Positions 1 to 64,000 of a stretch of 64,000 nucleotides of DNA are shown here, one piece after another; position 1 is the first letter of the stretch, and each line of letters opens with the position of its first letter. Below the pieces are notes generated by a model. That model was not told where the DNA came from, did not search any database, and saw nothing but the letters and a program-made list of their open reading frames with translations. This stretch comes from Thermonema rossianum DSM 10300 (lineage in GTDB: Bacteria; Bacteroidota; Bacteroidia; Cytophagales; Thermonemataceae), in contig NZ_AUGC01000005.1 in the NCBI RefSeq assembly GCF_000426825.1, positions 1-64,000 of the forward strand, read 5' to 3'. Made by a program: the position numbers and the translations under genes.

Positions 1-66
1 ATAGAAGCTTGAAGAGGGCAATAAACATAAGCAAGAAGGGAAGGTGAGCTTTTTTTAAAAAAATAA

Positions 67-104
67 AAAATTACTTGTGTGCTATTATTATTATTATTGC
101 ATTG
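67..104 (+). promoter_or_regulatory. Possible promoter with ATT-repeat spacer, copy 1
   Basis: The box AAAATTACTTG (67-77) is shared by all three peptide loci. Its TTG could be a -33 element. Nineteen bases later, TTGCATTG (97-104) is a weak match (4 of 6 fixed positions) to the Bacteroidota -7 TAnnTTTG. The ATT repeat (84-98) lies inside the spacer. The shared box is seen; the promoter role is inferred. Confidence 0.35.
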
Positions 105-136
105 TTCGTTTACGGGAGCTCCTACAATAAACGGAC

Positions 137-178
137 ATGTTTGAAAAATGTGTAACCTTAAAAAAGTCAGAGTCATGA
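137..178 (+). other. Possible 13-codon leader ORF, copy 1
   Basis: ATG at 137 opens MFEKCVTLKKSES, and its TGA (176-178) overlaps the ATG of the peptide gene at 175 (ATGA). The same arrangement occurs at 1745-1786, where the peptide differs by one residue. This would fit translational coupling, but the copies are recent duplicates, so conservation alone proves little. An in-frame ATG at 148 is an alternative upstream start. Confidence 0.3.
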
Positions 179-390
179 AGGTGAAATTGTTTTTTGCTGC
201 CATTGCCTTTTTTGCATTATTTTTTGTCTCGAAAAGTGCAGTGCATTCATCGAGCGAAAAACATAAGTTAGCGGCAAAAACTTGTAAAGTGAAAATTGTA
301 GTTATAAATGAAAATGGAGAGAAAAGAAAGGCAAAATGTAGAGCAGCTACTTGTAGCGAAGCGATGCTTTGTGCTTCACAAAAGCTATAA
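175..390 (+). CDS. Small secreted Cys-motif peptide 1
   Basis: A 71-residue lysine-rich peptide of unknown function. Residues 1 to about 21 form a signal peptide (KVK then a long hydrophobic run). The mature part has Cys at 37, 55, 60 and 66. The last three are spaced C-x4-C-x5-C, exactly as in the peptide encoded at 1783-2103, although the rest of the two sequences is unlike. The start at 175 is chosen because the context AGAGTC-ATG is shared with the peptide genes at 1783 and 25494; an in-frame ATG at 148 would place a charged stretch before the signal. It lies 33 bp upstream of a GLPGLI gene. No modifying enzyme is nearby, so a modified natural product is not supported. Disulfides in the exported peptide are plausible. 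Confidence 0.6.
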   Translation: MKVKLFFAAIAFFALFFVSKSAVHSSSEKHKLAAKTCKVKIVVINENGEKRKAKCRAATCSEAMLCASQKL

Positions 391-405
391 TGGTACTTTG
401 AAGTA

Positions 406-420
406 AATAATAATAATAAT
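406..420 (+). repeat. AAT microsatellite before GLPGLI gene
   Basis: Five AAT units end three bases before the ATG at 424, where a ribosome-binding site would sit. Copy-number change here could alter translation of the GLPGLI gene. Confidence 0.7.
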
Positions 421-423
421 GCT

Positions 424-1308
424 ATGAAAAAGCTTCTTACTTGGTGGTTGGCTGCGTTACCGGCGCTGCTCTGGGCGCAGCCACCTATAAAAGTGGAGTA
501 TCTGGTTATAGAAGAGCCTACTTGGAAAAATCAAGAAAAGTTTCCTAAGCCCACTGACAAAAACTCACTGGAGGCTGTGCTATGGGGACTTCCTTCGGAG
601 TGCCTCTATTGGGAAGTACATCCCGGGCTGGATTATGAGACTTGGAAGCAAGAGGAAAATAAACGAATAAGAGAAGAAATACAGAAACAGTTTCAAGAAG
701 GGAAATTAGAAATAGAAGTTTCATATGATGTAACCAAACTTGTAGAAAGCAGAGGAATTTTCCTCCAAAAAGGAGGCAGATGTATAGATGTAGATACTAC
801 TAGAGGAAGGGGTATAGATGAATATGGGCAATATGCATACGAAGAGGTGATTCAAATAAATTGGCAACCTTATCCCAATGAAACCAAAGAAATCTTGGGG
901 TTTAAGTGCTACAAAGCAGAGGGCGACTTTCGCGGGCGGCACTATATCGTATGGTATTGTCCCGACTTGCCCTATCCCTACGGACCATGGAAATTGCATG
1001 GCTTACCCGGCTTGATTCTGGAAGCTCATGACGATTTGAATCAAGTGAACTTTATAGTTAAAAGAATAGATATCTCTGCAAAGGCAGATGAAGAAGTACA
1101 GCAAAAAATAGCTTCTTTCAAAGCGTGGATGAAAAAGCCTCCTATTGAGATTATAAGTCAAGAGGAGCTTTTGAATTGGTTTAAGAAACACACTCGGAGA
1201 AAGCTGAGGAAAGACTTAGCTCAAGGGGTGGAGGTAGAGCTTGATTACAATCCCTATCGGGAACAGCAATTCTATGAGATAGTAAAGGAGGTGTTGAAAG
1301 CAAAGTAA
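424..1308 (+). CDS. GLPGLI family exported protein 1
   Basis: A 294-residue protein with a signal peptide (residues 1-18, ending LLWA before QPP). The family-defining motif GLPGLI lies at 193-198 within a well-conserved block (about 160-201) that includes Cys162 and Cys179. This block is almost the same in the protein at 2197-3114, while the N-terminal 150 residues have diverged, including a charged helical stretch at 72-95. GLPGLI proteins are a Bacteroidota family of unknown biochemical role, usually envelope-located and often near outer-membrane barrels, as here. Start ATG at 424 gives a clean signal peptide. Its partner is the peptide gene 33 bp upstream, and a strong terminator follows at 1317. 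Confidence 0.92.
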   Translation: MKKLLTWWLAALPALLWAQPPIKVEYLVIEEPTWKNQEKFPKPTDKNSLEAVLWGLPSECLYWEVHPGLDYETWKQEENKRIREEIQKQFQEGKLEIEVSYDVTKLVESRGIFLQKGGRCIDVDTTRGRGIDEYGQYAYEEVIQINWQPYPNETKEILGFKCYKAEGDFRGRHYIVWYCPDLPYPYGPWKLHGLPGLILEAHDDLNQVNFIVKRIDISAKADEEVQQKIASFKAWMKKPPIEIISQEELLNWFKKHTRRKLRKDLAQGVEVELDYNPYREQQFYEIVKEVLKAK

Positions 1309-1316
1309 GAGGCGTA

Positions 1317-1350
1317 CACAAAAGAGACGACGGCTGTTGTCTCTTTTGTG
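1317..1350 (+). terminator. Intrinsic hairpin after GLPGLI 1
   Basis: Perfect 12-bp stem (1317-1328 with 1339-1350) and a 10-base loop. The right arm itself carries TTTT. It separates the first peptide-GLPGLI unit from the second. Confidence 0.75.
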
Positions 1351-1445
1351 CTATATAGTGGCTTCGAAGCACTTCTTCTTGAGAGGAGTATTTAAGCAAA
1401 AAAGAAGCCCTGTCGTGCTTACAAGCCCGTAGCATGGCTCAATTG

Positions 1446-1570
1446 AGGTCTCTTGCTCGCTTCGCTCGTTCGGGATAACAAGCTGTGTTTGATACGAAAT
1501 AACAAGGGCAGCTTCTTTTAGATGCCATAAGAAGCAAAAGAGATTTCCCGCATGCGCTCGAAATGGCAAA
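1446..1570. repeat. Dispersed palindromic repeat R1 (degenerate)
   Basis: A copy of the element found also near 6213, 11753, 18176, 18375, 25101 and 29492. It carries a GCTCGCTTCGCTCGTTCG arm, the inner word GAAGCAAAAGAGATTTC, and a terminal GCGCTCGAAATGGCA arm. The gap 1351-1610 holds this element and no supported gene. Confidence 0.75.
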
Positions 1571-1610
1571 GGAGGGGGCTAAATGACAAGGGGGAGCCCC
1601 GGAATGCTAA

Positions 1611-1786
1611 ATAGAAGCTTGAAGAGGGCAATAAACATAAGCAAGAAGGGAAGGTGAGCTTTTTTTAAAAAAATAAAAAATTACTTGTGTGCTATTATTA
1701 TTATTGCATTGTTCGTTTACGGGAGCTCCTACAAATAAACGAATATGTTTGAAAAATGTGTAACCTTAAAAAAAGCAGAGTCATGA
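1611..1786 (+). repeat. Leader repeat of peptide gene, copy 2
   Basis: Second copy of the repeat at 1-178. The ATT tract (1694-1705) has four units instead of five. The palindrome GGAGCTCC is at 1722-1729, and a 13-codon ORF at 1745-1786 overlaps the peptide start by ATGA. The AAAATTACTTG box is at 1677-1687; the spacer to the weak -7-like TTGCATTG (1704-1711) is 16 bases here against 19 in copy 1. Confidence 0.9.
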
Positions 1787-2103
1787 AAAAGATTTTATTT
1801 TCTTTGATTTTGATGTTGGCAGTCAACGCCGGCAGTATGGCATCAAGTGTATTGTCTGAGAAAGAGGAAATAAAAGCACTTCCAAGTGTTGAGTACGGCT
1901 TTGTAGAAAAGTACTCTGAAGAAGAAAGCTGTACAGTGACAGTTACGCTTTCAGCTACGTTTTCCCTTTTGGGACAGTCCGTAACAGTTACCTCTTCAGC
2001 TAGTTGCACTGCTGATACCTGCGAAGAAGCAGGAGACTGTGCATCAGCCGGTGCATTACTCGGGTTGAAAGCTGCTAAAAAGTCACTTGCTGATGTATTC
2101 TAA
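1783..2103 (+). CDS. Small secreted Cys-motif peptide 2
   Basis: A 106-residue peptide with a signal peptide (residues 1 to about 20, ending GSMA). The mature part is acidic at first (EKEEIKALPS), then a Thr/Ser/Val-rich stretch (50-73) suggests beta structure, and it ends in a Cys cluster: Cys50, 75, 80 and 86, with C-x4-C-x5-C as in peptide 1. A small-residue and lysine tail follows. The ATG at 1783 is preferred over 1756 because of the shared AGAGTC-ATG context. A terminator-like hairpin lies directly downstream, so this peptide may be made in excess over the GLPGLI protein encoded after it. Function unknown; no processing enzyme is nearby. Confidence 0.65.
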   Translation: MKKILFSLILMLAVNAGSMASSVLSEKEEIKALPSVEYGFVEKYSEEESCTVTVTLSATFSLLGQSVTVTSSASCTADTCEEAGDCASAGALLGLKAAKKSLADVF

Positions 2104-2110
2104 GTATCTT

Positions 2111-2145
2111 GCCTTCTCCCTCTCTTTTGAGAGGGGGGCTTTTTA
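2111..2145 (+). terminator. Terminator or attenuator between peptide 2 and GLPGLI 2
   Basis: Stem CCCTCTC (2118-2124) with GAGAGGG (2129-2135), loop TTTT, followed by GGGCTTTTT. It stands just after the peptide stop and before the GLPGLI start at 2197. Confidence 0.75.
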
Positions 2146-2196
2146 CTAAATTAGTAATATTAATATTCGTGTAATAATAAAAAATATAATTTGGTG

Positions 2197-3114
2197 ATGA
2201 GATGTTTAGTAATGCTATTTTTGTTAATTCCGGCGTGTGATCTCTTTGCCCAACAAACTGTACATGTGGAGTATCTGGTAGTAGAAGACATGAAGTGGAA
2301 CAATGCCGATACCTTCCCCGAGCCTACTGATTTAAACACCCTGCATGCAGATTTGTGGATACATTCTTCGGGGCAGGTTTATCATGAGGTGAAAGAGGGC
2401 AAAACCGTCGATGAGTTAATTGAAGAGGAGTTGGATAAAGGCTTAGAAGAAGTACAAGAAAAAATGGGGAAGGAAATTGAAGCGGGCAATAATAATGTGC
2501 ATGTTAATATCAATATCAACATTGAGGAAGGGAAACTGAAAAGAGAAACATGGTTGGTTTTTGAAGGTGAATATGTGGTTGATTTCGACACTGTCTCGCA
2601 AGAAAGGACTATGTTTGCTTCTTATCCTGCATATTGTGAGCCGGAGAGCGCTTTAAAAATAGCTTGGAAACTCTTCCCCAATCAGAAAAAGAAGATAGCC
2701 GGCTTTACTTGCTACAAAGCCGAAGGCGACTTTCGCGGACGACACTATGTGGCGTGGTATTGCCCCGACTTGCCGTATCCTTACGGTCCATGGAAGCTAC
2801 ATGGTTTGCCCGGCTTGATCCTGGAAGCTTATGACAGCAAAAGAAAAGTCAACTTTCTGTTCCAGTCCTACAGTTCTACCAAAGAAGTACAAAAGCAATA
2901 TGAGCAGCTTAGTGGCAAAGTACCCCGCTTACCAAAAGATGACTGCATAGACCGTGAAACGTACTTGAAAGCTTTTGGTGAGGGCATCAAGCAATGGCGA
3001 CGAAAACTAATCGCGACAATAGGGGCTTCGAGCGCAGATGTCTCAGTAAGAACGGATGAAGAAGTAAAAGAAATGTATAGAGAGAAGGATTATGCTGACT
3101 ATATACCCAAATAA
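2197..3114 (+). CDS. GLPGLI family exported protein 2
   Basis: A 305-residue paralogue of the protein at 424-1308. The signal peptide runs to about residue 18 (DLFA before QQ). The start is the ATG at 2197; upstream in-frame TTG and GTG are less likely. GLPGLI is at 203-208, inside the same conserved block with Cys172 and Cys189. The N-terminal part differs: residues 70-110 are a long acidic helix-like stretch followed by alternating Asn-Ile-Val. The nucleotide match to copy 1 is strong only over the core (around 2700-2830 against 900-1030), which shows duplication followed by divergence of the rest. A receptor-like barrel gene follows at 3384. Confidence 0.92.
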   Translation: MRCLVMLFLLIPACDLFAQQTVHVEYLVVEDMKWNNADTFPEPTDLNTLHADLWIHSSGQVYHEVKEGKTVDELIEEELDKGLEEVQEKMGKEIEAGNNNVHVNININIEEGKLKRETWLVFEGEYVVDFDTVSQERTMFASYPAYCEPESALKIAWKLFPNQKKKIAGFTCYKAEGDFRGRHYVAWYCPDLPYPYGPWKLHGLPGLILEAYDSKRKVNFLFQSYSSTKEVQKQYEQLSGKVPRLPKDDCIDRETYLKAFGEGIKQWRRKLIATIGASSADVSVRTDEEVKEMYREKDYADYIPK

Positions 3115-3383
3115 AAAAACTGAAAGGTGGAGAACGTATTTTGGGAAGGCTGCCGGCAAGTATGTCGCAGCTTAACCCGCAGAATCAATAAATTTATATA
3201 GAATAGAGGGGGAAGCCTTTTTTCCTTATGCTTAGAAGAAAGTAAGGCGAAAATAATTTCTACATCTCTACCTCTTTCGATGTTTTCTTTTGCTATATTC
3301 GGCAAGCTGGTAAGACAGAAGTCGAAGCCAAGGCGCTCTCATTAGTAGATAGGAGCGCCAAAATATAAAGAGAGTAAACTAAC

Positions 3384-6122
3384 ATGAAAAAATATATCGC
3401 TGTCTTTTTACTCTTGCTATGCTTTTTTTGGGGGGCAATGCCCACATATGCACAGCAGGTGAGGATACAGGGGCAAGTAATAGACACGCTTACCCGCGAA
3501 CCGGTAGTAGGGGCTTATGTGCTTTTGAGCGACAGCAGTGGCGCAAAGCAATATGCCTATACCGTATCGGACGAAAACGGCTACTTTGAGATGTCCGCTG
3601 AGCAACAAGCAGAGGGCGGCTACTGGTTTTGGGTCATGAGCATCGGCTATGAAGAATACCGTGCTCGCTGGGACGGCAAGTTTTTTGTGCAGCTCCGGCT
3701 GCAACCTAAAAACTATGAACTGGAGGAAGTGGTTGTGGAAGGTGAAAAATATCCTGTAAAAATCGTGGGCGACAGTGCCATCTTTCGCAGCGAAGACTAC
3801 CGCGACAGCACCGAGCTGACCGTTGCCGATGTATTGAACAAATTGCCTGATGTGAAGGTCGAAGCCGGCAAGATATATTACCGCGGTAAGCTGGTGGAGA
3901 ACGTGTATCTGGAAGGTGACAACCTCACCGGTAGCTATTACGAACAGCTTATCAACAGCATATCGGCAGATTTGGTTGAGGAATTTCATTTTGTGGACCG
4001 CTTCGAAGAGGAAGAGGTACTGCGGGGCATCACTACTTCAAACAAACTGATTCTAAACCTGAAAATAAGCGAGCGCTTTCTTCATACATGGACGGGCAGT
4101 GTGCAAGCGCATGCAGGCAACGACTGGCGACGCAAAATCAACGCTTCAATGTTTTATATACGCCAACGGCGGGGGGGCGTTCAGGAAGGCGCCGGCAAAA
4201 AATACGACAAATACTTTAACCTCTTGCATCACAATAGCTTGGGCGAGACGGCAAGCAGCCAATTTGGGGGCTACGACTACCGCGACAACTTCTTGTATGT
4301 GCAACAACCCTTTACACAAAGTGCCACCGAATTCTACGGCATGAGCATCCCTTATATTTTCCCTAATACAACCGGCGGCAGCGTGGTATCCGACAACATA
4401 GGCTTGGTGAAATACCTCAACGATTCCTCGAAGGTGATTCTGTCCGGTTTTGGTTATTACAACGATTTGGGGTATCCGTTCACCTACAGCAGCGATTTCC
4501 GGGCAAATGACATCCGCTTTTCTACCGAAAGCCGCGACGACATACGCCAATACAGGGGAAGCATAGCCGGGCGATTTTTGTATGAAAACACGCTTTCACC
4601 GACCACAAGCATCAAATGGCGCTCGCTGCTCAACCGCCACCAGTTTGACAACCGCTTTTCCAACCTGTACTTCATAGACGGGCAAGCCAATGACTCGTTG
4701 TCGCGTCGTTCGCTCTTGCAGCACCAAGGGCAGGAGCACAGCCTCAAATGGGCAAAGCGTCTGCACAAGCGCCATGGCTTGGAGATGAACCTCTACTACC
4801 AAAGCGGGCAAATGGTAGATGAAATGCAGGTGGACGGCATCTTCGACCGCTATGGGGCTTGGCGGGAAACAGCGGAAGCCTTGTCCCGGGCGCGGCAGCA
4901 ATTGCGTATCGAAGAAGAACGCATGGAAGGCAATATATTATGGCACTTCAAAGCAGCACGGAGAGACAGCCGCCGCCAATTGGGCATATGGTACAACCGC
5001 CACACGCAGCGCTTGGTGCCCCGGCTCTATTTCTTGAACGACGACCGCCAAACCGGCGACAGTTTGAGCTATAGCCCCCCGTACAGCTTGCAGAAACAGC
5101 AATGGATGGCACAGACCGAATGGATGGCAGGAGGCAAGCGCCTGAAAGCATTTTGGCAACTGCAGGCAGGCTTTGAGCAGGCAACACAGGTCGATACCTT
5201 TCGTACCCGCTATACCAACATCACAGGACGCCTGACGATGAGCCAGAACATTGACCTTCGGAGTCGCAAACAAAACAAAAATAAGGGCAAAACCACCCTG
5301 ATTCTCACGCAAAAATGGGAACGCTTTACACCGGACTTAGCGACCGTGGCATCACCTTTATGGATGCGTGAGTTTCGTTCGGTACGCACCGGAGGCGCCC
5401 CCTTCCGGATAGTAAACCGCTATGGCGGTGATGTGCAATTGGAAACTCATTATCGCTTAAAAATAGCCTTGGGAGGACAATACCAAGACCATACCTATGC
5501 ACAACAGTTCCTGCCTTCACCGGTTCTTTCACTATACAACCACGTGTTGCTCGATGACAGCTATCAATGGAAGACAAGTATAGACTTACCGGCTTGGTAT
5601 ATGGATTTCTTGCTGGCGGGGTTGGCTGTTAAGGCGAATTACTTCCAGACGACCGGCAGAAACCGCCTTGCGGAAGATGACCGCTGGTGGCAGAGTGAGC
5701 AATGGAGTGTGTCGGCAGCTTTGCGTTCTGCCTTCTTTGGCTTTTTCAATTATCGCTTATCTGCCGACCGCCGGCAAACGCGCACGCTGGTAAGAAGTGC
5801 AAGCACCGGTGCTTTCCGGAACGAAAACCTCATTCACCATCTACAGCTGGATACTTACTTCGACTTTTTCGACAAGCGGTTGCGTGTAGAATTGCAGCAA
5901 CACTGGCTTCAGTTTAACGACTCGCCCGGAAGCTACTATATCGACTTTGAAGCTACCTGCTACTGGCACCCGAAACGCAAGTTTCCTGTATGGATAGAGG
6001 GGCGCAACCTGACCAACCTTTCCGGAATAGAAATTCGTAGTGTGAGCGATACAGGCAGCAGCTCCGCCCTTTATTGGGTGATGCCCGTTTACGTGACCAT
6101 AGGCACACAGTGGAATTTTTAA
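3384..6122 (+). CDS. Outer-membrane receptor-like beta-barrel (carboxypeptidase-regulatory plus plug)
   Basis: A 912-residue protein with a signal peptide (1-24, ending TYAQ). A carboxypeptidase-regulatory-like beta-sandwich (about 26-110, starting VRIQGQVIDTLTREPVVGAY) is followed by a plug-like segment (about 115-215, ADVLNKLPDVKVEAG then YYRGKLVENVYLEGDN). The long barrel is rich in alternating aromatic residues and ends in Phe (TIGTQWNF), as outer-membrane proteins do. It belongs with TonB-dependent-receptor-like proteins; I see no clear TonB box. It follows the two peptide-GLPGLI units on the same strand, and a similar gene follows the third GLPGLI gene (26706). A hairpin at 3332-3359 and a 270-bp gap suggest its own promoter. 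Substrate unknown. Confidence 0.88.
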   Translation: MKKYIAVFLLLLCFFWGAMPTYAQQVRIQGQVIDTLTREPVVGAYVLLSDSSGAKQYAYTVSDENGYFEMSAEQQAEGGYWFWVMSIGYEEYRARWDGKFFVQLRLQPKNYELEEVVVEGEKYPVKIVGDSAIFRSEDYRDSTELTVADVLNKLPDVKVEAGKIYYRGKLVENVYLEGDNLTGSYYEQLINSISADLVEEFHFVDRFEEEEVLRGITTSNKLILNLKISERFLHTWTGSVQAHAGNDWRRKINASMFYIRQRRGGVQEGAGKKYDKYFNLLHHNSLGETASSQFGGYDYRDNFLYVQQPFTQSATEFYGMSIPYIFPNTTGGSVVSDNIGLVKYLNDSSKVILSGFGYYNDLGYPFTYSSDFRANDIRFSTESRDDIRQYRGSIAGRFLYENTLSPTTSIKWRSLLNRHQFDNRFSNLYFIDGQANDSLSRRSLLQHQGQEHSLKWAKRLHKRHGLEMNLYYQSGQMVDEMQVDGIFDRYGAWRETAEALSRARQQLRIEEERMEGNILWHFKAARRDSRRQLGIWYNRHTQRLVPRLYFLNDDRQTGDSLSYSPPYSLQKQQWMAQTEWMAGGKRLKAFWQLQAGFEQATQVDTFRTRYTNITGRLTMSQNIDLRSRKQNKNKGKTTLILTQKWERFTPDLATVASPLWMREFRSVRTGGAPFRIVNRYGGDVQLETHYRLKIALGGQYQDHTYAQQFLPSPVLSLYNHVLLDDSYQWKTSIDLPAWYMDFLLAGLAVKANYFQTTGRNRLAEDDRWWQSEQWSVSAALRSAFFGFFNYRLSADRRQTRTLVRSASTGAFRNENLIHHLQLDTYFDFFDKRLRVELQQHWLQFNDSPGSYYIDFEATCYWHPKRKFPVWIEGRNLTNLSGIEIRSVSDTGSSSALYWVMPVYVTIGTQWNF

Positions 6123-6212
6123 ATCCCGCTACCTCGAAAAGACAAGAAGGGACACAGGGTGATAAAAGAAGACCTCAAAGAGCAGGGCGCAAGCACAAAG
6201 CATAGTATAAGC

Positions 6213-6360
6213 TGTCATTTCTCACCTCACGCAGCCTGCCATCTCGAACAAGCGAAGCATAGCTTGTCATTTCGAACCGAACGCAGTGAGGTGAGAAATC
6301 TAAATTCCAACAAGCTACAAGAAGCAAAACAGATTTCCCACATGCGCTCGAAATGGCAAA
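6213..6360. repeat. Dispersed palindromic repeat R2
   Basis: TGTCATTTC and GAGGTGAGAAATC arms with the inner word AAGAAGCAAAACAGATTTC and a terminal GCGCTCGAAATGGC. It sits between convergent genes; the gap 6123-6469 contains this element and no gene I can support. Confidence 0.8.
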
Positions 6361-6469
6361 GGAGGGAAGGAGGAAGGTTGAAAAATAAATAAAACGAAAA
6401 GAAAGAGGGGCAAGAAAACAGAAGCAGCCGGAGACGTATTGCTTTGCTTACTGTCTCTGCCCCCATTTT

Positions 6470-7486
6470 TTACCCTTTCAGGTCAGCATCGGAAAAGAGA
6501 CCTTGGCGGCGGGCTTCCTGCAAAAAGAGCTCCGTCATTTCGCTTTTGAAGTTGAACTCAAAGCGTATGTCCATTACATAAGCCTTCAAACGCATCTTTA
6601 AATAAGGGCGCTGTTGGTTCAGCGTATGAAAGAAAAGCACGGTAATGGGCTTGTTCAGATAAATATACTGCGACGTTTGCGCTACTTCGGTGGCTATTTT
6701 ACGCGCCAGTTGGGTGTCTATGTAGGGCGGCAGGAAGAGTTCGGCAACTACTTGGCAGTTGGGTTCACCTGCATTGGAGTTGATGATGGCTTCGTTCATA
6801 AGCTTGCCATTGGGAACACTCACCAGAGAGTCGTCGGGCGTGACAATGCGGGTAGAGCGCAAGCCGATTTCTACCACTTCGCCGTATTGCCCGCCTATTT
6901 CCACTTTGTCGCCTACTTTGAAAGGAGCATCTAAAAGGATTAAAATGCCCCCAAAGACATTTTGCAAAATATCTTGTGAGGCGAAGCCAACGGCAATGCC
7001 CAGCGAAGCCGAGATGGTCAGAATGGTTTCTATGGGAGGGGCAAAGACACCTTCTATGATGATGAAAAGCACGATGAGCCAGCCGAAAATTTTGATGATG
7101 GGCAACAAGCCTTTGACTTGTATGCGGTATTGGGCATTCCGCTCGGCAAAGCGTTCCAGCAAAGCAGAACTGAAGCGGATGATGAAATAGCCGCCCAACG
7201 CAAAAACTATAGCCCAGAATATCTTATGCCAGGCAAAGACTTTATGCAACGGCGGCGGGTTCTGAATGCCTTTGGATGCCTCTTCAGTTTGCTTGGCTTC
7301 TTCTTTCTCTTGAGTGACTGCAGGCGTTTGCAGCTGGAGCTGCACTTGCTGCGCTTCGATACGTATCACTGCCAAGCTGTCTTGGGCAGGACTTTGTTGG
7401 GCACGGGTTTGCGGAGTGGCTACCAGCATGCACAGCAGCCACAAGAAGGGAAGATAATATACGCGTATTTTCATGGTCTTTCGCAT
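6470..7486 (-). CDS. MscS-type mechanosensitive channel with export signal
   Basis: A 338-residue protein with an N-terminal hydrophobic signal or anchor (to about residue 29, TRAQQ), a Glu/Gln-rich linker, a membrane segment at about 87-112, and a second hydrophobic pair leading into the pore helix (LGIAVGFASQDILQNVFGGILIL). The beta domain follows (FKVGDKVEIGG, then VSVPNGKLMNEAIIN). This order is typical of MscS channels, which open on membrane tension to release solutes during osmotic down-shock. The start at 7486 lies two bases after the stop of the large ATPase gene; a second ATG at 7474 is equally good for the signal peptide. The tight linkage to the ATPase suggests a shared transcript and perhaps a shared job. 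Confidence 0.9.
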   Translation of the reverse strand: MRKTMKIRVYYLPFLWLLCMLVATPQTRAQQSPAQDSLAVIRIEAQQVQLQLQTPAVTQEKEEAKQTEEASKGIQNPPPLHKVFAWHKIFWAIVFALGGYFIIRFSSALLERFAERNAQYRIQVKGLLPIIKIFGWLIVLFIIIEGVFAPPIETILTISASLGIAVGFASQDILQNVFGGILILLDAPFKVGDKVEIGGQYGEVVEIGLRSTRIVTPDDSLVSVPNGKLMNEAIINSNAGEPNCQVVAELFLPPYIDTQLARKIATEVAQTSQYIYLNKPITVLFFHTLNQQRPYLKMRLKAYVMDIRFEFNFKSEMTELFLQEARRQGLFSDADLKG

Positions 7487-7488
7487 TT

Positions 7489-10443
7489 TTAATGAATGAT
7501 ATTGCGGCTTTTCAAAACTTGAACAATAGCCTGATAAAGGATGGGATGCAGGTGATAATATCCGTCGGGGCGTTGCAATACGATGCCGTCATCCATCAGT
7601 AGCAGCAGCAAAGTGTTGATTTCGCCGGCAGGCAGGCGCAAACAGCGGGCAAGCGTATCGCGATGGGCAGCCCCATGCAACAACAAAGCACGCATGACCA
7701 GAAGCTTTTGCATGCTTTGCTCTTTCAAAAACGAAAAGTGAATGCCTTTGAGCGAGGTGATATAAATAGCTTGGTCGTCGAACTGCTCGATGGCATTAAT
7801 CCACAGCAACTGTGCTATGCGCAGATTCCCTTGTATAATGTTTTGAAGATCTTTAAAAAATTCATCCTTGAGCAGCGCTTGTTGCGCTTCGTGGTCAAGA
7901 TTTTGAAACTTGCGACTCTGTTTTTCTACTGCTGAACTTTGGTAGCGCAGCTCGTAGCCGCTGATTTGGTGTTTTTGAAGAATCAATTTCTCTATTTCAT
8001 CTTTCTTGAAAGCACGAAGATGAATGGGCGGGTAAGCCAAAAAGTCATTGACCTGCTTGGTTTTTTGCAAGTACTGCCAGCTGTAATCATGACAAGAGCC
8101 TATCCAGAAAACATTGCTGTTGGTTTGCGACATGATTTTGAGCTGCAACAATATGACTTCGAAACCGGTTACTTGCCTTGTGAACAAAAATTCCATGTTT
8201 TCGACGATAATACAGCAGCGAGGTGCTTGCATGAGTGCCCGGCAAAGTGCTTCCGGCGTGTCTTCTTCAATCGATAGCCCCGGCAGTGTTTTGTATGCAT
8301 GAATCAACTCAATGGGGTGTTCTATGCGCTGCTGCAAGTCCAGTACGTGTACCGGCAGGTTTGAAGGCAGAATGTTGGCTTTTACGTAATTAAGGAAGGT
8401 GGTTTTGCCATTGCCGGCTTCCGCAGTGACAACGATGGGGGCAAAGCCGCCTTTCTGCCAGTTGTCAAATGCTTTTTTTACTTGCGATTCAGCTTCGGGG
8501 CGGGCTATGTAAAAGCGCCAGTTGTCCAGTGGTTGAGGCTCGAACAACTTGCGGTAGATAAAAGGAAGCGACTGCACACGTGCCGAAGCGGTTGCCAAAA
8601 AATCGGCAATGGGGATCTCCAGCAAGAGGGGGTTGTCTAAAAGCCCCAGGCGAATGGCTATTTTGTGGTAATACTCGATGACTTTGGTTTTGCCGGTTCG
8701 CCAAGCGGCCAGCAGATGGGCAGGCAGGTGCACAAGAAAATCCCATGCTTGTTGGCGGTAGTGGCGCAGACGCTCGCGGGCTTGGGCTTTGCGGATACGC
8801 AACTGCAAGCCCAGCAGGCGATCTATTTGCTCCATCTCCAGCAGGCGTTCCACGAAGCGCCTGTCTGCTTCTTGCAGCTTGTTTTGTGCCGCCCCTACTA
8901 TCTGTTGAAAATCCATGCCGGCTTGGCGTATTTGCTCGGCGGCACGCTGCAAAGCGCCCGTCAGTACATCCTTTGCCGATACTTCTTCTTTTTCGTTTTG
9001 TAGCCGTTCGGTAACGGTATGAAAGTTGAACAGCACGGCCTCCCAGTTTTGAAGCAGGCGGCTTTCTACTTTGGTAAGCGCGCGTGCCAGCTCTGTTTTG
9101 ACTTCTTTGAGTGCTTTACGGTAGGCCGGCAGGCTTTCATGTTGTATCAGTTGGTTGAGATTCACAAAACTAACTTTCTTGGCAATACCCCGCCGGAAGT
9201 TGATTTGTGGTATGAGGGGGCGAAAGAGTGTCTGTTTTTTAAAGAAATCATCCAGGTACAGTTCGTAGGCAGTGAGTTGTTCGCCGGGCTTGTGTGTGTC
9301 GAGCAATTGGCGGAGGCGTGATTCCATGTTTTGCCTTTCCGTTTGCAGGCGCACAAGCCATTCGTTGATAGCTTGTGGGCTTGTTGTTTGCTGCGTGCTG
9401 ATTTCTTGCTCCAGCGCATGCATGAACGTGCAACTGCCTTCTATGCTTGTTTGGGCAAGGGCTTGCCGGAGCGCCTGCCAATGGTCAAGCAAATGGGCTT
9501 CCTGAAGCTTTATTTCGCAACTTATTTTAATGAGCGACTCATGTGTGCGCCAGTCGGAAAGCAGGGCAGTGGCAAGTCTGTTGTGGGGCAAGAGTGTTTT
9601 GCGGTAACGCTTATCCAGCCGGCGTTGCTTTCGCCGGAGGGCTGCTGTCCGGAAGCGCCGGTTCGAAAGCTCCCAAGTGCCTGCTTTGGCATACAAATCT
9701 TCGGCGAGGGTGCTGTGTTGCCGGAGCAGCTCTTGAGTGATATATTCGCTTTGCCGTTTGGCAAAGACATTTAGTGCTTCCAAAAGGGTCGCTACGTCTT
9801 CGGATGAATGGCCGCCGGTGAGCGGAAACAGTGCCTTGCTTTTGTCTATGCTCAATTGCTTGACAGCGGCAAACTGTTGATTCATCAGCTGAAACCACTC
9901 CACATAAATGGGCAAGAGCGCCTGCGGTAGTTGGTAGAGGCACACATGAGCAGCAATGCCACGAAGGGCAGTGCGCTGACGGCCATAGCCGATGCTTTGT
10001 TTTTGTTTGCGGAACAAATTGGCAATGCGTCGCGGCAAGCGGCTTAGCTGCCATCCGGTGCGCTTGAGTGGTTTTATGAGGTAAGCTATTGCGGGGTCGC
10101 CTGCTTGCACATAATAGCGCTCCCGTGCTTGGGTGTGCTCTACCATTTCGGGCAGTGTCAAAAGAACACTTTCCACGCGTTGTACATAAGCTTGCCGATC
10201 CCGGGAAAAAAACAACTGTTGCCGCTTCAGCCGCCGTTCTGTTTGTTGTATCAAACGGGCAAAGGCTTCTTTCTGCGTTTGCAGCTCTTTGTAGGTGGGT
10301 GCCGGAGTCCGGAGCAAGTGTTGCACTTGTTTCAAAAATTGTTCATGAGCTTCGATTTCGCCGTGCAACGTCTTGAAGGCATACTCATGAGCAGCAGAGA
10401 CGGCTTGTTTGAGTTGTGAGGTATGTTTATTGCCTTGATCCAT
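7489..10443 (-). CDS. Large helical P-loop ATPase encoded with MscS
   Basis: A 984-residue protein. Residues 1 to about 620 are mostly charged helix with many Gln, Arg and Glu, with no clear membrane segment. A nucleotide-binding domain follows: Walker A AEAGNGKTT at 674-682 and a Walker B-like CCIIVEN near 743-749 that ends in Glu rather than Asp. A later IGSC motif is a possible sensor. The C-terminal 100 residues look like winged helix (RLPAGEINTLLLLLMDDGIVLQRPDGYYHLHP). This layout resembles AAA-16/STAND-type ATPases, which often work as switches. I recognise no named family for the N-terminal part. It lies directly upstream of the MscS gene with a two-base gap. A role in sensing envelope stress is a guess. 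Confidence 0.75.
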   Translation of the reverse strand: MDQGNKHTSQLKQAVSAAHEYAFKTLHGEIEAHEQFLKQVQHLLRTPAPTYKELQTQKEAFARLIQQTERRLKRQQLFFSRDRQAYVQRVESVLLTLPEMVEHTQARERYYVQAGDPAIAYLIKPLKRTGWQLSRLPRRIANLFRKQKQSIGYGRQRTALRGIAAHVCLYQLPQALLPIYVEWFQLMNQQFAAVKQLSIDKSKALFPLTGGHSSEDVATLLEALNVFAKRQSEYITQELLRQHSTLAEDLYAKAGTWELSNRRFRTAALRRKQRRLDKRYRKTLLPHNRLATALLSDWRTHESLIKISCEIKLQEAHLLDHWQALRQALAQTSIEGSCTFMHALEQEISTQQTTSPQAINEWLVRLQTERQNMESRLRQLLDTHKPGEQLTAYELYLDDFFKKQTLFRPLIPQINFRRGIAKKVSFVNLNQLIQHESLPAYRKALKEVKTELARALTKVESRLLQNWEAVLFNFHTVTERLQNEKEEVSAKDVLTGALQRAAEQIRQAGMDFQQIVGAAQNKLQEADRRFVERLLEMEQIDRLLGLQLRIRKAQARERLRHYRQQAWDFLVHLPAHLLAAWRTGKTKVIEYYHKIAIRLGLLDNPLLLEIPIADFLATASARVQSLPFIYRKLFEPQPLDNWRFYIARPEAESQVKKAFDNWQKGGFAPIVVTAEAGNGKTTFLNYVKANILPSNLPVHVLDLQQRIEHPIELIHAYKTLPGLSIEEDTPEALCRALMQAPRCCIIVENMEFLFTRQVTGFEVILLQLKIMSQTNSNVFWIGSCHDYSWQYLQKTKQVNDFLAYPPIHLRAFKKDEIEKLILQKHQISGYELRYQSSAVEKQSRKFQNLDHEAQQALLKDEFFKDLQNIIQGNLRIAQLLWINAIEQFDDQAIYITSLKGIHFSFLKEQSMQKLLVMRALLLHGAAHRDTLARCLRLPAGEINTLLLLLMDDGIVLQRPDGYYHLHPILYQAIVQVLKSRNIIH

Positions 10444-10645
10444 AGGCTGTTGCTTTTAGTTAAGGTGGCTTCGGTAAAAAGAGAAATAAACTCTTAAAAA
10501 ATAAAAGTTTTTTGAGTGAAGACGGTGTGTTGAACACAAAGTCACCACATAAAAAATGAAAATACATAGAATGGAAGTCAGCAAGGATTATAGTCTCTTA
10601 CACTGCTTGTTTGGTCTTTTCATTTAATAAAGCTGTACTCGATAC

Positions 10646-11608
10646 TCATGCCGAAGCGGCTGCCCGGCGTAAGCGGTCATTGATGGCGCGCCCCAGGTGT
10701 TCTTCGGGCAGCAGGGGTGCCACCACTGCCTTGACAGGCAGCTCTTCTATTTCACGCAAGGCAGCAAACAGGCGTTGAGCCGCCTCCGTGTAATTGCCTT
10801 GTGGCGATAGAAGAAGTTGGTTTGCTACAGGCAGCACGGCAAGCGGTTCTTTGAATACGATGGCGCCCAGCTCCTGTGGACTATATATCCTGAGTGCGGC
10901 TTCCAGCGAAAGAAATACCTTTTTTCTTGGAGCATAATGAGCCGACAGCATGCCCGGGGCTTTGGGGTTGGACGAAGAGTGGGTTTGCAGCATCACCTTG
11001 CCGGCTACTTTTTCTATTTCTTCCAAAGGAATGCCGCCCAAACGAAGTACAATGGGTTTTTGCGTTTCTTCGTTCCACGCCACGATGGTTGACTCCAAAC
11101 CAATTTGACTGCTGCCTCCGTCTAAAATATAGGGAATGTGTTCGCCTAATTGTGCCTCTACATGCCGGGCATTGGTTGGACTCACATAGCCGAAAGGGTT
11201 AGCACTGGGCGCTGCTACCGGAAAGTTGAGCGAAGCCAGCAGGCGGCGCGTGAGGGGGTGTGAAGGAATGCGCAGCCCTACCGTGGGCAAGCCGGCCGTG
11301 ACAATGTCGGGTATTATGTCTTTTTTGGGGACAACCAAAGTCAGAGGTCCGGGCATGAAAGCCTCGGCCAGCTGCTGCAAGGGGGCAGGAATGGCGGCTA
11401 TCCATTGCATGGCTTTTTCGAGCCGGTCGGTGTGCACAATCAGCGGATCGAAATGAGGACGTTGTTTTACCGCAAATATTTGCGCCACTGCTCCGGGATT
11501 GAGAGCATTGGCAGCCAAGCCATAGACGGTTTCGGTGGGAATGGCTACCAGTTGTCCGGCTTCCAAATAAGCACGTGCCTTCTCTATGTCTGTTCCTATC
11601 TCTGCCAT
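10646..11608 (-). CDS. sua5: Threonylcarbamoyl-AMP synthase, Sua5 type
   Basis: A 320-residue enzyme that makes threonylcarbamoyl-AMP from threonine, bicarbonate and ATP for the t6A37 modification of ANN-decoding tRNAs. The YrdC domain covers about residues 8-200 (LEAGQLVAIPTETVYGLAANAL near the start, then a GLRIPSHP block and SAPSANPFGYVSPT). The C-terminal Sua5 domain follows (KAPGMLSAHYAPRK), so this is the two-domain Sua5 form rather than short TsaC. The ATG at 11608 is preferred: the in-frame ATG at 11650 adds 14 residues unlike the family. It stands alone between the signalling operon and the ATPase-MscS pair. Confidence 0.93.
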   Translation of the reverse strand: MAEIGTDIEKARAYLEAGQLVAIPTETVYGLAANALNPGAVAQIFAVKQRPHFDPLIVHTDRLEKAMQWIAAIPAPLQQLAEAFMPGPLTLVVPKKDIIPDIVTAGLPTVGLRIPSHPLTRRLLASLNFPVAAPSANPFGYVSPTNARHVEAQLGEHIPYILDGGSSQIGLESTIVAWNEETQKPIVLRLGGIPLEEIEKVAGKVMLQTHSSSNPKAPGMLSAHYAPRKKVFLSLEAALRIYSPQELGAIVFKEPLAVLPVANQLLLSPQGNYTEAAQRLFAALREIEELPVKAVVAPLLPEEHLGRAINDRLRRAAASA

Positions 11609-11651
11609 GCATGTAGCTCTTGTTCGCTGCAAAGATACAGGATTTTGCATG

Positions 11652-11683
11652 AAAAAAGAGCGCCTTATGCATAATAAGGCGCC
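11652..11683 (-). terminator. Terminator of the H-NOX signalling operon
   Basis: On the minus strand GCGCCTTAT and ATAAGGCGC pair in a 9-bp stem with a 5-base loop, followed by CTCTTTTTTC. It lies after the receiver-SpoIIE gene and just before sua5. Confidence 0.75.
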
Positions 11684-11752
11684 TTGGGATTGTTGGATAC
11701 TTTGTTTTTATGGGATGGCTGTTTAAAGACAGGCTTCATGTCTCACGTAACT

Positions 11753-11852
11753 TGTCATTTCGAACCTCACGTAGCGAAGTGAGAAATCTCAATCTCGTAG
11801 CACCATGCCACAAGAAGCAAAAGAGATGTCTCGCTTGTGCTCGAAATGACAA
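11753..11852. repeat. Dispersed palindromic repeat R3
   Basis: A full element: TGTCATTTCGAACC arm, inner word AAGAAGCAAAAGAGA, and terminal GCTCGAAATGACA arm. It lies between the 3' end of the signalling operon and its terminator; the 313-base gap 11609-11921 has no gene. Confidence 0.85.
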
Positions 11853-11921
11853 AATGGATGCCCAAAATGATAAAGCCGTAAAGACTGAAAGGCAAAGCCT
11901 GTTTTCGTTTACACGCCCGTT

Positions 11922-13178
11922 TTATGGCTCAAAGCGGAAGCCGAGCACCGTCACATCATCCACCTGCGGAAGACTACCTTTCCATTCGTCAAAAGTGTGG
12001 GCAAGGCGCTCGGCTTGCATGGCAAAGGGTTGCCGGTGAATCTCTTCGATGAGGTTAACAAGGTTTTTGCTGTAGAAACGCTTGCCCGACTCACCGCCAA
12101 ACTGGTCTTGAAAGCCGTCGGTGTAGAGGTAAATATGCATGGGCTCATATGGCAGGTTTATTTCTTCGAAAGAGGCTTCTTCCTGCTCATATCCACCGAT
12201 GGCTTGCCGGCTGCCTTTCAACACTTCCACCTCGCCTCTGCGAATGATGAGGGCGCCCAGATTGCCGCCTGCCAGGCTTATTTTTTGTGCCTTGCGGTCA
12301 ATACACAGCACTACGGCGTCCATACCGTCGCGTGAGACGGTTTCTTCTTGTCGCAGCCTTTCTATGATACCTTGGTTAATGAAAGAAAGGATTTGACCGG
12401 GCGCATGAATTTCACGGTCGTGTACCGCCTGGGCAATTAGGTTGACCCCCACCATGCTCATCATGGCACCGGGCACACCGTGTCCCGTGCAGTCGGCCAC
12501 CACCACAATGGTCTTGTCTTCCCCATTTTCGGTTTTATGGGCTACCCAGTAGAAGTCGCCGGATACGATGTCGCGGGGGCGGTAAAAAAGCACATGCTCG
12601 CCAATGGTTTCCTGCAATTCCTGCTTGGAAGGAAGCATGGCTTCCTGTATGCGCTGGGCATAGCGTATGCTGCTTTGCACCTTTGCAAGCAACTGCTCTA
12701 CTTCGGCGGTGCGCTCACGCACTTTCTCTTCGAGCGAGGTGTTCAGTTGGCGCAGCTCCTCAATAAGGCGCTCGCGTTCGTCGCGCAGGCGCAAGGTTTC
12801 AATGGCTTTTTCGATGATCATCTCCAGCTCGCCGCGGTCCCATGGCTTGGTAATGTACTGGTATATACCACTTTTGTTGACTGCCCGCACGATGGCCTCT
12901 ATGTCGGCAAAGCCGGTTAATATCATGCGAATGAGGTTGGGATAGCGCTCTACGGTGTATTCGAGCAACTCCACGCCGGACATCTGCGGCATCTTGTAGT
13001 CGGTAATCAATATATGAATCGGATGTTCTTTGAGGATGTCGATGGCTTCCTGGGCTGAGGTGGCCGTATGCACCGTGTACTTACGCTTGAAAGCAGTTTT
13101 GAAAATACGCAGGTTGCTCTCTTCGTCGTCCACGTATAAAATATGGATGTCTTTATGCTTGTTTCTGTCTTCTTGCAT
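11922..13178 (-). CDS. Response regulator with SpoIIE-type PP2C phosphatase output
   Basis: A 418-residue protein. The receiver domain (about 11-120) has acidic pair Asp17-Asp18, phospho-acceptor Asp60 in LITDYKMP and Lys111 in TKPWD. A coiled coil (about 122-175) leads to a PP2C/SpoIIE domain (about 190-415, with GDFYW, ADCTGHGVPGAMMS and YTDGFQD metal-binding motifs). Phosphorylation would tune a serine/threonine phosphatase, as in RsbU-like partner switching; no anti-sigma or antagonist gene is adjacent, so the target is unknown. It is the last gene of the CZB-kinase-H-NOX operon, 18 bp after H-NOX, and is the natural acceptor for the kinase encoded at 13763-15730. Confidence 0.93.
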   Translation of the reverse strand: MQEDRNKHKDIHILYVDDEESNLRIFKTAFKRKYTVHTATSAQEAIDILKEHPIHILITDYKMPQMSGVELLEYTVERYPNLIRMILTGFADIEAIVRAVNKSGIYQYITKPWDRGELEMIIEKAIETLRLRDERERLIEELRQLNTSLEEKVRERTAEVEQLLAKVQSSIRYAQRIQEAMLPSKQELQETIGEHVLFYRPRDIVSGDFYWVAHKTENGEDKTIVVVADCTGHGVPGAMMSMVGVNLIAQAVHDREIHAPGQILSFINQGIIERLRQEETVSRDGMDAVVLCIDRKAQKISLAGGNLGALIIRRGEVEVLKGSRQAIGGYEQEEASFEEINLPYEPMHIYLYTDGFQDQFGGESGKRFYSKNLVNLIEEIHRQPFAMQAERLAHTFDEWKGSLPQVDDVTVLGFRFEP

Positions 13179-13196
13179 AGCTCTTTAAAAACTTCT

Positions 13197-13730
13197 TTAT
13201 TGTTCGTGAAAAGTGAGTCGAAGGTGTTCGTTGTCGATTTTTTCGACGCTTGTATGGTTGTTGAAATACTTATCCAAGCCTTTGATTAAAGAAATAAGCA
13301 GGTCTATCAGCCCACGGCTTGATTGATAATGAAGCAGCAGGACATTATCGGATTCCCACCGGTATTGAAAGCGGGGTGGATGCGCATTGGGAATGCGCTT
13401 GGTTACGATGTCGTGAATGAAGTCCAGCTTTGTGATGAAGTCTTTGGTACTTTTAGGACCTATAAACAAAGCTTTGTACACTTTGGGGGCATAATGCAGG
13501 CACCAATATTCGCCAAAGTCATCGAAGATTTGCTGGAGTGATACGCCACATACCTCAGCGCTTTTGACAAAGAGCTGTACACTGAGTTGCTCGTCTATGT
13601 CTTTATCGATTTCCAATGCAAAGTGGTGGGTTGCCGGCAGGTCGCAGCGGCGAAGCACCTCTTGCCAGTTTGCTTGTCCGTATTTCTTTGCTATGGTTTC
13701 TTCTAAGCAGGTTAAAATAGTTCCTTTCAT
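13197..13730 (-). CDS. H-NOX haem nitric-oxide sensor protein
   Basis: A 177-residue stand-alone H-NOX domain opening with MKGTILTCLEE, typical of the family. The proximal haem ligand is His106 in LDFIH, and the haem-propionate motif YxSxR is Tyr135, Ser137, Arg139. The position five residues after that Arg, where oxygen-binding H-NOX carry Tyr, is Leu144, which suggests an NO-selective sensor. In known systems such H-NOX proteins control a histidine kinase encoded beside them. Here the kinase gene ends 32 bp upstream and the response regulator starts 18 bp downstream. NO would thus regulate phosphate flow to the receiver-SpoIIE phosphatase. Domain call firm; ligand preference inferred. Confidence 0.93.
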   Translation of the reverse strand: MKGTILTCLEETIAKKYGQANWQEVLRRCDLPATHHFALEIDKDIDEQLSVQLFVKSAEVCGVSLQQIFDDFGEYWCLHYAPKVYKALFIGPKSTKDFITKLDFIHDIVTKRIPNAHPPRFQYRWESDNVLLLHYQSSRGLIDLLISLIKGLDKYFNNHTSVEKIDNEHLRLTFHEQ

Positions 13731-13762
13731 CGTAGTAGAATTTTATGGTTTTTTGGGGTACT

Positions 13763-15730
13763 TCACACTTCATGCTTGGGCAGAACAATGATAAACTCGG
13801 TTCCTTTGCCTACTTCGCTGTGTACTTCTATTTGTCCGCCGTGTTTGTCTATAATGGAATGCACGATGGCCAGCCCCAAGCCGGTGCCCACACCTACGGG
13901 CTTGGTGGTAAAGAAGGGCTCGAAGATGCGCTGCAGCTTGTCCTCGGGGATGCCCACACCGTTGTCTTTGATGCGAATGACGACGTTTTCTTGTTTGTCT
14001 TCGGTGTAAATTTCTATTTTGCCGTCAGTGCGCTCTTCGGGAATTGCCTGAATGGCATTGCTTATCAGGTTCATGAATACCTGGTTGAGCTGCCCGGGAT
14101 AGTGGGCAAATGGTTTTAACTCAGGGTCGTAATACTTTTTGATTTCAATGCGGTTTTTGTATTTGTTTTGCAGCAAAATGAGGGTAGAGTCGATGCCCTC
14201 GTGGATGTCGGCTACTTTGCGCTCCTCTTCGTCGAGGCGGGAGAAGGTGCGCAGCCCTTTCACTATTTCCATGGTACGGCTGGCGCCTTTGGCTATGTCG
14301 CCCACCAGCGCATGAATATCTTCTTTCACTTCTTCGAAGTCTATTTCTTCTTTCAGGGCTTCTACCTTTTCAAGCTGAGCCAGCAGTTGTTGATAATCGG
14401 CTTTGAGCGGATGCAGGGCTTCGTAAGCATCAACTACTTCAAACATATCCTGCAGCAGCATACGCAGTGTGTCGATACCATTGTACACGAAGTTGATGGG
14501 ATTGTTGATTTCATGGGCGATGCCGGCCGTGAGTACACCCAAAGATGCCATCTTTTCCGATTGAATAAGTTTGGTTTGCGCCTCTTGCAGCTGTTTGACC
14601 AGCACTTCCAGCTTTTGCTTGGTTTCTTGCTCTTCCTTCAGGGCCCGCTCCAGCTCTTCCCGGGTTTTGAGCAGCTGCTCACTTTGCTCGAGTGTTTGCA
14701 TGAGTAGCTCGCGCATCTGCTCCTCGTTTTCCTCCAGTAGTTTTTTGCTTTCTTGCTCTTTTTTCAACAAAGACTCCAGTTCTTCCCGGGTTTTGAGCAG
14801 CTCTTCACTTTGGGCAAGCGTTTGCTCCAGCAGCTCGCGCATCTGTTCCTCGCTTTCTTTGATGCGCTGGTTATACAAGTGCTGCTCGGTAATATCTTGA
14901 ATGACGCCGCCCCCTGTAATCACCCCCGTTTGCGGATTCCGCTTGGCATAAGCCGTAGTGCGTGTATAGCGTATGTCGCCTGTGTCGGCACGCCGCACGC
15001 GGAATTCAACGGTGTCTTCAAACTCGTCGGAGTTGAGTGCCGCTGACAGCTTTTCAAGCACGTGGGCATGGTCCTCGGGCAGCACGAAGCGCTGCATCCA
15101 TTGCATGAAATTGAAACGGTAGCCGCCTTCTGCCTCGGCGTTCGTGCCCAATATTTGATAATATTCGTCGGTAAGCGTGAGATAGGCTTCTTCGCCTTTT
15201 GCTTCGAAGGACCAAGCCCCCAGCTTGCCAATGGCAAATGCTTCTTTCAATTGTCGTTGTGTGCGGTACAACTCCTCGCCGGCTGCCAATTGCTCATCCA
15301 TGAGTTGCAGCAGCTGCTGTTCCGATTCCTGCAGTTTGCGGTTCTTTTCTTCAAGTTCTTGCCGGGCAAGCAACAGTTTTTCGGTAGTCTCCAGCTGTTT
15401 TTGCAAGGCAGTGCGCATCTGTTCTTCGGTTTCTTTCAGACGCCGGTTTTGCGACTCTATCTCCGCCACTTGTCTTTCGATGGTGTTAACTACCGGACGA
15501 AAGAAGCCATAGGCCAAGAAGGGCAGCACTGCCAGTATCATAAGCCCTACGCCGTAGGTGGCAACGCGCAAAGTGTAAAGCTGATCGCTTGGCTCGATGC
15601 CTTGCGCCAGCAGGGTGGCCTCCAGGTCGTTTACAGTGACTTGGGTAATGACTTCCGCCAAAAGAACCAGACCGGCAATAACATACAGGGCTGTTTTGTA
15701 GGTGTTTCTCAGGTTGGTGTATCTGTTCAT
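13763..15730 (-). CDS. PAS-containing membrane histidine kinase (H-NOX partner)
   Basis: A 655-residue kinase with two membrane segments (about 13-33 and 53-75) enclosing a short outer loop. Coiled coil (82-165), one PAS domain with PAC end (about 165-283), and a second long coiled coil built from a 42-residue tandem repeat (starting at 294 and 336, EEQMREL then SEELLKTREELE) follow. HisKA has phospho-acceptor His406 (AGIAHEINNP); the ATPase domain has an N box (554-560), DNGVG at 589-593 and GTGLGLAI at 615-622. The sensing loop is small, so signals probably come from H-NOX and the CZB protein encoded on either side (gaps of 32 and 22 bp) and from PAS. Its likely target is the receiver-SpoIIE protein. 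Confidence 0.92.
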   Translation of the reverse strand: MNRYTNLRNTYKTALYVIAGLVLLAEVITQVTVNDLEATLLAQGIEPSDQLYTLRVATYGVGLMILAVLPFLAYGFFRPVVNTIERQVAEIESQNRRLKETEEQMRTALQKQLETTEKLLLARQELEEKNRKLQESEQQLLQLMDEQLAAGEELYRTQRQLKEAFAIGKLGAWSFEAKGEEAYLTLTDEYYQILGTNAEAEGGYRFNFMQWMQRFVLPEDHAHVLEKLSAALNSDEFEDTVEFRVRRADTGDIRYTRTTAYAKRNPQTGVITGGGVIQDITEQHLYNQRIKESEEQMRELLEQTLAQSEELLKTREELESLLKKEQESKKLLEENEEQMRELLMQTLEQSEQLLKTREELERALKEEQETKQKLEVLVKQLQEAQTKLIQSEKMASLGVLTAGIAHEINNPINFVYNGIDTLRMLLQDMFEVVDAYEALHPLKADYQQLLAQLEKVEALKEEIDFEEVKEDIHALVGDIAKGASRTMEIVKGLRTFSRLDEEERKVADIHEGIDSTLILLQNKYKNRIEIKKYYDPELKPFAHYPGQLNQVFMNLISNAIQAIPEERTDGKIEIYTEDKQENVVIRIKDNGVGIPEDKLQRIFEPFFTTKPVGVGTGLGLAIVHSIIDKHGGQIEVHSEVGKGTEFIIVLPKHEV

Positions 15731-15752
15731 ATTGTTTGTCTTGGGTTTATTT

Positions 15753-16064
15753 TTACAGCGATGCTTCTACTTGTTTGTCAAGTGCTTCGAGTGTTTGGAT
15801 TAGTTTTTCAGATAATTGCTTCATTTTTTCATACTCTGCCCCGGCTTCGTGCAGCTGCTTGTGTATTTCTTCCAGCTGCTGCATGTCCTTCAGCTGTCCG
15901 TATTTTTCCATTCCTTGCGCGTAAATCCATTTCCCGAGGCGGCAGTCTGTGTGAGAGAGCACTTCTTCATGGCTAAGGCTCTCTTTGCCTTCCAGGTAGT
16001 TGAGCAGCCTGATACGCCAGTTGATATGATTGGCTTTGGCTGTTAAAAAGTCTATGTTGCGCAT
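15753..16064 (-). CDS. CZB (chemoreceptor zinc-binding) domain protein
   Basis: A 103-residue soluble protein consisting only of a CZB domain. The zinc ligands are visible: His13 (in ANHINW), Cys41 in CRLGKWIYAQG, and His68 and His72 in EIHKQLH. CZB domains are normally attached to chemoreceptors or diguanylate cyclases, where zinc loss or Cys oxidation (for example by hypochlorous acid) switches activity. Here the domain stands alone as first gene of an operon with a kinase, H-NOX and receiver-phosphatase. It may act in trans on the kinase. The divergent subtilase gene starts 217 bp away. Confidence 0.88.
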   Translation of the reverse strand: MRNIDFLTAKANHINWRIRLLNYLEGKESLSHEEVLSHTDCRLGKWIYAQGMEKYGQLKDMQQLEEIHKQLHEAGAEYEKMKQLSEKLIQTLEALDKQVEASL

Positions 16065-16236
16065 AGTTTGAAATATTTTACGGTTTAAAAATATGTATAT
16101 TTCTTCTCACAGTTTGTTTCTTTCGACGAAAGAAATGCTATGTAAGACCAATAACCATTGTGAAACGATAAAAGTGTCAACGTCAATAAAGGAGTGTACT
16201 AAAAAACCGGTGGAGTCGTTTTGTTATGAAAATAGC

Positions 16237-16244
16237 TATCTTTG
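16237..16244 (+). promoter_or_regulatory. Probable -7 box of the subtilase gene
   Basis: TATCTTTG matches the Bacteroidota TAnnTTTG box, 37 bases before the ATG at 16282. A TTG lies at 16221-16223, closer than the usual 19-21 bases. Confidence 0.45.
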
Positions 16245-16281
16245 CAAGAAGATAGAAAAAATCAAATAAAAACTTAAAACA

Positions 16282-17973
16282 ATGAAAAAAGGCATAACTA
16301 CATTGGGCATCAGCCTGTTGTTGGCAGCAGCTGCCCAAGCACAGTTGGCATACCCGCCCATGAAGGCGGCAGCACAAATAAAACAAGAAGAGCCGCCAAA
16401 AAACTGGTTCAACCTGGACAACGAGCAAGACGGCGTGAAGGGGATGAGCGTGGAGCGTGCCTATGCCGAACTGCTGAAAGGCAAAAAAGGACGTACGGTC
16501 ATTGTGGCGGTCATCGATTCGGGCGTGGATATAGAACATGAAGACCTGCAGGGACATATATGGACCAATGAGGATGAAATCCCCGGCAATGGCATCGACG
16601 ATGACAAAAACGGCTATATCGACGATGTGCACGGATGGAATTTCATAGGCGGTAAGGATGGAAAGAACGTGTATCATGATACTTATGAGCTTACCCGCTT
16701 GTATGCTGCTTACAACAAGCGTTTTAAGGAGGTTGACCCTGCCACCTTGAGCGGAAAAGACAAAGAAGATTATGACCATTATTTAGAGATAAAAAAAGCA
16801 TACGAGCAGGCTTATGCAGAGGCAAAACAGCGCTATCAGCAATTTATGAGCATCTATGAGCCTTTTGCTGATGCTTGTAAAAAGCTGAAAGAGCGTCTGA
16901 AAGTAGATGAGCTGACCCCCGAAGTACTCAACGAACTCGAAGAAGACGAGCTGCAAGAAGAAAAAGCCACTTACTTATATCTCACACAAATGCGTGGTTT
17001 GTCGGAAGCTGACATGGAGGAGTATAAAAGCTACTTCGAGGGGCTCATGAAGTATGGTTATAACCCCGACTTCAACCCGCGCACCATTGTAGGCGATAAT
17101 CCCGAAGACATCAACGACCGCTTTTATGGCAATGCCGATGTGGAAGGACCGGACGCCACTCATGGTACGCATGTAGCCGGCATCATTGCTGCCGTGCGCG
17201 GCAACGGCATTGGTATGGACGGCGTGGCTGACAATGTATTGATTATGCCGGTGCGGGTGGTACCCGATGGCGACGAGCGCGACAAAGACGTGGCTTTGGG
17301 CATCCGCTATGCGGTAGATAATGGGGCACATATCATCAACATGAGCTTCGGCAAAGCTTACTCGCCGCACAAAGAGTGGGTAGATGAAGCCATTCGCTAT
17401 GCCGAATCGAAAGGTGTTTTATTGGTGCATGCAGCCGGCAACGATGGTAAAAATACCGATGTAGAGCCCAATTTCCCTACCAAGTTTTTTGGTAACGAAC
17501 GCAACGATGACCAACAGGCGCAAGCCTGGTTGGAAGTAGGGGCTTCTTCTTGGGCAAACGACCCCAAAGAGTTTGTGGCGTCATTTTCTAATTACGGAGA
17601 CAAAACTGTAGATGTTTTTGCGCCGGGTGTAGCCATTTACTCTACTGTACCCAACAACCAATACGAAGACCTGCAAGGCACCAGCATGGCATCGCCTGCC
17701 ACTGCCGGGGTGGCTGCGCTGATTATGTCTTACTATCCGGAGCTGACAGCCCGTCAGGTAAAAGACATCATCATGCAGTCAGTGGTGAAATACGAAGGCA
17801 TGGAGGTGAACAAACCCGGCAGCCGTAATGACATGATACCTTTTGATGAATTGTGTATATCAGATGGTATCGTGAATGCTTACAAGGCGGTGCAGCTGGC
17901 AGAAGAGATGACACAAGGGAAGGGGAAAAAGAAAAAGAATAAAAAGAAAAGAAAAAACAAGAAGCGTAAATAA
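16282..17973 (+). CDS. Exported S8 family subtilisin-like serine protease
   Basis: A 563-residue protease with signal peptide (1-20, AAQA before QL). The catalytic triad is Asp79 (AVIDSGVD), His297 (HGTHVAG) and Ser468 (GTSMASP), with oxyanion Asn387 (AAGND). Between the Asp and His motifs is a helical insertion of roughly 160 residues (about 125-285, rich in Lys, Glu and Tyr), making this distance far longer than in subtilisin. The C-terminus is a very basic tail (about 541-563) almost entirely of Lys, Arg and Asn, and no T9SS tail is visible. The enzyme probably acts in the periplasm or at the cell surface; the basic tail may bind an acidic surface. It is a single gene with its own promoter and terminator. 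Confidence 0.93.
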   Translation: MKKGITTLGISLLLAAAAQAQLAYPPMKAAAQIKQEEPPKNWFNLDNEQDGVKGMSVERAYAELLKGKKGRTVIVAVIDSGVDIEHEDLQGHIWTNEDEIPGNGIDDDKNGYIDDVHGWNFIGGKDGKNVYHDTYELTRLYAAYNKRFKEVDPATLSGKDKEDYDHYLEIKKAYEQAYAEAKQRYQQFMSIYEPFADACKKLKERLKVDELTPEVLNELEEDELQEEKATYLYLTQMRGLSEADMEEYKSYFEGLMKYGYNPDFNPRTIVGDNPEDINDRFYGNADVEGPDATHGTHVAGIIAAVRGNGIGMDGVADNVLIMPVRVVPDGDERDKDVALGIRYAVDNGAHIINMSFGKAYSPHKEWVDEAIRYAESKGVLLVHAAGNDGKNTDVEPNFPTKFFGNERNDDQQAQAWLEVGASSWANDPKEFVASFSNYGDKTVDVFAPGVAIYSTVPNNQYEDLQGTSMASPATAGVAALIMSYYPELTARQVKDIIMQSVVKYEGMEVNKPGSRNDMIPFDELCISDGIVNAYKAVQLAEEMTQGKGKKKKNKKKRKNKKRK

Positions 17974-17990
17974 ACCTTAGGTAAAGAAAG

Positions 17991-18029
17991 CAGGAAGCCG
18001 GGTGCGTTGGTGCCCGGCTTTCCTGTTTT
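17991..18029 (+). terminator. Terminator of the subtilase gene
   Basis: CAGGAAGCCGGG pairs with CCCGGCTTTCCTG (one bulged base), loop of about 10 bases, then TTTTG. Confidence 0.8.
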
Positions 18030-18140
18030 GATAGGCTAAAGCGAAACAGGCATTTTATGTTCTCTTCGTCCTTCCGGGTGCTCTCCCTTTTATGTTTTCA
18101 AACCTTCCTCTTCACGCTTTCGAGTCTTCCCTTTGGGCTT

Positions 18141-18182
18141 TCGGGCATCCCTTTTGTCATTTCGGGCATCCCCTTTGTCATT
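18141..18182. repeat. 21-bp tandem repeat, two units
   Basis: Two near-identical units TCGGGCATCCC(T/C)TTTGTCATT at 18141 and 18162 lead directly into repeat element R4a. Confidence 0.7.
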
Positions 18183-18265
18183 TCGAGCGCAGCGAGAAAT
18201 CTCTTTTGCTTCTTGTGGCTTGGCTTGATGGGAGCTCTCACTCGCTTCGCTCGTTCGAGATGACA
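18176..18265. repeat. Dispersed palindromic repeat R4a
   Basis: A clean element: TGTCATTTCGAGCGCAGCGA arm, inner TTTTGCTTCTTGTGGC, and the arm ending GTTCGAGATGACA. The gap 17974-18580 contains R4a, R4b, the tandem repeat and two terminators, and no gene. Confidence 0.88.
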
Positions 18266-18374
18266 AGCTAAGCCTATGTGGGGGCCATCCTTTCTTTGTC
18301 ATATTGTCCCTCTTTCTTTAAGCCGCTTTTTGTTCTTTCAAGTACTCTCCATTTTCATTTCGACTCTCCTCTTT

Positions 18375-18499
18375 TGTCATTTCGAGCGCAAGCGAGAAAT
18401 CTCTTTGCTTTTTTGATTTGGCTTGGTGAGATTAAGATTTCTCACCTCACTACGTGAGGTTCGAAATGACAAGTTACACTTCGCTTGTTCGAGATGACA
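18375..18499. repeat. Dispersed palindromic repeat R4b
   Basis: Second element in the same gap: TGTCATTTCGAGCGCAAGCG arm, inner TTGCTTTTTTGATTTGGC, right arm with GTGAGGTTCGAAATGACA, then a further half arm ending GATGACA at 18499. Confidence 0.85.
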
Positions 18500-18528
18500 A
18501 GCTACATTGAGCAGTGCCGCCTGCCAAA

Positions 18529-18557
18529 TAAAAAAGAGCTGCCTTAAAGCAGCTCTC
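18529..18557 (-). terminator. Terminator of porU-porV
   Basis: On the minus strand AGAGCTGC and GCAGCTCT pair (8 bp, 6-base loop), followed by TTTTTTATTT. Confidence 0.8.
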
Positions 18558-18580
18558 TTACCCATTCTTGCTAAAAAAGG

Positions 18581-19765
18581 TTAATCATTGTCTTGTTTAT
18601 CGAACGATACGCGCAAAGTAAAACGCAAGGTTTCTGCCAAGGGGTGGTTGCGCTGGGTAGGAATCAAATAGGCTGCATCGATACCAAATACTTGATAGCG
18701 CGCCCCCAAGCCAACGGAGAAATACTTGCGGTCGCCTTTGTTTTTATGCTCGGTAGCATAGCCGGCACGTGCAAAAAAGAGGTCTTGATAGCTGTATTCC
18801 ACGCCAAAATTGCCTACAAACTCTTGCAACTCTTCCTTGAAGCCGCCCGGGGCGTCGCCAAAAGAGCGGAAAATGCCTTGCAGGAGTGTTAAGTCCCTCG
18901 GGTCTTGCCCCTTTACTATGTTGCCTTGGCTGTCCACCTGAGGCGGCGTAGGCACCAGCAGTTTGTTGGCATCGATAAGGAAGGTTACCTTGTTGTAAGG
19001 GTCCAAATGCAAGCCTATGGCCGTGCCTATGCGCAAGTTGGTAGGAATGAAATCTTTCACATTGTCGTCTGAATAAGACATCTTGGCGCCTATGTTGCTG
19101 ATATTCACACCAAAGGCCAGGTCCACTTCCCGGTTGCCTACATTCAGCCCTTGGCGGCGGTAGAAAGCAGCCACATCGGCACCGGCACTGTTGCCCGGTT
19201 TGGCTTGGCTTGTTTGGGAAGTGCTCACGTTGCCGGCAATATTCGAGTGGATGAAGAAACCGCCCACTGCCATGGAGAAATACTCGGACAACAGTACGGA
19301 ATAGTGTGCCCGCACGGCAAATTCACGCGGGCGGTAATCACCCAGCGATTGGTTGTTTTGGTCGGTGAATTGTATGTCGCCCAGGTCAAAATAGGTCAAC
19401 GAAAGGTCAACGGCTTGGCGTTCATCCCACTTATAATAGCCCGAGAGGAAGGTAAGCGACATGTCGTTGACCAGCTTGCGCAGCCAAGGAGAGTACGAGA
19501 GTGACACTTCTGCTTGTTTTTCGGCAAAAGCGATGCGGGCAGGGTTCCAATAAGCCGCATTGGCATCGGCATCCATGAGCGCCACGCCGGCATCGCCCAT
19601 GCCGGCAGAGCGGGCATCGGGGGCTATGTTCACGAAGGGAACGGCCGTAGTGATGGGACGCTTGGTGGTGTCCTGTCCGCTAATGACAGGTGCCGGACTG
19701 CCCTGCCCATAGCCGGCATACAGGCTGCTGCCTGTCAGTAAAATGCTAATCCACAATTTTTTCAT
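18581..19765 (-). CDS. porV: Type IX secretion outer-membrane protein PorV
   Basis: A 394-residue outer-membrane beta-barrel. After the signal peptide (MKKLWISILLTGSSLYAGYGQ) comes the hallmark region VPFVNIAPDARSAGMGDAGVAL followed by NAAYWNPA, as in FadL-fold PorV proteins. PorV (LptO) shuttles T9SS cargo from the translocon to the PorU sortase on the cell surface. The start is the ATG at 19765; the longer reading frame adds 17 residues before the signal. It lies 63 bp after porU in the same direction, the usual Bacteroidota order, so the two are probably co-transcribed. Confidence 0.95.
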   Translation of the reverse strand: MKKLWISILLTGSSLYAGYGQGSPAPVISGQDTTKRPITTAVPFVNIAPDARSAGMGDAGVALMDADANAAYWNPARIAFAEKQAEVSLSYSPWLRKLVNDMSLTFLSGYYKWDERQAVDLSLTYFDLGDIQFTDQNNQSLGDYRPREFAVRAHYSVLLSEYFSMAVGGFFIHSNIAGNVSTSQTSQAKPGNSAGADVAAFYRRQGLNVGNREVDLAFGVNISNIGAKMSYSDDNVKDFIPTNLRIGTAIGLHLDPYNKVTFLIDANKLLVPTPPQVDSQGNIVKGQDPRDLTLLQGIFRSFGDAPGGFKEELQEFVGNFGVEYSYQDLFFARAGYATEHKNKGDRKYFSVGLGARYQVFGIDAAYLIPTQRNHPLAETLRFTLRVSFDKQDND

Positions 19766-19828
19766 CGGGTTCTTCCTGTTTGATTTCACTTGAGTAAAGA
19801 GGTGTTTCATAAGCAAAGAAAGGCTGCT

Positions 19829-22800
19829 TTATTCATTTTTTATGATTTTTCCTGAATAGACGACTTCTCCTTTCGGGGCACGTAATATAAGACGGTAAAT
19901 ATACAAACCATTTGGCAAATTCGACAGATTGCCGCTTTCTATTCGCCACCTTTGGGGGGCGTGAGGATGATAAGCGGTGAGGGTGGCGGCTTTCTGCCCC
20001 ATATTGTTGATAAGCTCAATTTGTGCATTCACTGCTTCGCCGGCTACATCGTGGGCTACCATCCAGCTGAGCGAGCTGCCGAAAGGGTTAGGATAGGTTT
20101 CTACCGTGTGGATATGCACACTTTGGCTGTCGCTGACAACGAAACGGATATTGGCTTCGGTGGGATTCATGTATGTATCCCAAGCCAGCAGGCGCAGGCT
20201 GTGTTCGCCCGGCGGCAAGTCGGAGAGGGGGTAGCGCAAAGTGCCGCGTGTGTAGTCATCGCGGTCGGCAAAATAGTAGTTGCCCGCCCGGAAGGTGAGA
20301 GAGTCATCGAGTATGAGCACAATACCTTGTCCGCGGCTGCTGCCTGTCAGGTTGATGCCGTGTTCGTCGTAGAAGCGGGCATACACCACGGAAGAAGCGG
20401 GCACCATGTCGCCATTGCGGAAGGTAGAGTCGTTCATGTATAAGTCAATGCGGGGGGGCGTGTTGTCTTCGGGATAAGTGGAAGCCGTGCCACCCACGCG
20501 CAGCCCGGCAGTGCCACCACCGGCATCTATGTTGCGGAGCGTGTCGGCTGCATACAAACTCAGCTTGCCATAGCCTTCGTAGTATTGTATGCCTTTGGGT
20601 AAGACAAACCGAAAGCTGAACTGCCCGTTTACAACGCTTGCTTTGCCCTGAAAGAGCAGATTGTCGTAGCTGTAATAAGTCATGGGCGGGTTGCCCTGCG
20701 AGCCTTTGGTTTGCAGGGAAGTGGCTTTATCGAAAAAACGTATGCTCAATTCGCCGTCAAATGCGAGGGGTTGCCCGTTGTCGTCGGTGATGCTGCCTTC
20801 CATATGCACTTCTTCCAATGCCGATAATACTTCGTTTTGTGTGGCAGTGGCATAATCCATGCCGTTGATTCGTGTAAGGGTGATTTGATAACGCGGGTAG
20901 GCAAGTCGCAGGGCAGGGTCGCCCAGCAGGCTGAAGTTGCGGTTCACCACGCCGGCCAGACTGTTGTTTTTGGTGATGCGCATCAGGTCGCCCAAACGGG
21001 GCAGCTCTCCATCTACCGGTGTAAAGAGGGCTTCATACAGTTTCTGGTTCAGTAAGAAGTTGGTACTGGCATAGACGGGTCTTGTGGTGGTCAGCAAGCC
21101 TATGGCACCGCCCCCGGCACGCAGGATGGCTTCTTCGGCAGCCGACTGCAACGAAGGGTCATCGTAGCGCCCAAATTCACAGGTGGCAGTAACCATGAAA
21201 GGGTAGTGGTTTTGCCAGTTCCACCGGTCCCGTATGTCGTTGTAGGTGAGTATGCCTTCTTGCGTCCAGCCAAACTCGCTGCCGTGCCCGCTGTAATTGA
21301 GCAACAAACTGCCCCGCTGTAGGAGACTGTACAGCTCTTGCCGTGCGGCCGGCGATATTTCGCCTGAGGGTGTGCTTTGCTGCTCGAAAGCATCGAGCAA
21401 CAGGCGGTGTGCAATATAGGCGGGGTGGTTGCTTTCCAAATAAGCAGCCAGTTGGTCGGCATCGCGCTGATGCTGGTTGTTGTCGCCGTCGTCGCCTACC
21501 AACACAAACTGCTGCCGCCAGTCGCCCAGGAAGCGGTTTCCGGTAGTGTAGGCAATGATTTTGTCTACCACGTTTTGCGCTTCCTGCAGACTGTTGCACG
21601 GAATGCGCCCTATGCCTATGTCAAGCGTATGTTCATCGGCAGGGGTAAAAAGAAAATTCTCTTTCCATTCGCCTTCATTGCTTTCCAAAAAGCCGAAGTA
21701 GTCATCCGAAGAAAAGCTATATACCGGGTGAAGGGATTGGCGCGACTCGTAAGTAGGCACCAGGCTTTGAGAACGTGTGTTTTCCAATAAGTGACGGTAG
21801 TCATAGGAGGCATCGCCCATCAACAGCAGGTAGCGCAGGGTGTTGGGGCTTCGCTCATAGAGCATACGCACGAAGTCGCGCAGCGCGGTAGGGTCCTGCT
21901 TGCCGCCCGAAAACTCATGATATACTTGCCGGATACTTACCACAGCTACGCTCATGCCGTCGTGTTGGCGGTGATGCTCGGCCAGTTTTTCGGCAGCGGG
22001 CAGAAAGTCGGGATATGCCACAATCAACAGTTGAGGGGTGGGCAGGGCATGAAGGTTTTGTTTTTCAATGGCTTCTATGCTTGCCGCCGTAAGGAATGGA
22101 CTGCCTTGCCATGCTACGAAGAAACGGGGGGCGCCACCGGAAAAGAAAAAAGACAGCTGTGCGTTTTGCCGGACGGCAGCCATTTGCTTTACTTCAAAGG
22201 GGTTGCTGATGTCCCACACTTTGGCATCGCTTTGTGCACCTTCTATCACAAAGCGGTAGTTGCCGCCGTTTAGGGTTTGCAAGTTGGTAAAGAAAAGGGT
22301 ATCGTCGGCAGCATACAAGCGGGCTAATCTTTTGCCGCGCAGTTCAATATAGTTTAAATAAGCCTTGAAGGCATTGTTGGGGTACGACAGCGAAAGCTGT
22401 AGTTTGTCGTTGGTGATAAGCGAGCGCGGCACCACATAGTTGCCCGTGTCTTGTTTGGCTTTGAAGTCATATTTGCTGCCTGAGACAGGAGGCAATGCAA
22501 GTTTGCCGATGGCTTGTCCGTTGGCGGTAATATCGAGAGCCGAGGCAGTGGTGGCGGTGCCGGCAGCCACTATGCGCAATTGCAGGTCGCTGCTTAGGCC
22601 GGGCAGTTCGAAGTCCCAACTGTAGGTACGGGTGACAAAAAACATTTCGCCATACCATTCCCTGCCCGAGCCTGCCGAAAATTCGTTTTTCAGTATGTTT
22701 TGAGCGTCTTTTTCATAGTGTAAAAAATAATCATAGGTGGTCAGGATTTGGGCGTTACTACTTGAACCGGCGGTTTCGGTTATGCGCTTTCCGTTGCCTT

Positions 22801-23245
22801 GCGAGTGGGTGAGGAAATAATAGTTGTACTTGTCATAAAGATGCTGCTCGTAGCGCAGTTCACCGGCTTGGTCGTCGTAATAGAGGCGGGAGGGGGCTTC
22901 GCCATAAAAAAGAATGTAGTCGCCGGGGTCGAATTTACCGTCTTCTTCGCCTGCTACACGTATGGCTACTTCTTGTAAATCACCGGGGCGGGGAGCGCTG
23001 TTGGCTTGCGGAAGCATGCCGCTGCCATGTGCATACAGACGCAGGCTGCGCGGGTCAAGGGCATCTACCGGCAAGCCGGCTTCTTTCAGTTCGTTGTAAG
23101 TGATTTTGTAAAGCCCCCGTTGCATGATGCCTATCTTCCACCACTCGCCTTGTGCCAGTACAGAAGAGGGAGCAAATTGTGCATGGGCAAGGTGCTGTGT
23201 CCCTAAAAACAGCACCAACAGAAGGTATTTTAACTTGTTTAGCAT
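19829..23245 (-). CDS. porU: Type IX secretion sortase PorU
   Basis: A 1138-residue gingipain-like C25 cysteine peptidase with signal peptide (1-22, AHA before QF). The catalytic pair is His654 (NYSGHGSE) and Cys689 (TATCEFGR). The N-terminal 380 residues are beta-rich. The C-terminus carries a T9SS type A sorting domain (about 1040-1138: TYPNPF at its start, PNGLYIYRL near its end). PorU removes the sorting domain of cargo and joins the protein to anionic lipopolysaccharide. Length and order match known PorU proteins. Its presence shows the cell uses a T9SS; no other T9SS core gene is in this window. Confidence 0.96.
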   Translation of the reverse strand: MLNKLKYLLLVLFLGTQHLAHAQFAPSSVLAQGEWWKIGIMQRGLYKITYNELKEAGLPVDALDPRSLRLYAHGSGMLPQANSAPRPGDLQEVAIRVAGEEDGKFDPGDYILFYGEAPSRLYYDDQAGELRYEQHLYDKYNYYFLTHSQGNGKRITETAGSSSNAQILTTYDYFLHYEKDAQNILKNEFSAGSGREWYGEMFFVTRTYSWDFELPGLSSDLQLRIVAAGTATTASALDITANGQAIGKLALPPVSGSKYDFKAKQDTGNYVVPRSLITNDKLQLSLSYPNNAFKAYLNYIELRGKRLARLYAADDTLFFTNLQTLNGGNYRFVIEGAQSDAKVWDISNPFEVKQMAAVRQNAQLSFFFSGGAPRFFVAWQGSPFLTAASIEAIEKQNLHALPTPQLLIVAYPDFLPAAEKLAEHHRQHDGMSVAVVSIRQVYHEFSGGKQDPTALRDFVRMLYERSPNTLRYLLLMGDASYDYRHLLENTRSQSLVPTYESRQSLHPVYSFSSDDYFGFLESNEGEWKENFLFTPADEHTLDIGIGRIPCNSLQEAQNVVDKIIAYTTGNRFLGDWRQQFVLVGDDGDNNQHQRDADQLAAYLESNHPAYIAHRLLLDAFEQQSTPSGEISPAARQELYSLLQRGSLLLNYSGHGSEFGWTQEGILTYNDIRDRWNWQNHYPFMVTATCEFGRYDDPSLQSAAEEAILRAGGGAIGLLTTTRPVYASTNFLLNQKLYEALFTPVDGELPRLGDLMRITKNNSLAGVVNRNFSLLGDPALRLAYPRYQITLTRINGMDYATATQNEVLSALEEVHMEGSITDDNGQPLAFDGELSIRFFDKATSLQTKGSQGNPPMTYYSYDNLLFQGKASVVNGQFSFRFVLPKGIQYYEGYGKLSLYAADTLRNIDAGGGTAGLRVGGTASTYPEDNTPPRIDLYMNDSTFRNGDMVPASSVVYARFYDEHGINLTGSSRGQGIVLILDDSLTFRAGNYYFADRDDYTRGTLRYPLSDLPPGEHSLRLLAWDTYMNPTEANIRFVVSDSQSVHIHTVETYPNPFGSSLSWMVAHDVAGEAVNAQIELINNMGQKAATLTAYHPHAPQRWRIESGNLSNLPNGLYIYRLILRAPKGEVVYSGKIIKNE

Positions 23246-23328
23246 CTTTTAGTTTTGCTTCATTTCGTGTGTGAATACAACAAATAATATGCGAAGTAAG
23301 CCAATTTAACAAAAGAAGACGTCATGTT

Positions 23329-24063
23329 TTAAAACCAGAAATGAAATACATAGTTCTGCTTTTCTATTTGAAATCCTGCTTTTTCATAGAATTGTATTGC
23401 TTGGCGGTTGTGATATTGGGTGTTGAGGCGCAGGAAACGGCAGCCGGCCTCCCGTGCTCTGTGGGCGGCGTGTTGCAAGAGGCAGCGCCCTACGCCCTTG
23501 CCCCGCTCCGGCAAATCCACCGCAATCAGTTCTATGTAAGCGGTTGGGGGGGTGCTGCGCAATGCCAACAGGGCGGTGGGGTGTTGAGGGGTGCCGGCTA
23601 TCCATACGCTCGTGTCGGAAGCCTTCAGGCAGCGTGCAATCCAGTGGCGGTACAGCCGCTCAAATTCCTGATTCCGGAAGTGAGGGTCCAGGCGAAAGCG
23701 GGAGTGTGTACCGCTTAACAAAGCGAGTGCCTCCAGGCGGGCCGTAGCGTGGGGCAGTGTATATTGACTTATACTACAGGCTGCACCGGTAGTTGCCGGG
23801 CTTGCTTGTCCTTGCAAGGGGCAGACGAGGTGCACTTTGTGGTCGGTCCACAAGCCACCGGACGCCTGCATGGGCTCAATAATACCGCTTTGCACGGGGG
23901 TATATACATACAACAAGCGGATTTGCTTTTGTCGTGCTTCATCCATCAGCGCAGGAATATGGGAGGCAAGGGCATCCGCTTGCTCAAAAACATATTTTCC
24001 AACCGGATAACCGAAGAAATCACTGTCCCAGTGTAGTATTTCTATGCTCGTGGGTTTGTACAT
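23329..24063 (-). CDS. GNAT acetyltransferase, WecD-like
   Basis: A 244-residue protein. The N-terminal part begins with the WecD-type opening ILHWDSDFFGYPVGKY. The middle has SRFRLDPHFRN, then YRHWI, as in sugar-amine acetyltransferases such as RffC/WecD. The acetyl-CoA site is ERGKGVGRCLLQHAA and the C-terminal GNAT strand FYEKAGF. Such enzymes acetylate a dTDP-amino-sugar used in surface polysaccharide. The gene start overlaps the end of the glycosyltransferase gene by 44 bases; no later Met keeps the conserved opening, so the overlap is probably real. Substrate is not established. Confidence 0.8.
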   Translation of the reverse strand: MYKPTSIEILHWDSDFFGYPVGKYVFEQADALASHIPALMDEARQKQIRLLYVYTPVQSGIIEPMQASGGLWTDHKVHLVCPLQGQASPATTGAACSISQYTLPHATARLEALALLSGTHSRFRLDPHFRNQEFERLYRHWIARCLKASDTSVWIAGTPQHPTALLALRSTPPTAYIELIAVDLPERGKGVGRCLLQHAAHRAREAGCRFLRLNTQYHNRQAIQFYEKAGFQIEKQNYVFHFWF

Positions 24064-24994
24064 TGACAGTTTCCGAAATGACGTAAAGAGGGCGCCCCTG
24101 AATGCCCTCGAATATTTTACCTATGTAAAGCCCCAGCAAGCCCATGCACATGAGCAGCACCCCCGCCAAAAACCATATGGATATAATCAGGCTGGCATAA
24201 CCCAACACGGTGATGTATCCTAAAAAATAACGCACCAAGGTGATGATGCTGAACAAGAAAGCAAGGGCAGCCAGCCCCAACCCCAGCTGTATGACCAGCC
24301 ACATGGGGCGCGCCGACTGCGCCAGCATGACATCCACAGCCAGGCGCAGCAGCTTACGCAGGTCGTAGGTGCTGTGGCGGCCGTCGGGGCGTTGCCGGTG
24401 TTTGATGTCTATGGTTTTGGCTTTGAAGCCGGTCCATTGTACCATGGCAGGAAAGAAACGCACGGGCTCGCGCATGCGGCGCAGCGTATCCACCACTTTG
24501 CGGTGATAAATGCCAAAGTTGGCAATGCTTGGGTCGTAGCGGCGCCCGCTGAGCCAATGGAGCAGGCGGTAAAACAGGCGCCCGCCGGCTTGCTTATAAA
24601 AAGCGTGCCGCCGTTGTACACGCCGGGCAAGTACCATGTCGCAGTTGCCTTCAATGGCTGCTTCCCAGAGCGAGGCAATGGCTTCGGGTGGGTCTTCCAG
24701 GTCGCAGTCCATGACTACCACCCACTCGCCCCGGGCTATGTCCAAGCCTGCTGTGATGGCGTGGTGCTGTCCGAAATTGCGACTCAAGCGCACGGCTTTG
24801 ATGTGTGCGTGTTTGCTTGCTTGTGCCTGCATGTATGGCCATGAGCCGTCGCTGCTGCCGTCATCTACCAAGATGATTTCAAACGGGCAGCCTATGCGCG
24901 CCATGACTGCATGGAGCTGCTCCAGCAGTGCCGGCAATACACCTTCCGCTTCGAATACCGGGCTTACGATGGACAAGGTGGGAGTGGATGCCAT
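24020..24994 (-). CDS. Family 2 glycosyltransferase, polyprenyl-phosphate type
   Basis: A 324-residue membrane protein. The GT2 catalytic domain (about 5-220) shows SIVSPVFEAEG, LVDDGSSDGSW and DCDLEDPPE. Two membrane helices follow (about 230-255 and 265-290). This matches DPM1/GtrB/ArnC-like enzymes that move a sugar from a nucleotide to a polyprenyl phosphate. The ATG at 24994 starts MASTPTLSIV and is preferred over the upstream ATG at 25033. It is followed by an overlapping WecD-like acetyltransferase, which suggests the pair prepares an acetylated sugar for an envelope glycan. No ligase or flippase is adjacent. Confidence 0.92.
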   Translation of the reverse strand: MASTPTLSIVSPVFEAEGVLPALLEQLHAVMARIGCPFEIILVDDGSSDGSWPYMQAQASKHAHIKAVRLSRNFGQHHAITAGLDIARGEWVVVMDCDLEDPPEAIASLWEAAIEGNCDMVLARRVQRRHAFYKQAGGRLFYRLLHWLSGRRYDPSIANFGIYHRKVVDTLRRMREPVRFFPAMVQWTGFKAKTIDIKHRQRPDGRHSTYDLRKLLRLAVDVMLAQSARPMWLVIQLGLGLAALAFLFSIITLVRYFLGYITVLGYASLIISIWFLAGVLLMCMGLLGLYIGKIFEGIQGRPLYVISETVNVQTHEHRNTTLGQ

Positions 24995-25100
24995 GGGGTT
25001 ATAAACTGCTTTCGTCGGGCAACGAAGATACAAAAAAGCAAAGTTTATATACCAACCGGAGCAAAAAGGTGTTCCTCTTTGTCATTTTGAGCATCATTTT

Positions 25101-25200
25101 CTGTCCTTTCGAGCGCAAGCGGGAAGTCTCTTTTTGCTTCTTGTGGCTTCTTGCGATGAGATTGAGATTCTCACCTCACTGCGTTCGGTTCGAAATGACA
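25101..25200. repeat. Dispersed palindromic repeat R5
   Basis: TGTCCTTTCGAGCGCAAGCG arm, inner TTTTTGCTTCTTGTGGC, and right arm ending GTTCGAAATGACA; a degenerate tail runs to about 25260. It sits between divergent genes. The gap 24995-25493 holds this element, the T17 tract and the leader of peptide 3. Confidence 0.85.
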
Positions 25201-25327
25201 TACTACGCTTGCGTTCTGTGAGAAATGGCAGGTGTTGTTTGTGCTCTGTTCGAGATGATAAAAAAGCTGTTTTGTTTGTTTGAAGTTCTTGTCCGGTGTG
25301 TGTCTGGTTTTGTGTGATTTTTTTAAC

Positions 25328-25367
25328 AAAATTACTTGCATGGTTTTTTTTTTTTTTTTTAGACTTG
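25328..25367 (+). promoter_or_regulatory. Possible promoter with T17 spacer, peptide 3 locus
   Basis: AAAATTACTTG (25328-25338) is the box seen also at 67 and 1677. Twenty-one bases after its TTG stands TAGACTTG (25360-25367), one mismatch from TAnnTTTG. A run of 17 T (25344-25360) fills most of the spacer. A slip in the T tract would change the spacing. Confidence 0.45.
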
Positions 25368-25493
25368 TGCTGTCAAGGTTCGAGCATCTTTCGACATACG
25401 ATGCCGGCTTAGTATGTTGGGAGGTGTTTGGATATTGACCCGGTACCGATAATCATTTCTAAATCATGTTGAACATTAAAAACTTAGAGAGTC

Positions 25494-25757
25494 ATGAAAA
25501 AAGTATTGGTTTCATTACTGATTCTTACAGCCACTTCACCCATTATTGCCAATAACGGTGGTGGAGGTGATGAGAAAGAGAAAAAGCAAGAAAAACAAGA
25601 AGTAGTTAAGAAAGAGCAATCAGTGGTGCAGGAAGAAAAAGCTACTAACGAGCAAGAGTCCGCTCTTCGATGCAAAATAATTACAGAAGACGGTAGCATT
25701 TACAAATGCTGGTTTTGCGACTGTGCTGAGCTTGCAGCAGTTGCTAACGCTCAATAA
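25494..25757 (+). CDS. Small secreted Cys-motif peptide 3
   Basis: An 87-residue peptide with a signal peptide (1 to about 19, SPIIA before NN). It then has a Gly stretch, a highly charged Lys/Glu/Gln segment (26-58), and a C-terminal Cys cluster with Cys60, 72, 75 and 77 (YKCWFCDCAEL). Cys spacing differs from peptides 1 and 2, but size, signal, terminal Cys cluster, AGAGTC-ATG-like start context and position before a GLPGLI gene agree. The end (GSIYKCWFC) recalls Bacteroidales small NVEALA-type secreted peptides; this is a resemblance only. A hairpin follows before the GLPGLI gene. Confidence 0.72.
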   Translation: MKKVLVSLLILTATSPIIANNGGGGDEKEKKQEKQEVVKKEQSVVQEEKATNEQESALRCKIITEDGSIYKCWFCDCAELAAVANAQ

Positions 25758-25795
25758 AGCTACTGCTTAATTTAATGTAGGCATAATAATTTTTT

Positions 25796-25820
25796 CCGGG
25801 TATCTGGCACAGATACCCGG
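25796..25820 (+). terminator. Strong hairpin between peptide 3 and GLPGLI 3
   Basis: Perfect 10-bp stem CCGGGTATCT (25796-25805) with AGATACCCGG (25811-25820) and a 5-base loop. It lacks a T run downstream, so it may be a transcript stabiliser, attenuator or processing site rather than a full terminator. Confidence 0.6.
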
Positions 25821-25873
25821 AATCTTCCGTGAATGCAAAGAAAGCAAAGCACAATGCCAAAATGTTTACTATT

Positions 25874-26635
25874 ATGAAAAAAGGGGTCTACAACTTACTA
25901 CTTTTATGGTGTTTTGGTTTGTCTTCTTATCATGCTATTGCGCAAACCAACAAGGGAAGCGCCGAAGGCTTGCATATCGTGTATATTTATAAGCGCAGTG
26001 CTCTCGATTTGCCTTCGGAGATGCATGCATATTTTTCTGCCGAGGTAAACTTCCTTCAGCAATACAAACCGCCACGGACCTATACACCGGAAGAGGTAAT
26101 TGGGGCAAATACCCAGGTGAGTGAACCGGCGGAATATTGGAAGATGTGTGTTGATTATTTGAAAAAACAAATTATTTATCAGCGTACTTTCGACGATTCT
26201 TCCAAAATTTATGCTGTTGAGCCTTTGATGAATTTGCAATGGAAATTCACCGGTAGAAAAAAAGAGATTTTGGGGTACCCTTGCGAAGAAGCTGTGATTA
26301 CCATAGAAGAAGCCAAGAAGCATCCGCTGCTGGCTTATAAATTCAATTATAGTGTTCATGAATATCATTTTTGGTACACTACTGCCATTCCCGCCAAAGA
26401 CGGTTATTTGTTTTTTACCGGTTTGCCCGGGGTGGTTTTAGAGGTTGATTATAGTAACCCTGATTCGGGAAAGTATCACCGTGTGTTGGTGGCAGATAAA
26501 ATAGAAAAGGTAGGTTTCCCGAAAACTGCCTGCGGAGCTTTGACAGAAGGGGTGCCTGTAGCGTCACTTAAAGAGGCTTACTACTGGAACTTCTACCAAA
26601 AGTATATTGGAAAGTCCAAAAAGAAGAAGAAATAA
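25874..26635 (+). CDS. GLPGLI family exported protein 3
   Basis: A 253-residue protein with signal peptide (1-24, HAIAQ). The family motif is GLPGVV at 183-188 (FFTGLPGVVLEVDY), a variant of GLPGLI. Upstream are the usual EILGYPCEEAVI block and the HEYHFWYTTAIP strand. It has Cys137 but lacks the second Cys found in the two paralogues at 424 and 2197, and is clearly more distant than they are from each other. It ends in a short lysine run. The ATG at 25874 gives the signal peptide; an upstream in-frame start at 25829 would cover the region just after the hairpin. The next gene is a receptor-like barrel, 70 bp downstream. Confidence 0.9.
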   Translation: MKKGVYNLLLLWCFGLSSYHAIAQTNKGSAEGLHIVYIYKRSALDLPSEMHAYFSAEVNFLQQYKPPRTYTPEEVIGANTQVSEPAEYWKMCVDYLKKQIIYQRTFDDSSKIYAVEPLMNLQWKFTGRKKEILGYPCEEAVITIEEAKKHPLLAYKFNYSVHEYHFWYTTAIPAKDGYLFFTGLPGVVLEVDYSNPDSGKYHRVLVADKIEKVGFPKTACGALTEGVPVASLKEAYYWNFYQKYIGKSKKKKK

Positions 26636-26647
26636 CAACGAAGCCGG

Positions 26648-26671
26648 GAAGCCCGCTATCAGGGCTTCTTT
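26648..26671 (+). terminator. Hairpin between GLPGLI 3 and barrel gene
   Basis: GAAGCCC (26648-26654) pairs with GGGCTTC (26662-26668), followed by TTTGTTT. Probably a partial terminator inside the operon. Confidence 0.55.
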
Positions 26672-26705
26672 GTTTCTATGGTGGTCCTTAAAGCTTTGGA
26701 AAGAG

Positions 26706-29417
26706 ATGGAGTTGAAGATACTCAACCGGCTTTTGGGGTTTTTATTGGCGGGTATTTGCGGCTTTCCCGTTACACTTTGGGCACAATACCACATAGAAGG
26801 GCGAGTGACGGATGCCCAAACGGGCGAGCCTGTGCCTGCTGCCATGGTGTCGTTGTTGCCTCAGCAGGGCGAGCAAACCCTTGCTTACACGCTCACGGAC
26901 CAAGCGGGGCGCTTTGCTTTTTCTTATGGGGGCGAAGTTCGGGTGCTGCGTTTGGTGATACGTCATTTGAGCTACCGGGAATATGCTCAATTATTGGTGC
27001 TGGCAGAAGAGAATACGGCACCGGTAGTAATACGGGCAGCCTTGGAGCCGCAGGAGTTCGAGCTGGGCGAGGTGGTGGTGCAGGAAGCGCCGCCCATTAT
27101 TGTCAAGCAAGACACCGTCATCTACAACGTAGAGCATTGGCAACAAGCCGGCGACCAAACATTGGAGGATGTGTTGCGCAAGATGCCCGGTTTTGTGGTG
27201 CTGCCCAATGGCGACATTCAGTATAATGGCAAGGTGATTCAAAAAGTATTGGTGGATGGCAAGGAGGTATCGAACGTAGGGACGGCAGCCGTTACGCGCT
27301 CCATTGACCCATCGAAGGTGGAAAGCGTGGAGGTGCGCACCAATGAAAAAAGTCAAAAGCTGAAAAACAGTTTGCTCGACCGCAATGAGTTGCTTGTTTT
27401 GGATGTGAAGCTGAAAGAAGACGTGAAGCAGTCTTTTTTCGGCAGGTTAGGCGCGGAGGGCAGCTTTCAGGCAGAGGAGCTTGCCGCGGGTGGCTATGCC
27501 AACCTGATGCATGTAGGCAAGCAGGCTGCAGCCCAACTGATTGCCGAGCAAGAGCCGGTGGGAATCACAGAAATCTCCATCTATGATTTGCGTAGCATCG
27601 GTACCGATGCTTTGGCTGAGCTGTTTAGTTTGCCGGCAGACTTTGAAGAATTGAAGCGCCGGGAAGGGTATGCGGCTGTCCTTTATGGTTTTCGTGATTA
27701 TCTGCGCAACCCGAATACCATTGCCGGCATCAGCACCAAATGGCAGCTTTCGCCTCATTCAGAGCTGACGGTGGCTTCTTTTAATCAACACAATGAGCTG
27801 ACCACACAGAGCAATACCCGTTGGGATTTTGCAGGGAATAACTCTTTCAACGAGTGGCGCAATAAAGTCTTTCAACTTGACTTTCAAAACAAGAGTAAGC
27901 TGCTTTGGGAGCGGGATACTGAAAAAAGCAAAAGCCGGGTAGCGCTGAATGTGGACTATAGGGATGTGCGTCCCAATACTTTAAACGAAGAAAGCACTTC
28001 CGGTCTGTATTACGACTTTCGCAGCCGGCAGCAACGTCTGGCGCTGTTGCCTACGGTCTTTTATGAGCATTTGCTGAACGAGCGCTGGGCTATACAGTTT
28101 AAAGGAGGGTATGTGTACCGTCTGCAAGACCTCGACAACCGACTTTTGCACAACGATTCTTCGTATGCAACTTACTGGCAGGATGACAACGGCAATTTTA
28201 TTAATCATTTTCGCCAGAGCCGCCGCTACCTTCAGCATGCTTTGAAAAGCGCCGCTTTGCTGCAATACACTTCTGCTTCCTTGGGGGATTTTAGACTGGG
28301 GGGCGCTTGGGATTTCAACCATATGGCAGCAGACAAAAAAGCAAGCTACTATGCCGGCGAAAACTGGAGTCCTCTCTCGCCTTCTGCTTTTGATGGAAGC
28401 ATAGAAGGTCTGCAATCGTATCTGATAAAGCCATTTTTCACACATAATTTTCAGGCAGGCGGTCTTCTGTTGAGTCATACTTGGGCATGGGCGCAGCAGT
28501 GGTATCCAACATTGCCCAATAATGATATGCGCAGCAAAAGCCGCTTGGAATATGAAGTAAACTTATCGACAAGTCTCGCTTCATGGAGCTTGGACGCTTC
28601 TGTTTCGCGCCGCCTGCTTGATTTCCCGCTTGTAGCCTTGACCCCCGGCGACGAACTGGAAGACTTCCGCAGCATCGTTCGCACCCGTCAGTTGCCACTT
28701 GAGCCACAGGTGGGGCAGGTGTTTTCTTTCACTGCCTCGAGGTCGTGGATAGGTAGCTGGGACTTTTTGTTGGCAGTAGCAAGAGGCAAAACACGCAACG
28801 CACCTTTGTTTAGAGTGCAAAATGTACCTTTTATTGAACAGCTCTATGCCCAACAACTTGCCGACTACTGGATGGGCGAGATACAGCTGACAAAAAACTT
28901 CCTCGATCCGGCATTAAAGTTGGAATTCGTGCAGTCTTTTCTCCAAAATGGGCAGGAAAACATAAACGGAGCCGACAGCACTACCTACCGTTCCGATGCC
29001 GTGCGCTGGATGACGGAGCTGAATGCCCACTATGGCGGTATGCGCAGCCGCTGGAAGCTCACTTGGTACAACAAGCTGTCGAACTATGCTTTTCGTAATG
29101 AATTGATAGAAGGTGTGCCGGTGCAGCGTATGTTTTCTTCACAGTTGAATGTGGAGTATGAATTGCTGCTCGAACGCTTGATCCTTGCAACACAGGGGCG
29201 TTACGTGTATTTTTATGATGCACAAACGGCTACTTTCCGGGAGGTGAATGCAACGCTGACTTGGATAAACAAGGCATGGCGTTTTTATGTGGAGGCAGGC
29301 AACCTTTTAAACAACCGTGCGTTTGTCATGCAAGACATAAGTCCTTTGCTTATCAGCACGAATTACCGGCGTGTGTTGCCACGCTATGTGAAAATAGGGA
29401 TAAGACGGACGTTTTAA
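26706..29417 (+). CDS. Outer-membrane receptor-like beta-barrel (second GLPGLI locus)
   Basis: A 903-residue protein built like the one at 3384-6122. It has a signal peptide (1-27, TLWAQ), a carboxypeptidase-regulatory domain (about 29-120, YHIEGRVTDAQTGEPVPAA), a plug-like segment (about 125-235, TLEDVLRKMPGFVVLPNGDIQYNGK) and a long barrel ending in Phe (GIRRTF). The ATG at 26706 gives the signal peptide; the longer frame adds 33 residues overlapping the GLPGLI gene. Together with the peptide and GLPGLI genes just upstream it repeats the order seen at 1-6 kb, which suggests the three products work together at the outer membrane. Ligand unknown. Confidence 0.88.
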   Translation: MELKILNRLLGFLLAGICGFPVTLWAQYHIEGRVTDAQTGEPVPAAMVSLLPQQGEQTLAYTLTDQAGRFAFSYGGEVRVLRLVIRHLSYREYAQLLVLAEENTAPVVIRAALEPQEFELGEVVVQEAPPIIVKQDTVIYNVEHWQQAGDQTLEDVLRKMPGFVVLPNGDIQYNGKVIQKVLVDGKEVSNVGTAAVTRSIDPSKVESVEVRTNEKSQKLKNSLLDRNELLVLDVKLKEDVKQSFFGRLGAEGSFQAEELAAGGYANLMHVGKQAAAQLIAEQEPVGITEISIYDLRSIGTDALAELFSLPADFEELKRREGYAAVLYGFRDYLRNPNTIAGISTKWQLSPHSELTVASFNQHNELTTQSNTRWDFAGNNSFNEWRNKVFQLDFQNKSKLLWERDTEKSKSRVALNVDYRDVRPNTLNEESTSGLYYDFRSRQQRLALLPTVFYEHLLNERWAIQFKGGYVYRLQDLDNRLLHNDSSYATYWQDDNGNFINHFRQSRRYLQHALKSAALLQYTSASLGDFRLGGAWDFNHMAADKKASYYAGENWSPLSPSAFDGSIEGLQSYLIKPFFTHNFQAGGLLLSHTWAWAQQWYPTLPNNDMRSKSRLEYEVNLSTSLASWSLDASVSRRLLDFPLVALTPGDELEDFRSIVRTRQLPLEPQVGQVFSFTASRSWIGSWDFLLAVARGKTRNAPLFRVQNVPFIEQLYAQQLADYWMGEIQLTKNFLDPALKLEFVQSFLQNGQENINGADSTTYRSDAVRWMTELNAHYGGMRSRWKLTWYNKLSNYAFRNELIEGVPVQRMFSSQLNVEYELLLERLILATQGRYVYFYDAQTATFREVNATLTWINKAWRFYVEAGNLLNNRAFVMQDISPLLISTNYRRVLPRYVKIGIRRTF

Positions 29418-29429
29418 GGCTTTGTTTTG

Positions 29430-29468
29430 GGAGGTGCCCCTTATGTCGCTATGGGCACTTCCTTTTTT
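29430..29468 (+). terminator. Terminator of the second GLPGLI locus
   Basis: GGAGGTGCCC (29430-29439) with GGGCACTTCC (29453-29462), one G-T pair, then TTTTTT. Confidence 0.85.
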
Positions 29469-29491
29469 CTTTATTTCGGCCCTCCACTTTC

Positions 29492-29575
29492 TGTCATTTC
29501 GAGCGCAAGCGGGAAGTCTCTTGCAGCATAAACGGGCTTGGCTTGACGGGATGTCTCACTTCGTTCGACATGACA
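29492..29575. repeat. Dispersed palindromic repeat R6a
   Basis: TGTCATTTCGAGCGCAAGCG arm, a replaced inner part (TTGCAGCATAAACGGGC), and arm ending GTTCGACATGACA. The gap 29418-29826 holds this element, the half copy at 29669 and two terminators, and no gene. Confidence 0.85.
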
Positions 29576-29668
29576 AAAAGTAGAAGGAAATTTGGCTTGA
29601 AGGGATGGGGTTCTCTTTGAGTTTTTTTGCTTTTTCAGAAGCACCTTTTGGTCTTCTTGTTCTTTCTT

Positions 29669-29697
29669 TGTCATTTCGAGCGTAAGCGAGAAATCTC
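29669..29697. repeat. Half copy of the dispersed repeat, R6b
   Basis: Only the left arm (TGTCATTTCGAGCGTAAGCG then AGAAATCTC) is present. Confidence 0.75.
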
Positions 29698-29770
29698 ATG
29701 CTGAATGAGCTTCGAAAGGGGATGAGGCTATTTATGCTTTCCGGGATGGTAAAAGGAACTTTACTCATAA

Positions 29771-29802
29771 AAAAAGACCGGATTACCTGTTCCGGTCTTT
29801 TT
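29771..29802. terminator. Bidirectional terminator
   Basis: AAAAAGACCGGA (29771-29782) pairs with TCCGGTCTTTTT (29791-29802), 12 bp with an 8-base loop. It serves the minus-strand gene ending at 29827. Confidence 0.85.
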
Positions 29803-29826
29803 CTTAGTTGTGTTTCTTGGCTGTTT

Positions 29827-32337
29827 TCAATACTGCGCCAAGCGCTCCATGCAAACTGTTTCGTTGTCTATCTCCAGCAGTTGGGTGCTTTCGTGGGGAA
29901 GGTTGCTTTTCCATTCAATGCTCAAAGTGGCCGGTTTCAGTTCGCACAGCTGTGCGGCCGGGATATAAATTTCAAAATAACCGTCGGCAAGGGTAGGACG
30001 AAACTCGCCTGCTTCACTTACCGGTTGGGTTTGGGTGATAAGATGGTTTATTTCTTTGCCTTCATGGAGCAGGCGGAAATAGAAGCGCAGGCGGGTGCCC
30101 CAATCTGCCAGCACCAAGTCGGGCATTTCGTAGTGAAAGCGCAAGACGGTATGCTCTACGCCTTCTATCTTTTGTTTGCGGCTGTCAACCAACTGAACAC
30201 GCACCAGCTGGGTGGCAGGCAGCTCTTGGGGCAAGGGTACGCTGAGCATGGCGTGCAGGAAGTCCGCCTCCTTGTCTTTTAGGGCTACTCTGATGTGCTT
30301 GCCTTCTTCTACTGCATAAAGCGGCAGGAAAAACTTCCATTCGCCCGTGCCCGCCTCTAATTGATAGCCTTCCGGATGAATGTTGGCGTTGCCTTTGATG
30401 AGGTGAATGTATGGGATACCTTTTTTGGCGGCAAAGGTGCTGTCGTAGTATTCTACAAAAAGAAGGGTTTGCGACTCATCGAAGTTGCGGGTGCGCAATA
30501 CTACGCTTACTTCATAGCCTTGTACGCCTTGATAAAGGCTTGGCGTAAGGGCAATGTTGCGCGCCATGACAGCCAATGCGGGGCTGCTCTTTATTTGTAG
30601 ACTGCCGCTTTCCACTACGCCTTTGCTTAAACTAACCTCGTTGTGGTTGTTTTGGGCAGTCCATTCGTGGGTAGTGAGCAGCATATGTTGCCGCGAGGGG
30701 TCGGCATGCCATAGCTGCCATTGCAGCAAGTCGCCCTCGGCTGCATAGGTGGTGAAGGTTTGAGCGGGCACTTCGCTTGCTTCGGGGTAAACCTCGCTTT
30801 GTCCGAATACTTCTTTTCCCACCAATGCCTGCACAAATACATTGGGGGCTTTTTTTCTGATGTACTGTGGGTAAGCAGGTATGTTGTGGCGTTCGCTGCT
30901 CCATGCAGAGTAGGGGCGCAGTGCCAGCCGGCTTTGTTGCATGTGTACACGGTAGCGTGCCGCCTGTTCAAACGATATTTTTTGCCGGTGAATACTTTTC
31001 TTATGCAGCTTCCCTTCCAGGTCGGTAAAGTGTAACACCAGCCATGCTTCCTGCTTGCCGCTTGGCAGGTCTATGTCTTTGTAAGGAATCAGCCAGTCGC
31101 CGGAGAAGTGTAGCATGGCTTCTCTTGGCTTGGTGATGAGGTAATGATAGCTTGCCGCTTGGTTGAAATAGTATTCCGGTGCTTGCCGGGGTTCATAAAG
31201 AATTTGCCCGTCTTCTGTTTCCAAGGTGGCATACAGACAATAGTAAGACAAGGCAGGCTTGTTGCCGGCGCCTTCTATGACCTCATATCCGTAGCTAAAG
31301 GTGCCTTGTGCCGACACAAGCAGCCCGTTCAAACCTTGTTTTTTTTGCCTTTCGGTAACGGACAACTGCGAAAAATTGATTTCCTGCGAGCGGTAGGAAT
31401 ACATCTTGGGCTTGAACACCATCAACGATTGGCTGCCTGCTTCATAGCGGTGGCTTCTGTCGAAATTGTAAACAACTACCTGAATATTGACTTGATGATT
31501 GCCGGGCGGAAGCTTGAGGTGCTCATAGGGCACGAACAGCTCCACTTCTTCTATAATCTGCCGGTCAAACTTTGGATTTTCTATGGGTTGTATTTTAGCC
31601 CACCGTTCATACCAGCGTTCGCCGTCTGTTGTTTGAAATACGGTGTTGCCGCTGCTGTCGCTAATGATAAGCCCTACAAAAAAAGTACCTGCTTCAGCCG
31701 GGCGGTCGGGGGCCGCAAAGGCATCGTGTGGGTGGGCGGCTTTGAGATTGAAGCGCACATTGAAGCCTTTGGTGCCACTCTTGGCGTCGGCCTGCAGCAG
31801 CAGGTGATCGAAACTAAACGATTGAGCCGTGTAGTCCAGCGAGCGATTGCCTTGTATCTCTATGCTTAGCGGACTTTGGTGAATGCTTCCAAAGTCTTTG
31901 GGGTTGTCGAACTCACCGGTGCGGGCGTGCAGTTCAAAGATGAGATGGTGCTTGCCGGCCGGCAGGTTCAGCTCACTCTGCGGGACACGCAAGATGAGCC
32001 CTTCGGCATAAGCTTTGCCCGGGTTCGAAAAGCTCTCGGTGGCAAGCGCCGCTACGTAATTTTTGGGGTTATTGTACAGCTCCTTGCCGGAAGCAGCCTC
32101 TTTGATGACGGCATAAAATTTATAACGCGAATTGCTTAAATCTTTTACCGGAAACTTGAAATAGCAATTGAAAGTTGCTTTAATAAAACGCTTTCCTTCA
32201 TGCACATCTGCGCTGTTGAGCTGAAAGGAGCGAATGGTGAACTGCTGCCGGTGATGGAGAGGAACACTTTGTGCCCATACAGCCTGAACAAGGCCAAGTG
32301 CTACAATCAAGCAAACAGTTAGAAAGTGCGATTTCAT
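29827..32337 (-). CDS. Secreted protein of repeated beta-sandwich-like units
   Basis: An 836-residue protein I do not recognise. Signal peptide 1-22 (AVWA before QS). The rest appears to be repeats of about 150 residues. Each contains a strand with L-P-x-G-(K/N) followed by alternating hydrophobics: LNLPAGKHHLIFEL near 123, LKLPPGNHQVNIQV near 275, IDLPSGKQEAWLVL near 422, and a looser copy EEGKHIRVAL near 677. Each is preceded by a block on response to an annotated strand such as YRFYAVIKE or YYCLYATLE. No catalytic motif or T9SS tail is visible. It probably sits in the periplasm or on the surface. The ATG at 32337 starts the signal peptide; the ATG at 32385 adds 16 residues. Stands alone, convergent to the second GLPGLI locus. 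Confidence 0.8.
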   Translation of the reverse strand: MKSHFLTVCLIVALGLVQAVWAQSVPLHHRQQFTIRSFQLNSADVHEGKRFIKATFNCYFKFPVKDLSNSRYKFYAVIKEAASGKELYNNPKNYVAALATESFSNPGKAYAEGLILRVPQSELNLPAGKHHLIFELHARTGEFDNPKDFGSIHQSPLSIEIQGNRSLDYTAQSFSFDHLLLQADAKSGTKGFNVRFNLKAAHPHDAFAAPDRPAEAGTFFVGLIISDSSGNTVFQTTDGERWYERWAKIQPIENPKFDRQIIEEVELFVPYEHLKLPPGNHQVNIQVVVYNFDRSHRYEAGSQSLMVFKPKMYSYRSQEINFSQLSVTERQKKQGLNGLLVSAQGTFSYGYEVIEGAGNKPALSYYCLYATLETEDGQILYEPRQAPEYYFNQAASYHYLITKPREAMLHFSGDWLIPYKDIDLPSGKQEAWLVLHFTDLEGKLHKKSIHRQKISFEQAARYRVHMQQSRLALRPYSAWSSERHNIPAYPQYIRKKAPNVFVQALVGKEVFGQSEVYPEASEVPAQTFTTYAAEGDLLQWQLWHADPSRQHMLLTTHEWTAQNNHNEVSLSKGVVESGSLQIKSSPALAVMARNIALTPSLYQGVQGYEVSVVLRTRNFDESQTLLFVEYYDSTFAAKKGIPYIHLIKGNANIHPEGYQLEAGTGEWKFFLPLYAVEEGKHIRVALKDKEADFLHAMLSVPLPQELPATQLVRVQLVDSRKQKIEGVEHTVLRFHYEMPDLVLADWGTRLRFYFRLLHEGKEINHLITQTQPVSEAGEFRPTLADGYFEIYIPAAQLCELKPATLSIEWKSNLPHESTQLLEIDNETVCMERLAQY

Positions 32338-32791
32338 AATCTTAGGACTTAATATTCTTTGCCGTAAAGAGAAGTGCATATCCATGACATTAAAGCGTGA
32401 GCAAGAATAGTTTCAATCTACAATTTGAAAAAAAGGAAATGTATTGTCAAATAAGCACCTACGACAATATGTAAGCTTTGGTTTGTTTGTTTGTGCTTAT
32501 TTTAATGTATTTAAGTCTTTTTCTTTCAAAGAAAAAAACACTTTTGAGTTATTTAAAAGAAAATAAGCTTGGTGGTGGCTGCCAGTTGCCGGTGTAATAG
32601 TTTCTTTTAAAAACTCCATTTTAGTCTTGCAAAAATTACATTCCCCTGGTTTTTGAAACTTTTGTCTGTTTCGGCAAAATAGACTTGTGTTCGGAGTTAT
32701 GTTTTTTTGCTTTTCCGCTAATTGAAAAAGAATAAAAAAACGCATAAAAACACAAAAAAAGACTGCCCGTGGGCAGCCTTAATTAAGTTTT
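32338..32791. other. AT-rich intergenic region
   Basis: This 454-base gap holds the upstream region of the secreted repeat protein and, at its right end, the asparaginase terminator. No dispersed repeat or convincing gene was seen. Confidence 0.6.
32754..32778 (-). terminator. Terminator of the asparaginase gene
   Basis: On the minus strand CTGCCC and GGGCAG pair around a two-base turn, followed by a T run (AAAAAAA at 32754-32760 on the plus strand). Confidence 0.75.
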
Positions 32792-33781
32792 TTATTGTTC
32801 ATCGTCGTAAATCATGACTTTTATGTTACCTTGGGTGTCCACATAGCCCCGGTACATACCTTTGGTGTTGAAGGGCATGGCTATGTTGCCTTGGCGATCC
32901 AGTGCAATGACACCGCCATCGCCGCCCAGCTTGTCTACCTTGTCTATGACCGTTTGTGCTGCTTCCTGTACACTCATGCCTTTGTATTTCATGAGGGCTA
33001 CAATATCGTGGGCCACGGCAAGACGGATGAAGTACTCGCCCCAGCCGGTAGCCGAAACGCCACAAGCTGCATTGTCGGCATAAGTGCCGGCACCGATAAT
33101 GGGCGAGTCGCCCACACGTCCGAAACGTTTCATCATCATGCCGCCGGTAGAGGTGCCGGCAGCCAAGTTACCGGCTTGGTCCAGTGCCACGCAGCCCACG
33201 GTGCCATGTTTTTCTATTTCTTCATAGTCGAGGCTTTGTTTGCCGCTTTTTTGTTTTGCCCGTAGGTACTGCTGGTAGCGTTTTTCATCTTTGAAATAGT
33301 CCGGTTCCACCATTTCCAAGCCCACAGCGCGGGCAAAAGCTTCTGCACCTTCGCCCGTCAGCATCACATGGGGGGAGCGTTCCATGACGGCACGGGCCGC
33401 TTGAATGGGGCTTTTGATGCGCCGCACGCCTGCCACTGCACCGGCATTGAGTGTCTTGCCATCCATGATGGAGGCATCCAGTTCGTTGGTGCCCGCATCG
33501 GTGAAGACAGCACCGCGGCCGGCATTGAACAGCGGCGATTCTTCCAGTATTTGAATGGTGGCTTCTACTGCATCCAGGCTGCTGCCACCACTTTGCAAGA
33601 TGCCGTATCCTTTGCGGAGGGCTTCTTCCAGCTTTTGTCTGTAGGCTTTCTCCAGCTCCGGTGTCATGCGGTCACGCGAAATGGTGCCTGCACCACCGTG
33701 CACTACGATGGCAATGGGCGATTGACCATAGCACAAAGAAAAGATAAACAGTTGCAGGAAAAGAGTTAAAAAGGTACGCAT
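32792..33781 (-). CDS. Isoaspartyl peptidase / type 2 L-asparaginase
   Basis: A 329-residue Ntn-hydrolase with a signal peptide (1-19, LCYG before QS), so it acts in the periplasm. The opening IAIVVHGGAGTIS and the motif FNAGRGAVFT are family marks. The nucleophile is Thr194 in HGTVGCVALD, which is exposed by self-cleavage; downstream GTSTGGMMMKRFGRVGDSPIIGAGTY forms the substrate pocket. The enzyme hydrolyses isoaspartyl dipeptides and asparagine. Length and motifs are complete. It is followed upstream (17 bp) by pgeF in the same direction, so the two may be co-transcribed. Confidence 0.95.
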   Translation of the reverse strand: MRTFLTLFLQLFIFSLCYGQSPIAIVVHGGAGTISRDRMTPELEKAYRQKLEEALRKGYGILQSGGSSLDAVEATIQILEESPLFNAGRGAVFTDAGTNELDASIMDGKTLNAGAVAGVRRIKSPIQAARAVMERSPHVMLTGEGAEAFARAVGLEMVEPDYFKDEKRYQQYLRAKQKSGKQSLDYEEIEKHGTVGCVALDQAGNLAAGTSTGGMMMKRFGRVGDSPIIGAGTYADNAACGVSATGWGEYFIRLAVAHDIVALMKYKGMSVQEAAQTVIDKVDKLGGDGGVIALDRQGNIAMPFNTKGMYRGYVDTQGNIKVMIYDDEQ

Positions 33782-33798
33782 AAGCTTTGTGTTTTTAA

Positions 33799-34581
33799 TT
33801 AACGATGAGGTTCAAGCATGATGACAGAGGCAAAACGCCCGCTTTTTGTGCCTTCGCGACGGGCAGAGTAAAACTGTTCTTTGGCTTCATAGGTGCATAC
33901 TGCATATGATTGAATGTTTTCCGGCGGAATACCTTCCGCCATGAGTTGAGCTTTGGCTACTGCCAGCAGGTCAGCATGATAACGTCCGCTTTCTTTTTTT
34001 CGTATACATACCTGAGAGCGAAAGGCAACAGGTACGGCATCTTGAAGAGCCGTCGCCACTTCTTCACCCACTTCATAATATTGTACTGAAATATGTGGAC
34101 CAATGCCAACCACCAGCTGCTTGGGCAAGACACCGTAGGACTTTTTCATCTGACGGATGCTTTCGGGAATAATGCCCGCTGCCAAGCCACGCCATCCGGC
34201 ATGAACGACGCCTATGGCAGCTGCTTGGGGCGCATACAGCAACAGGGGTACACAGTCAGCCGTAAGCACACACAAGGCAATCCCTTGGCGGTTGGTTATC
34301 ATGGCATCGGCTATGGGTGGGGGCGCGCCTGCCTTGTCAATGACTGCTACTGTATGGCCGTGCACCTGCTGCATGAAACAAAGGTGAGCCGGTGGAATAT
34401 CCAAATGCTGTGCTACTATCTGCCGGTTCTTTTGCACATGCTCCGCCCGGTCGCCGACGTGCATGCCCAAGTTCAAAGAAGCATAAGGCGGCAGGCTGTA
34501 TCCGCCTGTGCGTGTGCTAATCAAGTGCTTTACCTTTTCGTCAAACTGAAAGGGCGCAATGAAGACAGGATGTCGCTGCAT
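33799..34581 (-). CDS. pgeF: Peptidoglycan editing factor PgeF (YfiH/DUF152)
   Basis: A 260-residue protein of the laccase-like YfiH family. The metal site is His74 (QVHGHT), Cys110 (TADCVP) and His127 (HAGWRG); the N-terminal STRTGGYS and SLNLGMHVGD are also typical. In Escherichia coli this protein prevents misincorporation of L-serine into peptidoglycan by cleaving UDP-MurNAc-L-Ser; related proteins have purine-nucleoside activity. Start ATG at 34581 is the first in frame. It lies just upstream of the asparaginase gene and divergent to the small protein at 34627. Confidence 0.94.
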   Translation of the reverse strand: MQRHPVFIAPFQFDEKVKHLISTRTGGYSLPPYASLNLGMHVGDRAEHVQKNRQIVAQHLDIPPAHLCFMQQVHGHTVAVIDKAGAPPPIADAMITNRQGIALCVLTADCVPLLLYAPQAAAIGVVHAGWRGLAAGIIPESIRQMKKSYGVLPKQLVVGIGPHISVQYYEVGEEVATALQDAVPVAFRSQVCIRKKESGRYHADLLAVAKAQLMAEGIPPENIQSYAVCTYEAKEQFYSARREGTKSGRFASVIMLEPHR

Positions 34582-34626
34582 AAGCTGTGTTTCTTTTCCT
34601 TATATTAGCCTTTAAATTCAACAATT

Positions 34627-35043
34627 GTGACAAGGAATGCAAGTTGGTATTGGGTTATATGCCTTTGTTGTTATGGGCACATAGCGGCGGCGCAGAGCAC
34701 TCTTTGGAAAGGGCAGTGGCTGCTTCATGAGTCGGCGTGGTTTACACAAGAGGCTTTTTGCTTAGATTCCCTGCCGAAAAAAGAAGGCGCCTATCTCTTG
34801 CTTGTGTTTGATGAGGGGCACCGCTTGCACCTGTCTGTGCCCGGACATGTAGCCATTTGTGAATCACCGGCCGTACAGTTGGACTCCGGAGCATGGTGGT
34901 TGGAAGGCAACTCCTTGCTGTTGTATCTAAAAGGGAAATGGGGCGACGGGCAGGGATTTGAATATAAAATACAATATGAGTGGAAGGCAACCCCGGGGCG
35001 TCGTTGTTTGAATGTGCTTCGAATATTACATGCTAAAGAGTAG
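34627..35043 (+). CDS. Small exported protein of unknown function
   Basis: A 138-residue protein not recognised. Residues 1-22 form a signal peptide with two Cys (ICLCCYGHIAAAQ). The mature part opens LWKGQWLLHESAW and is rich in Trp and beta-prone residues, loosely like lipocalin-type domains. The best start is GTG at 34627, 45 bp from the divergent pgeF start. One gene, no visible operon partner. Confidence 0.65.
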   Translation: MTRNASWYWVICLCCYGHIAAAQSTLWKGQWLLHESAWFTQEAFCLDSLPKKEGAYLLLVFDEGHRLHLSVPGHVAICESPAVQLDSGAWWLEGNSLLLYLKGKWGDGQGFEYKIQYEWKATPGRRCLNVLRILHAKE

Positions 35044-35245
35044 CACAATCATAAGAAGTTATTGACTTTTATATTGCTGCTGTGTTCGTTTTCTATCTCT
35101 GATTTTCAGAGGGATAATAAAAAAAAGCTCTGAATGCAGAACAATCTACGGCATTTTCATTATCTTGCCTGAAAAGTTTTATTTTTTTGCTGAAAAAACA
35201 AATTTCTCTTATTTTTAAGAATAAGACAACCAAACACACACGGTT

Positions 35246-36931
35246 ATGAAAAGCGACTATCCATGGTTTAAAAGTTACCCTGCGGGGGTGCCCCACGAAA
35301 TCAATCCCGATCAATACAGCTCTTTGGTAGATATGCTTGAAGAAAGCTTCCGCAAGTTTGCCGACTTGCCGGCTTATGAGTTCATGGGATGCGTGATGAG
35401 TTACAAAGAGCTGGAAGAAAAGTCGAAGCACTTTGCAGCTTATTTGCAAAGTTTGGGGCTGAAAAAGGGCGATAAGTTCGGCATTCAGATGCCTAATGTC
35501 ATGCAATATCCGGTGGCTTTGTTTGGGGCTTTGCGCGCAGGCTTAACGGTCGTCAATGTGAACCCGCTTTATACCGAGCGGGAAATGGAGCACCAATACA
35601 ATGACGCCGAAGTCAAAGCCGTGATTATCTTGGCAAATTTTGCCGACAAGTTGGCGCACATATTGCCCAAGACACAAATCAAGCATGTGATAGTCACCGA
35701 AATAGGCGATATGCTGGGCTTCAAGCGCTTCTTGGTCAACTTCGTGGTGAAGTACATCAAGAAGATGGTGCCCAAATTCCACATTCCGGGGGCTGTTTCT
35801 TTCCCGGACGCGCTATCGAAGGGAGCAAAGGTGCAGTATGTGCGTCCTGAAATCAACAATGAGGAGCTGGCATTGCTGCAATATACAGGAGGCACCACAG
35901 GCGTATCGAAAGGCGCCATGCTGACCCACCGCAACCTGGTAGCTAACCTGCTGATGATCAAAGCTTGGATGCTGGGGCTTGAAGAAGGAAAGGAGATAGT
36001 CATTACGCCTTTACCTCTGTATCACGTTTTTGCGCTGACGGTCAACTGTTTCCTGATGTTCAGTGTAGGCGCAAAGAATGTGTTGATTGCCAATCCCCGG
36101 GATATCCCCGGTTTTATCAAGGAGCTGAAAAAGCATAAGTTTACTACAATGACGGGCTTGAATACGCTTTTCAATGCCCTGCTCAACCATCCTGACTTTA
36201 AGGAAGTTGACTTTTCCCGTGCAAAATATATTGTGGCCGGTGGCATGGCCATGCAACGGCCGGTAGCCGAACGCTGGAAAGAAGTAACCGGAACCATCAT
36301 AGCCGAAGGGTATGGTTTGAGCGAAACGTCGCCGGTGCTTACCTGTAACCCCTTGGATGGCACTGCCCGCATTGGCACCATAGGCTTGCCCGTGCCCAGC
36401 ACCGAGTTGAAAATAGTAAAAGAAGACGGCACGGAAGCCGGCATAGATGAGCCCGGTGAAATCTGGGCGAAGGGTCCGCAGGTGATGAAAGGCTATTGGA
36501 ACCGCCCCGATGAGACCGCCAAGGTCATGACCGAAGACGGCTGGTTTAAAACCGGCGACATAGGAGCTATGGATGCCGACGGCTTCTTCCGCATTGTGGA
36601 CCGCAAGAAAGACATGATTTTGGTTTCGGGCTTTAATGTATATCCCAATGAAGTGGAGGAGGTGGTAGCCGGGCACCCCAAGGTGCTGGAAGTGGCTGCC
36701 ATTGGGGTGCCTGACCCACAATCTACGGAGCGGGTTAAAATATTTGTGGTGAAAAAAGACCCTTCGCTTACCGAAGAAGAGTTGATGGCTTACTGCAAAG
36801 AAAACCTGGCGGGCTACAAGGTGCCCAAATACATTGAATTCCGCGATGAGTTGCCCAAATCGAACGTAGGTAAAATCTTGCGCCGCAAGCTCAAGGAGGA
36901 AGAAATGCAGAGAGCGGGCAGCTCTGCTTAA
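35246..36931 (+). CDS. Long-chain fatty acid-CoA ligase
   Basis: A 561-residue AMP-binding enzyme. The ATP motif [12 protein letters not shown] is at 213-224, [11 protein letters not shown] is in the middle, and [40 protein letters not shown] marks the hinge and C-terminal domain, with the catalytic Lys region [13 protein letters not shown] near the end. It activates fatty acids to acyl-CoA at the inner membrane for beta-oxidation or lipid synthesis. Length is normal for FadD. It stands alone, with a 200-bp leader and a terminator after it. Confidence 0.95.
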
Positions 36932-36950
36932 CGAACGTATGAAAGCATGG

Positions 36951-36997
36951 GGAAGAGGCTGCCTGCTCGCTAAGGCTGCCTCTTCCTCTTTTTATTT
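36951..36997 (+). terminator. Terminator of the acyl-CoA ligase gene
   Basis: GGAAGAGGC (36951-36959) and GCCTCTTCC (36978-36986) pair, followed by TCTTTTTATTTTTA. Confidence 0.75.
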
Positions 36998-37018
36998 TTA
37001 CGGTTTAAAAAAATAAGC

Positions 37019-37495
37019 ATGGAAGATAAACACTTGCACTACTTACAATTGGCAGCAGAAGAAGCACAAAAAGGGGTGCTTCAAAATGAGGGAGGACCTT
37101 TTGGCGCCGCCATTGTATGTGGCGGCGAACTGATAGCCCTCGCTCATAATGAAGTGCTGAAGACCAACGACCCTACGGCTCATGCCGAAGTGGTGGCTAT
37201 AAGACAGGCAGCTGCCAAACTAAAACGCTTTGACCTGTCCGACTGTATTTTATATGCCACTTGCGAGCCTTGTCCCATGTGCTTGTCGGCGGCTTATTGG
37301 GCTAAAATAAAAGTGTTGATATATGCCTGCACACGGCACGATGCGGCACAGGCCGGCTTTGATGATGCTTTTATTTACGACGTATTGGAAGGAAAAGCTA
37401 CGGAAAAGCGGATGCAAACGCTTCAAATAGGGCGGGATTTGTGTTTGCCGGTATTCGAGCTATGGCAGAAGAAAGGTGATAAAACTCTTTATTAG
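37019..37495 (+). CDS. guaD: Guanine deaminase-like nucleoside deaminase
   Basis: A 158-residue zinc enzyme of the cytidine/deoxycytidylate deaminase fold. The site is His55-Ala-Glu57 with Cys85 and Cys88 in CEPCPMC. The GGPFGAAIV opening and the C-terminal DDAFIYDVLEG fit bacterial guanine deaminases such as Bacillus subtilis GuaD better than tRNA adenosine deaminase. It would convert guanine to xanthine. It is followed after 10 bp by the DUF2071 gene, so they form a short operon. Confidence 0.88.
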   Translation: MEDKHLHYLQLAAEEAQKGVLQNEGGPFGAAIVCGGELIALAHNEVLKTNDPTAHAEVVAIRQAAAKLKRFDLSDCILYATCEPCPMCLSAAYWAKIKVLIYACTRHDAAQAGFDDAFIYDVLEGKATEKRMQTLQIGRDLCLPVFELWQKKGDKTLY

Positions 37496-37505
37496 GGTTT
37501 AAAAA

Positions 37506-38222
37506 ATGGATTTTCTGAAGGCAGAATGGCGCCGGTTGATTGTGGCAAACTATGAGGTGCCGGCTTCATTGCTTGCATCTTATGTGCCGGCCGGTACGGT
37601 GCCGGATTTATGGCGTGGACGCTGCATGCTGAGTCTGGTAGGTTTCATGTTTTTAAATACCCGTGTATGGGGGCTGAAGATTCCGGCACATGTACATTTT
37701 GAAGAGGTGAATTTGCGCTTTTACGTGCAACGTCAAGAAAGAGGAAGCACTAAGCGGGGGGTATCCTTCATTAAGGAAATCGTTCCGAAGCCGGCTATTG
37801 CCTGGGTAGCCAACACACTTTATCATGAGCACTACGAAGCTATGCCCATGTGTCATCAACAAGAAAGAGGGGAAGTAAGCCAAAAAGTAGTTTATGAGTG
37901 GAAAAAAGGCGGGCGATGGCATAGTTTGGAAGTAGAAGCTTCTACACAAAAACAGCCTTTATTGCCGGAAAGTGAAGCGGCTTTTATATTGGAACATTAT
38001 TGGGGCTACAGCCGGGTCAATAGGCGAGAAACCATAGAGTATGAGGTGAAACATCCATCTTGGCTTGTGTATGAGGTACAACGTTACCGGATAGATGTTG
38101 ATTTTAAAGAGGTGTACGGAAAAGAATTTGCTTTTTTAAACAGTCAAGCACCTTGTTCGGTGTTTTTAGCCGAAGGGTCGGCTGTTCGGGTGAGCAACAG
38201 ACGTAAAATCAGAATAAAGTAA
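37506..38222 (+). CDS. DUF2071 (YqjF-like) protein
   Basis: A 238-residue protein of the DUF2071 family: FLKAEWRRLIVANYEVP opening, LVGFMFLNTRVWGLKIPAH, FEEVNLRFYVQ and SFIKEIVPK. The family is of unknown function, with a fold related to acetoacetate decarboxylase. No signal peptide, so cytoplasmic. It starts 10 bp after the guanine deaminase gene; a functional link is not established. A perfect bidirectional terminator follows. Confidence 0.88.
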   Translation: MDFLKAEWRRLIVANYEVPASLLASYVPAGTVPDLWRGRCMLSLVGFMFLNTRVWGLKIPAHVHFEEVNLRFYVQRQERGSTKRGVSFIKEIVPKPAIAWVANTLYHEHYEAMPMCHQQERGEVSQKVVYEWKKGGRWHSLEVEASTQKQPLLPESEAAFILEHYWGYSRVNRRETIEYEVKHPSWLVYEVQRYRIDVDFKEVYGKEFAFLNSQAPCSVFLAEGSAVRVSNRRKIRIK

Positions 38223-38261
38223 CTATCTATTTCTTCTCCATTTCGAGAGAGTCCGGCAAAT

Positions 38262-38293
38262 AAAAAAAGACACCTTGCAAGGTGTCTTTTTTT
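38262..38293. terminator. Perfect bidirectional terminator
   Basis: A 32-base perfect palindrome: seven A, then GACACCTT and its complement, then seven T. It ends both DUF2071 and the convergent CHAT operon. Confidence 0.9.
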
Positions 38294-38313
38294 GGAGTGT
38301 ATAGCTTTATGCT

Positions 38314-40521
38314 TTATGGTTTTTGAAAGGGATAGTAAAAATCAAGCTCGCTGTCTATGATAAGGTGCAGGCTTTCGGAGGGGTTGAAGCGGAATGCCTG
38401 GAATTTCCATGTACCCATGCTCCCCAATAAGTGGATGGCCTTATCGGAGGCTTTATAAACTTGATAAACAGCCAATGGTTGCTTGGAAGGGTAGTAGTTA
38501 CGGCGGGTGATATTGCCTAATTTGGAGCTGTATTTTACAGCAAACACATTGGTGTGGTGTGCCAAATTATTGACCCGGCTTACTGCTTTTTCCCCATCGG
38601 GGAAGCTGATTTCGCTGAAATTGCCGATGACCACATAGCCACGTTCTACCGGTACGAGGTTCACCACATTGCCTAAAAGACGAAACTCCTGTTGCCAGTT
38701 AAGCTGCCCGTTGCTTGCTTTGGCTTCTATGAGCAGAACTTTTTCATTAGCGGTAGCCGGGTCGAAGAGGGCTTGCCCTTTGGCAAGTAATGTCCAATAG
38801 CCAAAAACATCATTGTAGCGAATAAAGCGCGGGCAGTCAGTAAAAGGAAGGGGGACCTTTTCAATGCGCTTGCCTGCATTGCTAAATCGTTCTATGGCAG
38901 CTTTTTGTATGCTATAAGGACCCGTGGCGCAGGCAACGGCGGTTACCAGGCAGCCGTCTTCGGTGAGGGTCAGTGAGGTGTAAGCAGTGGAGTTTTGTGC
39001 TTCACTTTCTTTTTCTTGGTGCATCCATACAACCTTGCCTTCCGATATTTTTGCCACGAAACCGGTCAGTTGGTCATTGGCTGCGCGACGGAAGCCGCAG
39101 AGATAATAATTGCCTGCACCGTCTTTTACACTTTCAGCCACGACCCATTCGCCTTCTTTTACCTCGTCAAGTGGGCGCCAATTGGGGGCAGTAGGCAAGG
39201 GTACATTTTCGTAAGAAGTGACCGGCATGCTTTCCAGCAGGCGGTTGATTTGGTCTTTTACCTCTGTCTCCAGCCGGCGTACCTCTTGATTTATCCAAGC
39301 ATCTTCTTGTGACAGGGCCTGGCGCAAGGTGTTGAGTGAAGTATAGCGGCTATTCAATATGGTTTCATACTTTTTAAAGTTTTTTTCATTGGCTGCAGCC
39401 AATGAGGCAGATAGCGCTTCTCTGGCTTTTCCCCCATAGAAAAGCAGTTCGCTGAATTGCTGTGCTTCTTCGCGTGCATCTAAATTGGTTTCGAGCTTGG
39501 CAATTTGCTCTGCTTGTGCATAGGCAGATTTGTGTGTATAATATTCTATTAAGTTGGATATGAGTGAGTTGTAATCATAGCGGTTCAGTTTCAGCAACAG
39601 TGGGCGATCTATTTCATAACTTTGCTTGTTGTCGGCAGCTTGTATGGCCTCTTTAAAGGCGGCCGCCAGCGACTGTTTGAGTGGTTTTATTTCTTTTTGA
39701 ATATTTTCCACGGTTTGCCTTGCCCACTGTGCATAATTCCACAGTTGAATGTCGGGGCGCAGAAAGTCTACGAAAGGCTCCACGCCATCTATGCGGAAAT
39801 CCACAATAGGGCGCACCGTATATCTTTGGTTGTATCCTTCAAGCGGATATTGGTCGAGTGCCTGGCGGTAGCGATCGAGGTAATAAACAGTGGAGTCATA
39901 GTGCAAAGCCAGCCGGTTGAGTGTCTCGATCACGTTTTCATCGGCCAGTATAAGCAGCTCTTTGTAGGTATAATACTGTTCGGTGAGGCCGTTATAAAGA
40001 CGCAGGCTTGCGTCGTAGTGTTCTACGGCTTTTCCAAAATGCCGGAGGATGGTGCTTAGGTTTTCTTTGAGCCGGCGATAATGAGCTATTTTTTGCTCAA
40101 TGACAGGCTTCACCTCGCTTATTTCTATTTTGGGCTTTCCGCTGGCTTTGTCCTCTTCGTCGAAAAAATCCTCATAATACTCTGCATTTTTGCGCAGTTC
40201 TTTTTCGGTAAGGCGCTTATCGAACTCCGAGAAATAGTAAATGCAACTATCGGCATAGCGCATGACGATATGCCCTTGAAGCAGCGGGTCGAAGCGGTTG
40301 GCGCGCTGTTCGCTGATGCGTGCCAACTGATAGTAGGCATTGATGGCATCGGGCTCTTTTTGAAGGTAAATGTGTAGCATGCGGTAGGCTTGCAAGTAAT
40401 TTCCTTCCTGTATTAAGGGGTAAATGTCGCGGCTGTATTTAATCTTTTGGCCATAAGCCGGCGCCAGGCTTGCGCAACACAATAGCAACAACAACCAATA
40501 TTTATAGATGATTTGTTTCAT
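38314..40521 (-). CDS. Exported TPR-like and beta-propeller-like protein of the CHAT operon
   Basis: A 735-residue protein, not recognised as a named family. Signal peptide 1-24 (APAYG before QK). Residues about 30-110 resemble TPR helices (LIQEGNYLQAYRMLHIYLQKEPDAINAYYQLARI). The middle (110-450) is charged helix. The C-terminal 280 residues are beta-rich with repeated strand-turn blocks (GNYYLCGF, DGCLVTAVA, GYVVIGNF), loosely like a propeller. It is the last gene of the operon, 24 bp after the PD40-OmpA gene. Likely periplasmic, perhaps holding the other two products. Similar TPR-plus-propeller layouts occur in T9SS-associated proteins such as PorW and PorE, but I cannot call an orthologue. 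Confidence 0.75.
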   Translation of the reverse strand: MKQIIYKYWLLLLLCCASLAPAYGQKIKYSRDIYPLIQEGNYLQAYRMLHIYLQKEPDAINAYYQLARISEQRANRFDPLLQGHIVMRYADSCIYYFSEFDKRLTEKELRKNAEYYEDFFDEEDKASGKPKIEISEVKPVIEQKIAHYRRLKENLSTILRHFGKAVEHYDASLRLYNGLTEQYYTYKELLILADENVIETLNRLALHYDSTVYYLDRYRQALDQYPLEGYNQRYTVRPIVDFRIDGVEPFVDFLRPDIQLWNYAQWARQTVENIQKEIKPLKQSLAAAFKEAIQAADNKQSYEIDRPLLLKLNRYDYNSLISNLIEYYTHKSAYAQAEQIAKLETNLDAREEAQQFSELLFYGGKAREALSASLAAANEKNFKKYETILNSRYTSLNTLRQALSQEDAWINQEVRRLETEVKDQINRLLESMPVTSYENVPLPTAPNWRPLDEVKEGEWVVAESVKDGAGNYYLCGFRRAANDQLTGFVAKISEGKVVWMHQEKESEAQNSTAYTSLTLTEDGCLVTAVACATGPYSIQKAAIERFSNAGKRIEKVPLPFTDCPRFIRYNDVFGYWTLLAKGQALFDPATANEKVLLIEAKASNGQLNWQQEFRLLGNVVNLVPVERGYVVIGNFSEISFPDGEKAVSRVNNLAHHTNVFAVKYSSKLGNITRRNYYPSKQPLAVYQVYKASDKAIHLLGSMGTWKFQAFRFNPSESLHLIIDSELDFYYPFQKP

Positions 40522-40545
40522 AGTTTACAGTTTTTAAAGAGGGCT

Positions 40546-42573
40546 TTAAATAGCAATTACAATCAATTCACAACGCCGGTTCTTTGCGCGGTTTTCGTCT
40601 GAGTCATTGGGTACTATGGGCTGAGACTCGCCATAACCTTTGGGAACCATGCGGTCTTCGGGAATACCAAATTTTTTCAGATAATTGAACACACTTTGTG
40701 CACGGGCTTGCGATAATCGTTGATTGAAAGCTTCCGAGCCTTTGTCGTCAGTATGAGCCGCCAACTCTATCTTAAGGGTAGGATTGCGGCGCATCAGTTC
40801 TATTACTTTTTTCAGTTCCCGCTCCGAAGCATCGGAAAGCTCGGCAGAGCCTGTTTCAAAGTAGATGTTGTTGAGTGTGAGCTTGGTGCCTATTTTTAGT
40901 GGTGCCAATTCTATTACTTTCTTTCTGGTAGCATCTTTGGCACTGATTACCGGGTTTTTATCCGAATAGAAAGCATAACCGGCAGGGTTGCGCACCTCCA
41001 GCTCATATTCATCCGATTCCCGGATATGCACTTTGTAATAGCCGGGTGTATTGCTGCTGTTTTCGTCGAGCGTAATGACCTCATCACGGCTGCGGTTCAC
41101 CAAAACCACCGTAAAGGGCAAACCTTCTCCTGTTTCAAGGTCTTTAACTACAATCTCATATTCTTTGGTTTCCGGACGCAAAATAGCATCTTTCTCTACC
41201 ACATTGTAACGAACCTTCCGGCTAAGGTCAATGACAAAGCTTGTGTCTATATAATTGTCGGCTTGCACTTTGAGCCGGTAGCTTGCGCCAATGGGTAGCT
41301 TGAGGGTGGTTCTGCCATTTTCGGTTTGTTGCCGGGCTATTTGTTGTTCGCCCTCTTGTTTGGTTACCAATATTTGGGCGTTCAGTGGTTCGTAGATGAG
41401 GCGGTCAATGGCGTTGACATGTACGTCTGCCGTGCGGAACAGCTCTATATCGCGTTCAAACTCTTGGTATTTGTCCAGCTTTCGCAGATCGAACTCAAAA
41501 AAATAGACCGTATATCCTTGCTTTTCCACTTCTATGATGTAGCGTTTCCCTTCCGATAGCACAACGGTATAACGCCCGTCAGAGGGGTTGTTTTCCAGGC
41601 GCATAAGCTGCTCTGTGGTTTCGGCATCGTATACATTTACATAAGCACCGATGCCTTGGCGGCTTTCACCATCGCGAATATATCCTTGGATGGTGATGTT
41701 CCGGTTCTGCCGGAACTTTGGCGGAATGGGTACTGTGTAAATGTCGTTGTTGGTTACGAAGTAAAGCAAGTCGCCCGAAGCCGATACGCTGGCAAACTGG
41801 TCTCGTTCGGGGGTGCTGGCAAAGTCCATTAAGACAGGATTGCTCCAGTCGCCTTCTTCGTTACGTCGTGAAAGGTAGAGGTCAAACTCACCGATGCCGC
41901 CCTCCCTTATAGAGGAAAATATGAGGGTTACATTGTCGGACATGATACGTGGGGCTTTTTCGCAGCCTAAGTTGATAGGCATGGGCAGCGGGTAAGGCTT
42001 TTGCCATTGTCCGTCTTTGCCCTTTTCGGCAGCGAAAATACGGTAGCAAATAGCATCGCCACGGGTAAGGATGTCGCCATCTTCGTCGGTGCTTTCCCGG
42101 ATGAAGTAGAGCGTTTTGCCATCGGCAGAAATACAAGGGAAGCCTTCGTAAGCAGGCGTGTTGATGACCGGACCAATATTTTTAGGCTTACTCCACCGGT
42201 CGCCAATGCGCCGGCTGTAGTAAATGTCTTCACGCCCGTATCCGTCTTTGAAAGAAGCAAAGAAGTAGAGCGTGTTGCCATCGTAACTGATGGAAGGTCC
42301 GCCGATGAGGTCGGTATCGCCTCCATACATATTGACCGAATCGATGGGTTCGGGGTTGGTCCAGCGCCCATCACGCAGATAGCTTACATACAGCTCCCAC
42401 TTGCCGTTGTTCCGGTTGGTTTCGAAAATCATGGTCCGTCCATCGGCGCTTACGGTGGGGGCGTACTCTATGGCTGCTGTATTGATGGGTGGGGGTAGCG
42501 GTTGCTTTTGCGCCCGCAGCCATGTGGGCAGACACAGCAGACAAAGTAGAAAAAGATAAATGTTCTTGTTCAT
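40546..42573 (-). CDS. PD40-repeat OmpA-family outer-membrane protein
   Basis: A 675-residue protein with signal peptide (1-21, WLRAQ). Residues about 28-290 contain WD40-like PD40 beta repeats (TVSADGRTMIFETNR, SISYDGNTLYFFAS, CISADGKTLYFIRE, SVSASGDLLYFVTN). A carboxypeptidase-regulatory-like domain follows (about 295-370, TIQGYIRDGESRQGIGAYV) with further beta domains. The C-terminal OmpA domain (about 560-675) shows IYFETGSAELS, LAAHTDDKGS, LSQARAQSVFNYL and NRRCELIV, so it binds peptidoglycan. This architecture is like T9SS PorE. It is the middle gene between the CHAT protein (40-bp gap) and the TPR-like protein (24-bp gap), and could tether the CHAT protein to the cell wall. Confidence 0.9.
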   Translation of the reverse strand: MNKNIYLFLLCLLCLPTWLRAQKQPLPPPINTAAIEYAPTVSADGRTMIFETNRNNGKWELYVSYLRDGRWTNPEPIDSVNMYGGDTDLIGGPSISYDGNTLYFFASFKDGYGREDIYYSRRIGDRWSKPKNIGPVINTPAYEGFPCISADGKTLYFIRESTDEDGDILTRGDAICYRIFAAEKGKDGQWQKPYPLPMPINLGCEKAPRIMSDNVTLIFSSIREGGIGEFDLYLSRRNEEGDWSNPVLMDFASTPERDQFASVSASGDLLYFVTNNDIYTVPIPPKFRQNRNITIQGYIRDGESRQGIGAYVNVYDAETTEQLMRLENNPSDGRYTVVLSEGKRYIIEVEKQGYTVYFFEFDLRKLDKYQEFERDIELFRTADVHVNAIDRLIYEPLNAQILVTKQEGEQQIARQQTENGRTTLKLPIGASYRLKVQADNYIDTSFVIDLSRKVRYNVVEKDAILRPETKEYEIVVKDLETGEGLPFTVVLVNRSRDEVITLDENSSNTPGYYKVHIRESDEYELEVRNPAGYAFYSDKNPVISAKDATRKKVIELAPLKIGTKLTLNNIYFETGSAELSDASERELKKVIELMRRNPTLKIELAAHTDDKGSEAFNQRLSQARAQSVFNYLKKFGIPEDRMVPKGYGESQPIVPNDSDENRAKNRRCELIVIAI

Positions 42574-42613
42574 GTTTCAAGATGGTTTTTAGTGTTTATA
42601 CAAGACCGGAATA

Positions 42614-45600
42614 TTATTCAATACCTGTAATGACAAAGCTTCCCCAATAGTAAGGGTGCGGGTACTCTTTGCGCAAGCGCTCTTGTGCCTGACGGAAGGC
42701 AAGATGCGTATTGCCATTTTTCAGATATGATTCATAAAAGTAGCTCATAAGCTTTTGGGTGGCTTCATCGTTGACCTTGAAAAGGCTCATGACAACGCTG
42801 CGTGCGCCGGCCACCAAGAAAGCGCGCTGCAGTCCATAGACGCCTTCGCCTATTTGTACGTCACCGAGTCCCGTTTCACAGGCCGAAAGCACTACCAGAC
42901 GGGTATTGTCCAAGGGCAGGTTTTGTGCTTCATAAGCAGTAAGCACACCGTCGGCTGTATTGATGGCGGCCGCGCCTTCGCTAAGCAAGCGCCCTCCGTC
43001 TTTGAGCAGCAGGCCGGAGCGCAGCATAGGGTCATTGGCCAACAGGTTTTCAAAAGAGGTATTTTCCGAATAGTTGTCACTACCGGGGGCAAAAAAACCG
43101 TGGGTTGCAAAGTGAAGGATGCGTGGTGACTGCTTGAGTTGTTTAATGCTTTGCTCGGTGGCATTGGCGCCCAAGAGCGTGAGAATTGGCCAGTTGAATG
43201 ACTTCAGCAGTTGAGCAATGAGGCGGGCTTCCAGCTCGGCGCCGGGCAATGGGGGTACTTCTCCGCCAAAATCCGGATTGCCCACAATAAGCACCTGTCC
43301 GGCAGTGGTTTTTTGCTCTATGGGCGCCGGACTGCGTTTCAGCAGCTCTTTACTGTTGCTGATGTAGCGTATGTCGTAGGTATCGAAGACATAGTTGTCT
43401 TTCAACGGGCGGTAAAAAGCGGCTATGTTGATTTGATTATATACGCCATCGGGTGACACAAACACACGTTTGACCGTGGCGGGCAGGCGTTCTTCGATAT
43501 TCTGCCAGAATTGCTCATAAGAGAAGCGGTCGCGCAGCTTGAAGCGGGTGGCGTTGCGGTAATAGTTGTAGTAGCGGTTTTCGAGTGTCTTGCCTTCCTT
43601 CAAGACTACCGGCACAGGGCGCTTGCCTGCAGGCAGCAGGATGTAGGCTACATAATAAACCGAGTCGGTAAATGCATTTTGCTGTGGGTCGAAGTGTTGC
43701 ACCCGGATGAGCTCGATGGCTGCCTCGTCGGGCTGTAGTTGCTTTTGTACTTGTTGCCAATTGACTTTTTCTACTTTCAATTTATTGAAAAGGGCAGCGC
43801 GCTCGGACAACTGCTTCTCCAGCCGGTTGATTTCCGACTCCAGGGCCAGTACATTCACTCCACTGCGTAGTTGGTCTTCTTTGCTCAAGTTGAGCAGGGC
43901 TGCCAACTGCTCTTTTCTTCTCACCCATTGGTTGTAAAGGGCTGTCAAGGTGCTGTCTTGGCTTTGGGTCAGCTGTTGCCGGGTTTTTTGTCCGGCATTG
44001 AGCAGAATGGCCTTGGTAGTCAGAGTATAGTTGAGCAGGGTTTCGTGCAGGGGGCTGCCCGCAGGACGTCCTGTAGCCAATGATTTGAACAGTTGGAAGT
44101 GGGGCTGTATGCTTGCCCAATATTTGGCTTTTTCGCGCTCGCTCAGGCTGGGGAAATAGCGCTCGATAAATAAAAGGTAGCCGTCCAGGCTCTGTTGGTA
44201 AAGTGCGGCTGCCGAGTCCACTTGCCCTTTGACATAAGCCAGGCGCGCCAAATAACTGATTTGACGGACATAGGCAGGGTGTTGCTCGCCAAAGGCACTG
44301 GCATAAATGTCTCTTGCTTCTTGAAAATAGGCGCGGGCGTCATCATAAGCCCCTTCGCTTAGGCTTACTTCGCCCAATAGGCTTTTGACATAAGCCACTT
44401 GGTGGTGTTTTTTACCAAACTTATTGCCGTAAATTTCTTCGGCTTGCTTTAAGAGCCGGACAGCATCGCTGTAGCGGCGCTCGTTTTTATAAAGAACGGC
44501 AAGCGAGCTTATCAGTTGGGCATAGGTGGGGTGTTGTTTGTCGAAAGTGCTTGCTGCCAAGTCGATGGCTTCCTTTAAAACGGCTTCGGTTTCGGCATAG
44601 CGTTCAGGGTGCAGGCTATACTCTATGAGGGCTGCTTCGCTCAATATATCGGCCATTTTAATATGCAGCTTGCCCAGTTTGTCTATTTGTATGCGCCGAA
44701 TCAGCTCGGCTTCGGCTTCGGCTTTTTCAATGTCGCCCAATTCTATATGTATTTTGGCTTGTTGTGTAAGGACATCGGCATACTTGAGTGACTGCTTGCC
44801 GTAGCTTTTTTCTGCAATATCGAGCGCTGTGTAAATATGTTTTTGTGCGTCGGTATAGTTGCCTTGCAGGATGAGCACGCTTGCCATGGCTTGATGGGGG
44901 CGGATGAGACGGCGGCTGTTTGCCCCGTATTTTTTTTCTTTTTTGTCCAGAACGTCTGTAAGCAGCCGCAAGGTGCTTTCAAACTCACCGGTGCGGGCAT
45001 ACACCTCGGCAAGCTCTTCTACAGAACCGGCTTTGAGTGCCGTATAGTCGGTAGGAATGCCTTGTTTTTTTTGCTTTTTGGCTGCTTGGCGCTCTACGGC
45101 AGTAATGGTGGCATTGGCTTGGCTTAGCAATTGGGTGGCTTTGTTATAGTCGCTAATGGCAGCATATATTTTAGCTACTTGCATCAGTGCCAAGGCATAA
45201 TCAACACTTTCCGGGTCACCATTCTTTTCTATGATTTGCAGGGCATCCTGTGCTTCTTCACCGGCTTGTTTGAACTCCCCGTTTTCTTGCAGTATTTCAG
45301 CAAAAAGCAGTTTGGCGCGTGCCACTTTGATATGCCGTTCGCCATAGCGCCGGTTGAGTTGCTCTACGGTCTGCTGCATGAGGGCTTTGGCACGTGCGTA
45401 ACGGTCGTTGAGTAAAAAGAATTCGGCATATAAGCGGTGGTAGGCAGGCGAGAGGTAGTGACCAAAATACATTTTCTCTTCGAAAAGTTCTACCGGCACT
45501 TCTTTTTCAAATATATTTTTGGCTTTTAGAAAATCTTCGCCATAATTGACGTGGAAGCCGGCCCAATCAACTTGGGCAAGGCGGTAGGCAAAGGTTCCGG

Positions 45601-46807
45601 GGATGAGGCGCTGCTGCTGGGCTTCCAAATAGCGTTGGTTCAGCTCCTCTGCTTTTTGTATGGATACGTCGTTTTGCACGTAGAGTTCCGTCCATACGCG
45701 CAGCAAGTCGGCGTAGATAGGATGATCTTTGGGAAGCTTTTCGTTTTGGGTGATGCTAAGCAGGATGGCTTCGGCTTCTTTGAAGCGCCGGTCACGGATG
45801 GCGCGCTCCATCTCAATGATTTGTGCTCTGAAATAATAGGGGGACTGCTTGCCGTAATATTGTTCTGCGACGCGCTTCATCTCGCGTATGTTGGCGTTTT
45901 GCACGAACCGCAGTTGCCGCCGCTTTACGCTATTGCGTGCAATGCCTTCGAGCAGGTGCAAATAGGTTTTACTTGACTCCTTAAAAGCAAAAGCATAATA
46001 GAGCTGGGCACGCTGTGCCATCTTATAATACGAGGTGGCTTTGGCGTAATTCTCCTGTGCATCATAATTCTCGCCGAAGGCAATCAGGTGTGCGGCATAA
46101 TCCGGGTCGGTAACACCCACCAAGCGGCGTACTGTGAGGTTGTAAGTCTTCAGCAGCGAGTCAGCTTTTTCGTAATCGCCATACACGGTTTGGGCGCGTG
46201 CTTGCAGGGTGAGGTCGCGTGCCAGTTGCCGTTTTACAAAGCGCTTTTCCGGACCTGACAGCTTGCGGGCACTGCCTTCTGCCTGTTGGCGGCGCTCCTT
46301 GGCTGCTTCCTGTGCCAATGCATAGGCTTGCGCAGCTTCTTGGCTTTCCAGCAGAAGCCATGCTTGCATTTCTTTGTAAAAAGTCTTCACCAAAGGGTCT
46401 TGAATGCGGCTGCTGTCGATGGCTGTCAACAGCTGATGCGCACGCCTGAAATTGCCGTATTCAAGATAAGTATGGGTTAACAATAGTTGTCCCAAGGCAA
46501 AGCTGTCGCCTTGGTCTTTTGCTTTTTCCCGTATTTTACCGCTTTCTTCAACGGCCTTTTGCATGTCTTCGAAACGTGCCAAGGCTTCCAGGTTGCGGGC
46601 TTGAAGGGCTTGGAGCCAAGCTCTTTGAATATCACTTTTGGCACGGCTTAGTTTCTTTTCTGCCAATGCATGGGCACGCTTATAGTCGCCCATGCGGTAG
46701 CTTTTTTCAATATTTTGCGTTAGCTTTAAGTATTGCCTCAATACCTGCGCCTCGGAAGGCAGGCTGAGAAGCAATATAAACAAGATGGCAACCCCCAATC
46801 GTTTCAT
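42614..46807 (-). CDS. Exported TPR-CHAT caspase-like protease
   Basis: A 1397-residue protein with signal peptide (1-20, PSEA before QV). Residues about 25-930 are TPR or TPR-like helices with several clear units (LAEVYARTGEFESTLRLL, AEAVLKEAIDLAASTF-type repeats). A coiled segment (930-1030) precedes the C-terminal CHAT domain. The predicted catalytic pair is His1236 (HFATHGFF) and Cys1310 (VLSACETG), with the family GEGVYGLQRAFLVAGARSVV block after it. CHAT proteins are caspase-like peptidases usually activated by their TPR partner surfaces. An N-terminal export signal puts this one in the periplasm, which is unusual for well-studied CHAT enzymes. It is the first gene of a three-gene operon with PD40-OmpA and TPR-like proteins. 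Confidence 0.92.
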   Translation of the reverse strand: MKRLGVAILFILLLSLPSEAQVLRQYLKLTQNIEKSYRMGDYKRAHALAEKKLSRAKSDIQRAWLQALQARNLEALARFEDMQKAVEESGKIREKAKDQGDSFALGQLLLTHTYLEYGNFRRAHQLLTAIDSSRIQDPLVKTFYKEMQAWLLLESQEAAQAYALAQEAAKERRQQAEGSARKLSGPEKRFVKRQLARDLTLQARAQTVYGDYEKADSLLKTYNLTVRRLVGVTDPDYAAHLIAFGENYDAQENYAKATSYYKMAQRAQLYYAFAFKESSKTYLHLLEGIARNSVKRRQLRFVQNANIREMKRVAEQYYGKQSPYYFRAQIIEMERAIRDRRFKEAEAILLSITQNEKLPKDHPIYADLLRVWTELYVQNDVSIQKAEELNQRYLEAQQQRLIPGTFAYRLAQVDWAGFHVNYGEDFLKAKNIFEKEVPVELFEEKMYFGHYLSPAYHRLYAEFFLLNDRYARAKALMQQTVEQLNRRYGERHIKVARAKLLFAEILQENGEFKQAGEEAQDALQIIEKNGDPESVDYALALMQVAKIYAAISDYNKATQLLSQANATITAVERQAAKKQKKQGIPTDYTALKAGSVEELAEVYARTGEFESTLRLLTDVLDKKEKKYGANSRRLIRPHQAMASVLILQGNYTDAQKHIYTALDIAEKSYGKQSLKYADVLTQQAKIHIELGDIEKAEAEAELIRRIQIDKLGKLHIKMADILSEAALIEYSLHPERYAETEAVLKEAIDLAASTFDKQHPTYAQLISSLAVLYKNERRYSDAVRLLKQAEEIYGNKFGKKHHQVAYVKSLLGEVSLSEGAYDDARAYFQEARDIYASAFGEQHPAYVRQISYLARLAYVKGQVDSAAALYQQSLDGYLLFIERYFPSLSEREKAKYWASIQPHFQLFKSLATGRPAGSPLHETLLNYTLTTKAILLNAGQKTRQQLTQSQDSTLTALYNQWVRRKEQLAALLNLSKEDQLRSGVNVLALESEINRLEKQLSERAALFNKLKVEKVNWQQVQKQLQPDEAAIELIRVQHFDPQQNAFTDSVYYVAYILLPAGKRPVPVVLKEGKTLENRYYNYYRNATRFKLRDRFSYEQFWQNIEERLPATVKRVFVSPDGVYNQINIAAFYRPLKDNYVFDTYDIRYISNSKELLKRSPAPIEQKTTAGQVLIVGNPDFGGEVPPLPGAELEARLIAQLLKSFNWPILTLLGANATEQSIKQLKQSPRILHFATHGFFAPGSDNYSENTSFENLLANDPMLRSGLLLKDGGRLLSEGAAAINTADGVLTAYEAQNLPLDNTRLVVLSACETGLGDVQIGEGVYGLQRAFLVAGARSVVMSLFKVNDEATQKLMSYFYESYLKNGNTHLAFRQAQERLRKEYPHPYYWGSFVITGIE

Positions 46808-46919
46808 AAGCTTTCTTGTGTAAGTTTTTTCATATATTATGTAAGTTTACAAAAATTGCACCATTTTAGCACACTCTTTGCGTCAGGATAAACCGAAAAC
46901 CAAAATTATTGAAAAGCGT

Positions 46920-47321
46920 ATGCGTGGATTGTATGTATTGTTGTTGTCTGTTTGTGTCTCGGCGTTTTCATTTTCACAGCCTTCGGTCATAGGCAAGTGG
47001 CGTTTGGTAGAAATCCGTATGCACCAAATTGTAATTACCGAGGCAGAAATGGCGGCAAAGCGTTTGGGGAATGTGATGGTATTTGCAGAAGGCGGCATAT
47101 GTCAGGTATATCCGGACAATCCGAAGGCCAAAGTACTGACCAGCCGTTGGTATTGGGACCGTCATCCGGAAAAGCCCGCCCTTATCATAGAAGCCCGTGA
47201 CCCGATGGGCAAAGTCGTGAAGCAGCGTTTTGAAGTAGAGAAGCCCAACCGCAAAACACTGATTCTGCACATAGGCGAAGGCATCGACAAAGAAAGTTAT
47301 GTGTACCGGGCGCTAAAATAG
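46920..47321 (+). CDS. Small exported lipocalin-like protein
   Basis: A 133-residue protein with signal peptide (1 to about 20, FSFSQ). The mature part opens with PSVIGKWRLVEIRM, the GKWRL strand common in bacterial lipocalin-like proteins, and continues as a small beta-barrel-like sequence (NVMVFAEGGICQVYPD, KTLILHIGEG). Start ATG at 46920; an in-frame TTG upstream at 46878 is less likely. It is divergent from the CHAT operon, and its last 9 bases overlap the end of the DUF72 gene on the other strand. Confidence 0.78.
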   Translation: MRGLYVLLLSVCVSAFSFSQPSVIGKWRLVEIRMHQIVITEAEMAAKRLGNVMVFAEGGICQVYPDNPKAKVLTSRWYWDRHPEKPALIIEARDPMGKVVKQRFEVEKPNRKTLILHIGEGIDKESYVYRALK

Positions 47322-48212
47322 AGATTGTTGTATGTCGAAGCGTTGAGGTACTTTTAAATCCAAACCAAGCTTTTGATTCAACTGACAGATGAGGTAGGCT
47401 GCCAGGTCGGGAGCCTGCACATTGTCCGGTTCATGAACGAAGAAAAACACTTGCTCTATCCCTTGTGCTTGCCAATGTGCCAACCGCTCGACCCACTCGT
47501 CTATGCGGCTGTAATCGGTGGGGTGCAGCCCGTTGCCTACGAAGCGAATCATGGCTGTGGCATTGCATAAGCCCATGTGCAGCACATCGCGCCGCCCGGC
47601 AACGTCTGTAATCACCAGTCCGGCACCATAACTGTGCAGCTTATCGGCTGTTCGTGAGAGGTACTTAAACCAGGAAGCATGCCGGAACTCTATGGAAAGT
47701 GGCAGCTTATCGAAGGGGTAACTATCTAAAAAACGAAGCAAAAACGTAGATTGCCGCGTTGTGAAAGCAGGGGGAAGCTGCATAAAGGGCGTGCCTAAGC
47801 GCTCGCCCAAAGCATCGCAAAAGGCAACAAAGGCTTCTATTTCTTTTTTCAGAAAAGGACCATCCAGCTGATGACTGATGCCTTGGGGCAACTTAGGGCA
47901 AAAACGAAAGCTGCCGGGTGTTTGTTCTACCCATTTTTGAACGGTGGTGCCGCCCGGCAAGGCATAGTGGGTGCTGTTGAGCTCTATGGTATTGAATTGG
48001 CGGCTATAATGCCATAAGTACTTCTGAGAAGGGGTTTGGGGCGGATACCATTTGCCTGCCCACTCTTTTTGTACCCAGATGGGGCAGCCGACAAACCAAC
48101 GAGTAGCTTGCTTGGTTGTGGCTGCCTTCGACAGGTAATAACGGTTAAAGGCAGGGTCGGGGGGGAGTGAAAAATCGATACCACTGATGTCGCTTACTTT
48201 ACCGAACTCCAT
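47313..48212 (-). CDS. DUF72 (YecE-like) protein
   Basis: A 299-residue TIM-barrel protein of the DUF72 family: RWFVGCPIWVQKEWAGKWYPP at the start, FNTIELNSTHYALPGG, FRFCPKLPQGISH and FRHASWF are typical. Biochemical role unknown in the family. It starts only two bases after the gpsA stop, so it is co-transcribed with gpsA. Its 3' end overlaps the 3' end of the lipocalin-like gene by 9 bases, tail to tail. Confidence 0.92.
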   Translation of the reverse strand: MEFGKVSDISGIDFSLPPDPAFNRYYLSKAATTKQATRWFVGCPIWVQKEWAGKWYPPQTPSQKYLWHYSRQFNTIELNSTHYALPGGTTVQKWVEQTPGSFRFCPKLPQGISHQLDGPFLKKEIEAFVAFCDALGERLGTPFMQLPPAFTTRQSTFLLRFLDSYPFDKLPLSIEFRHASWFKYLSRTADKLHSYGAGLVITDVAGRRDVLHMGLCNATAMIRFVGNGLHPTDYSRIDEWVERLAHWQAQGIEQVFFFVHEPDNVQAPDLAAYLICQLNQKLGLDLKVPQRFDIQQSLF

Positions 48213-48214
48213 AC

Positions 48215-49225
48215 CTATTGCAGCTCTGCACGTATTTTTTCAAACACTTTCTTTGCCGGCACTTCTTCATACAGTATTCTGTACACCCCGTTCATGATAG
48301 GGCAAACCACGCCGTGCTTACGGCTGATTTGATAAATGCCCTTGGCAGCATAATAACCTTCGGCTACCATTTTCATTTCCATCTGTGCCGATTTTACACT
48401 ATACCCCCTGCCTATCATGTTGCCAAAGGTGCGGTTGCGGCTAAATTGAGAATAAGCCGTAACCAGCAAATCGCCCAAATAGGCGGTATGAGTCAGTTCA
48501 CGGTGTAGCGGGTAAACCGCATCGATGAGCGCCTTCATTTCACGCAGGGCATTGGCTACCAATACGGCTTGAAAATTGTCGCCAAATCCAAGTCCATGGG
48601 CAATGCCACAACCAATGGCAATGATATTTTTCATGATGGCGCAATATTCCACACCGTAGAGGTCATCGAAGGGGGTGGCTTTCACATAACGGCAGTTCAT
48701 CAACCGGGCAAAGGCTTCGCTGATGGCGAAGTTAAGCGAAGCAATCGTCAGATAGGACTGCCGTTCCAAGGCTATCTCCTCGGCATGGCAGGGACCGGCA
48801 ATGACAGCCATGTTCTCTTCGGCAAGCTCAAACTGCCGGCTTATCCATTGGGTCACCAGCAGGTAGTCTTCGGGAATGACCCCCTTAACCCCCGACACTA
48901 CTTTTTTTGAGGACCAATCGTCGGCGGTGGTAGAAGAAAGCGCTTCCTTAACAAAGGCAGCGGGAATGGCCACCACCACCCAGCGGGCCGGTGCCAGCAC
49001 CTCCCGTATCGAGCTGCTGACTTGTACGACTCGCTCCGGCCGGATTTCCACATCGCTCAAATAGCCGGGGTTGTGCCGGTAAGTGCGTATGTGTTCGGCT
49101 GTTTCCGGGTTGCGCACCCACCAGTGAATGGCTGCCTGCTCGTTTTCCGATAGTATTTTCACAAGGGCGGTAGCCCAGCTCCCACTACCTAAAACGGCGA
49201 TTTCTTGCTTCTGTGTAGTGCTCAT
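48215..49225 (-). CDS. gpsA: NAD(P)-dependent glycerol-3-phosphate dehydrogenase
   Basis: A 336-residue enzyme that reduces dihydroxyacetone phosphate to sn-glycerol-3-phosphate for phospholipid synthesis. The nucleotide motif AVLGSGSWATALVKIL is at about 10-25; VSGVKGV and IAGPCHAEEI are the next family blocks; the catalytic region has YCAIMKNIIAIGCGIAHGLG and a C-terminal TAYSQFSRNRTFG. The start is the ATG at 49225; the frame extends to an in-frame TTG at 49237. It is followed by DUF72 after two bases; a hairpin separates it from tyrS upstream. Confidence 0.95.
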   Translation of the reverse strand: MSTTQKQEIAVLGSGSWATALVKILSENEQAAIHWWVRNPETAEHIRTYRHNPGYLSDVEIRPERVVQVSSSIREVLAPARWVVVAIPAAFVKEALSSTTADDWSSKKVVSGVKGVIPEDYLLVTQWISRQFELAEENMAVIAGPCHAEEIALERQSYLTIASLNFAISEAFARLMNCRYVKATPFDDLYGVEYCAIMKNIIAIGCGIAHGLGFGDNFQAVLVANALREMKALIDAVYPLHRELTHTAYLGDLLVTAYSQFSRNRTFGNMIGRGYSVKSAQMEMKMVAEGYYAAKGIYQISRKHGVVCPIMNGVYRILYEEVPAKKVFEKIRAELQ

Positions 49226-49246
49226 AAGCCTTTTCAAATAGGGTGA

Positions 49247-49266
49247 ATGCCCCTAATCAGGGGCAT
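49247..49266 (-). terminator. Hairpin between tyrS and gpsA
   Basis: ATGCCCCT and AGGGGCAT form a perfect 8-bp stem with a 4-base loop. No long T run, so termination may be partial. Confidence 0.5.
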
Positions 49267-49271
49267 AAGTG

Positions 49272-50564
49272 TTAGTCGTTGACACGAACGAGGTAGTATT
49301 TCTTTTTACCATGCTGCACCAGCAGGTAGTGCCCTTGAAGCAGTTCAAACTGAGGCTTGGCCTGTGGGTCGCTTACCTTTTCTTTGTTTATGCTGACGCT
49401 ATTGGCTTGAATTGCTTTGCGGGCTTCGGATTTCGACTTGAAAATGCCGCCCTGCGTGACCGTGGACAGCAGGTCAGTGATGCTTTCACAAGCTTGGTAT
49501 TCGCCCCTGCTGATGCTTACTTGCGGCACCCCTTCGAATATCTCGAGCAGCGTCTGCTCGTCTATTTTTTTGAGGGCTTCCACTGCATCTTTTTTAAAGA
49601 ATATTTCAGTGGCTGCTCGTGCCTTTTCCAGCTCTTGGCGTGAGTGGATACGCTCGGTGAGCTCTTCGGCCAAGGTGTTTTGCAACACACGCAGGTGGGG
49701 CGCTTGTTTATGCTGCTCTATCAGGGCTTCGATTTCTTCACGCCCTTTTAAGCTGAATACTTTGATTAAGCGCTCGGCGTCTTCGTCGCTTACGTTGATC
49801 CAGAACTGATAGAACTTGTAAGGCGAAGTCATCTTGGGGTCGAGCCATATGTTTTCGCCCCCTTCGGACTTCCCGAACTTGGTGCCATCGGCTTTGGTGA
49901 TGAGCGGAGTGGTGAGGGCATATGCCTCGCCGCCGGCAATGCGTCGAATCAGCTCGGTGCCGGTAGTGATGTTGCCCCATTGGTCGGAGCCGCCCATTTG
50001 CAATTTGCAGTTTTTGTTTTGATACAGGTAAAGGAAATCGTAGCCCTGCATGAGTTGGTAGGTAAACTCCGTATAAGAAATGCCTGTTTCCATACGGTTT
50101 TTTACCGAATCTTTAGCCATCATGTAGTTTACGGTGATGTGCTTGCCCACGTCGCGCAGGAACTGCAGGAAACCGATTTCTTTGAACCAGTCGTAGTTGT
50201 TCAACAACTCTGCCGAGCATTCGCCCGCGTCAAAGTCCAAAAACTTAGCCAATTGCTGTTGTATGCACTGTTCGTTGTAGCGGATGGTTTCTTCGGAAAG
50301 GAAAGCACGCTCGGCGTTTTTTCCACTGGGGTCGCCTATCATGGCGGTGGCACCCCCCACCAAAGCAATGGGCTTATGCCCTGCCAGCTGAAAATGCTTC
50401 AGGAGCATAATGGTAGCCAGGTTGCCTATATGCAAAGAGGGGGCGGTGGGGTCAAATCCTATGTAGGCGGTGGTTACTTCTTTATTCAGCTGCTCTTCGG
50501 TACCCGGCATCATATCGTGCAACATGCCGCGCCACTTGAGCTCTTCAATAAAAGATTTTTTCAT
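49272..50564 (-). CDS. tyrS: Tyrosyl-tRNA synthetase
   Basis: A 430-residue class I synthetase that charges tRNA-Tyr. It shows the tyrosine-pocket opening [19 protein letters not shown] with the HIGH-equivalent [23 protein letters not shown]-type block ([23 protein letters not shown]), [11 protein letters not shown], and the KMSKS-equivalent KFGKSEGG. The C-terminal S4-like RNA-binding domain starts at about 360 ([22 protein letters not shown]). Complete and typical in length. Head of the tyrS-gpsA-DUF72 group. Confidence 0.97.
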
Positions 50565-50758
50565 TGCTGCTTTGTTTTTTGGATGCTTTGGGTGCCAAAA
50601 CTAATGAATTGTGCCTAAAAAAGCGAATAAGCAAAGGCAAAGCGTTGGTCGAGCGCCGGTTGTCTTTTATCGCTACAAAGCGTGCTTTTGTAGAAAGCAG
50701 CTTCTTTGAGAAAATGCCGTTTGTATCTTTATGTTAGAAATTAAACAAAATTAAATTC

Positions 50759-50992
50759 ATGAAAGTCAATCTTCTTCTTCTAAAACAGTGGTGCGAACGC
50801 GACCTTTCACCGATGGCGTGGCAGCGGATAGCTCTGCAGGCCTATGCCCGTCTTAGAGACAAAGGCTATAGCATCAAAGAACTACAAAACCCACCGGCAG
50901 ACATGAACTTGGAAGGAGAAGACTTGGCTGCCATATGCGACGCCATCCGGGAGTTGTACAAAACAGATGCACCGCTCAATGACTTGGCTTGA
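50759..50992 (+). CDS. Small protein, paralogue A
   Basis: A 77-residue acidic cytoplasmic protein of unknown function. It shares the motif C-E-x2-LSP-x-AWQRIA with the next gene (CERDLSPMAWQRIA here), and a later block GY/LGLKEL and E-DL/DW. Helical throughout by eye. No metal or catalytic motif. A start ATG at 50759 follows AT-rich leader. A paralogue lies 47 bp downstream. Confidence 0.68.
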   Translation: MKVNLLLLKQWCERDLSPMAWQRIALQAYARLRDKGYSIKELQNPPADMNLEGEDLAAICDAIRELYKTDAPLNDLA

Positions 50993-51039
50993 AGCAAAAG
51001 AAAATAGAAAAATAAAGGATTTACCTAAGGGAAAGAAAG

Positions 51040-51276
51040 ATGATGCAGATCGTGAAAATCAAGGAAGTTTGTGAACAAAAGCTGTCACCGGTAGCATGGC
51101 AACGCATAGCCACGCACCTGGCGCCCCATTTTATGAGAAAATATGCCTTAGGCTTAAAAGAACTCTTCATGCCTTCTGAGGGGCTGCTGTGTGATGAGGA
51201 AGACTGGCAGCATATACAAACAGTCGTGCAGAAACTATATGAATGCACGCTTTCGGAAGAAGAAGTGTTGGCATAG
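51040..51276 (+). CDS. Small protein, paralogue B
   Basis: A 78-residue paralogue of the preceding gene product (CEQKLSPVAWQRIA at 11-24, then ALGLKELFMPSEG and EEDWQHIQTVVQKLYE). The sequences outside the motif differ, so the duplication is old and both are probably functional. Start at 51040 or the adjacent Met at 51043. Possible RNA- or protein-binding helical protein; no evidence for either. Confidence 0.68.
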   Translation: MMQIVKIKEVCEQKLSPVAWQRIATHLAPHFMRKYALGLKELFMPSEGLLCDEEDWQHIQTVVQKLYECTLSEEEVLA

Positions 51277-51346
51277 CCCCGGCTGTGGCGTATTCAAGCA
51301 GTAACTTTGGCTTTATGTAAGGCTCATTTTGAAGCTTGACACCATG

Positions 51347-51375
51347 AAAAAAGCCACCCCGCGGGGTGGCTTTTC
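51347..51375. terminator. Terminator of the outer-membrane barrel gene
   Basis: AAAAGCCACCCC and GGGGTGGCTTTT form a long stem around GC. It is bidirectional, with T-rich sequence on both sides. Confidence 0.85.
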
Positions 51376-51394
51376 TGTTTTTTTAACCATGCGA

Positions 51395-53830
51395 TTACAT
51401 GCCCTCGCCGCCATCGAAATCACCGCCGTCGAAGCCGCCATTCCGGTTGCGGTTCTGCCGGCGTTTGAGTTGTTTGCCGAAGGTGTATTGGAAGCTGAAC
51501 ATGATGGTACGTGTATTCCCTCTAAATTCGAAGTAGTTATAAAGAGCATCGGTGCGGCGCTCGCTGCCGAAGCGCATGCTTTGAGCTATATCGCGCACAT
51601 TCAGGCTGAGGGTGCCCTTTTGCTGCAGTACTTTTTTGCTCACGCCTATACCATTCATAAAGAAAGCAAAGCGGGTGCCCTGTGCCGTAGCCGAGGGGGA
51701 ACGGTAAAACAAATTGCCTTGCAGGCGCCAGTCGCCGGGCAGCGAAAGGGTAAGCATTGTGCGCACATCCCAGGCATAGGCATCATTGAGCACCGATTCG
51801 TCGAGGTTGCTGCCGTCGATGATGAGGCGGTAATACGAACCGCTGATGTTCCAGTTCAGCTTGCGCGAGGGTTGAAAGTTCAAGATGAGTTCACCGCCAT
51901 AGTTTTGCGAAGAAGCAATGTTTTGAGGGAAGTAAACGACCGTATCGCCTTTTTGCTGTCCCAACACGCCTTGGATGACATCTTGCGTGTATTTGTAGAA
52001 CGTATTGACGGTAATGTTGAATTTATCCCAGTCTTGTTGGTAGCCTATTTCTGCCGAATGGGTAAGTTCAGGACGTAAGAAGGGGTTCCCGCTTCTTTGC
52101 ACCAAGGGGTTGCTGAAGCTACGGAAGGGGTTCAAGTCCCGGAATGAAGGGCGGTTGATACGACGGCTGTAGGTAGCTTTTACCTTCTTGGCGTCGTCTA
52201 TGTTATAAACGACCGCGGCACTGGGGAACAGGTTGAAATAATCTAAGCGGAAGGTTTCGCCTGTGTTCAATAATTTAGACTCGGTGTAGGTTTGCTCTAC
52301 ACGCAGGCCGGCTTCCATTTCCCATTTGCCCATCCTGGCAGCCCACAACCCATAGGCTGCATGCACCTGCTCTTGATAACGGAATTCATTGCTAAAGCCG
52401 GTATTGGTGACCCACTCATTGCTCAGGCGGTCTTGCAAGAGAAAATCACGGTTGATTTCCCGGATAATACTTTTGGCACCGGCTTCTAATTTCATATTTT
52501 TTTGAATGGGGCGCTTATAGTCCACTTGGAACACCCACATGCCGTTGTTGTTGTTATTGCTTGAGCGTTGGAAAAAATCTTCGCCGTTGGAGCTGCCATC
52601 GGCAAGGAAATAGTTTTCTTCAAAATCACTTCCTTGGGTTTCCCAGTTTTGGTTATACGAGGCATAGGCGCTAAGGCTGTGGTCGCTACCCTTGATGCGC
52701 CAGTCATAATTCAGCGATACGCCATAGTTGTTTTCGTTTTCATCTTCCCATGAATAACGGTAGAAGTAGTCTGTCAGCTGACGGTTGGCATCCAGGCTTG
52801 CATTATAGACTGTGCGGTTTTGGTAGGAGTCATCCAGCCCATATACTCCTTCCAAGCGCAAAGAGTGCTTGTCATTGATAAAATGCTCTATACCGGCGGT
52901 GGCAGTGCCCGAGCGGCGCATGCGGTAGAAATCCCAATCCTGATTCAGAAAGGGTGTGGTGCCCGGCAGGAAGTTCTCGCGGCGCACGGTGATATTGCCA
53001 ATGCGGGTGTCTTGGCGCCCATTGAGGCTGCCGTAAATATTCCACTTGGGGGTTTGGTAGTTTAGGTCCACACCTGCATTGTAGCGGTCATAATTGCCAA
53101 TGCTCAGCTGTGCCGTTCCATTGAGCCCTCTGTCTTTGGGTCTTTTCAAAATGATATTGATGATACCCGCCCCACCATCGGCATCATAACGGGCCGAGGG
53201 GTTGGTAATGACTTCGATGCGCTCGATGGAAGAGGCAGGAATGCGCTCGAGCACCGCCTGGCGGCTGGTGCCTGTGAGGGCCGACTGCTTGCCGTTGATT
53301 AAAATGGTAACATTTTGGCTGCCGCGCAAACTGAGTGCCCCGTTTTCATCGACTTGTACCGAGGGGATATTGCGCAGCACGTCTGTTGCCGAACCGCCGG
53401 CATTGACCAGATCTTTGCTGACTTCATAGGTAAGGGTACCAATTCCCGTTTGCATCATTTCTTTTTCGGCAACCACTTCTACCTCTTCGAGTGCTTGCGC
53501 ATCTTGCCGCAGAGTGATGGTGCCTAACTGAATGTCTTTGCCTGCAATTTCTATTGTTTTCTTGTAGCTTTGATAACCAATGAATTCAATGGTGATTTGA
53601 TATTTCCCATTACGGGGGAAAGCCAGTGTGAAGTAACCTTCCTCATCACTGGTTGCGCCTGTAAAAGCTTGTGCTTCTTGTGGAATGGTACCAACAATGG
53701 TAGCATAGGGGAGGGGCTTGCCTTCGCTATCTACCACTCTGCCGCTTACCTTGCCTTGTGCCCACAGGCTCGATGCACTCAGCATCAAGCCCATCATGAG
53801 TAATAGCCGTGCATACATACTCTTTTTCAC
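51395..53830 (-). CDS. Outer-membrane beta-barrel family protein (TonB-receptor-like)
   Basis: An 811-residue protein with signal peptide (1-25, LWAQG). It has a carboxypeptidase-regulatory domain (about 27-110, GKVSGRVVDSEGKPLPYATI), a plug (about 125-225, SATDVLRNIPSVQVDENGALSLRGSQNVTILINGKQSAL, SIERIEVITNPSARYDADGGAGIINI), then a barrel ending FSFQYTFG. A 26-residue tail rich in Arg, Asn, Gly and Asp (RNGGFDGGDFDGGEGM) follows the last strand and would lie in the periplasm. It is of the OMP_b-brl_3 type common in Bacteroidota. Single gene, not next to a GLPGLI gene. Substrate unknown. Confidence 0.9.
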   Translation of the reverse strand: MKKSMYARLLLMMGLMLSASSLWAQGKVSGRVVDSEGKPLPYATIVGTIPQEAQAFTGATSDEEGYFTLAFPRNGKYQITIEFIGYQSYKKTIEIAGKDIQLGTITLRQDAQALEEVEVVAEKEMMQTGIGTLTYEVSKDLVNAGGSATDVLRNIPSVQVDENGALSLRGSQNVTILINGKQSALTGTSRQAVLERIPASSIERIEVITNPSARYDADGGAGIINIILKRPKDRGLNGTAQLSIGNYDRYNAGVDLNYQTPKWNIYGSLNGRQDTRIGNITVRRENFLPGTTPFLNQDWDFYRMRRSGTATAGIEHFINDKHSLRLEGVYGLDDSYQNRTVYNASLDANRQLTDYFYRYSWEDENENNYGVSLNYDWRIKGSDHSLSAYASYNQNWETQGSDFEENYFLADGSSNGEDFFQRSSNNNNNGMWVFQVDYKRPIQKNMKLEAGAKSIIREINRDFLLQDRLSNEWVTNTGFSNEFRYQEQVHAAYGLWAARMGKWEMEAGLRVEQTYTESKLLNTGETFRLDYFNLFPSAAVVYNIDDAKKVKATYSRRINRPSFRDLNPFRSFSNPLVQRSGNPFLRPELTHSAEIGYQQDWDKFNITVNTFYKYTQDVIQGVLGQQKGDTVVYFPQNIASSQNYGGELILNFQPSRKLNWNISGSYYRLIIDGSNLDESVLNDAYAWDVRTMLTLSLPGDWRLQGNLFYRSPSATAQGTRFAFFMNGIGVSKKVLQQKGTLSLNVRDIAQSMRFGSERRTDALYNYFEFRGNTRTIMFSFQYTFGKQLKRRQNRNRNGGFDGGDFDGGEGM

Positions 53831-53986
53831 TTTGTTCTTTTTTAGTATTTGACAATAAATCTGAAGTAAAGTTTTTTCTTACTTTTTTGCTTTGCATGGT
53901 AATAACGAGCCGGCAGGCTGTTTTTATATATGCCTTCTCAAAATTTATGGATGTCCGGAAGTGATTTTTTGCTTTCTAAAGCAAGA

Positions 53987-54004
53987 AAAGCCCCGGAGGG
54001 CTTT
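53987..54004 (-). terminator. Weak terminator after the helicase gene
   Basis: AAAGCCC and GGGCTTT pair around CGGA; minus-strand T-rich TCTTGC follows. Confidence 0.5.
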
Positions 54005-54035
54005 GTCTTGTTTTTTATGTTTTAAAAGAGCCGGG

Positions 54036-55715
54036 CTATTGTTTGATGCGTGGGCGTCGTTTTTTCTTGCTGCCTTCTGACACTTCAATGTTTACCCGTT
54101 TGCCTTTGATTTGGCGGTTTTGCATCTCCCGCACAACCATCTGAGCAACATCTTGTGGCACTTCTACAAACGAGAAGTTGTCGAGCAGTTCAATTTCACC
54201 GATGCTTTTGCCCGGAATACCTGTTTCGCCGGCAATGGCACCTACGATGTCGTTGGGGCGCACTCTGTCTTTTTTACCTACACTTAAAAAGAGGCGCGTC
54301 ATGGGACCGTTGTCCCGGTTGCGGCTTTTACGCTTCTTGCGGGTGAGGTCTTGGTTGTAGCCATTGGACGAAAACGACGTCTTTTCCGGCCGGAAGCTTA
54401 CTTCTTGTTCTTCTTTTAACAGGTGTCCCAATTGTTTTTGCAACAACACCATGGCTACCTCTTCGGCACTTATGCCTGCTTCGTATAGCGCATGCAGTGC
54501 CGTTTTGATTTCATCATGAGGCTGCGCTGCTTGAAGGTTTTCTATTTCAGCTTGTAATTTCTTTAAGTGAAATGCAAGGATATCCTGCTTGGTGGGCGGG
54601 TCTATTTTGTTGATTTTGCCTTTGGTGTAGCGCTCAATGTCGCGCAGGCGATATTGGTCTTTGCGTGAAGACACGAGGTTGATGGCCACGCCATGCCTTC
54701 CGGCTCTACCGGTTCGCCCGATGCGATGCACATAGTACTCCTCATCCAAGGGCAGGTCATAGTTAAAGACCGCCTCCACGTTCTCTACATCGATACCGCG
54801 CGCCGCCACGTCGGTAGCAACCAGCACTTGGCAATTGCTATTGCGGAATTGGCGCATCACCTTGTCGCGCTGTGCTTGCGAGAGGTCGCCATGGATGACT
54901 TCGGCGCGTATGCCCAAGCGGTTAAGAGAGTCGGCCACCTCGTCGGCGGTACGCTTCATGTTGCAAAAGATGACACTTAGTTCATAACCATAGGCTTGAA
55001 TAAAGCGGGCAATCAGTTGCGGTTTCAGCGGCTCTTTTACCTCACAATAATATTGCTCGATACGCTCTACGGTGAGCTCCTTGCGGGCAATCTTGATGAT
55101 TTCGGGGTTTTGCTGATAGCGTTTGGTGAGCTCCATAATGGGGCGGGGCATGGTTGCCGAGAAAAAGACCGTTTGTTTCTCTTCGGGCATGCGCTGCAAG
55201 ATATGTTCTATATCCTCACGGAAGCCCATATTGAGCATTTCGTCGGCTTCGTCCAACACTATCATGCGCACGTGGTCCAGTTTGAGGGTGCCACGGTGCA
55301 AGTGGTCAATCATACGGCCGGGCGTGCCAACAATGACGTGCACCCCTTTTTTGAGGGCTCTTATTTGCTTGTCGATAGACTCGCCGCCGTAAATTGCCAG
55401 GCTGTAAATGCCTTTTTGGTATTTGCTGAGCTTGTAGATTTCTTTTTCTACCTGCACTGCCAATTCGCGTGTAGGGCAAAGCACTACGGCTTGCGGCGCT
55501 ACCAATTCGGGGTCGATGCTTTCGAGTAATGGAATCGCAAAGGCAGCTGTTTTACCGGTGCCCGTTTGGGCTTGTCCAATGACATCTCTGCCTGATAATA
55601 AAAAGGGGATGGTTTGCGATTGAATGTCAGAAGGGGTTTCATACCCCATGTCGCGTACCGCTGAGCATATCGCTTCGGATAGCCCAAGCGCTTGAAAGTT
55701 TTGAGATTGTTGCAT
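54036..55715 (-). CDS. DEAD-box RNA helicase with DbpA-type RNA-binding end
   Basis: A 559-residue helicase. Q motif (FQALGLSEAI, then PSDIQ), Walker A AQTGTGKT, DEAD box in VLDEADEML, SAT, and HRIGRTGRAGR are all present. A Lys/Arg-rich linker leads to a DbpA-like RNA-binding domain (about 468-545, FLSVGKKDRVRPNDIVGAIAGETGI) and a basic tail. This is the DeaD/CsdA layout, which remodels ribosomal RNA and mRNA, often at low temperature. Complete and typical. It is divergent from hisB. Confidence 0.95.
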   Translation of the reverse strand: MQQSQNFQALGLSEAICSAVRDMGYETPSDIQSQTIPFLLSGRDVIGQAQTGTGKTAAFAIPLLESIDPELVAPQAVVLCPTRELAVQVEKEIYKLSKYQKGIYSLAIYGGESIDKQIRALKKGVHVIVGTPGRMIDHLHRGTLKLDHVRMIVLDEADEMLNMGFREDIEHILQRMPEEKQTVFFSATMPRPIMELTKRYQQNPEIIKIARKELTVERIEQYYCEVKEPLKPQLIARFIQAYGYELSVIFCNMKRTADEVADSLNRLGIRAEVIHGDLSQAQRDKVMRQFRNSNCQVLVATDVAARGIDVENVEAVFNYDLPLDEEYYVHRIGRTGRAGRHGVAINLVSSRKDQYRLRDIERYTKGKINKIDPPTKQDILAFHLKKLQAEIENLQAAQPHDEIKTALHALYEAGISAEEVAMVLLQKQLGHLLKEEQEVSFRPEKTSFSSNGYNQDLTRKKRKSRNRDNGPMTRLFLSVGKKDRVRPNDIVGAIAGETGIPGKSIGEIELLDNFSFVEVPQDVAQMVVREMQNRQIKGKRVNIEVSEGSKKKRRPRIKQ

Positions 55716-55896
55716 ACTGTGTTTTCCTTATCTTCCTTGCCGGTGTCTTCCCCTATGACAACAGCAAGCGACAAATAAGGAATGCAACGGCTTGGAATGA
55801 TTCAAAATTTATAAAAAATGTTTTAAAACACAAAGGTAGGGATTCGCAACGGCATTTGCAAATAAAAATAGCTTTCCGGACTAAAAAAATATTTTT

Positions 55897-55904
55897 TAGC
55901 TTTG
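55897..55904 (+). promoter_or_regulatory. Probable -7 box of hisB
   Basis: TAGCTTTG fits TAnnTTTG, 23 bases before the start at 55927. TTTC about 20 bases upstream (55873-55876) could be the -33. Confidence 0.5.
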
Positions 55905-55926
55905 GCAAAAAAACAATAAACCGGCT

Positions 55927-57087
55927 ATGAGCATGAATAGCAAGAAAAAAATTCTTTTCCTTGACCGCGACGGCACCTTGATTGTGGAGCCCCCGGAAGA
56001 CTTTCAGGTGGACAGCCTCGAAAAGCTTCAGTTTGTGCCAAAAGTCATCACTGCCCTGCATCGTGTGGTTACACAAAGCGATTACCTCTTGGTCATGGTG
56101 ACCAACCAAGACGGGCTGGGCACCCAATCCTTTCCGGAAGATACCTTTTGGCCTGCCCATCAAAAAATGATGCAAACCTTTGAGCAGGAAGGTATTCGTT
56201 TTTTCGATGTGCATATTGACCGCACCTTCGAGCACGAAAATGCACCCACACGCAAGCCCCGCACAGGTCTGTTGACCCATTACATGGAAAGCGAGGAGTA
56301 TGACCTCGCCGCATCGTTTGTGGTGGGCGACCGCCTGAGCGATGTGCAGCTGGCGGCCAATTTGGGGTGCCAAGCTATTTTATACACGGCAGAGGAAGAA
56401 AAATACCGCAAATGGAAAGCCGAAGAGGAGGCGCTGAAAAAGCAATACCCTTGCTTGCGTCTGATTTGTAATGACTGGTACCGGCTGGCGGACTATGTGT
56501 TGATGCACAAGAGCCGCCGGGCACAGATACACCGCCAAACCAATGAAACGGATATAGTGGTTGCTCTGGATTTGGATACCCCCACGGAAGCTGTTATTCA
56601 AACGGGCATTCCTTTTTTTGACCATATGTTGCACCAGCTGGCGCGCCATGCAGCCTTTGGCTTGCAGCTGGAAGTGAAAGGCGACCTGGAAATAGACGAG
56701 CACCATACCATAGAAGACACCGCCTTGGCGCTGGGACAGGCTTTTGTGCAGGCACTCGGAAAGAAGTGGGGCATCCGGCGCTACGGGCATTTTTTGCTGC
56801 CTATGGATGAGACCATAGCGCAGGTGGCTGTTGACTTTTCCGGGCGCCCTTATTTGAATTTTCATGCCCAATGGCACCGGGAGCGTGTGGGGGGCATGCC
56901 TACCGAAATGGTCAAACACTTCTTTGCCTCTTTTTGCCATGCGGCGCAGTGCAACTTATATATGAGGGTGGAAGGCGAAAACGACCATCATCAAATAGAG
57001 GCTTTGTTCAAGGCTTGGGCACGTGCCATGCGTATGGCGGTAGAAATCATAGATGACCGCTTGCCTTCTACCAAGGGAACTCTTTAA
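55927..57087 (+). CDS. hisB: Bifunctional histidinol-phosphatase / imidazoleglycerol-phosphate dehydratase
   Basis: A 386-residue fusion. The N-terminal HAD phosphatase (about 5-165) carries FLDRDGTL (Asp13, Asp15), VTNQDGLG and GDRLSDVQLAANLG. The C-terminal dehydratase (about 195-386) shows ETDIVVALDLD, GIPFFDHMLHQLARHA, the HHTIED metal motif and the DNDHHQIEALFKA-type end. These catalyse two steps of histidine synthesis. Start at 55927 or the Met two codons later. It stands outside any his operon here: the next gene is a transketolase half, and the helicase is divergent. Confidence 0.96.
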   Translation: MSMNSKKKILFLDRDGTLIVEPPEDFQVDSLEKLQFVPKVITALHRVVTQSDYLLVMVTNQDGLGTQSFPEDTFWPAHQKMMQTFEQEGIRFFDVHIDRTFEHENAPTRKPRTGLLTHYMESEEYDLAASFVVGDRLSDVQLAANLGCQAILYTAEEEKYRKWKAEEEALKKQYPCLRLICNDWYRLADYVLMHKSRRAQIHRQTNETDIVVALDLDTPTEAVIQTGIPFFDHMLHQLARHAAFGLQLEVKGDLEIDEHHTIEDTALALGQAFVQALGKKWGIRRYGHFLLPMDETIAQVAVDFSGRPYLNFHAQWHRERVGGMPTEMVKHFFASFCHAAQCNLYMRVEGENDHHQIEALFKAWARAMRMAVEIIDDRLPSTKGTL

Positions 57088-57093
57088 AAGCTT

Positions 57094-57101
57094 TATATTT
57101 G
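57094..57101 (+). promoter_or_regulatory. Probable -7 box of the transketolase gene
   Basis: TATATTTG is an exact TAnnTTTG, 43 bases before the ATG at 57144. No good -33 at the usual distance. Confidence 0.45.
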
Positions 57102-57143
57102 CCCGGGTGAAACCAACACAACCATAAAAAATAAGCTCTCATT

Positions 57144-58100
57144 ATGACATCTTTTCAAATACTTGGGCACAAAGACACCCGTTCGGGCTTTGGCGACGGC
57201 TTGCTTGAAGTAGGCAAGCAAAACCCCGAGGTAGTTGCTTTATGTGCAGACCTCACCGGCTCGCTTAAGATGACCGCTTTCCAAAAAGCATTTCCCGGGC
57301 GCTTTTTTGAAGTGGGCATTGCCGAAGCCAACATGATGGGCATTGCTGCCGGCTTGAGCATTGCCGGCAAAATCCCTTATACCGGTACCTTTGCCAACTT
57401 CTCGACCGGGCGTGTTTACGACCAAATCCGGCAGTCTATTGCCTACTCGCATAAAAATGTGAAAATATGTGCTTCGCATGCGGGCATCACCTTGGGCGAA
57501 GACGGAGCCACCCACCAAATCTTGGAAGACATCGGTATGATGAAGATGCTGCCCGGCATGGTGGTTATCAATCCTTGCGATTACAATCAGACCAAGGCGG
57601 CTACCATTGCCATCGCCGAGCATTACGGCCCGGTATATTTGCGTTTTGGGCGCCCCAAAGTGCCGGTGTTTATCCCCGAAGACATGCCTTTTGTTATAGG
57701 AAAAGCGCTGCATTTGCTGCCCGGTACCGACCTGACCATTTTTGCTACTGGCCACATGGTCTGGAAATCAATAGAAGCCGCAGAGCAGCTGGCAAAAGAG
57801 GGCATATCCGCAGAAGTTATCAATATACACACCATTAAGCCCCTGGATGAAGAGGCGGTGCTGGATGCCGTCAGCAAGACACGGGCGGTGGTCACTGCCG
57901 AAGAGCACCAACGCAATGGCGGATTGGGTGACAGCATTGCGCAGCTGCTGGCACGCAGGCTGCCGGCACCTATGGAGATGGTAGCTGTCAACGACTCATT
58001 CGGTGAAAGCGGCAAGCCCGAAGAGCTCATGGAAAAATATGGTCTTTCGACCCGCCATGTGGTGGAAGCAGCCAAGCGCGTACTTGAAAGAAAAAAATAA
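57144..58100 (+). CDS. Transketolase C-terminal half (split subunit)
   Basis: A 318-residue protein with the pyrimidine-binding and C-terminal domains of a split transketolase: [12 protein letters not shown], the catalytic-Glu block [36 protein letters not shown] and a C-terminal [16 protein letters not shown]. The thiamine-diphosphate domain is absent, so a separate N-terminal subunit is required; Bacteroidota often place it next door, but neither neighbour in this window is it. Together the halves move two-carbon ketol units in the pentose-phosphate pathway. Start ATG at 57144. Confidence 0.93.
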
Positions 58101-58155
58101 ATTTGTTCATGCCTCTTAAACCTTTGCCGCCCGGCAGGGTCTAATAAGCAAGATG

Positions 58156-58185
58156 AAAAAGACCTGTAGTCACAGGTCTTTTTTT
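58156..58185 (+). terminator. Terminator of the transketolase gene
   Basis: AAAAAGACCTGT (58156-58167) and ACAGGTCTTTTT (58172-58183), 4-base loop. Confidence 0.9.
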
Positions 58186-58207
58186 GCCTTGAAGTAACCG
58201 TGCTTAT

Positions 58208-58747
58208 ATGGAAGATAAGGAGCTTTTAGCACTGATAAAAAAAGAAGAGAGCCGGCAATATGGGTTTCAGCTGTTGGTGCGCAAATATCAAAAGCAAGTA
58301 TATCATCATATCAGGCGGATGGTCATCAGCCACGAAGATGCCGACGACCTGACGCAAGAAACCTTCGTGAAGGTATGGCAAAACATAGATAAGTTCAGGG
58401 AAGACGCCAAACTTTACACCTGGATTTACCGCATTGCCACCAATGAAACGCTGCGTTTTCTGGACAAAAAAAAGCGCCGTTGGGGCTTGCCCCTGGTCAA
58501 TGTGGAAGAGCAGCTCGAGAAACTGGTGGACAACGGCCCTTACATCAGTGGCGATGAAATCAGTCGTAAACTCCAGAAAGCTATGCTTCGACTGCCTGAA
58601 AAGCAACGGCTTGTCTTTCAAATGAAGTATTTCGACGACATGAAATATGACGAAATAGCCGAAGTGCTGGGTACCACGGTGGGCAATTTGAAGGCGGCTT
58701 ATCACTGGGCTGTCAAGAAAATAGAGGCATCTTTAAAGGAAGATTAA
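58208..58747 (+). CDS. ECF RNA polymerase sigma factor
   Basis: A 179-residue sigma-70 family extracytoplasmic-function factor. Region 2 (about 20-90: ISHEDADDLTQETFVKVWQNI, then YTWIYRIATNETL) binds the -10 element. Region 4 (about 120-175: LPEKQRLVFQMKYFDDMKYDEIAEVLGTTVGNLKAAYHWAVKKI) binds -35. It starts a co-directed group with a membrane-anchored protein (66 bp) and a Spy-like periplasmic protein, a common Bacteroidota order that suggests envelope-stress control. Confidence 0.96.
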   Translation: MEDKELLALIKKEESRQYGFQLLVRKYQKQVYHHIRRMVISHEDADDLTQETFVKVWQNIDKFREDAKLYTWIYRIATNETLRFLDKKKRRWGLPLVNVEEQLEKLVDNGPYISGDEISRKLQKAMLRLPEKQRLVFQMKYFDDMKYDEIAEVLGTTVGNLKAAYHWAVKKIEASLKED

Positions 58748-58812
58748 ACCTTACATGTGCAAAAGGTGTCTAATAAACTGAAAAAGAGAAGTACTTTAAA
58801 AACAGAAAGAGG

Positions 58813-59262
58813 ATGAGTTGGTATGAAGAAGGCAAAAAAAACCTCTTTGAAGTGCCGGAAGGTTACTTCGATGAGCTGCCGCAGCGCATACAACGCAGGA
58901 TAGAGGCAAAAAAGAAAGGACGCCCATGGTATGCAAGGCTGCAAGGGGTATTGATGCAGCCACGTTGGGCAGTGTCGGTATCGGTGGCGGTGCTGGCCGC
59001 TTTGGTCTTTTGGTTCTCGCCCAACAGCACCAAGCATGAGCGCATGATTCAGAACATAGATGACCAAATATTGATAGAATATTTGTCTCATGAGGTGCCT
59101 TCGTCGCGCTTGATTGAAGAAGTGCCCGAAGATGAATGGGAGGAAATTATGGGTGAGCTGGAGATAGAACAAGAAACATGGAAATACGACGGGCAGCTAC
59201 CGGCCGAAGAGCACAAACCAACGACCTATGATTCCATAGAGTCATCGACCCGGCAGTTGTAA
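58813..59262 (+). CDS. Single-span membrane protein, likely anti-sigma partner
   Basis: A 149-residue protein. The N-terminal 55 residues face the cytoplasm (LFEVPEGYFDELPQRIQRRI is a motif frequent in proteins encoded after Bacteroidota ECF sigma genes). One membrane segment lies at about 58-74 (VSVSVAVLAALVFWF), and an acidic outer domain follows. The size and place fit an anti-sigma factor or its partner; no zinc HxxxCxxC motif is seen, so it is not a ZAS type. It begins 65 bp after the sigma gene. Confidence 0.75.
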   Translation: MSWYEEGKKNLFEVPEGYFDELPQRIQRRIEAKKKGRPWYARLQGVLMQPRWAVSVSVAVLAALVFWFSPNSTKHERMIQNIDDQILIEYLSHEVPSSRLIEEVPEDEWEEIMGELEIEQETWKYDGQLPAEEHKPTTYDSIESSTRQL

Positions 59263-59286
59263 AAAACTTACTAAAATCAGTAGGCT

Positions 59287-59748
59287 ATGTATCGACTTTT
59301 GAATGCTTGTATCCTTATCATATCTGTCTTTTGCTGGCTGTTGGCAGGCATAAACACCCCCGCGCATGCCCAAGGACCCGGCGGAGGCCGTTGGCAGCAA
59401 ATTGTGGAAGCACGCAAGGAGTTTATCAAATCACGCATACGCTTGCGCCCCGAACAAGAAGAGCGCTTTTGGAAAGACTATGAGGAATACATGCGGGCAC
59501 GCCAACAGCTGCTCGTGGAGCGCCGGCGCCTGAAGCCGGAAAGTGTGAGCCGTACGGCATCCGATGCCGAGTTATATGCCTTCATAGAGCAGCATATGGC
59601 ACTCAAGAAAAGGGAAATAGAGCTGGAAGAGCAATATTATCGCCGCTTCAAGTCTTATTTGACAGCCGAGCAGCTGTTTGAGCTGCACAAGACCGAGCAA
59701 GAGTTTGTCCGCTGGTTGTTGGAAGAGTTGCGCGAGCGCCGGCGGTGA
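59287..59748 (+). CDS. Spy/CpxP-like periplasmic protein
   Basis: A 153-residue protein with signal peptide (1-29, PAHAQ) and an all-helical mature part very rich in Arg, Glu and Gln (KEFIKSRIRLRPEQEERFWKDYEEYMRARQQ and LTAEQLFELHKTEQEF). The LRPEQEERFW and LTAEQ turns resemble the LTxxQ repeats of Spy/CpxP chaperones and related periplasmic sensors. With the ECF sigma factor upstream it likely belongs to an envelope-stress regulon. Starts 24 bp after the preceding gene. Confidence 0.85.
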   Translation: MYRLLNACILIISVFCWLLAGINTPAHAQGPGGGRWQQIVEARKEFIKSRIRLRPEQEERFWKDYEEYMRARQQLLVERRRLKPESVSRTASDAELYAFIEQHMALKKREIELEEQYYRRFKSYLTAEQLFELHKTEQEFVRWLLEELRERRR

Positions 59749-59796
59749 GTCCAAAAATACCTCTCACCTTTTCTTTTGTAATGGAGCAGTTGTCAT

Positions 59797-60006
59797 ATGT
59801 GGCAGCTGCTTTTTTGTTGGGCTGCCACAGTAGTTGCCTTTGGCTTATTGTTGAGAAATTCGACTTATAAAGGCAGTCTGTACTATCAACAAGTGTACGA
59901 ATGGGCGCTGTCCATGCCGGAAAGTTTTATGGAGAAAGATAAAAGAGAGCGGGAAGGCTTGGTAAAGGCAGCACGGGCGCTTTCAAAACAGCAGCAAATG
60001 CAGTAG
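59797..60006 (+). CDS. Possible small membrane protein
   Basis: A 69-residue reading frame 48 bp after the Spy-like gene: one hydrophobic segment (about 3-18, LLFCWAATVVAFGLLL) followed by a charged helix (ESFMEKDKREREGLVKAARAL). It ends 36 bp before a strong hairpin. Position and protein-like composition support it; no family is recognised. Confidence 0.45.
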   Translation: MWQLLFCWAATVVAFGLLLRNSTYKGSLYYQQVYEWALSMPESFMEKDKREREGLVKAARALSKQQQMQ

Positions 60007-60042
60007 GAAATAGCCGTGAGAACTTCCGTCCGAAAAAACAAA

Positions 60043-60077
60043 CCTTCTGCAGAGACTTTTTAGCTTTCTGCAGAAGG
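60043..60077. terminator. Bidirectional hairpin between convergent genes
   Basis: CCTTCTGCAGA (60043-60053) pairs with TCTGCAGAAGG (60067-60077), 11 bp, with TTTTT in the loop. Confidence 0.7.
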
Positions 60078-60122
60078 TACTTTGTGTGCGTAGGGCAATG
60101 CCCAACGCCAAACAACTGACGC

Positions 60123-60833
60123 TTATTGCTTGTTGGCTTTAAGTGTAATACTTAAGTTGATTTCGGGATTGATGATTTTATCTTCTATGGTTTGGTCTTT
60201 GCCGTAGTTTATGTTCCAATCGTAGCGGTTGATGTTGAATTTAGCTACGGCTTCCACGCCATCGTCGGTAACGGTAATTTTGGCAGGGAAGCTCACGCCT
60301 TTGGTTACTCCTTTGATGGTCAAGTTGCCGCTTACTTCGTGGGTGGGGTCGGCAATGCTAAAGTTGGGATCTACCTCGCCACGCTCTTTGGTGTTGTCCC
60401 ATGCTTTGATTTCGGTGATTTCAAAGGAGGCTTCCGGGTAGGTCTCTACCTCAAAAAAATCGGCACTTTTCAGATGGCCGGTCAGCTTTTGGTTTTCTTC
60501 GCTGCCTTCGGGCAGGTCGGTTACTGTCAGGCTGTTCATGTCTACCACGAACTTGCCGCCTACTACTTCGTTGCCTTTTACATGCAGCTCACCACTTTTG
60601 AGTTTGAGAAAACCTTCGTGGCGGCTTCCTATTTTTTTGCTGCCAATCCAATCGATCCGGCTGTTTTCCAAATCTACGGCATAGGTAACAGCCTGTGCCT
60701 CTTCTTGGGCTTGTTCTTCGGTCTTGGCTTGTGCTTCGCCGGTTTCGGCTTTGTCACTTTCAGGAGTGCTTTCGCAGCTGAACAATAAGCCGCTTATGGC
60801 TACAATGCTAAGTGCATAAAATAACTTTTTCAT
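60123..60833 (-). CDS. YceI-like lipoprotein
   Basis: A 236-residue protein. A lipobox LLFSC places lipidated Cys20 after a hydrophobic signal; a Glu/Ala/Gln-rich linker (to about 46) precedes a YceI domain (about 49-236: YAVDLENSRIDWIGSKKIGSRHEGFLKLKSGELHVKG, and later VSGNLTIKGVTKGVSFP, NINRYDWNINYG). YceI proteins are lipocalin-like and can hold a polyisoprenoid chain. It would be anchored to a membrane facing the periplasm. A near-perfect promoter lies upstream. Confidence 0.94.
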   Translation of the reverse strand: MKKLFYALSIVAISGLLFSCESTPESDKAETGEAQAKTEEQAQEEAQAVTYAVDLENSRIDWIGSKKIGSRHEGFLKLKSGELHVKGNEVVGGKFVVDMNSLTVTDLPEGSEENQKLTGHLKSADFFEVETYPEASFEITEIKAWDNTKERGEVDPNFSIADPTHEVSGNLTIKGVTKGVSFPAKITVTDDGVEAVAKFNINRYDWNINYGKDQTIEDKIINPEINLSITLKANKQ

Positions 60834-60861
60834 CGCTTATTTTATTTTTAGGTTTACAATG

Positions 60862-60892
60862 CAAATATATAGTGCTTAAATGAAAAAACAAA
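60862..60892 (-). promoter_or_regulatory. Promoter of the YceI gene
   Basis: On the minus strand TTTG (60889-60892), 19 bases, then TATATTTG (60862-60869): an exact match to the Bacteroidota TTTG-N19-TAnnTTTG pattern, 29 bases before the start codon. Confidence 0.8.
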
Positions 60893-61078
60893 ATCAATGT
60901 ACCAACATTGAATTGTTGTTTGGCTTTGTGTTTATTTTGCTGTCTTTTTCTTCTCCGGCTTATGCCTGCTTTAATTTACCAAAAGAAAAACGTTATATTC
61001 CCTGCCTGCTTGTAAAAAGAATGCTACTTTTATGTAATTTTTTACTGCGACCCGGAAAATAAAAAAACACTTTTGCGC

Positions 61079-62215
61079 ATGTCTTCTTACTACGACGACC
61101 AAAGCCAGGAAGAATTATTGACCCGCTTACAGATGATTATAGAAAGTGCGGTAGATGGTATTGTTACTATTGACGAGCATGGTATTATCGAAACGTTTAA
61201 CCACTCGGCGAGTCGCATCTTTGGTTACGAACCCGGCGAAGTCATAGGCAAGAACATCAGCATTTTGATGCCGGAACCTTATCGTTCGGCACATGACGAG
61301 TATATTGCGCGTTATTTGCGCACGGGCGAAAAACGCATCATCGGTATTGGGCGCGAAGTGTTGGGGCAGCGCAAAGATGGCAGCATTTTCCCCTTTTTTC
61401 TGAGTGTGGGAGAAGGCATGGTGAATGGGCGCCGTATCTTTACCGGCATTGTACGTGACATGAGCGAACAGAAGGCAGCCGAGCAAAAGGTGCGGGAATA
61501 TGCCAAAGCTTTGGAGCGAAGCAATCAGGAGTTGGAAAGCTTTGCCTACATCGTATCACATGATTTGCAAGAACCACTGCGCAAAATACAGGCTTTTGGT
61601 GAACGCATATTGAAGAAAGAAGCGGACAGGCTCTCAGAACAAGGGCGCAATTACCTGGAACGCATGTTGAATGCCGGTGAGCGCATGCAGCGTTTAATTG
61701 AAGACCTGCTGCTGTTTTCGAGAATTACCACACGCCGCCAGCCTTATGAAACACTCTCTCTTGACGAAGTGATGGCAGAAGTGCTTACAGACCTGGAATG
61801 GCAAATAGAACAGCGCCGGGCGGCAGTCGAAATAGAAGGTGGGCAGCTTTCTTTTGAGGCAAGCAGGCGCCAGATGCATCAGCTGTTTTTGAACTTATTG
61901 AGCAACGCATTGAAATTTCAAAAAGAAGGCGTGCCGCCACATGTACGTGTCCGGGCTGCTTACTGCGAGCAGGAAGGAAAAGAGTGGATAAAAATAGAAG
62001 TAAGCGACAATGGCATAGGCTTCGATGAACAGTTTGCCGATAAAATCTTTGTCATCTTTCGCCGCTTGCACCATGACCATGAGGGAACAGGCATTGGTTT
62101 GGCTATTTGTAAAAAAATTGTAGAGCAGCATGGGGGGCGCATCGAAGCACGTGCCCGGGAAGGCGAAGGGGCTACTTTTGTCATACACCTGCCACGGAAA
62201 CAACCTTCTGCATAA
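61079..62215 (+). CDS. FixL-like haem-PAS histidine kinase
   Basis: A 378-residue soluble sensor kinase. The PAS domain (about 11-135) has the FixL haem-pocket layout: His72 in YRSAHDEYIARY corresponds to the proximal haem ligand (His200 of Bradyrhizobium FixL), and Ile90 and Arg92 in GEKRIIGIGR correspond to the distal Ile218 and Arg220 that contact oxygen. GQRKDGSIFP follows as in FixL. HisKA has His161 in VSHDLQEPL, then an ATPase domain with NLLSNALKF, VSDNGIGFD and GTGIGLAICKK. The start is the ATG at 61079, with an in-frame TTG two codons earlier. It is followed by a receiver-kinase and a receiver-CRP gene. Confidence 0.9.
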   Translation: MSSYYDDQSQEELLTRLQMIIESAVDGIVTIDEHGIIETFNHSASRIFGYEPGEVIGKNISILMPEPYRSAHDEYIARYLRTGEKRIIGIGREVLGQRKDGSIFPFFLSVGEGMVNGRRIFTGIVRDMSEQKAAEQKVREYAKALERSNQELESFAYIVSHDLQEPLRKIQAFGERILKKEADRLSEQGRNYLERMLNAGERMQRLIEDLLLFSRITTRRQPYETLSLDEVMAEVLTDLEWQIEQRRAAVEIEGGQLSFEASRRQMHQLFLNLLSNALKFQKEGVPPHVRVRAAYCEQEGKEWIKIEVSDNGIGFDEQFADKIFVIFRRLHHDHEGTGIGLAICKKIVEQHGGRIEARAREGEGATFVIHLPRKQPSA

Positions 62216-62237
62216 GTCGAAAACAACCACATTTGAT

Positions 62238-63428
62238 ATGATAGAGCAACAAATAAGCATATTATTGATTGATGATGACGAAGAAGATTACTTGATTCTG
62301 CGGGATGTGGTGGAAGACATCCCTTTTCGCGGCACGCGCTACACCGTGGAATGGACGCCCGACATCAAGCAGGCATGGGAAGCCGTAAAAAGTGGCAGCT
62401 ATGACGTGTATTTGGTCGATTACCTTTTGGGCGTACACGATGGCCTTACCTTCATTCGCAAAGCCGTGGAAGAAGGCTGTATTCAGCCCCTGATATTGCT
62501 TACCGGGCAGAATGACCCGTCCATAGACGAGCAAGCCATGTTGGCCGGTGCAGCTGACTACTTGGTGAAAGGGCGCTTCGATGCCGACCAACTCGAGCGC
62601 GCCGTGCGCTATTCAATGCAGCATGCCAAAAACCTGTATGAAATCAAGCTGCTGAACGAATACCTCGAAAAGCGGGTAGAAGAGCGCACCCGGCAGCTGC
62701 GGGAAGCTTACCAGCAGGTAAAACAGGCGTTGGAAAAAGAAAAAGAACTGAACGAGCTGAAATCCCGTTTTGTAGCCATGGCTTCGCACGAGTTCCGCAC
62801 CCCTTTGAGTGCCATCTTGTCTTCGGCTTCATTGATTGCCCGCTACGACAAAACCGAGCAGCAGCCGCAGCGTCTTAAACATGTGCAACGTATCCAAAAG
62901 TCGGTGCAAAGTCTCAATGCCATTCTCAATGAGTTTCTCTCTTTAAGTAAAATAGAAGAAGGCAAAGAGAGCGTACAGCCCAAATCGATAGACATCGTGG
63001 CCTTGGTTGCTGACTTGCGTGAAGAGCTGACCCCTTTATGTAAAGAAAACCAGCATATCGTCTGCAAAATGCCCGGCGATACTTTAGCTTGGACACAAGA
63101 CGAGCGCATATTGAAAAACATCTTAACCAACTTGCTAAGCAACGCCTTGAAGTATTCCGAAAAAGACGTTGAGCTGCAAGTGCAAGTGGACGCGGCAGGC
63201 GAAAAGCTGCGCATCGAAGTAAGGGATTACGGCATTGGCATTCCACAGGAAGAGCAGAAATATGTGTTTAGCCGCTTTTTCCGGGCAGGCAATGCATCCA
63301 ACGTATCGGGCACCGGTTTAGGTTTACACATCGTAAAAAAATATGTAGATTTGATTGGCGGCGATATAGCCTTTCAAAGCCGCGAAAACGAAGGAACCGT
63401 ATTTTATTTAACCATTCCACGTCTATGA
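62238..63428 (+). CDS. Receiver-coupled histidine kinase
   Basis: A 396-residue hybrid with the receiver first (about 5-125): acidic Asp12-Asp14, phospho-acceptor Asp61 (YLVDYLLG), LLTG and Lys111. A coiled coil (about 135-175) leads to HisKA with His184 (MASHEFRTP) and an ATPase domain (NLLSNALKYS, VRDYGIGIP, GTGLGLHIVKKY). The receiver-first order suggests a relay step between the FixL-like kinase upstream (22-bp gap) and the receiver-CRP protein downstream (stop and start overlap, ATGA). The ATG at 62238 (MIEQQISILLIDDD) starts the receiver; the frame is open further upstream but overlaps the preceding gene. Confidence 0.93.
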   Translation: MIEQQISILLIDDDEEDYLILRDVVEDIPFRGTRYTVEWTPDIKQAWEAVKSGSYDVYLVDYLLGVHDGLTFIRKAVEEGCIQPLILLTGQNDPSIDEQAMLAGAADYLVKGRFDADQLERAVRYSMQHAKNLYEIKLLNEYLEKRVEERTRQLREAYQQVKQALEKEKELNELKSRFVAMASHEFRTPLSAILSSASLIARYDKTEQQPQRLKHVQRIQKSVQSLNAILNEFLSLSKIEEGKESVQPKSIDIVALVADLREELTPLCKENQHIVCKMPGDTLAWTQDERILKNILTNLLSNALKYSEKDVELQVQVDAAGEKLRIEVRDYGIGIPQEEQKYVFSRFFRAGNASNVSGTGLGLHIVKKYVDLIGGDIAFQSRENEGTVFYLTIPRL

Positions 63429-64000
63429 GCAAAAAAATACTCGTAATAGAAGACCACGAAGATATTCGCGAGAATATCATAGAAATCCTTTCGCTCTCGG
63501 GCTATGAAGCCGAAGGCGCACGCAACGGAAAAGAAGGCTTGGAAAAAGCCCAAAGTCTGTTGCCCGACTTGATTATTTGCGACATCATGATGCCGGAGCT
63601 CGATGGTTACAGTGTCCTGAAAATACTGGCACAAAAACCGGAGACCGCTTCCATTCCTTTCATTTTTCTTACAGCCAAAACCGAGCGCAGCGACATACGC
63701 AAGGGCATGAGCCTGGGCGCAGACGACTACTTGACCAAACCTTTCGAAGAAAGTGAGCTGCTCGAAGCCGTGGAAGCCCGCTTCCGCAAGCAAGAAATCC
63801 TGCAGAAGCACTATGCCAATACGGCCGAAGGCATGAAAAATTTCGCGCAAGATGCCAAACAATGGATAGACCTGCTGCGTCCCGAAGAATATAAAACCAA
63901 AACCTATAAGAAAAAGGAGACCATTTATTGGGAAGGTGAAGTCGCTCATTTTGTGTATTTGGTAGAAGAAGGGGAGGTGAAGACCTTCCGCGTTAATCCG
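63425..64000 (+). CDS. Receiver fused to CRP-type cyclic-nucleotide domain (5' part; cut by window end)
   Basis: The first 192 residues of a protein that runs past the window. It starts at ATG 63425, overlapping the TGA of the preceding gene. The receiver (about 1-120) has Asp10-His11 acidic region, phospho-acceptor Asp53 (IICDIMMPELDG), Thr83 in FLTAKT and Lys105 in TKPFEE. After a linker, residues from about 150 (LRPEEYKTKTYKKKETIYWEGEVAHFVYLVEEGEVKTF) are the beginning of a cyclic-nucleotide-binding/CRP-Fnr effector domain. A DNA-binding helix-turn-helix probably lies beyond 64000. The likely output of the FixL-like pathway. Confidence 0.9.
   Translation, partial: MSKKILVIEDHEDIRENIIEILSLSGYEAEGARNGKEGLEKAQSLLPDLIICDIMMPELDGYSVLKILAQKPETASIPFIFLTAKTERSDIRKGMSLGADDYLTKPFEESELLEAVEARFRKQEILQKHYANTAEGMKNFAQDAKQWIDLLRPEEYKTKTYKKKETIYWEGEVAHFVYLVEEGEVKTFRVNP

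Follow-up and report, generated by a model that had tools for sequence, protein, structure and literature searches.

The window, by which we mean the whole 64,000-nucleotide stretch of Thermonema rossianum DNA analysed here, contains a genuine four-gene operon that looks intact from its sequence. It encodes a chemoreceptor zinc-binding (CZB) protein, a sensor histidine kinase, an H-NOX haem protein and a response regulator carrying a SpoIIE/PP2C phosphatase. We estimate the probability at roughly 0.55 that the CZB and H-NOX proteins are two accessory sensors recruited by one kinase, which would control the PP2C phosphatase. This reading is favoured by the close spacing of the four genes and the intact functional residues of every product, by H-NOX genes adjoining SpoIIE genes at four other loci, and by CZB adjoining or fused to kinases elsewhere.

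All four genes are located on the minus strand in the order CZB, kinase, H-NOX and receiver-SpoIIE, with intergenic gaps of 22, 32 and 18 bases, bearing out the original prediction of a four-gene operon with gaps of 18-32 bases; Pfam supports each product. The CZB protein is free-standing and 103 aa long (15753-16064; identified by Pfam and ligand conservation). It is followed by the 655-aa kinase (13763-15730; Pfam, a 78% identical sister orthologue, and relatives beside the same phosphatase in genomes G083 and G111), the 177-aa H-NOX (HNOB) protein (13197-13730; Pfam, matches to H-NOX proteins in the PDB, invariant residues and tree) and the 418-aa regulator, which consists of a receiver, a coil and a SpoIIE/PP2C phosphatase (11922-13178; Pfam and alignment with three orthologues). 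A divergent subtilase gene flanks the operon upstream and a Sua5-type gene downstream. The 2.95-Mb assembly that holds the window contains one HNOB match and one CZB match in total.

A perfect 9-bp inverted repeat (19 bp, 16117-16135, no strand assigned), a putative operator, lies upstream of CZB. No other exact copy exists in the genome, and when the 217-bp gap upstream of CZB was shuffled 1000 times, an equally good repeat arose 7 times. At up to three mismatches, the pattern was found at 6 genome sites versus 21 for a reversed-pattern control, and the repeat was therefore rejected as the operator of a genome-wide regulon. Elsewhere in the window, a 984-aa protein (7489-10443) gave AAA/STAND NTPase matches that were all below cut-off and is possibly an undescribed P-loop NTPase.

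The CZB protein matched Pfam CZB at 56.5 bits (cut-off 29.4; E = 3.5e-15). As predicted, all four zinc ligands are present, H13, C41, H68 and H72 forming a predicted 3-His 1-Cys site. Among 37 CZB rows, with the window counted twice and open reading frames (ORFs) of at least 220 aa dropped, H13, H68 and H72 were conserved in 37/37 and C41 in 35/37. The H-NOX protein matched Pfam HNOB at 120.3 bits (cut-off 25.5; E = 1e-34) and was matched by solved H-NOX proteins in the PDB (best E = 1.8e-16); its His106 aligns with the conserved His of the solved Alr2278 H-NOX. H106, P119, Y135, S137 and R139 were invariant in all 44 H-NOX rows compared, confirming the predicted His106 and Y135-x-S137-x-R139. 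The further claim of a Leu at the oxygen-tyrosine position holds for the residue: residue 144 is Leu, as in 15 of the 16 rows of its clade. The position itself (Arg+5) is the presumed oxygen-tyrosine position.

The kinase consists of a hydrophobic N-terminus, a coil, a PAS domain, a repeated coil, HisKA and HATPase_c. The N-terminus contains two hydrophobic stretches, taken by eye as two helices. HATPase_c scored 103.5 bits (E = 1.2e-29), PAS_3 fell just below its cut-off (24.9 versus 25.6 bits), and HisKA was also below cut-off. No HNOBA match was detected in the kinase by Pfam at E up to 1; HNOBA was present in 4 of 8 H-NOX-adjacent kinases tested and hence is not universal. Residues 294-377 comprise a 42-residue coil unit (six heptads) repeated twice in tandem, with 93 of 126 bases identical. 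One such unit is missing from the sister kinase; the coils of the sensor-bearing and the sensor-less species therefore differ by an integral number of heptads. A signalling helix of roughly 40 residues, positioned between sensor and kinase, is described in the accessible text of PMC1592074.

The regulator matched Response_reg (78.1 bits, E = 7.4e-22) and SpoIIE (74.6 bits, E = 1.3e-20), both above cut-off. It is 86% identical to the sister protein and 50% and 48% identical to those of G083 and G111, respectively, and D60, K111, D208, D229, D354 and D407/D408 are invariant in 4/4 orthologues (window, sister, G083 and G111). It has a receiver with the Asp and Lys and a SpoIIE domain with Asp residues, as expected of the receiver-SpoIIE class; which of the SpoIIE aspartates bind metal is an assignment that we presume. 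Two named identities were rejected. SiaA, the best NCBIfam match of the phosphatase half, reached 200.5 bits against a cut-off of 700, and NosR reached 179.3 bits against 400, covering the receiver and coil only.

The kinase-phosphatase pair is an old conserved core. Two genomes are available for the genus, and in the only other one (G041, 98% complete; the sister) the subtilase (86%), kinase (78%), receiver-SpoIIE (86%) and Sua5 (76%) genes are syntenic with those of the window. Neither CZB nor H-NOX was found between these neighbours, and both families are absent from the whole sister assembly. Kinase and receiver-SpoIIE genes also lie side by side in G083 and G111, from two more genera of the family. 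The core thus does not need the sensors, as it persists in the sister in their absence.

The 128-base gap between the sister's kinase and regulator genes aligns to the final 20 codons of the H-NOX gene in the window, with 46 of 59 compared bases identical. None of 1000 shuffles attained the alignment score of 51 (best shuffle, 42), and when the same query was run against 436 segments of the window, the next best score was 38. Given this 59-base remnant of the H-NOX 3' end at the corresponding site, the sister most likely once had H-NOX there and then lost it. A CZB relic in the sister was rejected, because its forward alignment, which falls in the AT-rich upstream gap, was reached by 15 of 1000 shuffles and its reverse alignment by 109 of 1000; loss of CZB in the sister and later gain in the window cannot be told apart. 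Given that the sister has the bare pair plus a fragment of a lost H-NOX, the sensors look like removable plug-ins.

CZB is linked to kinases elsewhere in the order. We found 75 CZB places, with open frames no longer than 215 aa in 59 cases, above 600 aa in 15 and of 330 aa in one; the short ones were classed by open-frame length and inspected in part. The prediction that a free-standing CZB is uncommon was thus wrong; CZB-only proteins also make up 27.1% of the 10,140 CZB sequences in a published survey (PMC8262984, available portion). All 15 long proteins, from 15 genomes, are CZB-kinase fusions with CZB at the start, often with an adjoining receiver gene. The five from the first order sample (L224-L228) were all CZB-PAS-HisKA-HATPase by Pfam, the CZB of L228 scoring just below cut-off at 27.1 bits, and the ten others (L251-L260) were all CZB-kinase by profiles built in this analysis. 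At 10 of the 28 first-sample CZB places, all in one genus, a free-standing CZB gene is located 12-48 bases upstream of a CHASE3 kinase gene, as a rule with a receiver gene next (L066, L068, L070-L072, L076, L078, L079, L202 and L203). Two further loci, of another genus, have CZB-kinase, one of them with a receiver. These neighbour labels come from our own profiles, with Pfam confirmation for a subset of loci. The fusions and the recurrent CZB-kinase(-receiver) operon, a separate lineage, support a role for CZB as a histidine-kinase input in the order beyond the window. The survey, in its available portion, recognises seven groups of CZB architecture, among them chemoreceptors, cyclases, EAL, CheW and CZB-only, and has no kinase group (PMC8262984).

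In a tree of 77 columns, which is short, the window CZB grouped with six free-standing CZBs (support 90/80), and the fusion and operon lineages fell elsewhere (93/93). Those six have no kinase neighbour, indicating that the window CZB did not inherit its kinase link from either of these lineages. Other free-standing CZBs adjoin Tll0287-like haem proteins (L060 and L065) or GAF proteins (L067 and L073); CZBs of genus g255 had no kinase neighbour at the three loci fetched, and near some others nothing telling was found.

Several other arrangements of free-standing CZBs were observed. In two relatives, CZB genes lie 4-5 bases upstream of ATP synthase subunit A, at L061 (6810-8241) and L064 (6620-8061), with Pfam support at L061 only. 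At L062 (6208-9037) a CZB gene is divergent from a FIST gene, followed by SpoIIE; FIST is a domain of NosP-type NO sensors. In a different family of the phylum, free-standing CZB genes occur two or three in a row (L201, 4668-6200; L200, 1954-2850), and the last copy has Ser for the zinc Cys.

The adjacency of CZB and H-NOX is unique to the window within our samples. In a first order sample of 194 genomes, HNOB was found in 66 and CZB in 27; in a larger one of 390, CZB was found in 73, and HNOB was sought in all of these (27 from the first sample and 46 new). Both families were present in 42 of the 390 genomes (15 from the first sample and 27 of the 46 new), and coordinates placed the two side by side in one of the 42, the window alone. 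In a phylum sample of 395 genomes, CZB occurred in 44, and HNOB was found in 0 of the 41 not searched before. Neither H-NOX nor CZB was found in the DNA fetched around the 80 nearest receiver loci kept from a GTDB r220 scan, whose scope is outside the genus, since it may omit the window's own or very near genomes; 11 of the 80 loci hold a SpoIIE part. We therefore rejected CZB beside H-NOX as a conserved module. The absence of CZB from related operons had been named as evidence against the prediction, and at face value it is, no other H-NOX locus compared having CZB and the sister having the core pair with neither sensor. No description of H-NOX with CZB, or of a CZB-kinase, was found in the open-licence PMC literature, covered mostly at the level of titles and listings.

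Such rarity is what would be expected if the two small genes were chance neighbours, co-transcribed with the kinase but functionally uncoupled from it, and the sister, by doing without both sensors, shows them to be dispensable. Nevertheless, we consider this improbable, as it would require two independent sensor insertions on the same strand, tightly spaced and with functional residues all kept, and CZB before a kinase recurs elsewhere.

H-NOX contexts were compared in 40 fetched regions plus the window, out of 77 HNOB places, the regions being hand-chosen, not random. Of the 44 H-NOX rows, 19 adjoin a kinase, 4 SpoIIE and 3 a GAF protein; 3 follow lytB, 14 are lone and one is the window. In the tree of these rows (duplicates L100 and L003 and ORFs outside 150-240 aa dropped), the window protein was found not in a kinase-associated clade but in a 16-row stand-alone clade (support 99/89), in which 0 of the 15 other members lie beside a kinase. 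Hence the usual H-NOX-kinase partnership was not inherited here, and because the window kinase also lacks HNOBA, its link to H-NOX is probably a separate recruitment. In three relatives (L080-L082), H-NOX directly follows lytB/ispH and precedes a gene of 158-160 aa; the two such genes that were scanned gave no Pfam match.

The same observations could mean that only CZB feeds the kinase, the stand-alone-type H-NOX having been inserted for co-expression and acting elsewhere, by NO binding or on another partner. No other sampled member of its clade lies beside a kinase, the kinase has no HNOBA, and the order has many CZB-kinase fusions and operons. We regard this as unlikely, however, since the H-NOX gene is flanked by the kinase and regulator genes, with gaps of 32 and 18 bases, and H-NOX adjoins SpoIIE genes at four other loci in three genera. 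Two of the four, L083 (2934-4478) and L084 (5836-7376), belong to one genus and have H-NOX 8-9 bases before kinase-less SpoIIE genes; at L204 (4517-6643) H-NOX lies 63 bases before a gene for an HNOBA-SpoIIE product, and at L209 it lies 1 base after a receiver-SpoIIE gene. Where H-NOX directly precedes a kinase-less SpoIIE gene, a direct NO-to-PP2C pathway is possible. Extended to the window, where 18 bases separate H-NOX from the receiver-SpoIIE gene, this would give two separate inputs, CZB to the kinase and H-NOX, by direct contact, to the phosphatase. We find this rather less likely still: the H-NOX proteins of L083, L084, L204 and L209 belong to other tree clades than that of the window, and the window SpoIIE protein has a receiver and no HNOBA.

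We thus favour two accessory sensors acting through one kinase, although the H-NOX clade with 0 of 15 other members beside a kinase, the kinase without HNOBA, the kinase-less CZB group and the sampling of the genus by just two genomes all count against it. The predicted convergence of two inputs on one kinase with a PP2C output accordingly stands in part: the anatomy fits and CZB-kinase links occur elsewhere, but the H-NOX clade is otherwise kinase-less and the sister does without the sensors. That both sensors are inputs to the window kinase is plausible. More tentatively, and with some doubt, CZB may be a kinase input across Cytophagales, either fused or as a docking subunit; in the window, an NO-sensing H-NOX drawn from a stand-alone clade would act on the same kinase, which would integrate both signals ahead of its one PP2C output, with sensors gained and lost while the core stays.

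The favoured pathway would be a two-component system in which a membrane PAS kinase signals to a receiver-PP2C phosphatase, with two cytosolic accessory sensors added. H-NOX would bind NO and not O2, and the NO-bound form may lower kinase activity, as in characterised H-NOX/kinase pairs; inhibition of adjacent kinases by NO-bound H-NOX is reported in the accessible text of PMC8738867. CZB may dock on the kinase and report zinc occupancy or Cys oxidation. From the sections available, zinc-bound CZB inhibits DgcZ and oxidation of the CZB Cys relieves the inhibition (PMC8262984, PMC8846402); alternatively, CZBs sense how much zinc the redox state makes available (PMC13370339, a preprint available in part). 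Phosphorylation of the receiver would switch the PP2C domain, which may dephosphorylate a STAS protein and so release a sigma factor or another partner, much as SiaA acts on a STAS-type partner in Pseudomonas (PMC7647112, accessible text). A candidate target is a STAS and RsbW-like gene pair elsewhere in the genome (L248), in which the gene for a STAS protein with an ISSAGL motif overlaps the start of the RsbW-like ATPase gene. A second soluble STAS protein is encoded at L249, so the target would be one of two soluble candidates, both unlinked to the operon. Perhaps, then, a STAS/RsbW switch lies downstream of PP2C, tied to the operon by logic alone. Rising NO and a changing zinc or oxidant state would be read out jointly as one phosphatase activity.

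The result that may transfer beyond the window is CZB as a histidine-kinase input in the order, a class missing from the available portion of the published survey (PMC8262984). Many CZB proteins are CZB-only, and that portion names no partner for them; the order offers candidate kinase partners, both fused and split. The two sister species, which have the same kinase-phosphatase pair with and without H-NOX and CZB, constitute a natural experiment on the gain and loss of soluble sensor subunits.

Four known systems resemble the window operon in part, as far as the accessible text of the papers describes them. Like HnoX-HnoK with HnoB/HnoD of Shewanella and Vibrio (PMC8738867), it places an H-NOX gene next to genes for a histidine kinase and a response regulator; however, its output is a receiver-PP2C and not an EAL phosphodiesterase, no EAL/GGDEF output protein being encoded in the operon, and it adds a CZB gene, an H-NOX from a stand-alone clade and a kinase without HNOBA. 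With the CZB sensors, namely the chemoreceptors TlpD and McpA, the cyclase DgcZ and CZB-only proteins (PMC8262984, PMC13370339), it shares the 3-His 1-Cys CZB domain, whereas its CZB gene adjoins that of a histidine kinase, and none of the listed survey architectures has this output (PMC8262984). The CZB-CHASE3 kinase-receiver operon of the other genus likewise has a free-standing CZB 12-48 bases upstream of the kinase, but with a CHASE3/HAMP kinase, a receiver-only regulator, no H-NOX and a CZB of a different subclade. Finally, the SiaABC partner switch (PMC7647112) also has a SpoIIE/PP2C phosphatase with a presumed STAS-type target; in the window, by contrast, the phosphatase would be driven by a receiver rather than by a membrane sensor part, and its target would lie outside the operon.

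Follow-up and report, generated by a model that had tools for sequence, protein, structure and literature searches.

An envelope operon with a predicted wall-binding OmpA protein, a propeller protein, and an interchangeable exported CHAT or C14 protease in Thermonema rossianum and related bacteria

Work on bacterial CHAT and C14 caspases has centered mostly on their function inside the cell, where they serve CRISPR, gasdermin, and other defense systems as effectors. The closest solved fold to the protease described here is that of Csx29 in Craspase, an intracellular CRISPR partner that combines TPRs with a C-terminal CHAT domain. HetF of Anabaena, a putative protease tied to cell division, is also composed of TPRs and a CHAT domain (PMC8406250), but its CHAT domain is located on the N-terminal side (residues 1–555), and it has one transmembrane segment and a divisome partner. 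Two further points of comparison are the gingipains (C25), which are exported clan-CD proteases of Bacteroidota, and DdvA (8rw5, 8rot), a transmembrane anti-sigma factor. Likely signal peptides and an operon setting have been noted for some prokaryotic C14 caspases (PMC3501461), and exported caspases as such are therefore not new.

The operon described here is found in a 64,000-nucleotide stretch of Thermonema rossianum DSM 10300 (NZ_AUGC01000005.1:1–64000), the whole of which is referred to as the window. Three genes, all on the minus strand, are arranged in the order CHAT, OmpA, TPRP and are separated by 40 and 24 bases. The first (42614–46807), assigned by ORF call, domain search, and the fold of residues 758–1397, encodes a TPR-CHAT protease of 1397 aa that is predicted to be exported. 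The second (40546–42573) encodes a protein of 675 aa in which ORF call and domain search place a PD40 propeller, a CarboxypepD_reg-like part, and an OmpA domain; it has a signal peptide but lacks a canonical lipobox. The third (38314–40521) encodes a predicted exported protein of 735 aa that comprises a helical domain and a β-propeller by ORF call, domain search, and model, has no named family, and is termed TPRP here for its TPR/propeller content. An intrinsic terminator, GACACCTTGCAAGGTGTC-T7, composed of a strong hairpin and a T-run, is positioned 3′ of the TPRP gene (38262–38286, minus strand), with a convergent gene beyond it. The ORFs and the terminator behind them confirm the single operon that a preliminary description of this DNA had placed at these positions. 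The N termini of all three proteins are signal-peptide-like as judged by eye.

In the CHAT protein, a signal peptide (about residues 1–21) and kinesin-light-chain-like TPRs precede a C-terminal CHAT domain (residues 1097–1395; 42623–43519, minus strand), which matches PF12770 with 219.5 bits against a curated cutoff of 24. The predicted catalytic residues are His1236, in the motif HFATHG (codon 43100–43102, minus strand), and Cys1310, in the motif SACETG (codon 42878–42880, minus strand), which is the sole cysteine of the protein. The His-Cys dyad is invariant across the 72 CHATs examined. By domain and dyad, the protein is a member of the CHAT family, and it is predicted to have protease activity.

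The C-terminal 640 residues of the CHAT protein (758–1397) were modeled with a pLDDT of 86. A structure search with the CHAT part returned Csx29 (Z 26.6, 9.2 Å over 452 residues; Z 25.5, 3.7 Å over 389), separase (Z ∼22), DdvA (Z 19.7, 10.4 Å over 400 residues of the TPR-CHAT model), and gingipain R (Z 17.8). Judged from the model, the protein appears to adopt the TPR-CHAT fold of Csx29; it differs from Csx29 in its signal peptide, its longer TPR arm, and the predicted wall-binding protein encoded in the same operon. DdvA is an anti-sigma protein, and the match to a region of it raises the possibility of an earlier case of an extracytoplasmic CHAT. The gingipains share the clan and the export, but they are T9SS cargo, belong to a different family, and lack an OmpA-TPRP operon. 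The preliminary description had set the exported CHAT against studied CHATs, which are cytoplasmic. The predicted export and the intact dyad hold. The contrast is lessened by the wide occurrence in the order of exported CHATs that stand alone and carry this dyad. Exported CHATs are thus ordinary here; what is new is the conserved module, together with the replacement of CHAT by C14 described below. The genome of the window contains a second exported TPR-CHAT protein of 1391 aa with an intact dyad (L075:5115-9290), which is followed by a metallophosphatase and then dnaA, has a divergent 339-aa OmpA protein two genes away, and is conserved in the sister species (L106).

The architecture of the second protein is reminiscent of PorE, a lipoprotein with its own TPR domain, whose OmpA domain carries the DAP-binding residues D576, N584, and R591 (PMC7192894). 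Both proteins contain a PD40 propeller, a CarboxypepD_reg-like part, and an OmpA domain, and in the OmpA domain of the window protein (residues 571–666; 40576–40863, minus strand), D609, N617, and R624 are spaced like the DAP-binding residues of PorE. This Asp-Asn-Arg pattern is present in 52 of 52 operon-type OmpA proteins (defined below). The window OmpA domain is therefore predicted to grip the wall in the manner of PorE, and its intact binding site agrees with the peptidoglycan binding proposed earlier. Unlike PorE, the window protein has a signal peptide that ends in LRA-QKQ, with no canonical lipobox, and no TPR match. A PD40 propeller and an OmpA domain are also combined in CHU_0125, an outer-membrane integrity protein whose deletion weakens the outer membrane (PMC5891637), but CHU_0125 has its own TPR. 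Assignment to the CHU_0125 family (NF053607) was rejected at 224.6 bits against a cutoff of 620, as was assignment to PorE (NF052230) at 181.3 bits against 600. With this score, no TPR part, and no lipobox, the likeness to PorE pointed out in the preliminary description does not extend to identity.

The resemblance to PorE also bears on the earlier suggestion that the operon is part of the T9SS or of gliding. An accessory of this kind would join a PorE-like scaffold to a protease that processes T9SS cargo, and the genome does contain T9SS cargo signals (33 TIGR04183 matches), and the gingipains, themselves cargo, have a fold like that of the CHAT part. However, the OmpA protein scores far below the PorE cutoff, and at least six further genes in this genome score higher for PorE, although none of them reaches 600. 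Furthermore, the CHAT protein ends with its CHAT domain and carries no T9SS sorting domain, and TPRP is present in only 32 of 341 genomes of the order. This patchy presence disfavors a core role in the T9SS or gliding, and we regard an accessory role as quite improbable.

The AlphaFold2 model of TPRP is confident (mean pLDDT 88) and shows a helical domain (residues 25–430; 39232–40449, minus strand) followed by a β-propeller (residues 433–725; 38347–39225, minus strand). The helical domain is TPR-like only at residues about 29–111, and the remainder is mostly long helices. The propeller is recognizable by structure only; a structure search, in which the helical part was barely covered, returned generic propellers and no functional lead. 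TPRP has no Pfam or NCBIfam match, comparison of its sequence with solved structures gave nothing convincing, and a profile search of 395 genomes across the phylum yielded only trivial partial matches outside the order. TPRP also occurs alone in some genomes. Shorter relatives of ∼600 aa (L155, L157, L158, L161, and L074) match mainly the N-terminal helical half and have no adjoining operon-type OmpA.

The three genes are found intact in the same genus, with identities of 80, 87, and 78%, and the remaining sampled members of the family have CHATs and lack TPRP. The CHAT-OmpA-TPRP order is also observed in one distant family, with gaps near zero. Joint conservation of the genes had been proposed as a check, and the identical order does recur in other families at roughly 20–50% identity, which rules out a chance arrangement. 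The TPRP alignment was too diverse for a degenerate search, and an 85-aa stretch of OmpA was used instead to search the named genomes; because this stretch alone was used, the choice of loci did not depend on the neighboring genes. A profile was made from the operon OmpA proteins, and OmpA proteins that matched it with more than 700 bits were classed as operon-type, giving 39 loci. TPRP is the next gene in 36 of the 36 loci where the contig continues. A CHAT gene is directly upstream of OmpA in 30 of the 39 loci, a C14 gene follows TPRP in six, both are present together in none, and neither is present in three (two at contig ends); the loci are related to each other, and these counts are thus not independent events.

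Hosts of the CHAT type include Marivirga, Marinoscillum, Reichenbachiella, Fulvivirga, Chryseotalea, and Shiella. In Flammeovirga and one Microscillaceae genome, the gene behind OmpA-TPRP instead encodes an exported TPR protein that carries a Peptidase_C14 domain. The motifs SGHGYY and DAC-SG are intact in this C14 partner, and the dyad is kept in 15 of 15 C14 proteins. A strict home-made signal-peptide rule, which misses some real signal peptides, passes 33 of 39 CHATs, 40 of 54 OmpA proteins, 41 of 55 TPRPs, and 12 of 15 C14 proteins versus 251 of 706 other genes; several of the rejected proteins have a truncated start or an obvious signal peptide, and by eye most N termini across the operon proteins resemble signal peptides. 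The replacement of CHAT by C14 is the strongest clue to the nature of the operon and goes beyond what the preliminary description had seen.

Variants of the operon were also observed. Four further loci contain a CHAT-OmpA pair without TPRP, and Chryseotalea (L212 and L239) and Shiella (L222 and L244) have the three-gene operon together with a separate pair of this kind. In some Flammeovirga, an extra exported WD40-C14 caspase of ∼955 aa is encoded directly behind the TPR-C14 protein (L143:3055-5922 and L144:13043-15904). In Flammeovirga-type operons, an exported protein of 510–518 aa is encoded directly upstream of OmpA (L072:6023-7567, with a weak DUF4384 match, and the same place in L142-L144, L185, L204, and L209-L211). 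In Spirosomataceae (L182, L191, and L192), a longer OmpA relative is located behind a TSP_3-repeat protein, with DUF5723 in two of the three, which suggests that this OmpA family also functions in other machines of the envelope. A third type of protease beside OmpA was sought in Spirosomataceae and in L188, an operon-type locus with no adjoining protease, and none was found; DUF5723/TSP_3 proteins, FG-GAP, and other genes are present instead.

The CHAT and C14 families share the caspase fold, and both have established roles in bacterial death or defense. Their replacement of each other in this operon could fit a programmed-lysis or conflict module, in which a wall breach or surface attack would free an exported caspase and lead to death of the cell or disarming of the invader. 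However, PADLOC gave no match for the window CHAT or TPRP, no toxin or pore-former was found in the operons, and the site is predicted to be periplasmic, such that this explanation appears decidedly unlikely. An anti-phage assignment was rejected, with only generic MotB/ZorB matches for the OmpA part and a generic caspase match for the C14 partner. A constitutive protease that acts in envelope maturation or quality control near the wall, with no sensing, would account for the fixed scaffold and wall-binding site, and the separase- and gingipain-like fold of the model would permit sequence-specific processing. The swap of two protease families argues instead, by inference, for regulated use or for a small, shifting set of substrates, and we consider constitutive action unlikely. 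Finally, the TPR and propeller content is scaffold-like, as expected if the three proteins were a structural linker in which CHAT has lost its proteolytic function, but the invariance of the dyads in both protease families renders this highly improbable.

Phylogenetic trees provide a view of how the operon of this genus was assembled. In the CHAT tree, the window CHAT groups with 24 stand-alone exported CHATs, apart from the Cyclobacteriaceae-like operon CHATs, and a more careful tree gives the identical placement. Forcing the operon CHATs together is rejected (p 0.020), and this grouping is seen in 0 of 200 bootstraps. In the OmpA and TPRP trees, the window proteins are sister to the C14-type cassette of Microscillaceae, and forcing the CHAT-type cassettes together is rejected by both (p 0.004 for OmpA and p 0.021 for TPRP). 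In addition, the window CHAT has a positional orthologue in a genome of the same family, in which OmpA-TPRP is missing and the three upstream neighbors are kept (46878–49237; a 147-aa gene on the plus strand and 299-aa and 340-aa genes on the minus strand, with 35, 49, and 60% identity). The 147-aa protein (46878–47321), encoded divergently to the CHAT gene, belongs to no Pfam or NCBIfam family. All three trees reject a single origin of the CHAT-type operon. Most simply, this genus already had the CHAT, and an OmpA-TPRP cassette was added to it in an event distinct from those behind the other CHAT-type operons. It is still conceivable that both proteases were present in an ancestral operon and that losses followed, because the p-values of the CHAT and TPRP trees are moderate and the branch that leads to the window is long.

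Recurrence of the three genes in one order, with the protease swapped in some lineages, makes the operon look like an undescribed envelope protease machine. From what can be read in the sequences, namely the operon, its domains, dyads, wall-binding residues, conservation, and exchange, we infer export across the inner membrane and a physical complex with proteolytic activity. We see roughly equal chances for and against a peptidoglycan-tethered periplasmic protease complex in which OmpA and TPRP form a constant core and the clan-CD protease is interchangeable. The PD40-OmpA protein would hold the wall through its OmpA domain and present its propeller as a platform, and TPRP would bridge or gate through its helical arm and a second propeller. 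The TPR-CHAT protein would act as a caspase-fold cysteine protease, whose TPR arm may dock on the partners or on a substrate. This position would be filled by CHAT in this genus and the Cyclobacteriaceae-like families and by TPR-C14 in Flammeovirga and the Microscillaceae genome. A change in the envelope could then release or activate the protease, and the enzyme would cleave a small set of envelope proteins. The surface-stress or self-recognition role put forward in the preliminary description stands as a hypothesis. A more specific proposal is offered as a tentative possibility: OmpA and TPRP would form a periplasmic sensor anchored in peptidoglycan, and this sensor would arm a protease of the caspase fold, CHAT and C14 having been swapped in evolution. 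Since TPRP also occurs alone and CHAT-OmpA pairs occur without it, the three proteins do not necessarily work only as a set.

No description of such an operon was found in the open-access PMC literature. The analysis names two partner proteins, one of them from an undescribed family, and cultured hosts are available for a substrate search in Flammeovirga, Reichenbachiella, and Marivirga. If true, the sensor-protease reading would represent an extracytoplasmic analogue of the sensor-caspase modules studied inside cells. With two protease families swapped on one predicted wall-binding core, a conserved operon of the envelope would assign caspase-like proteases a definite extracytoplasmic location.
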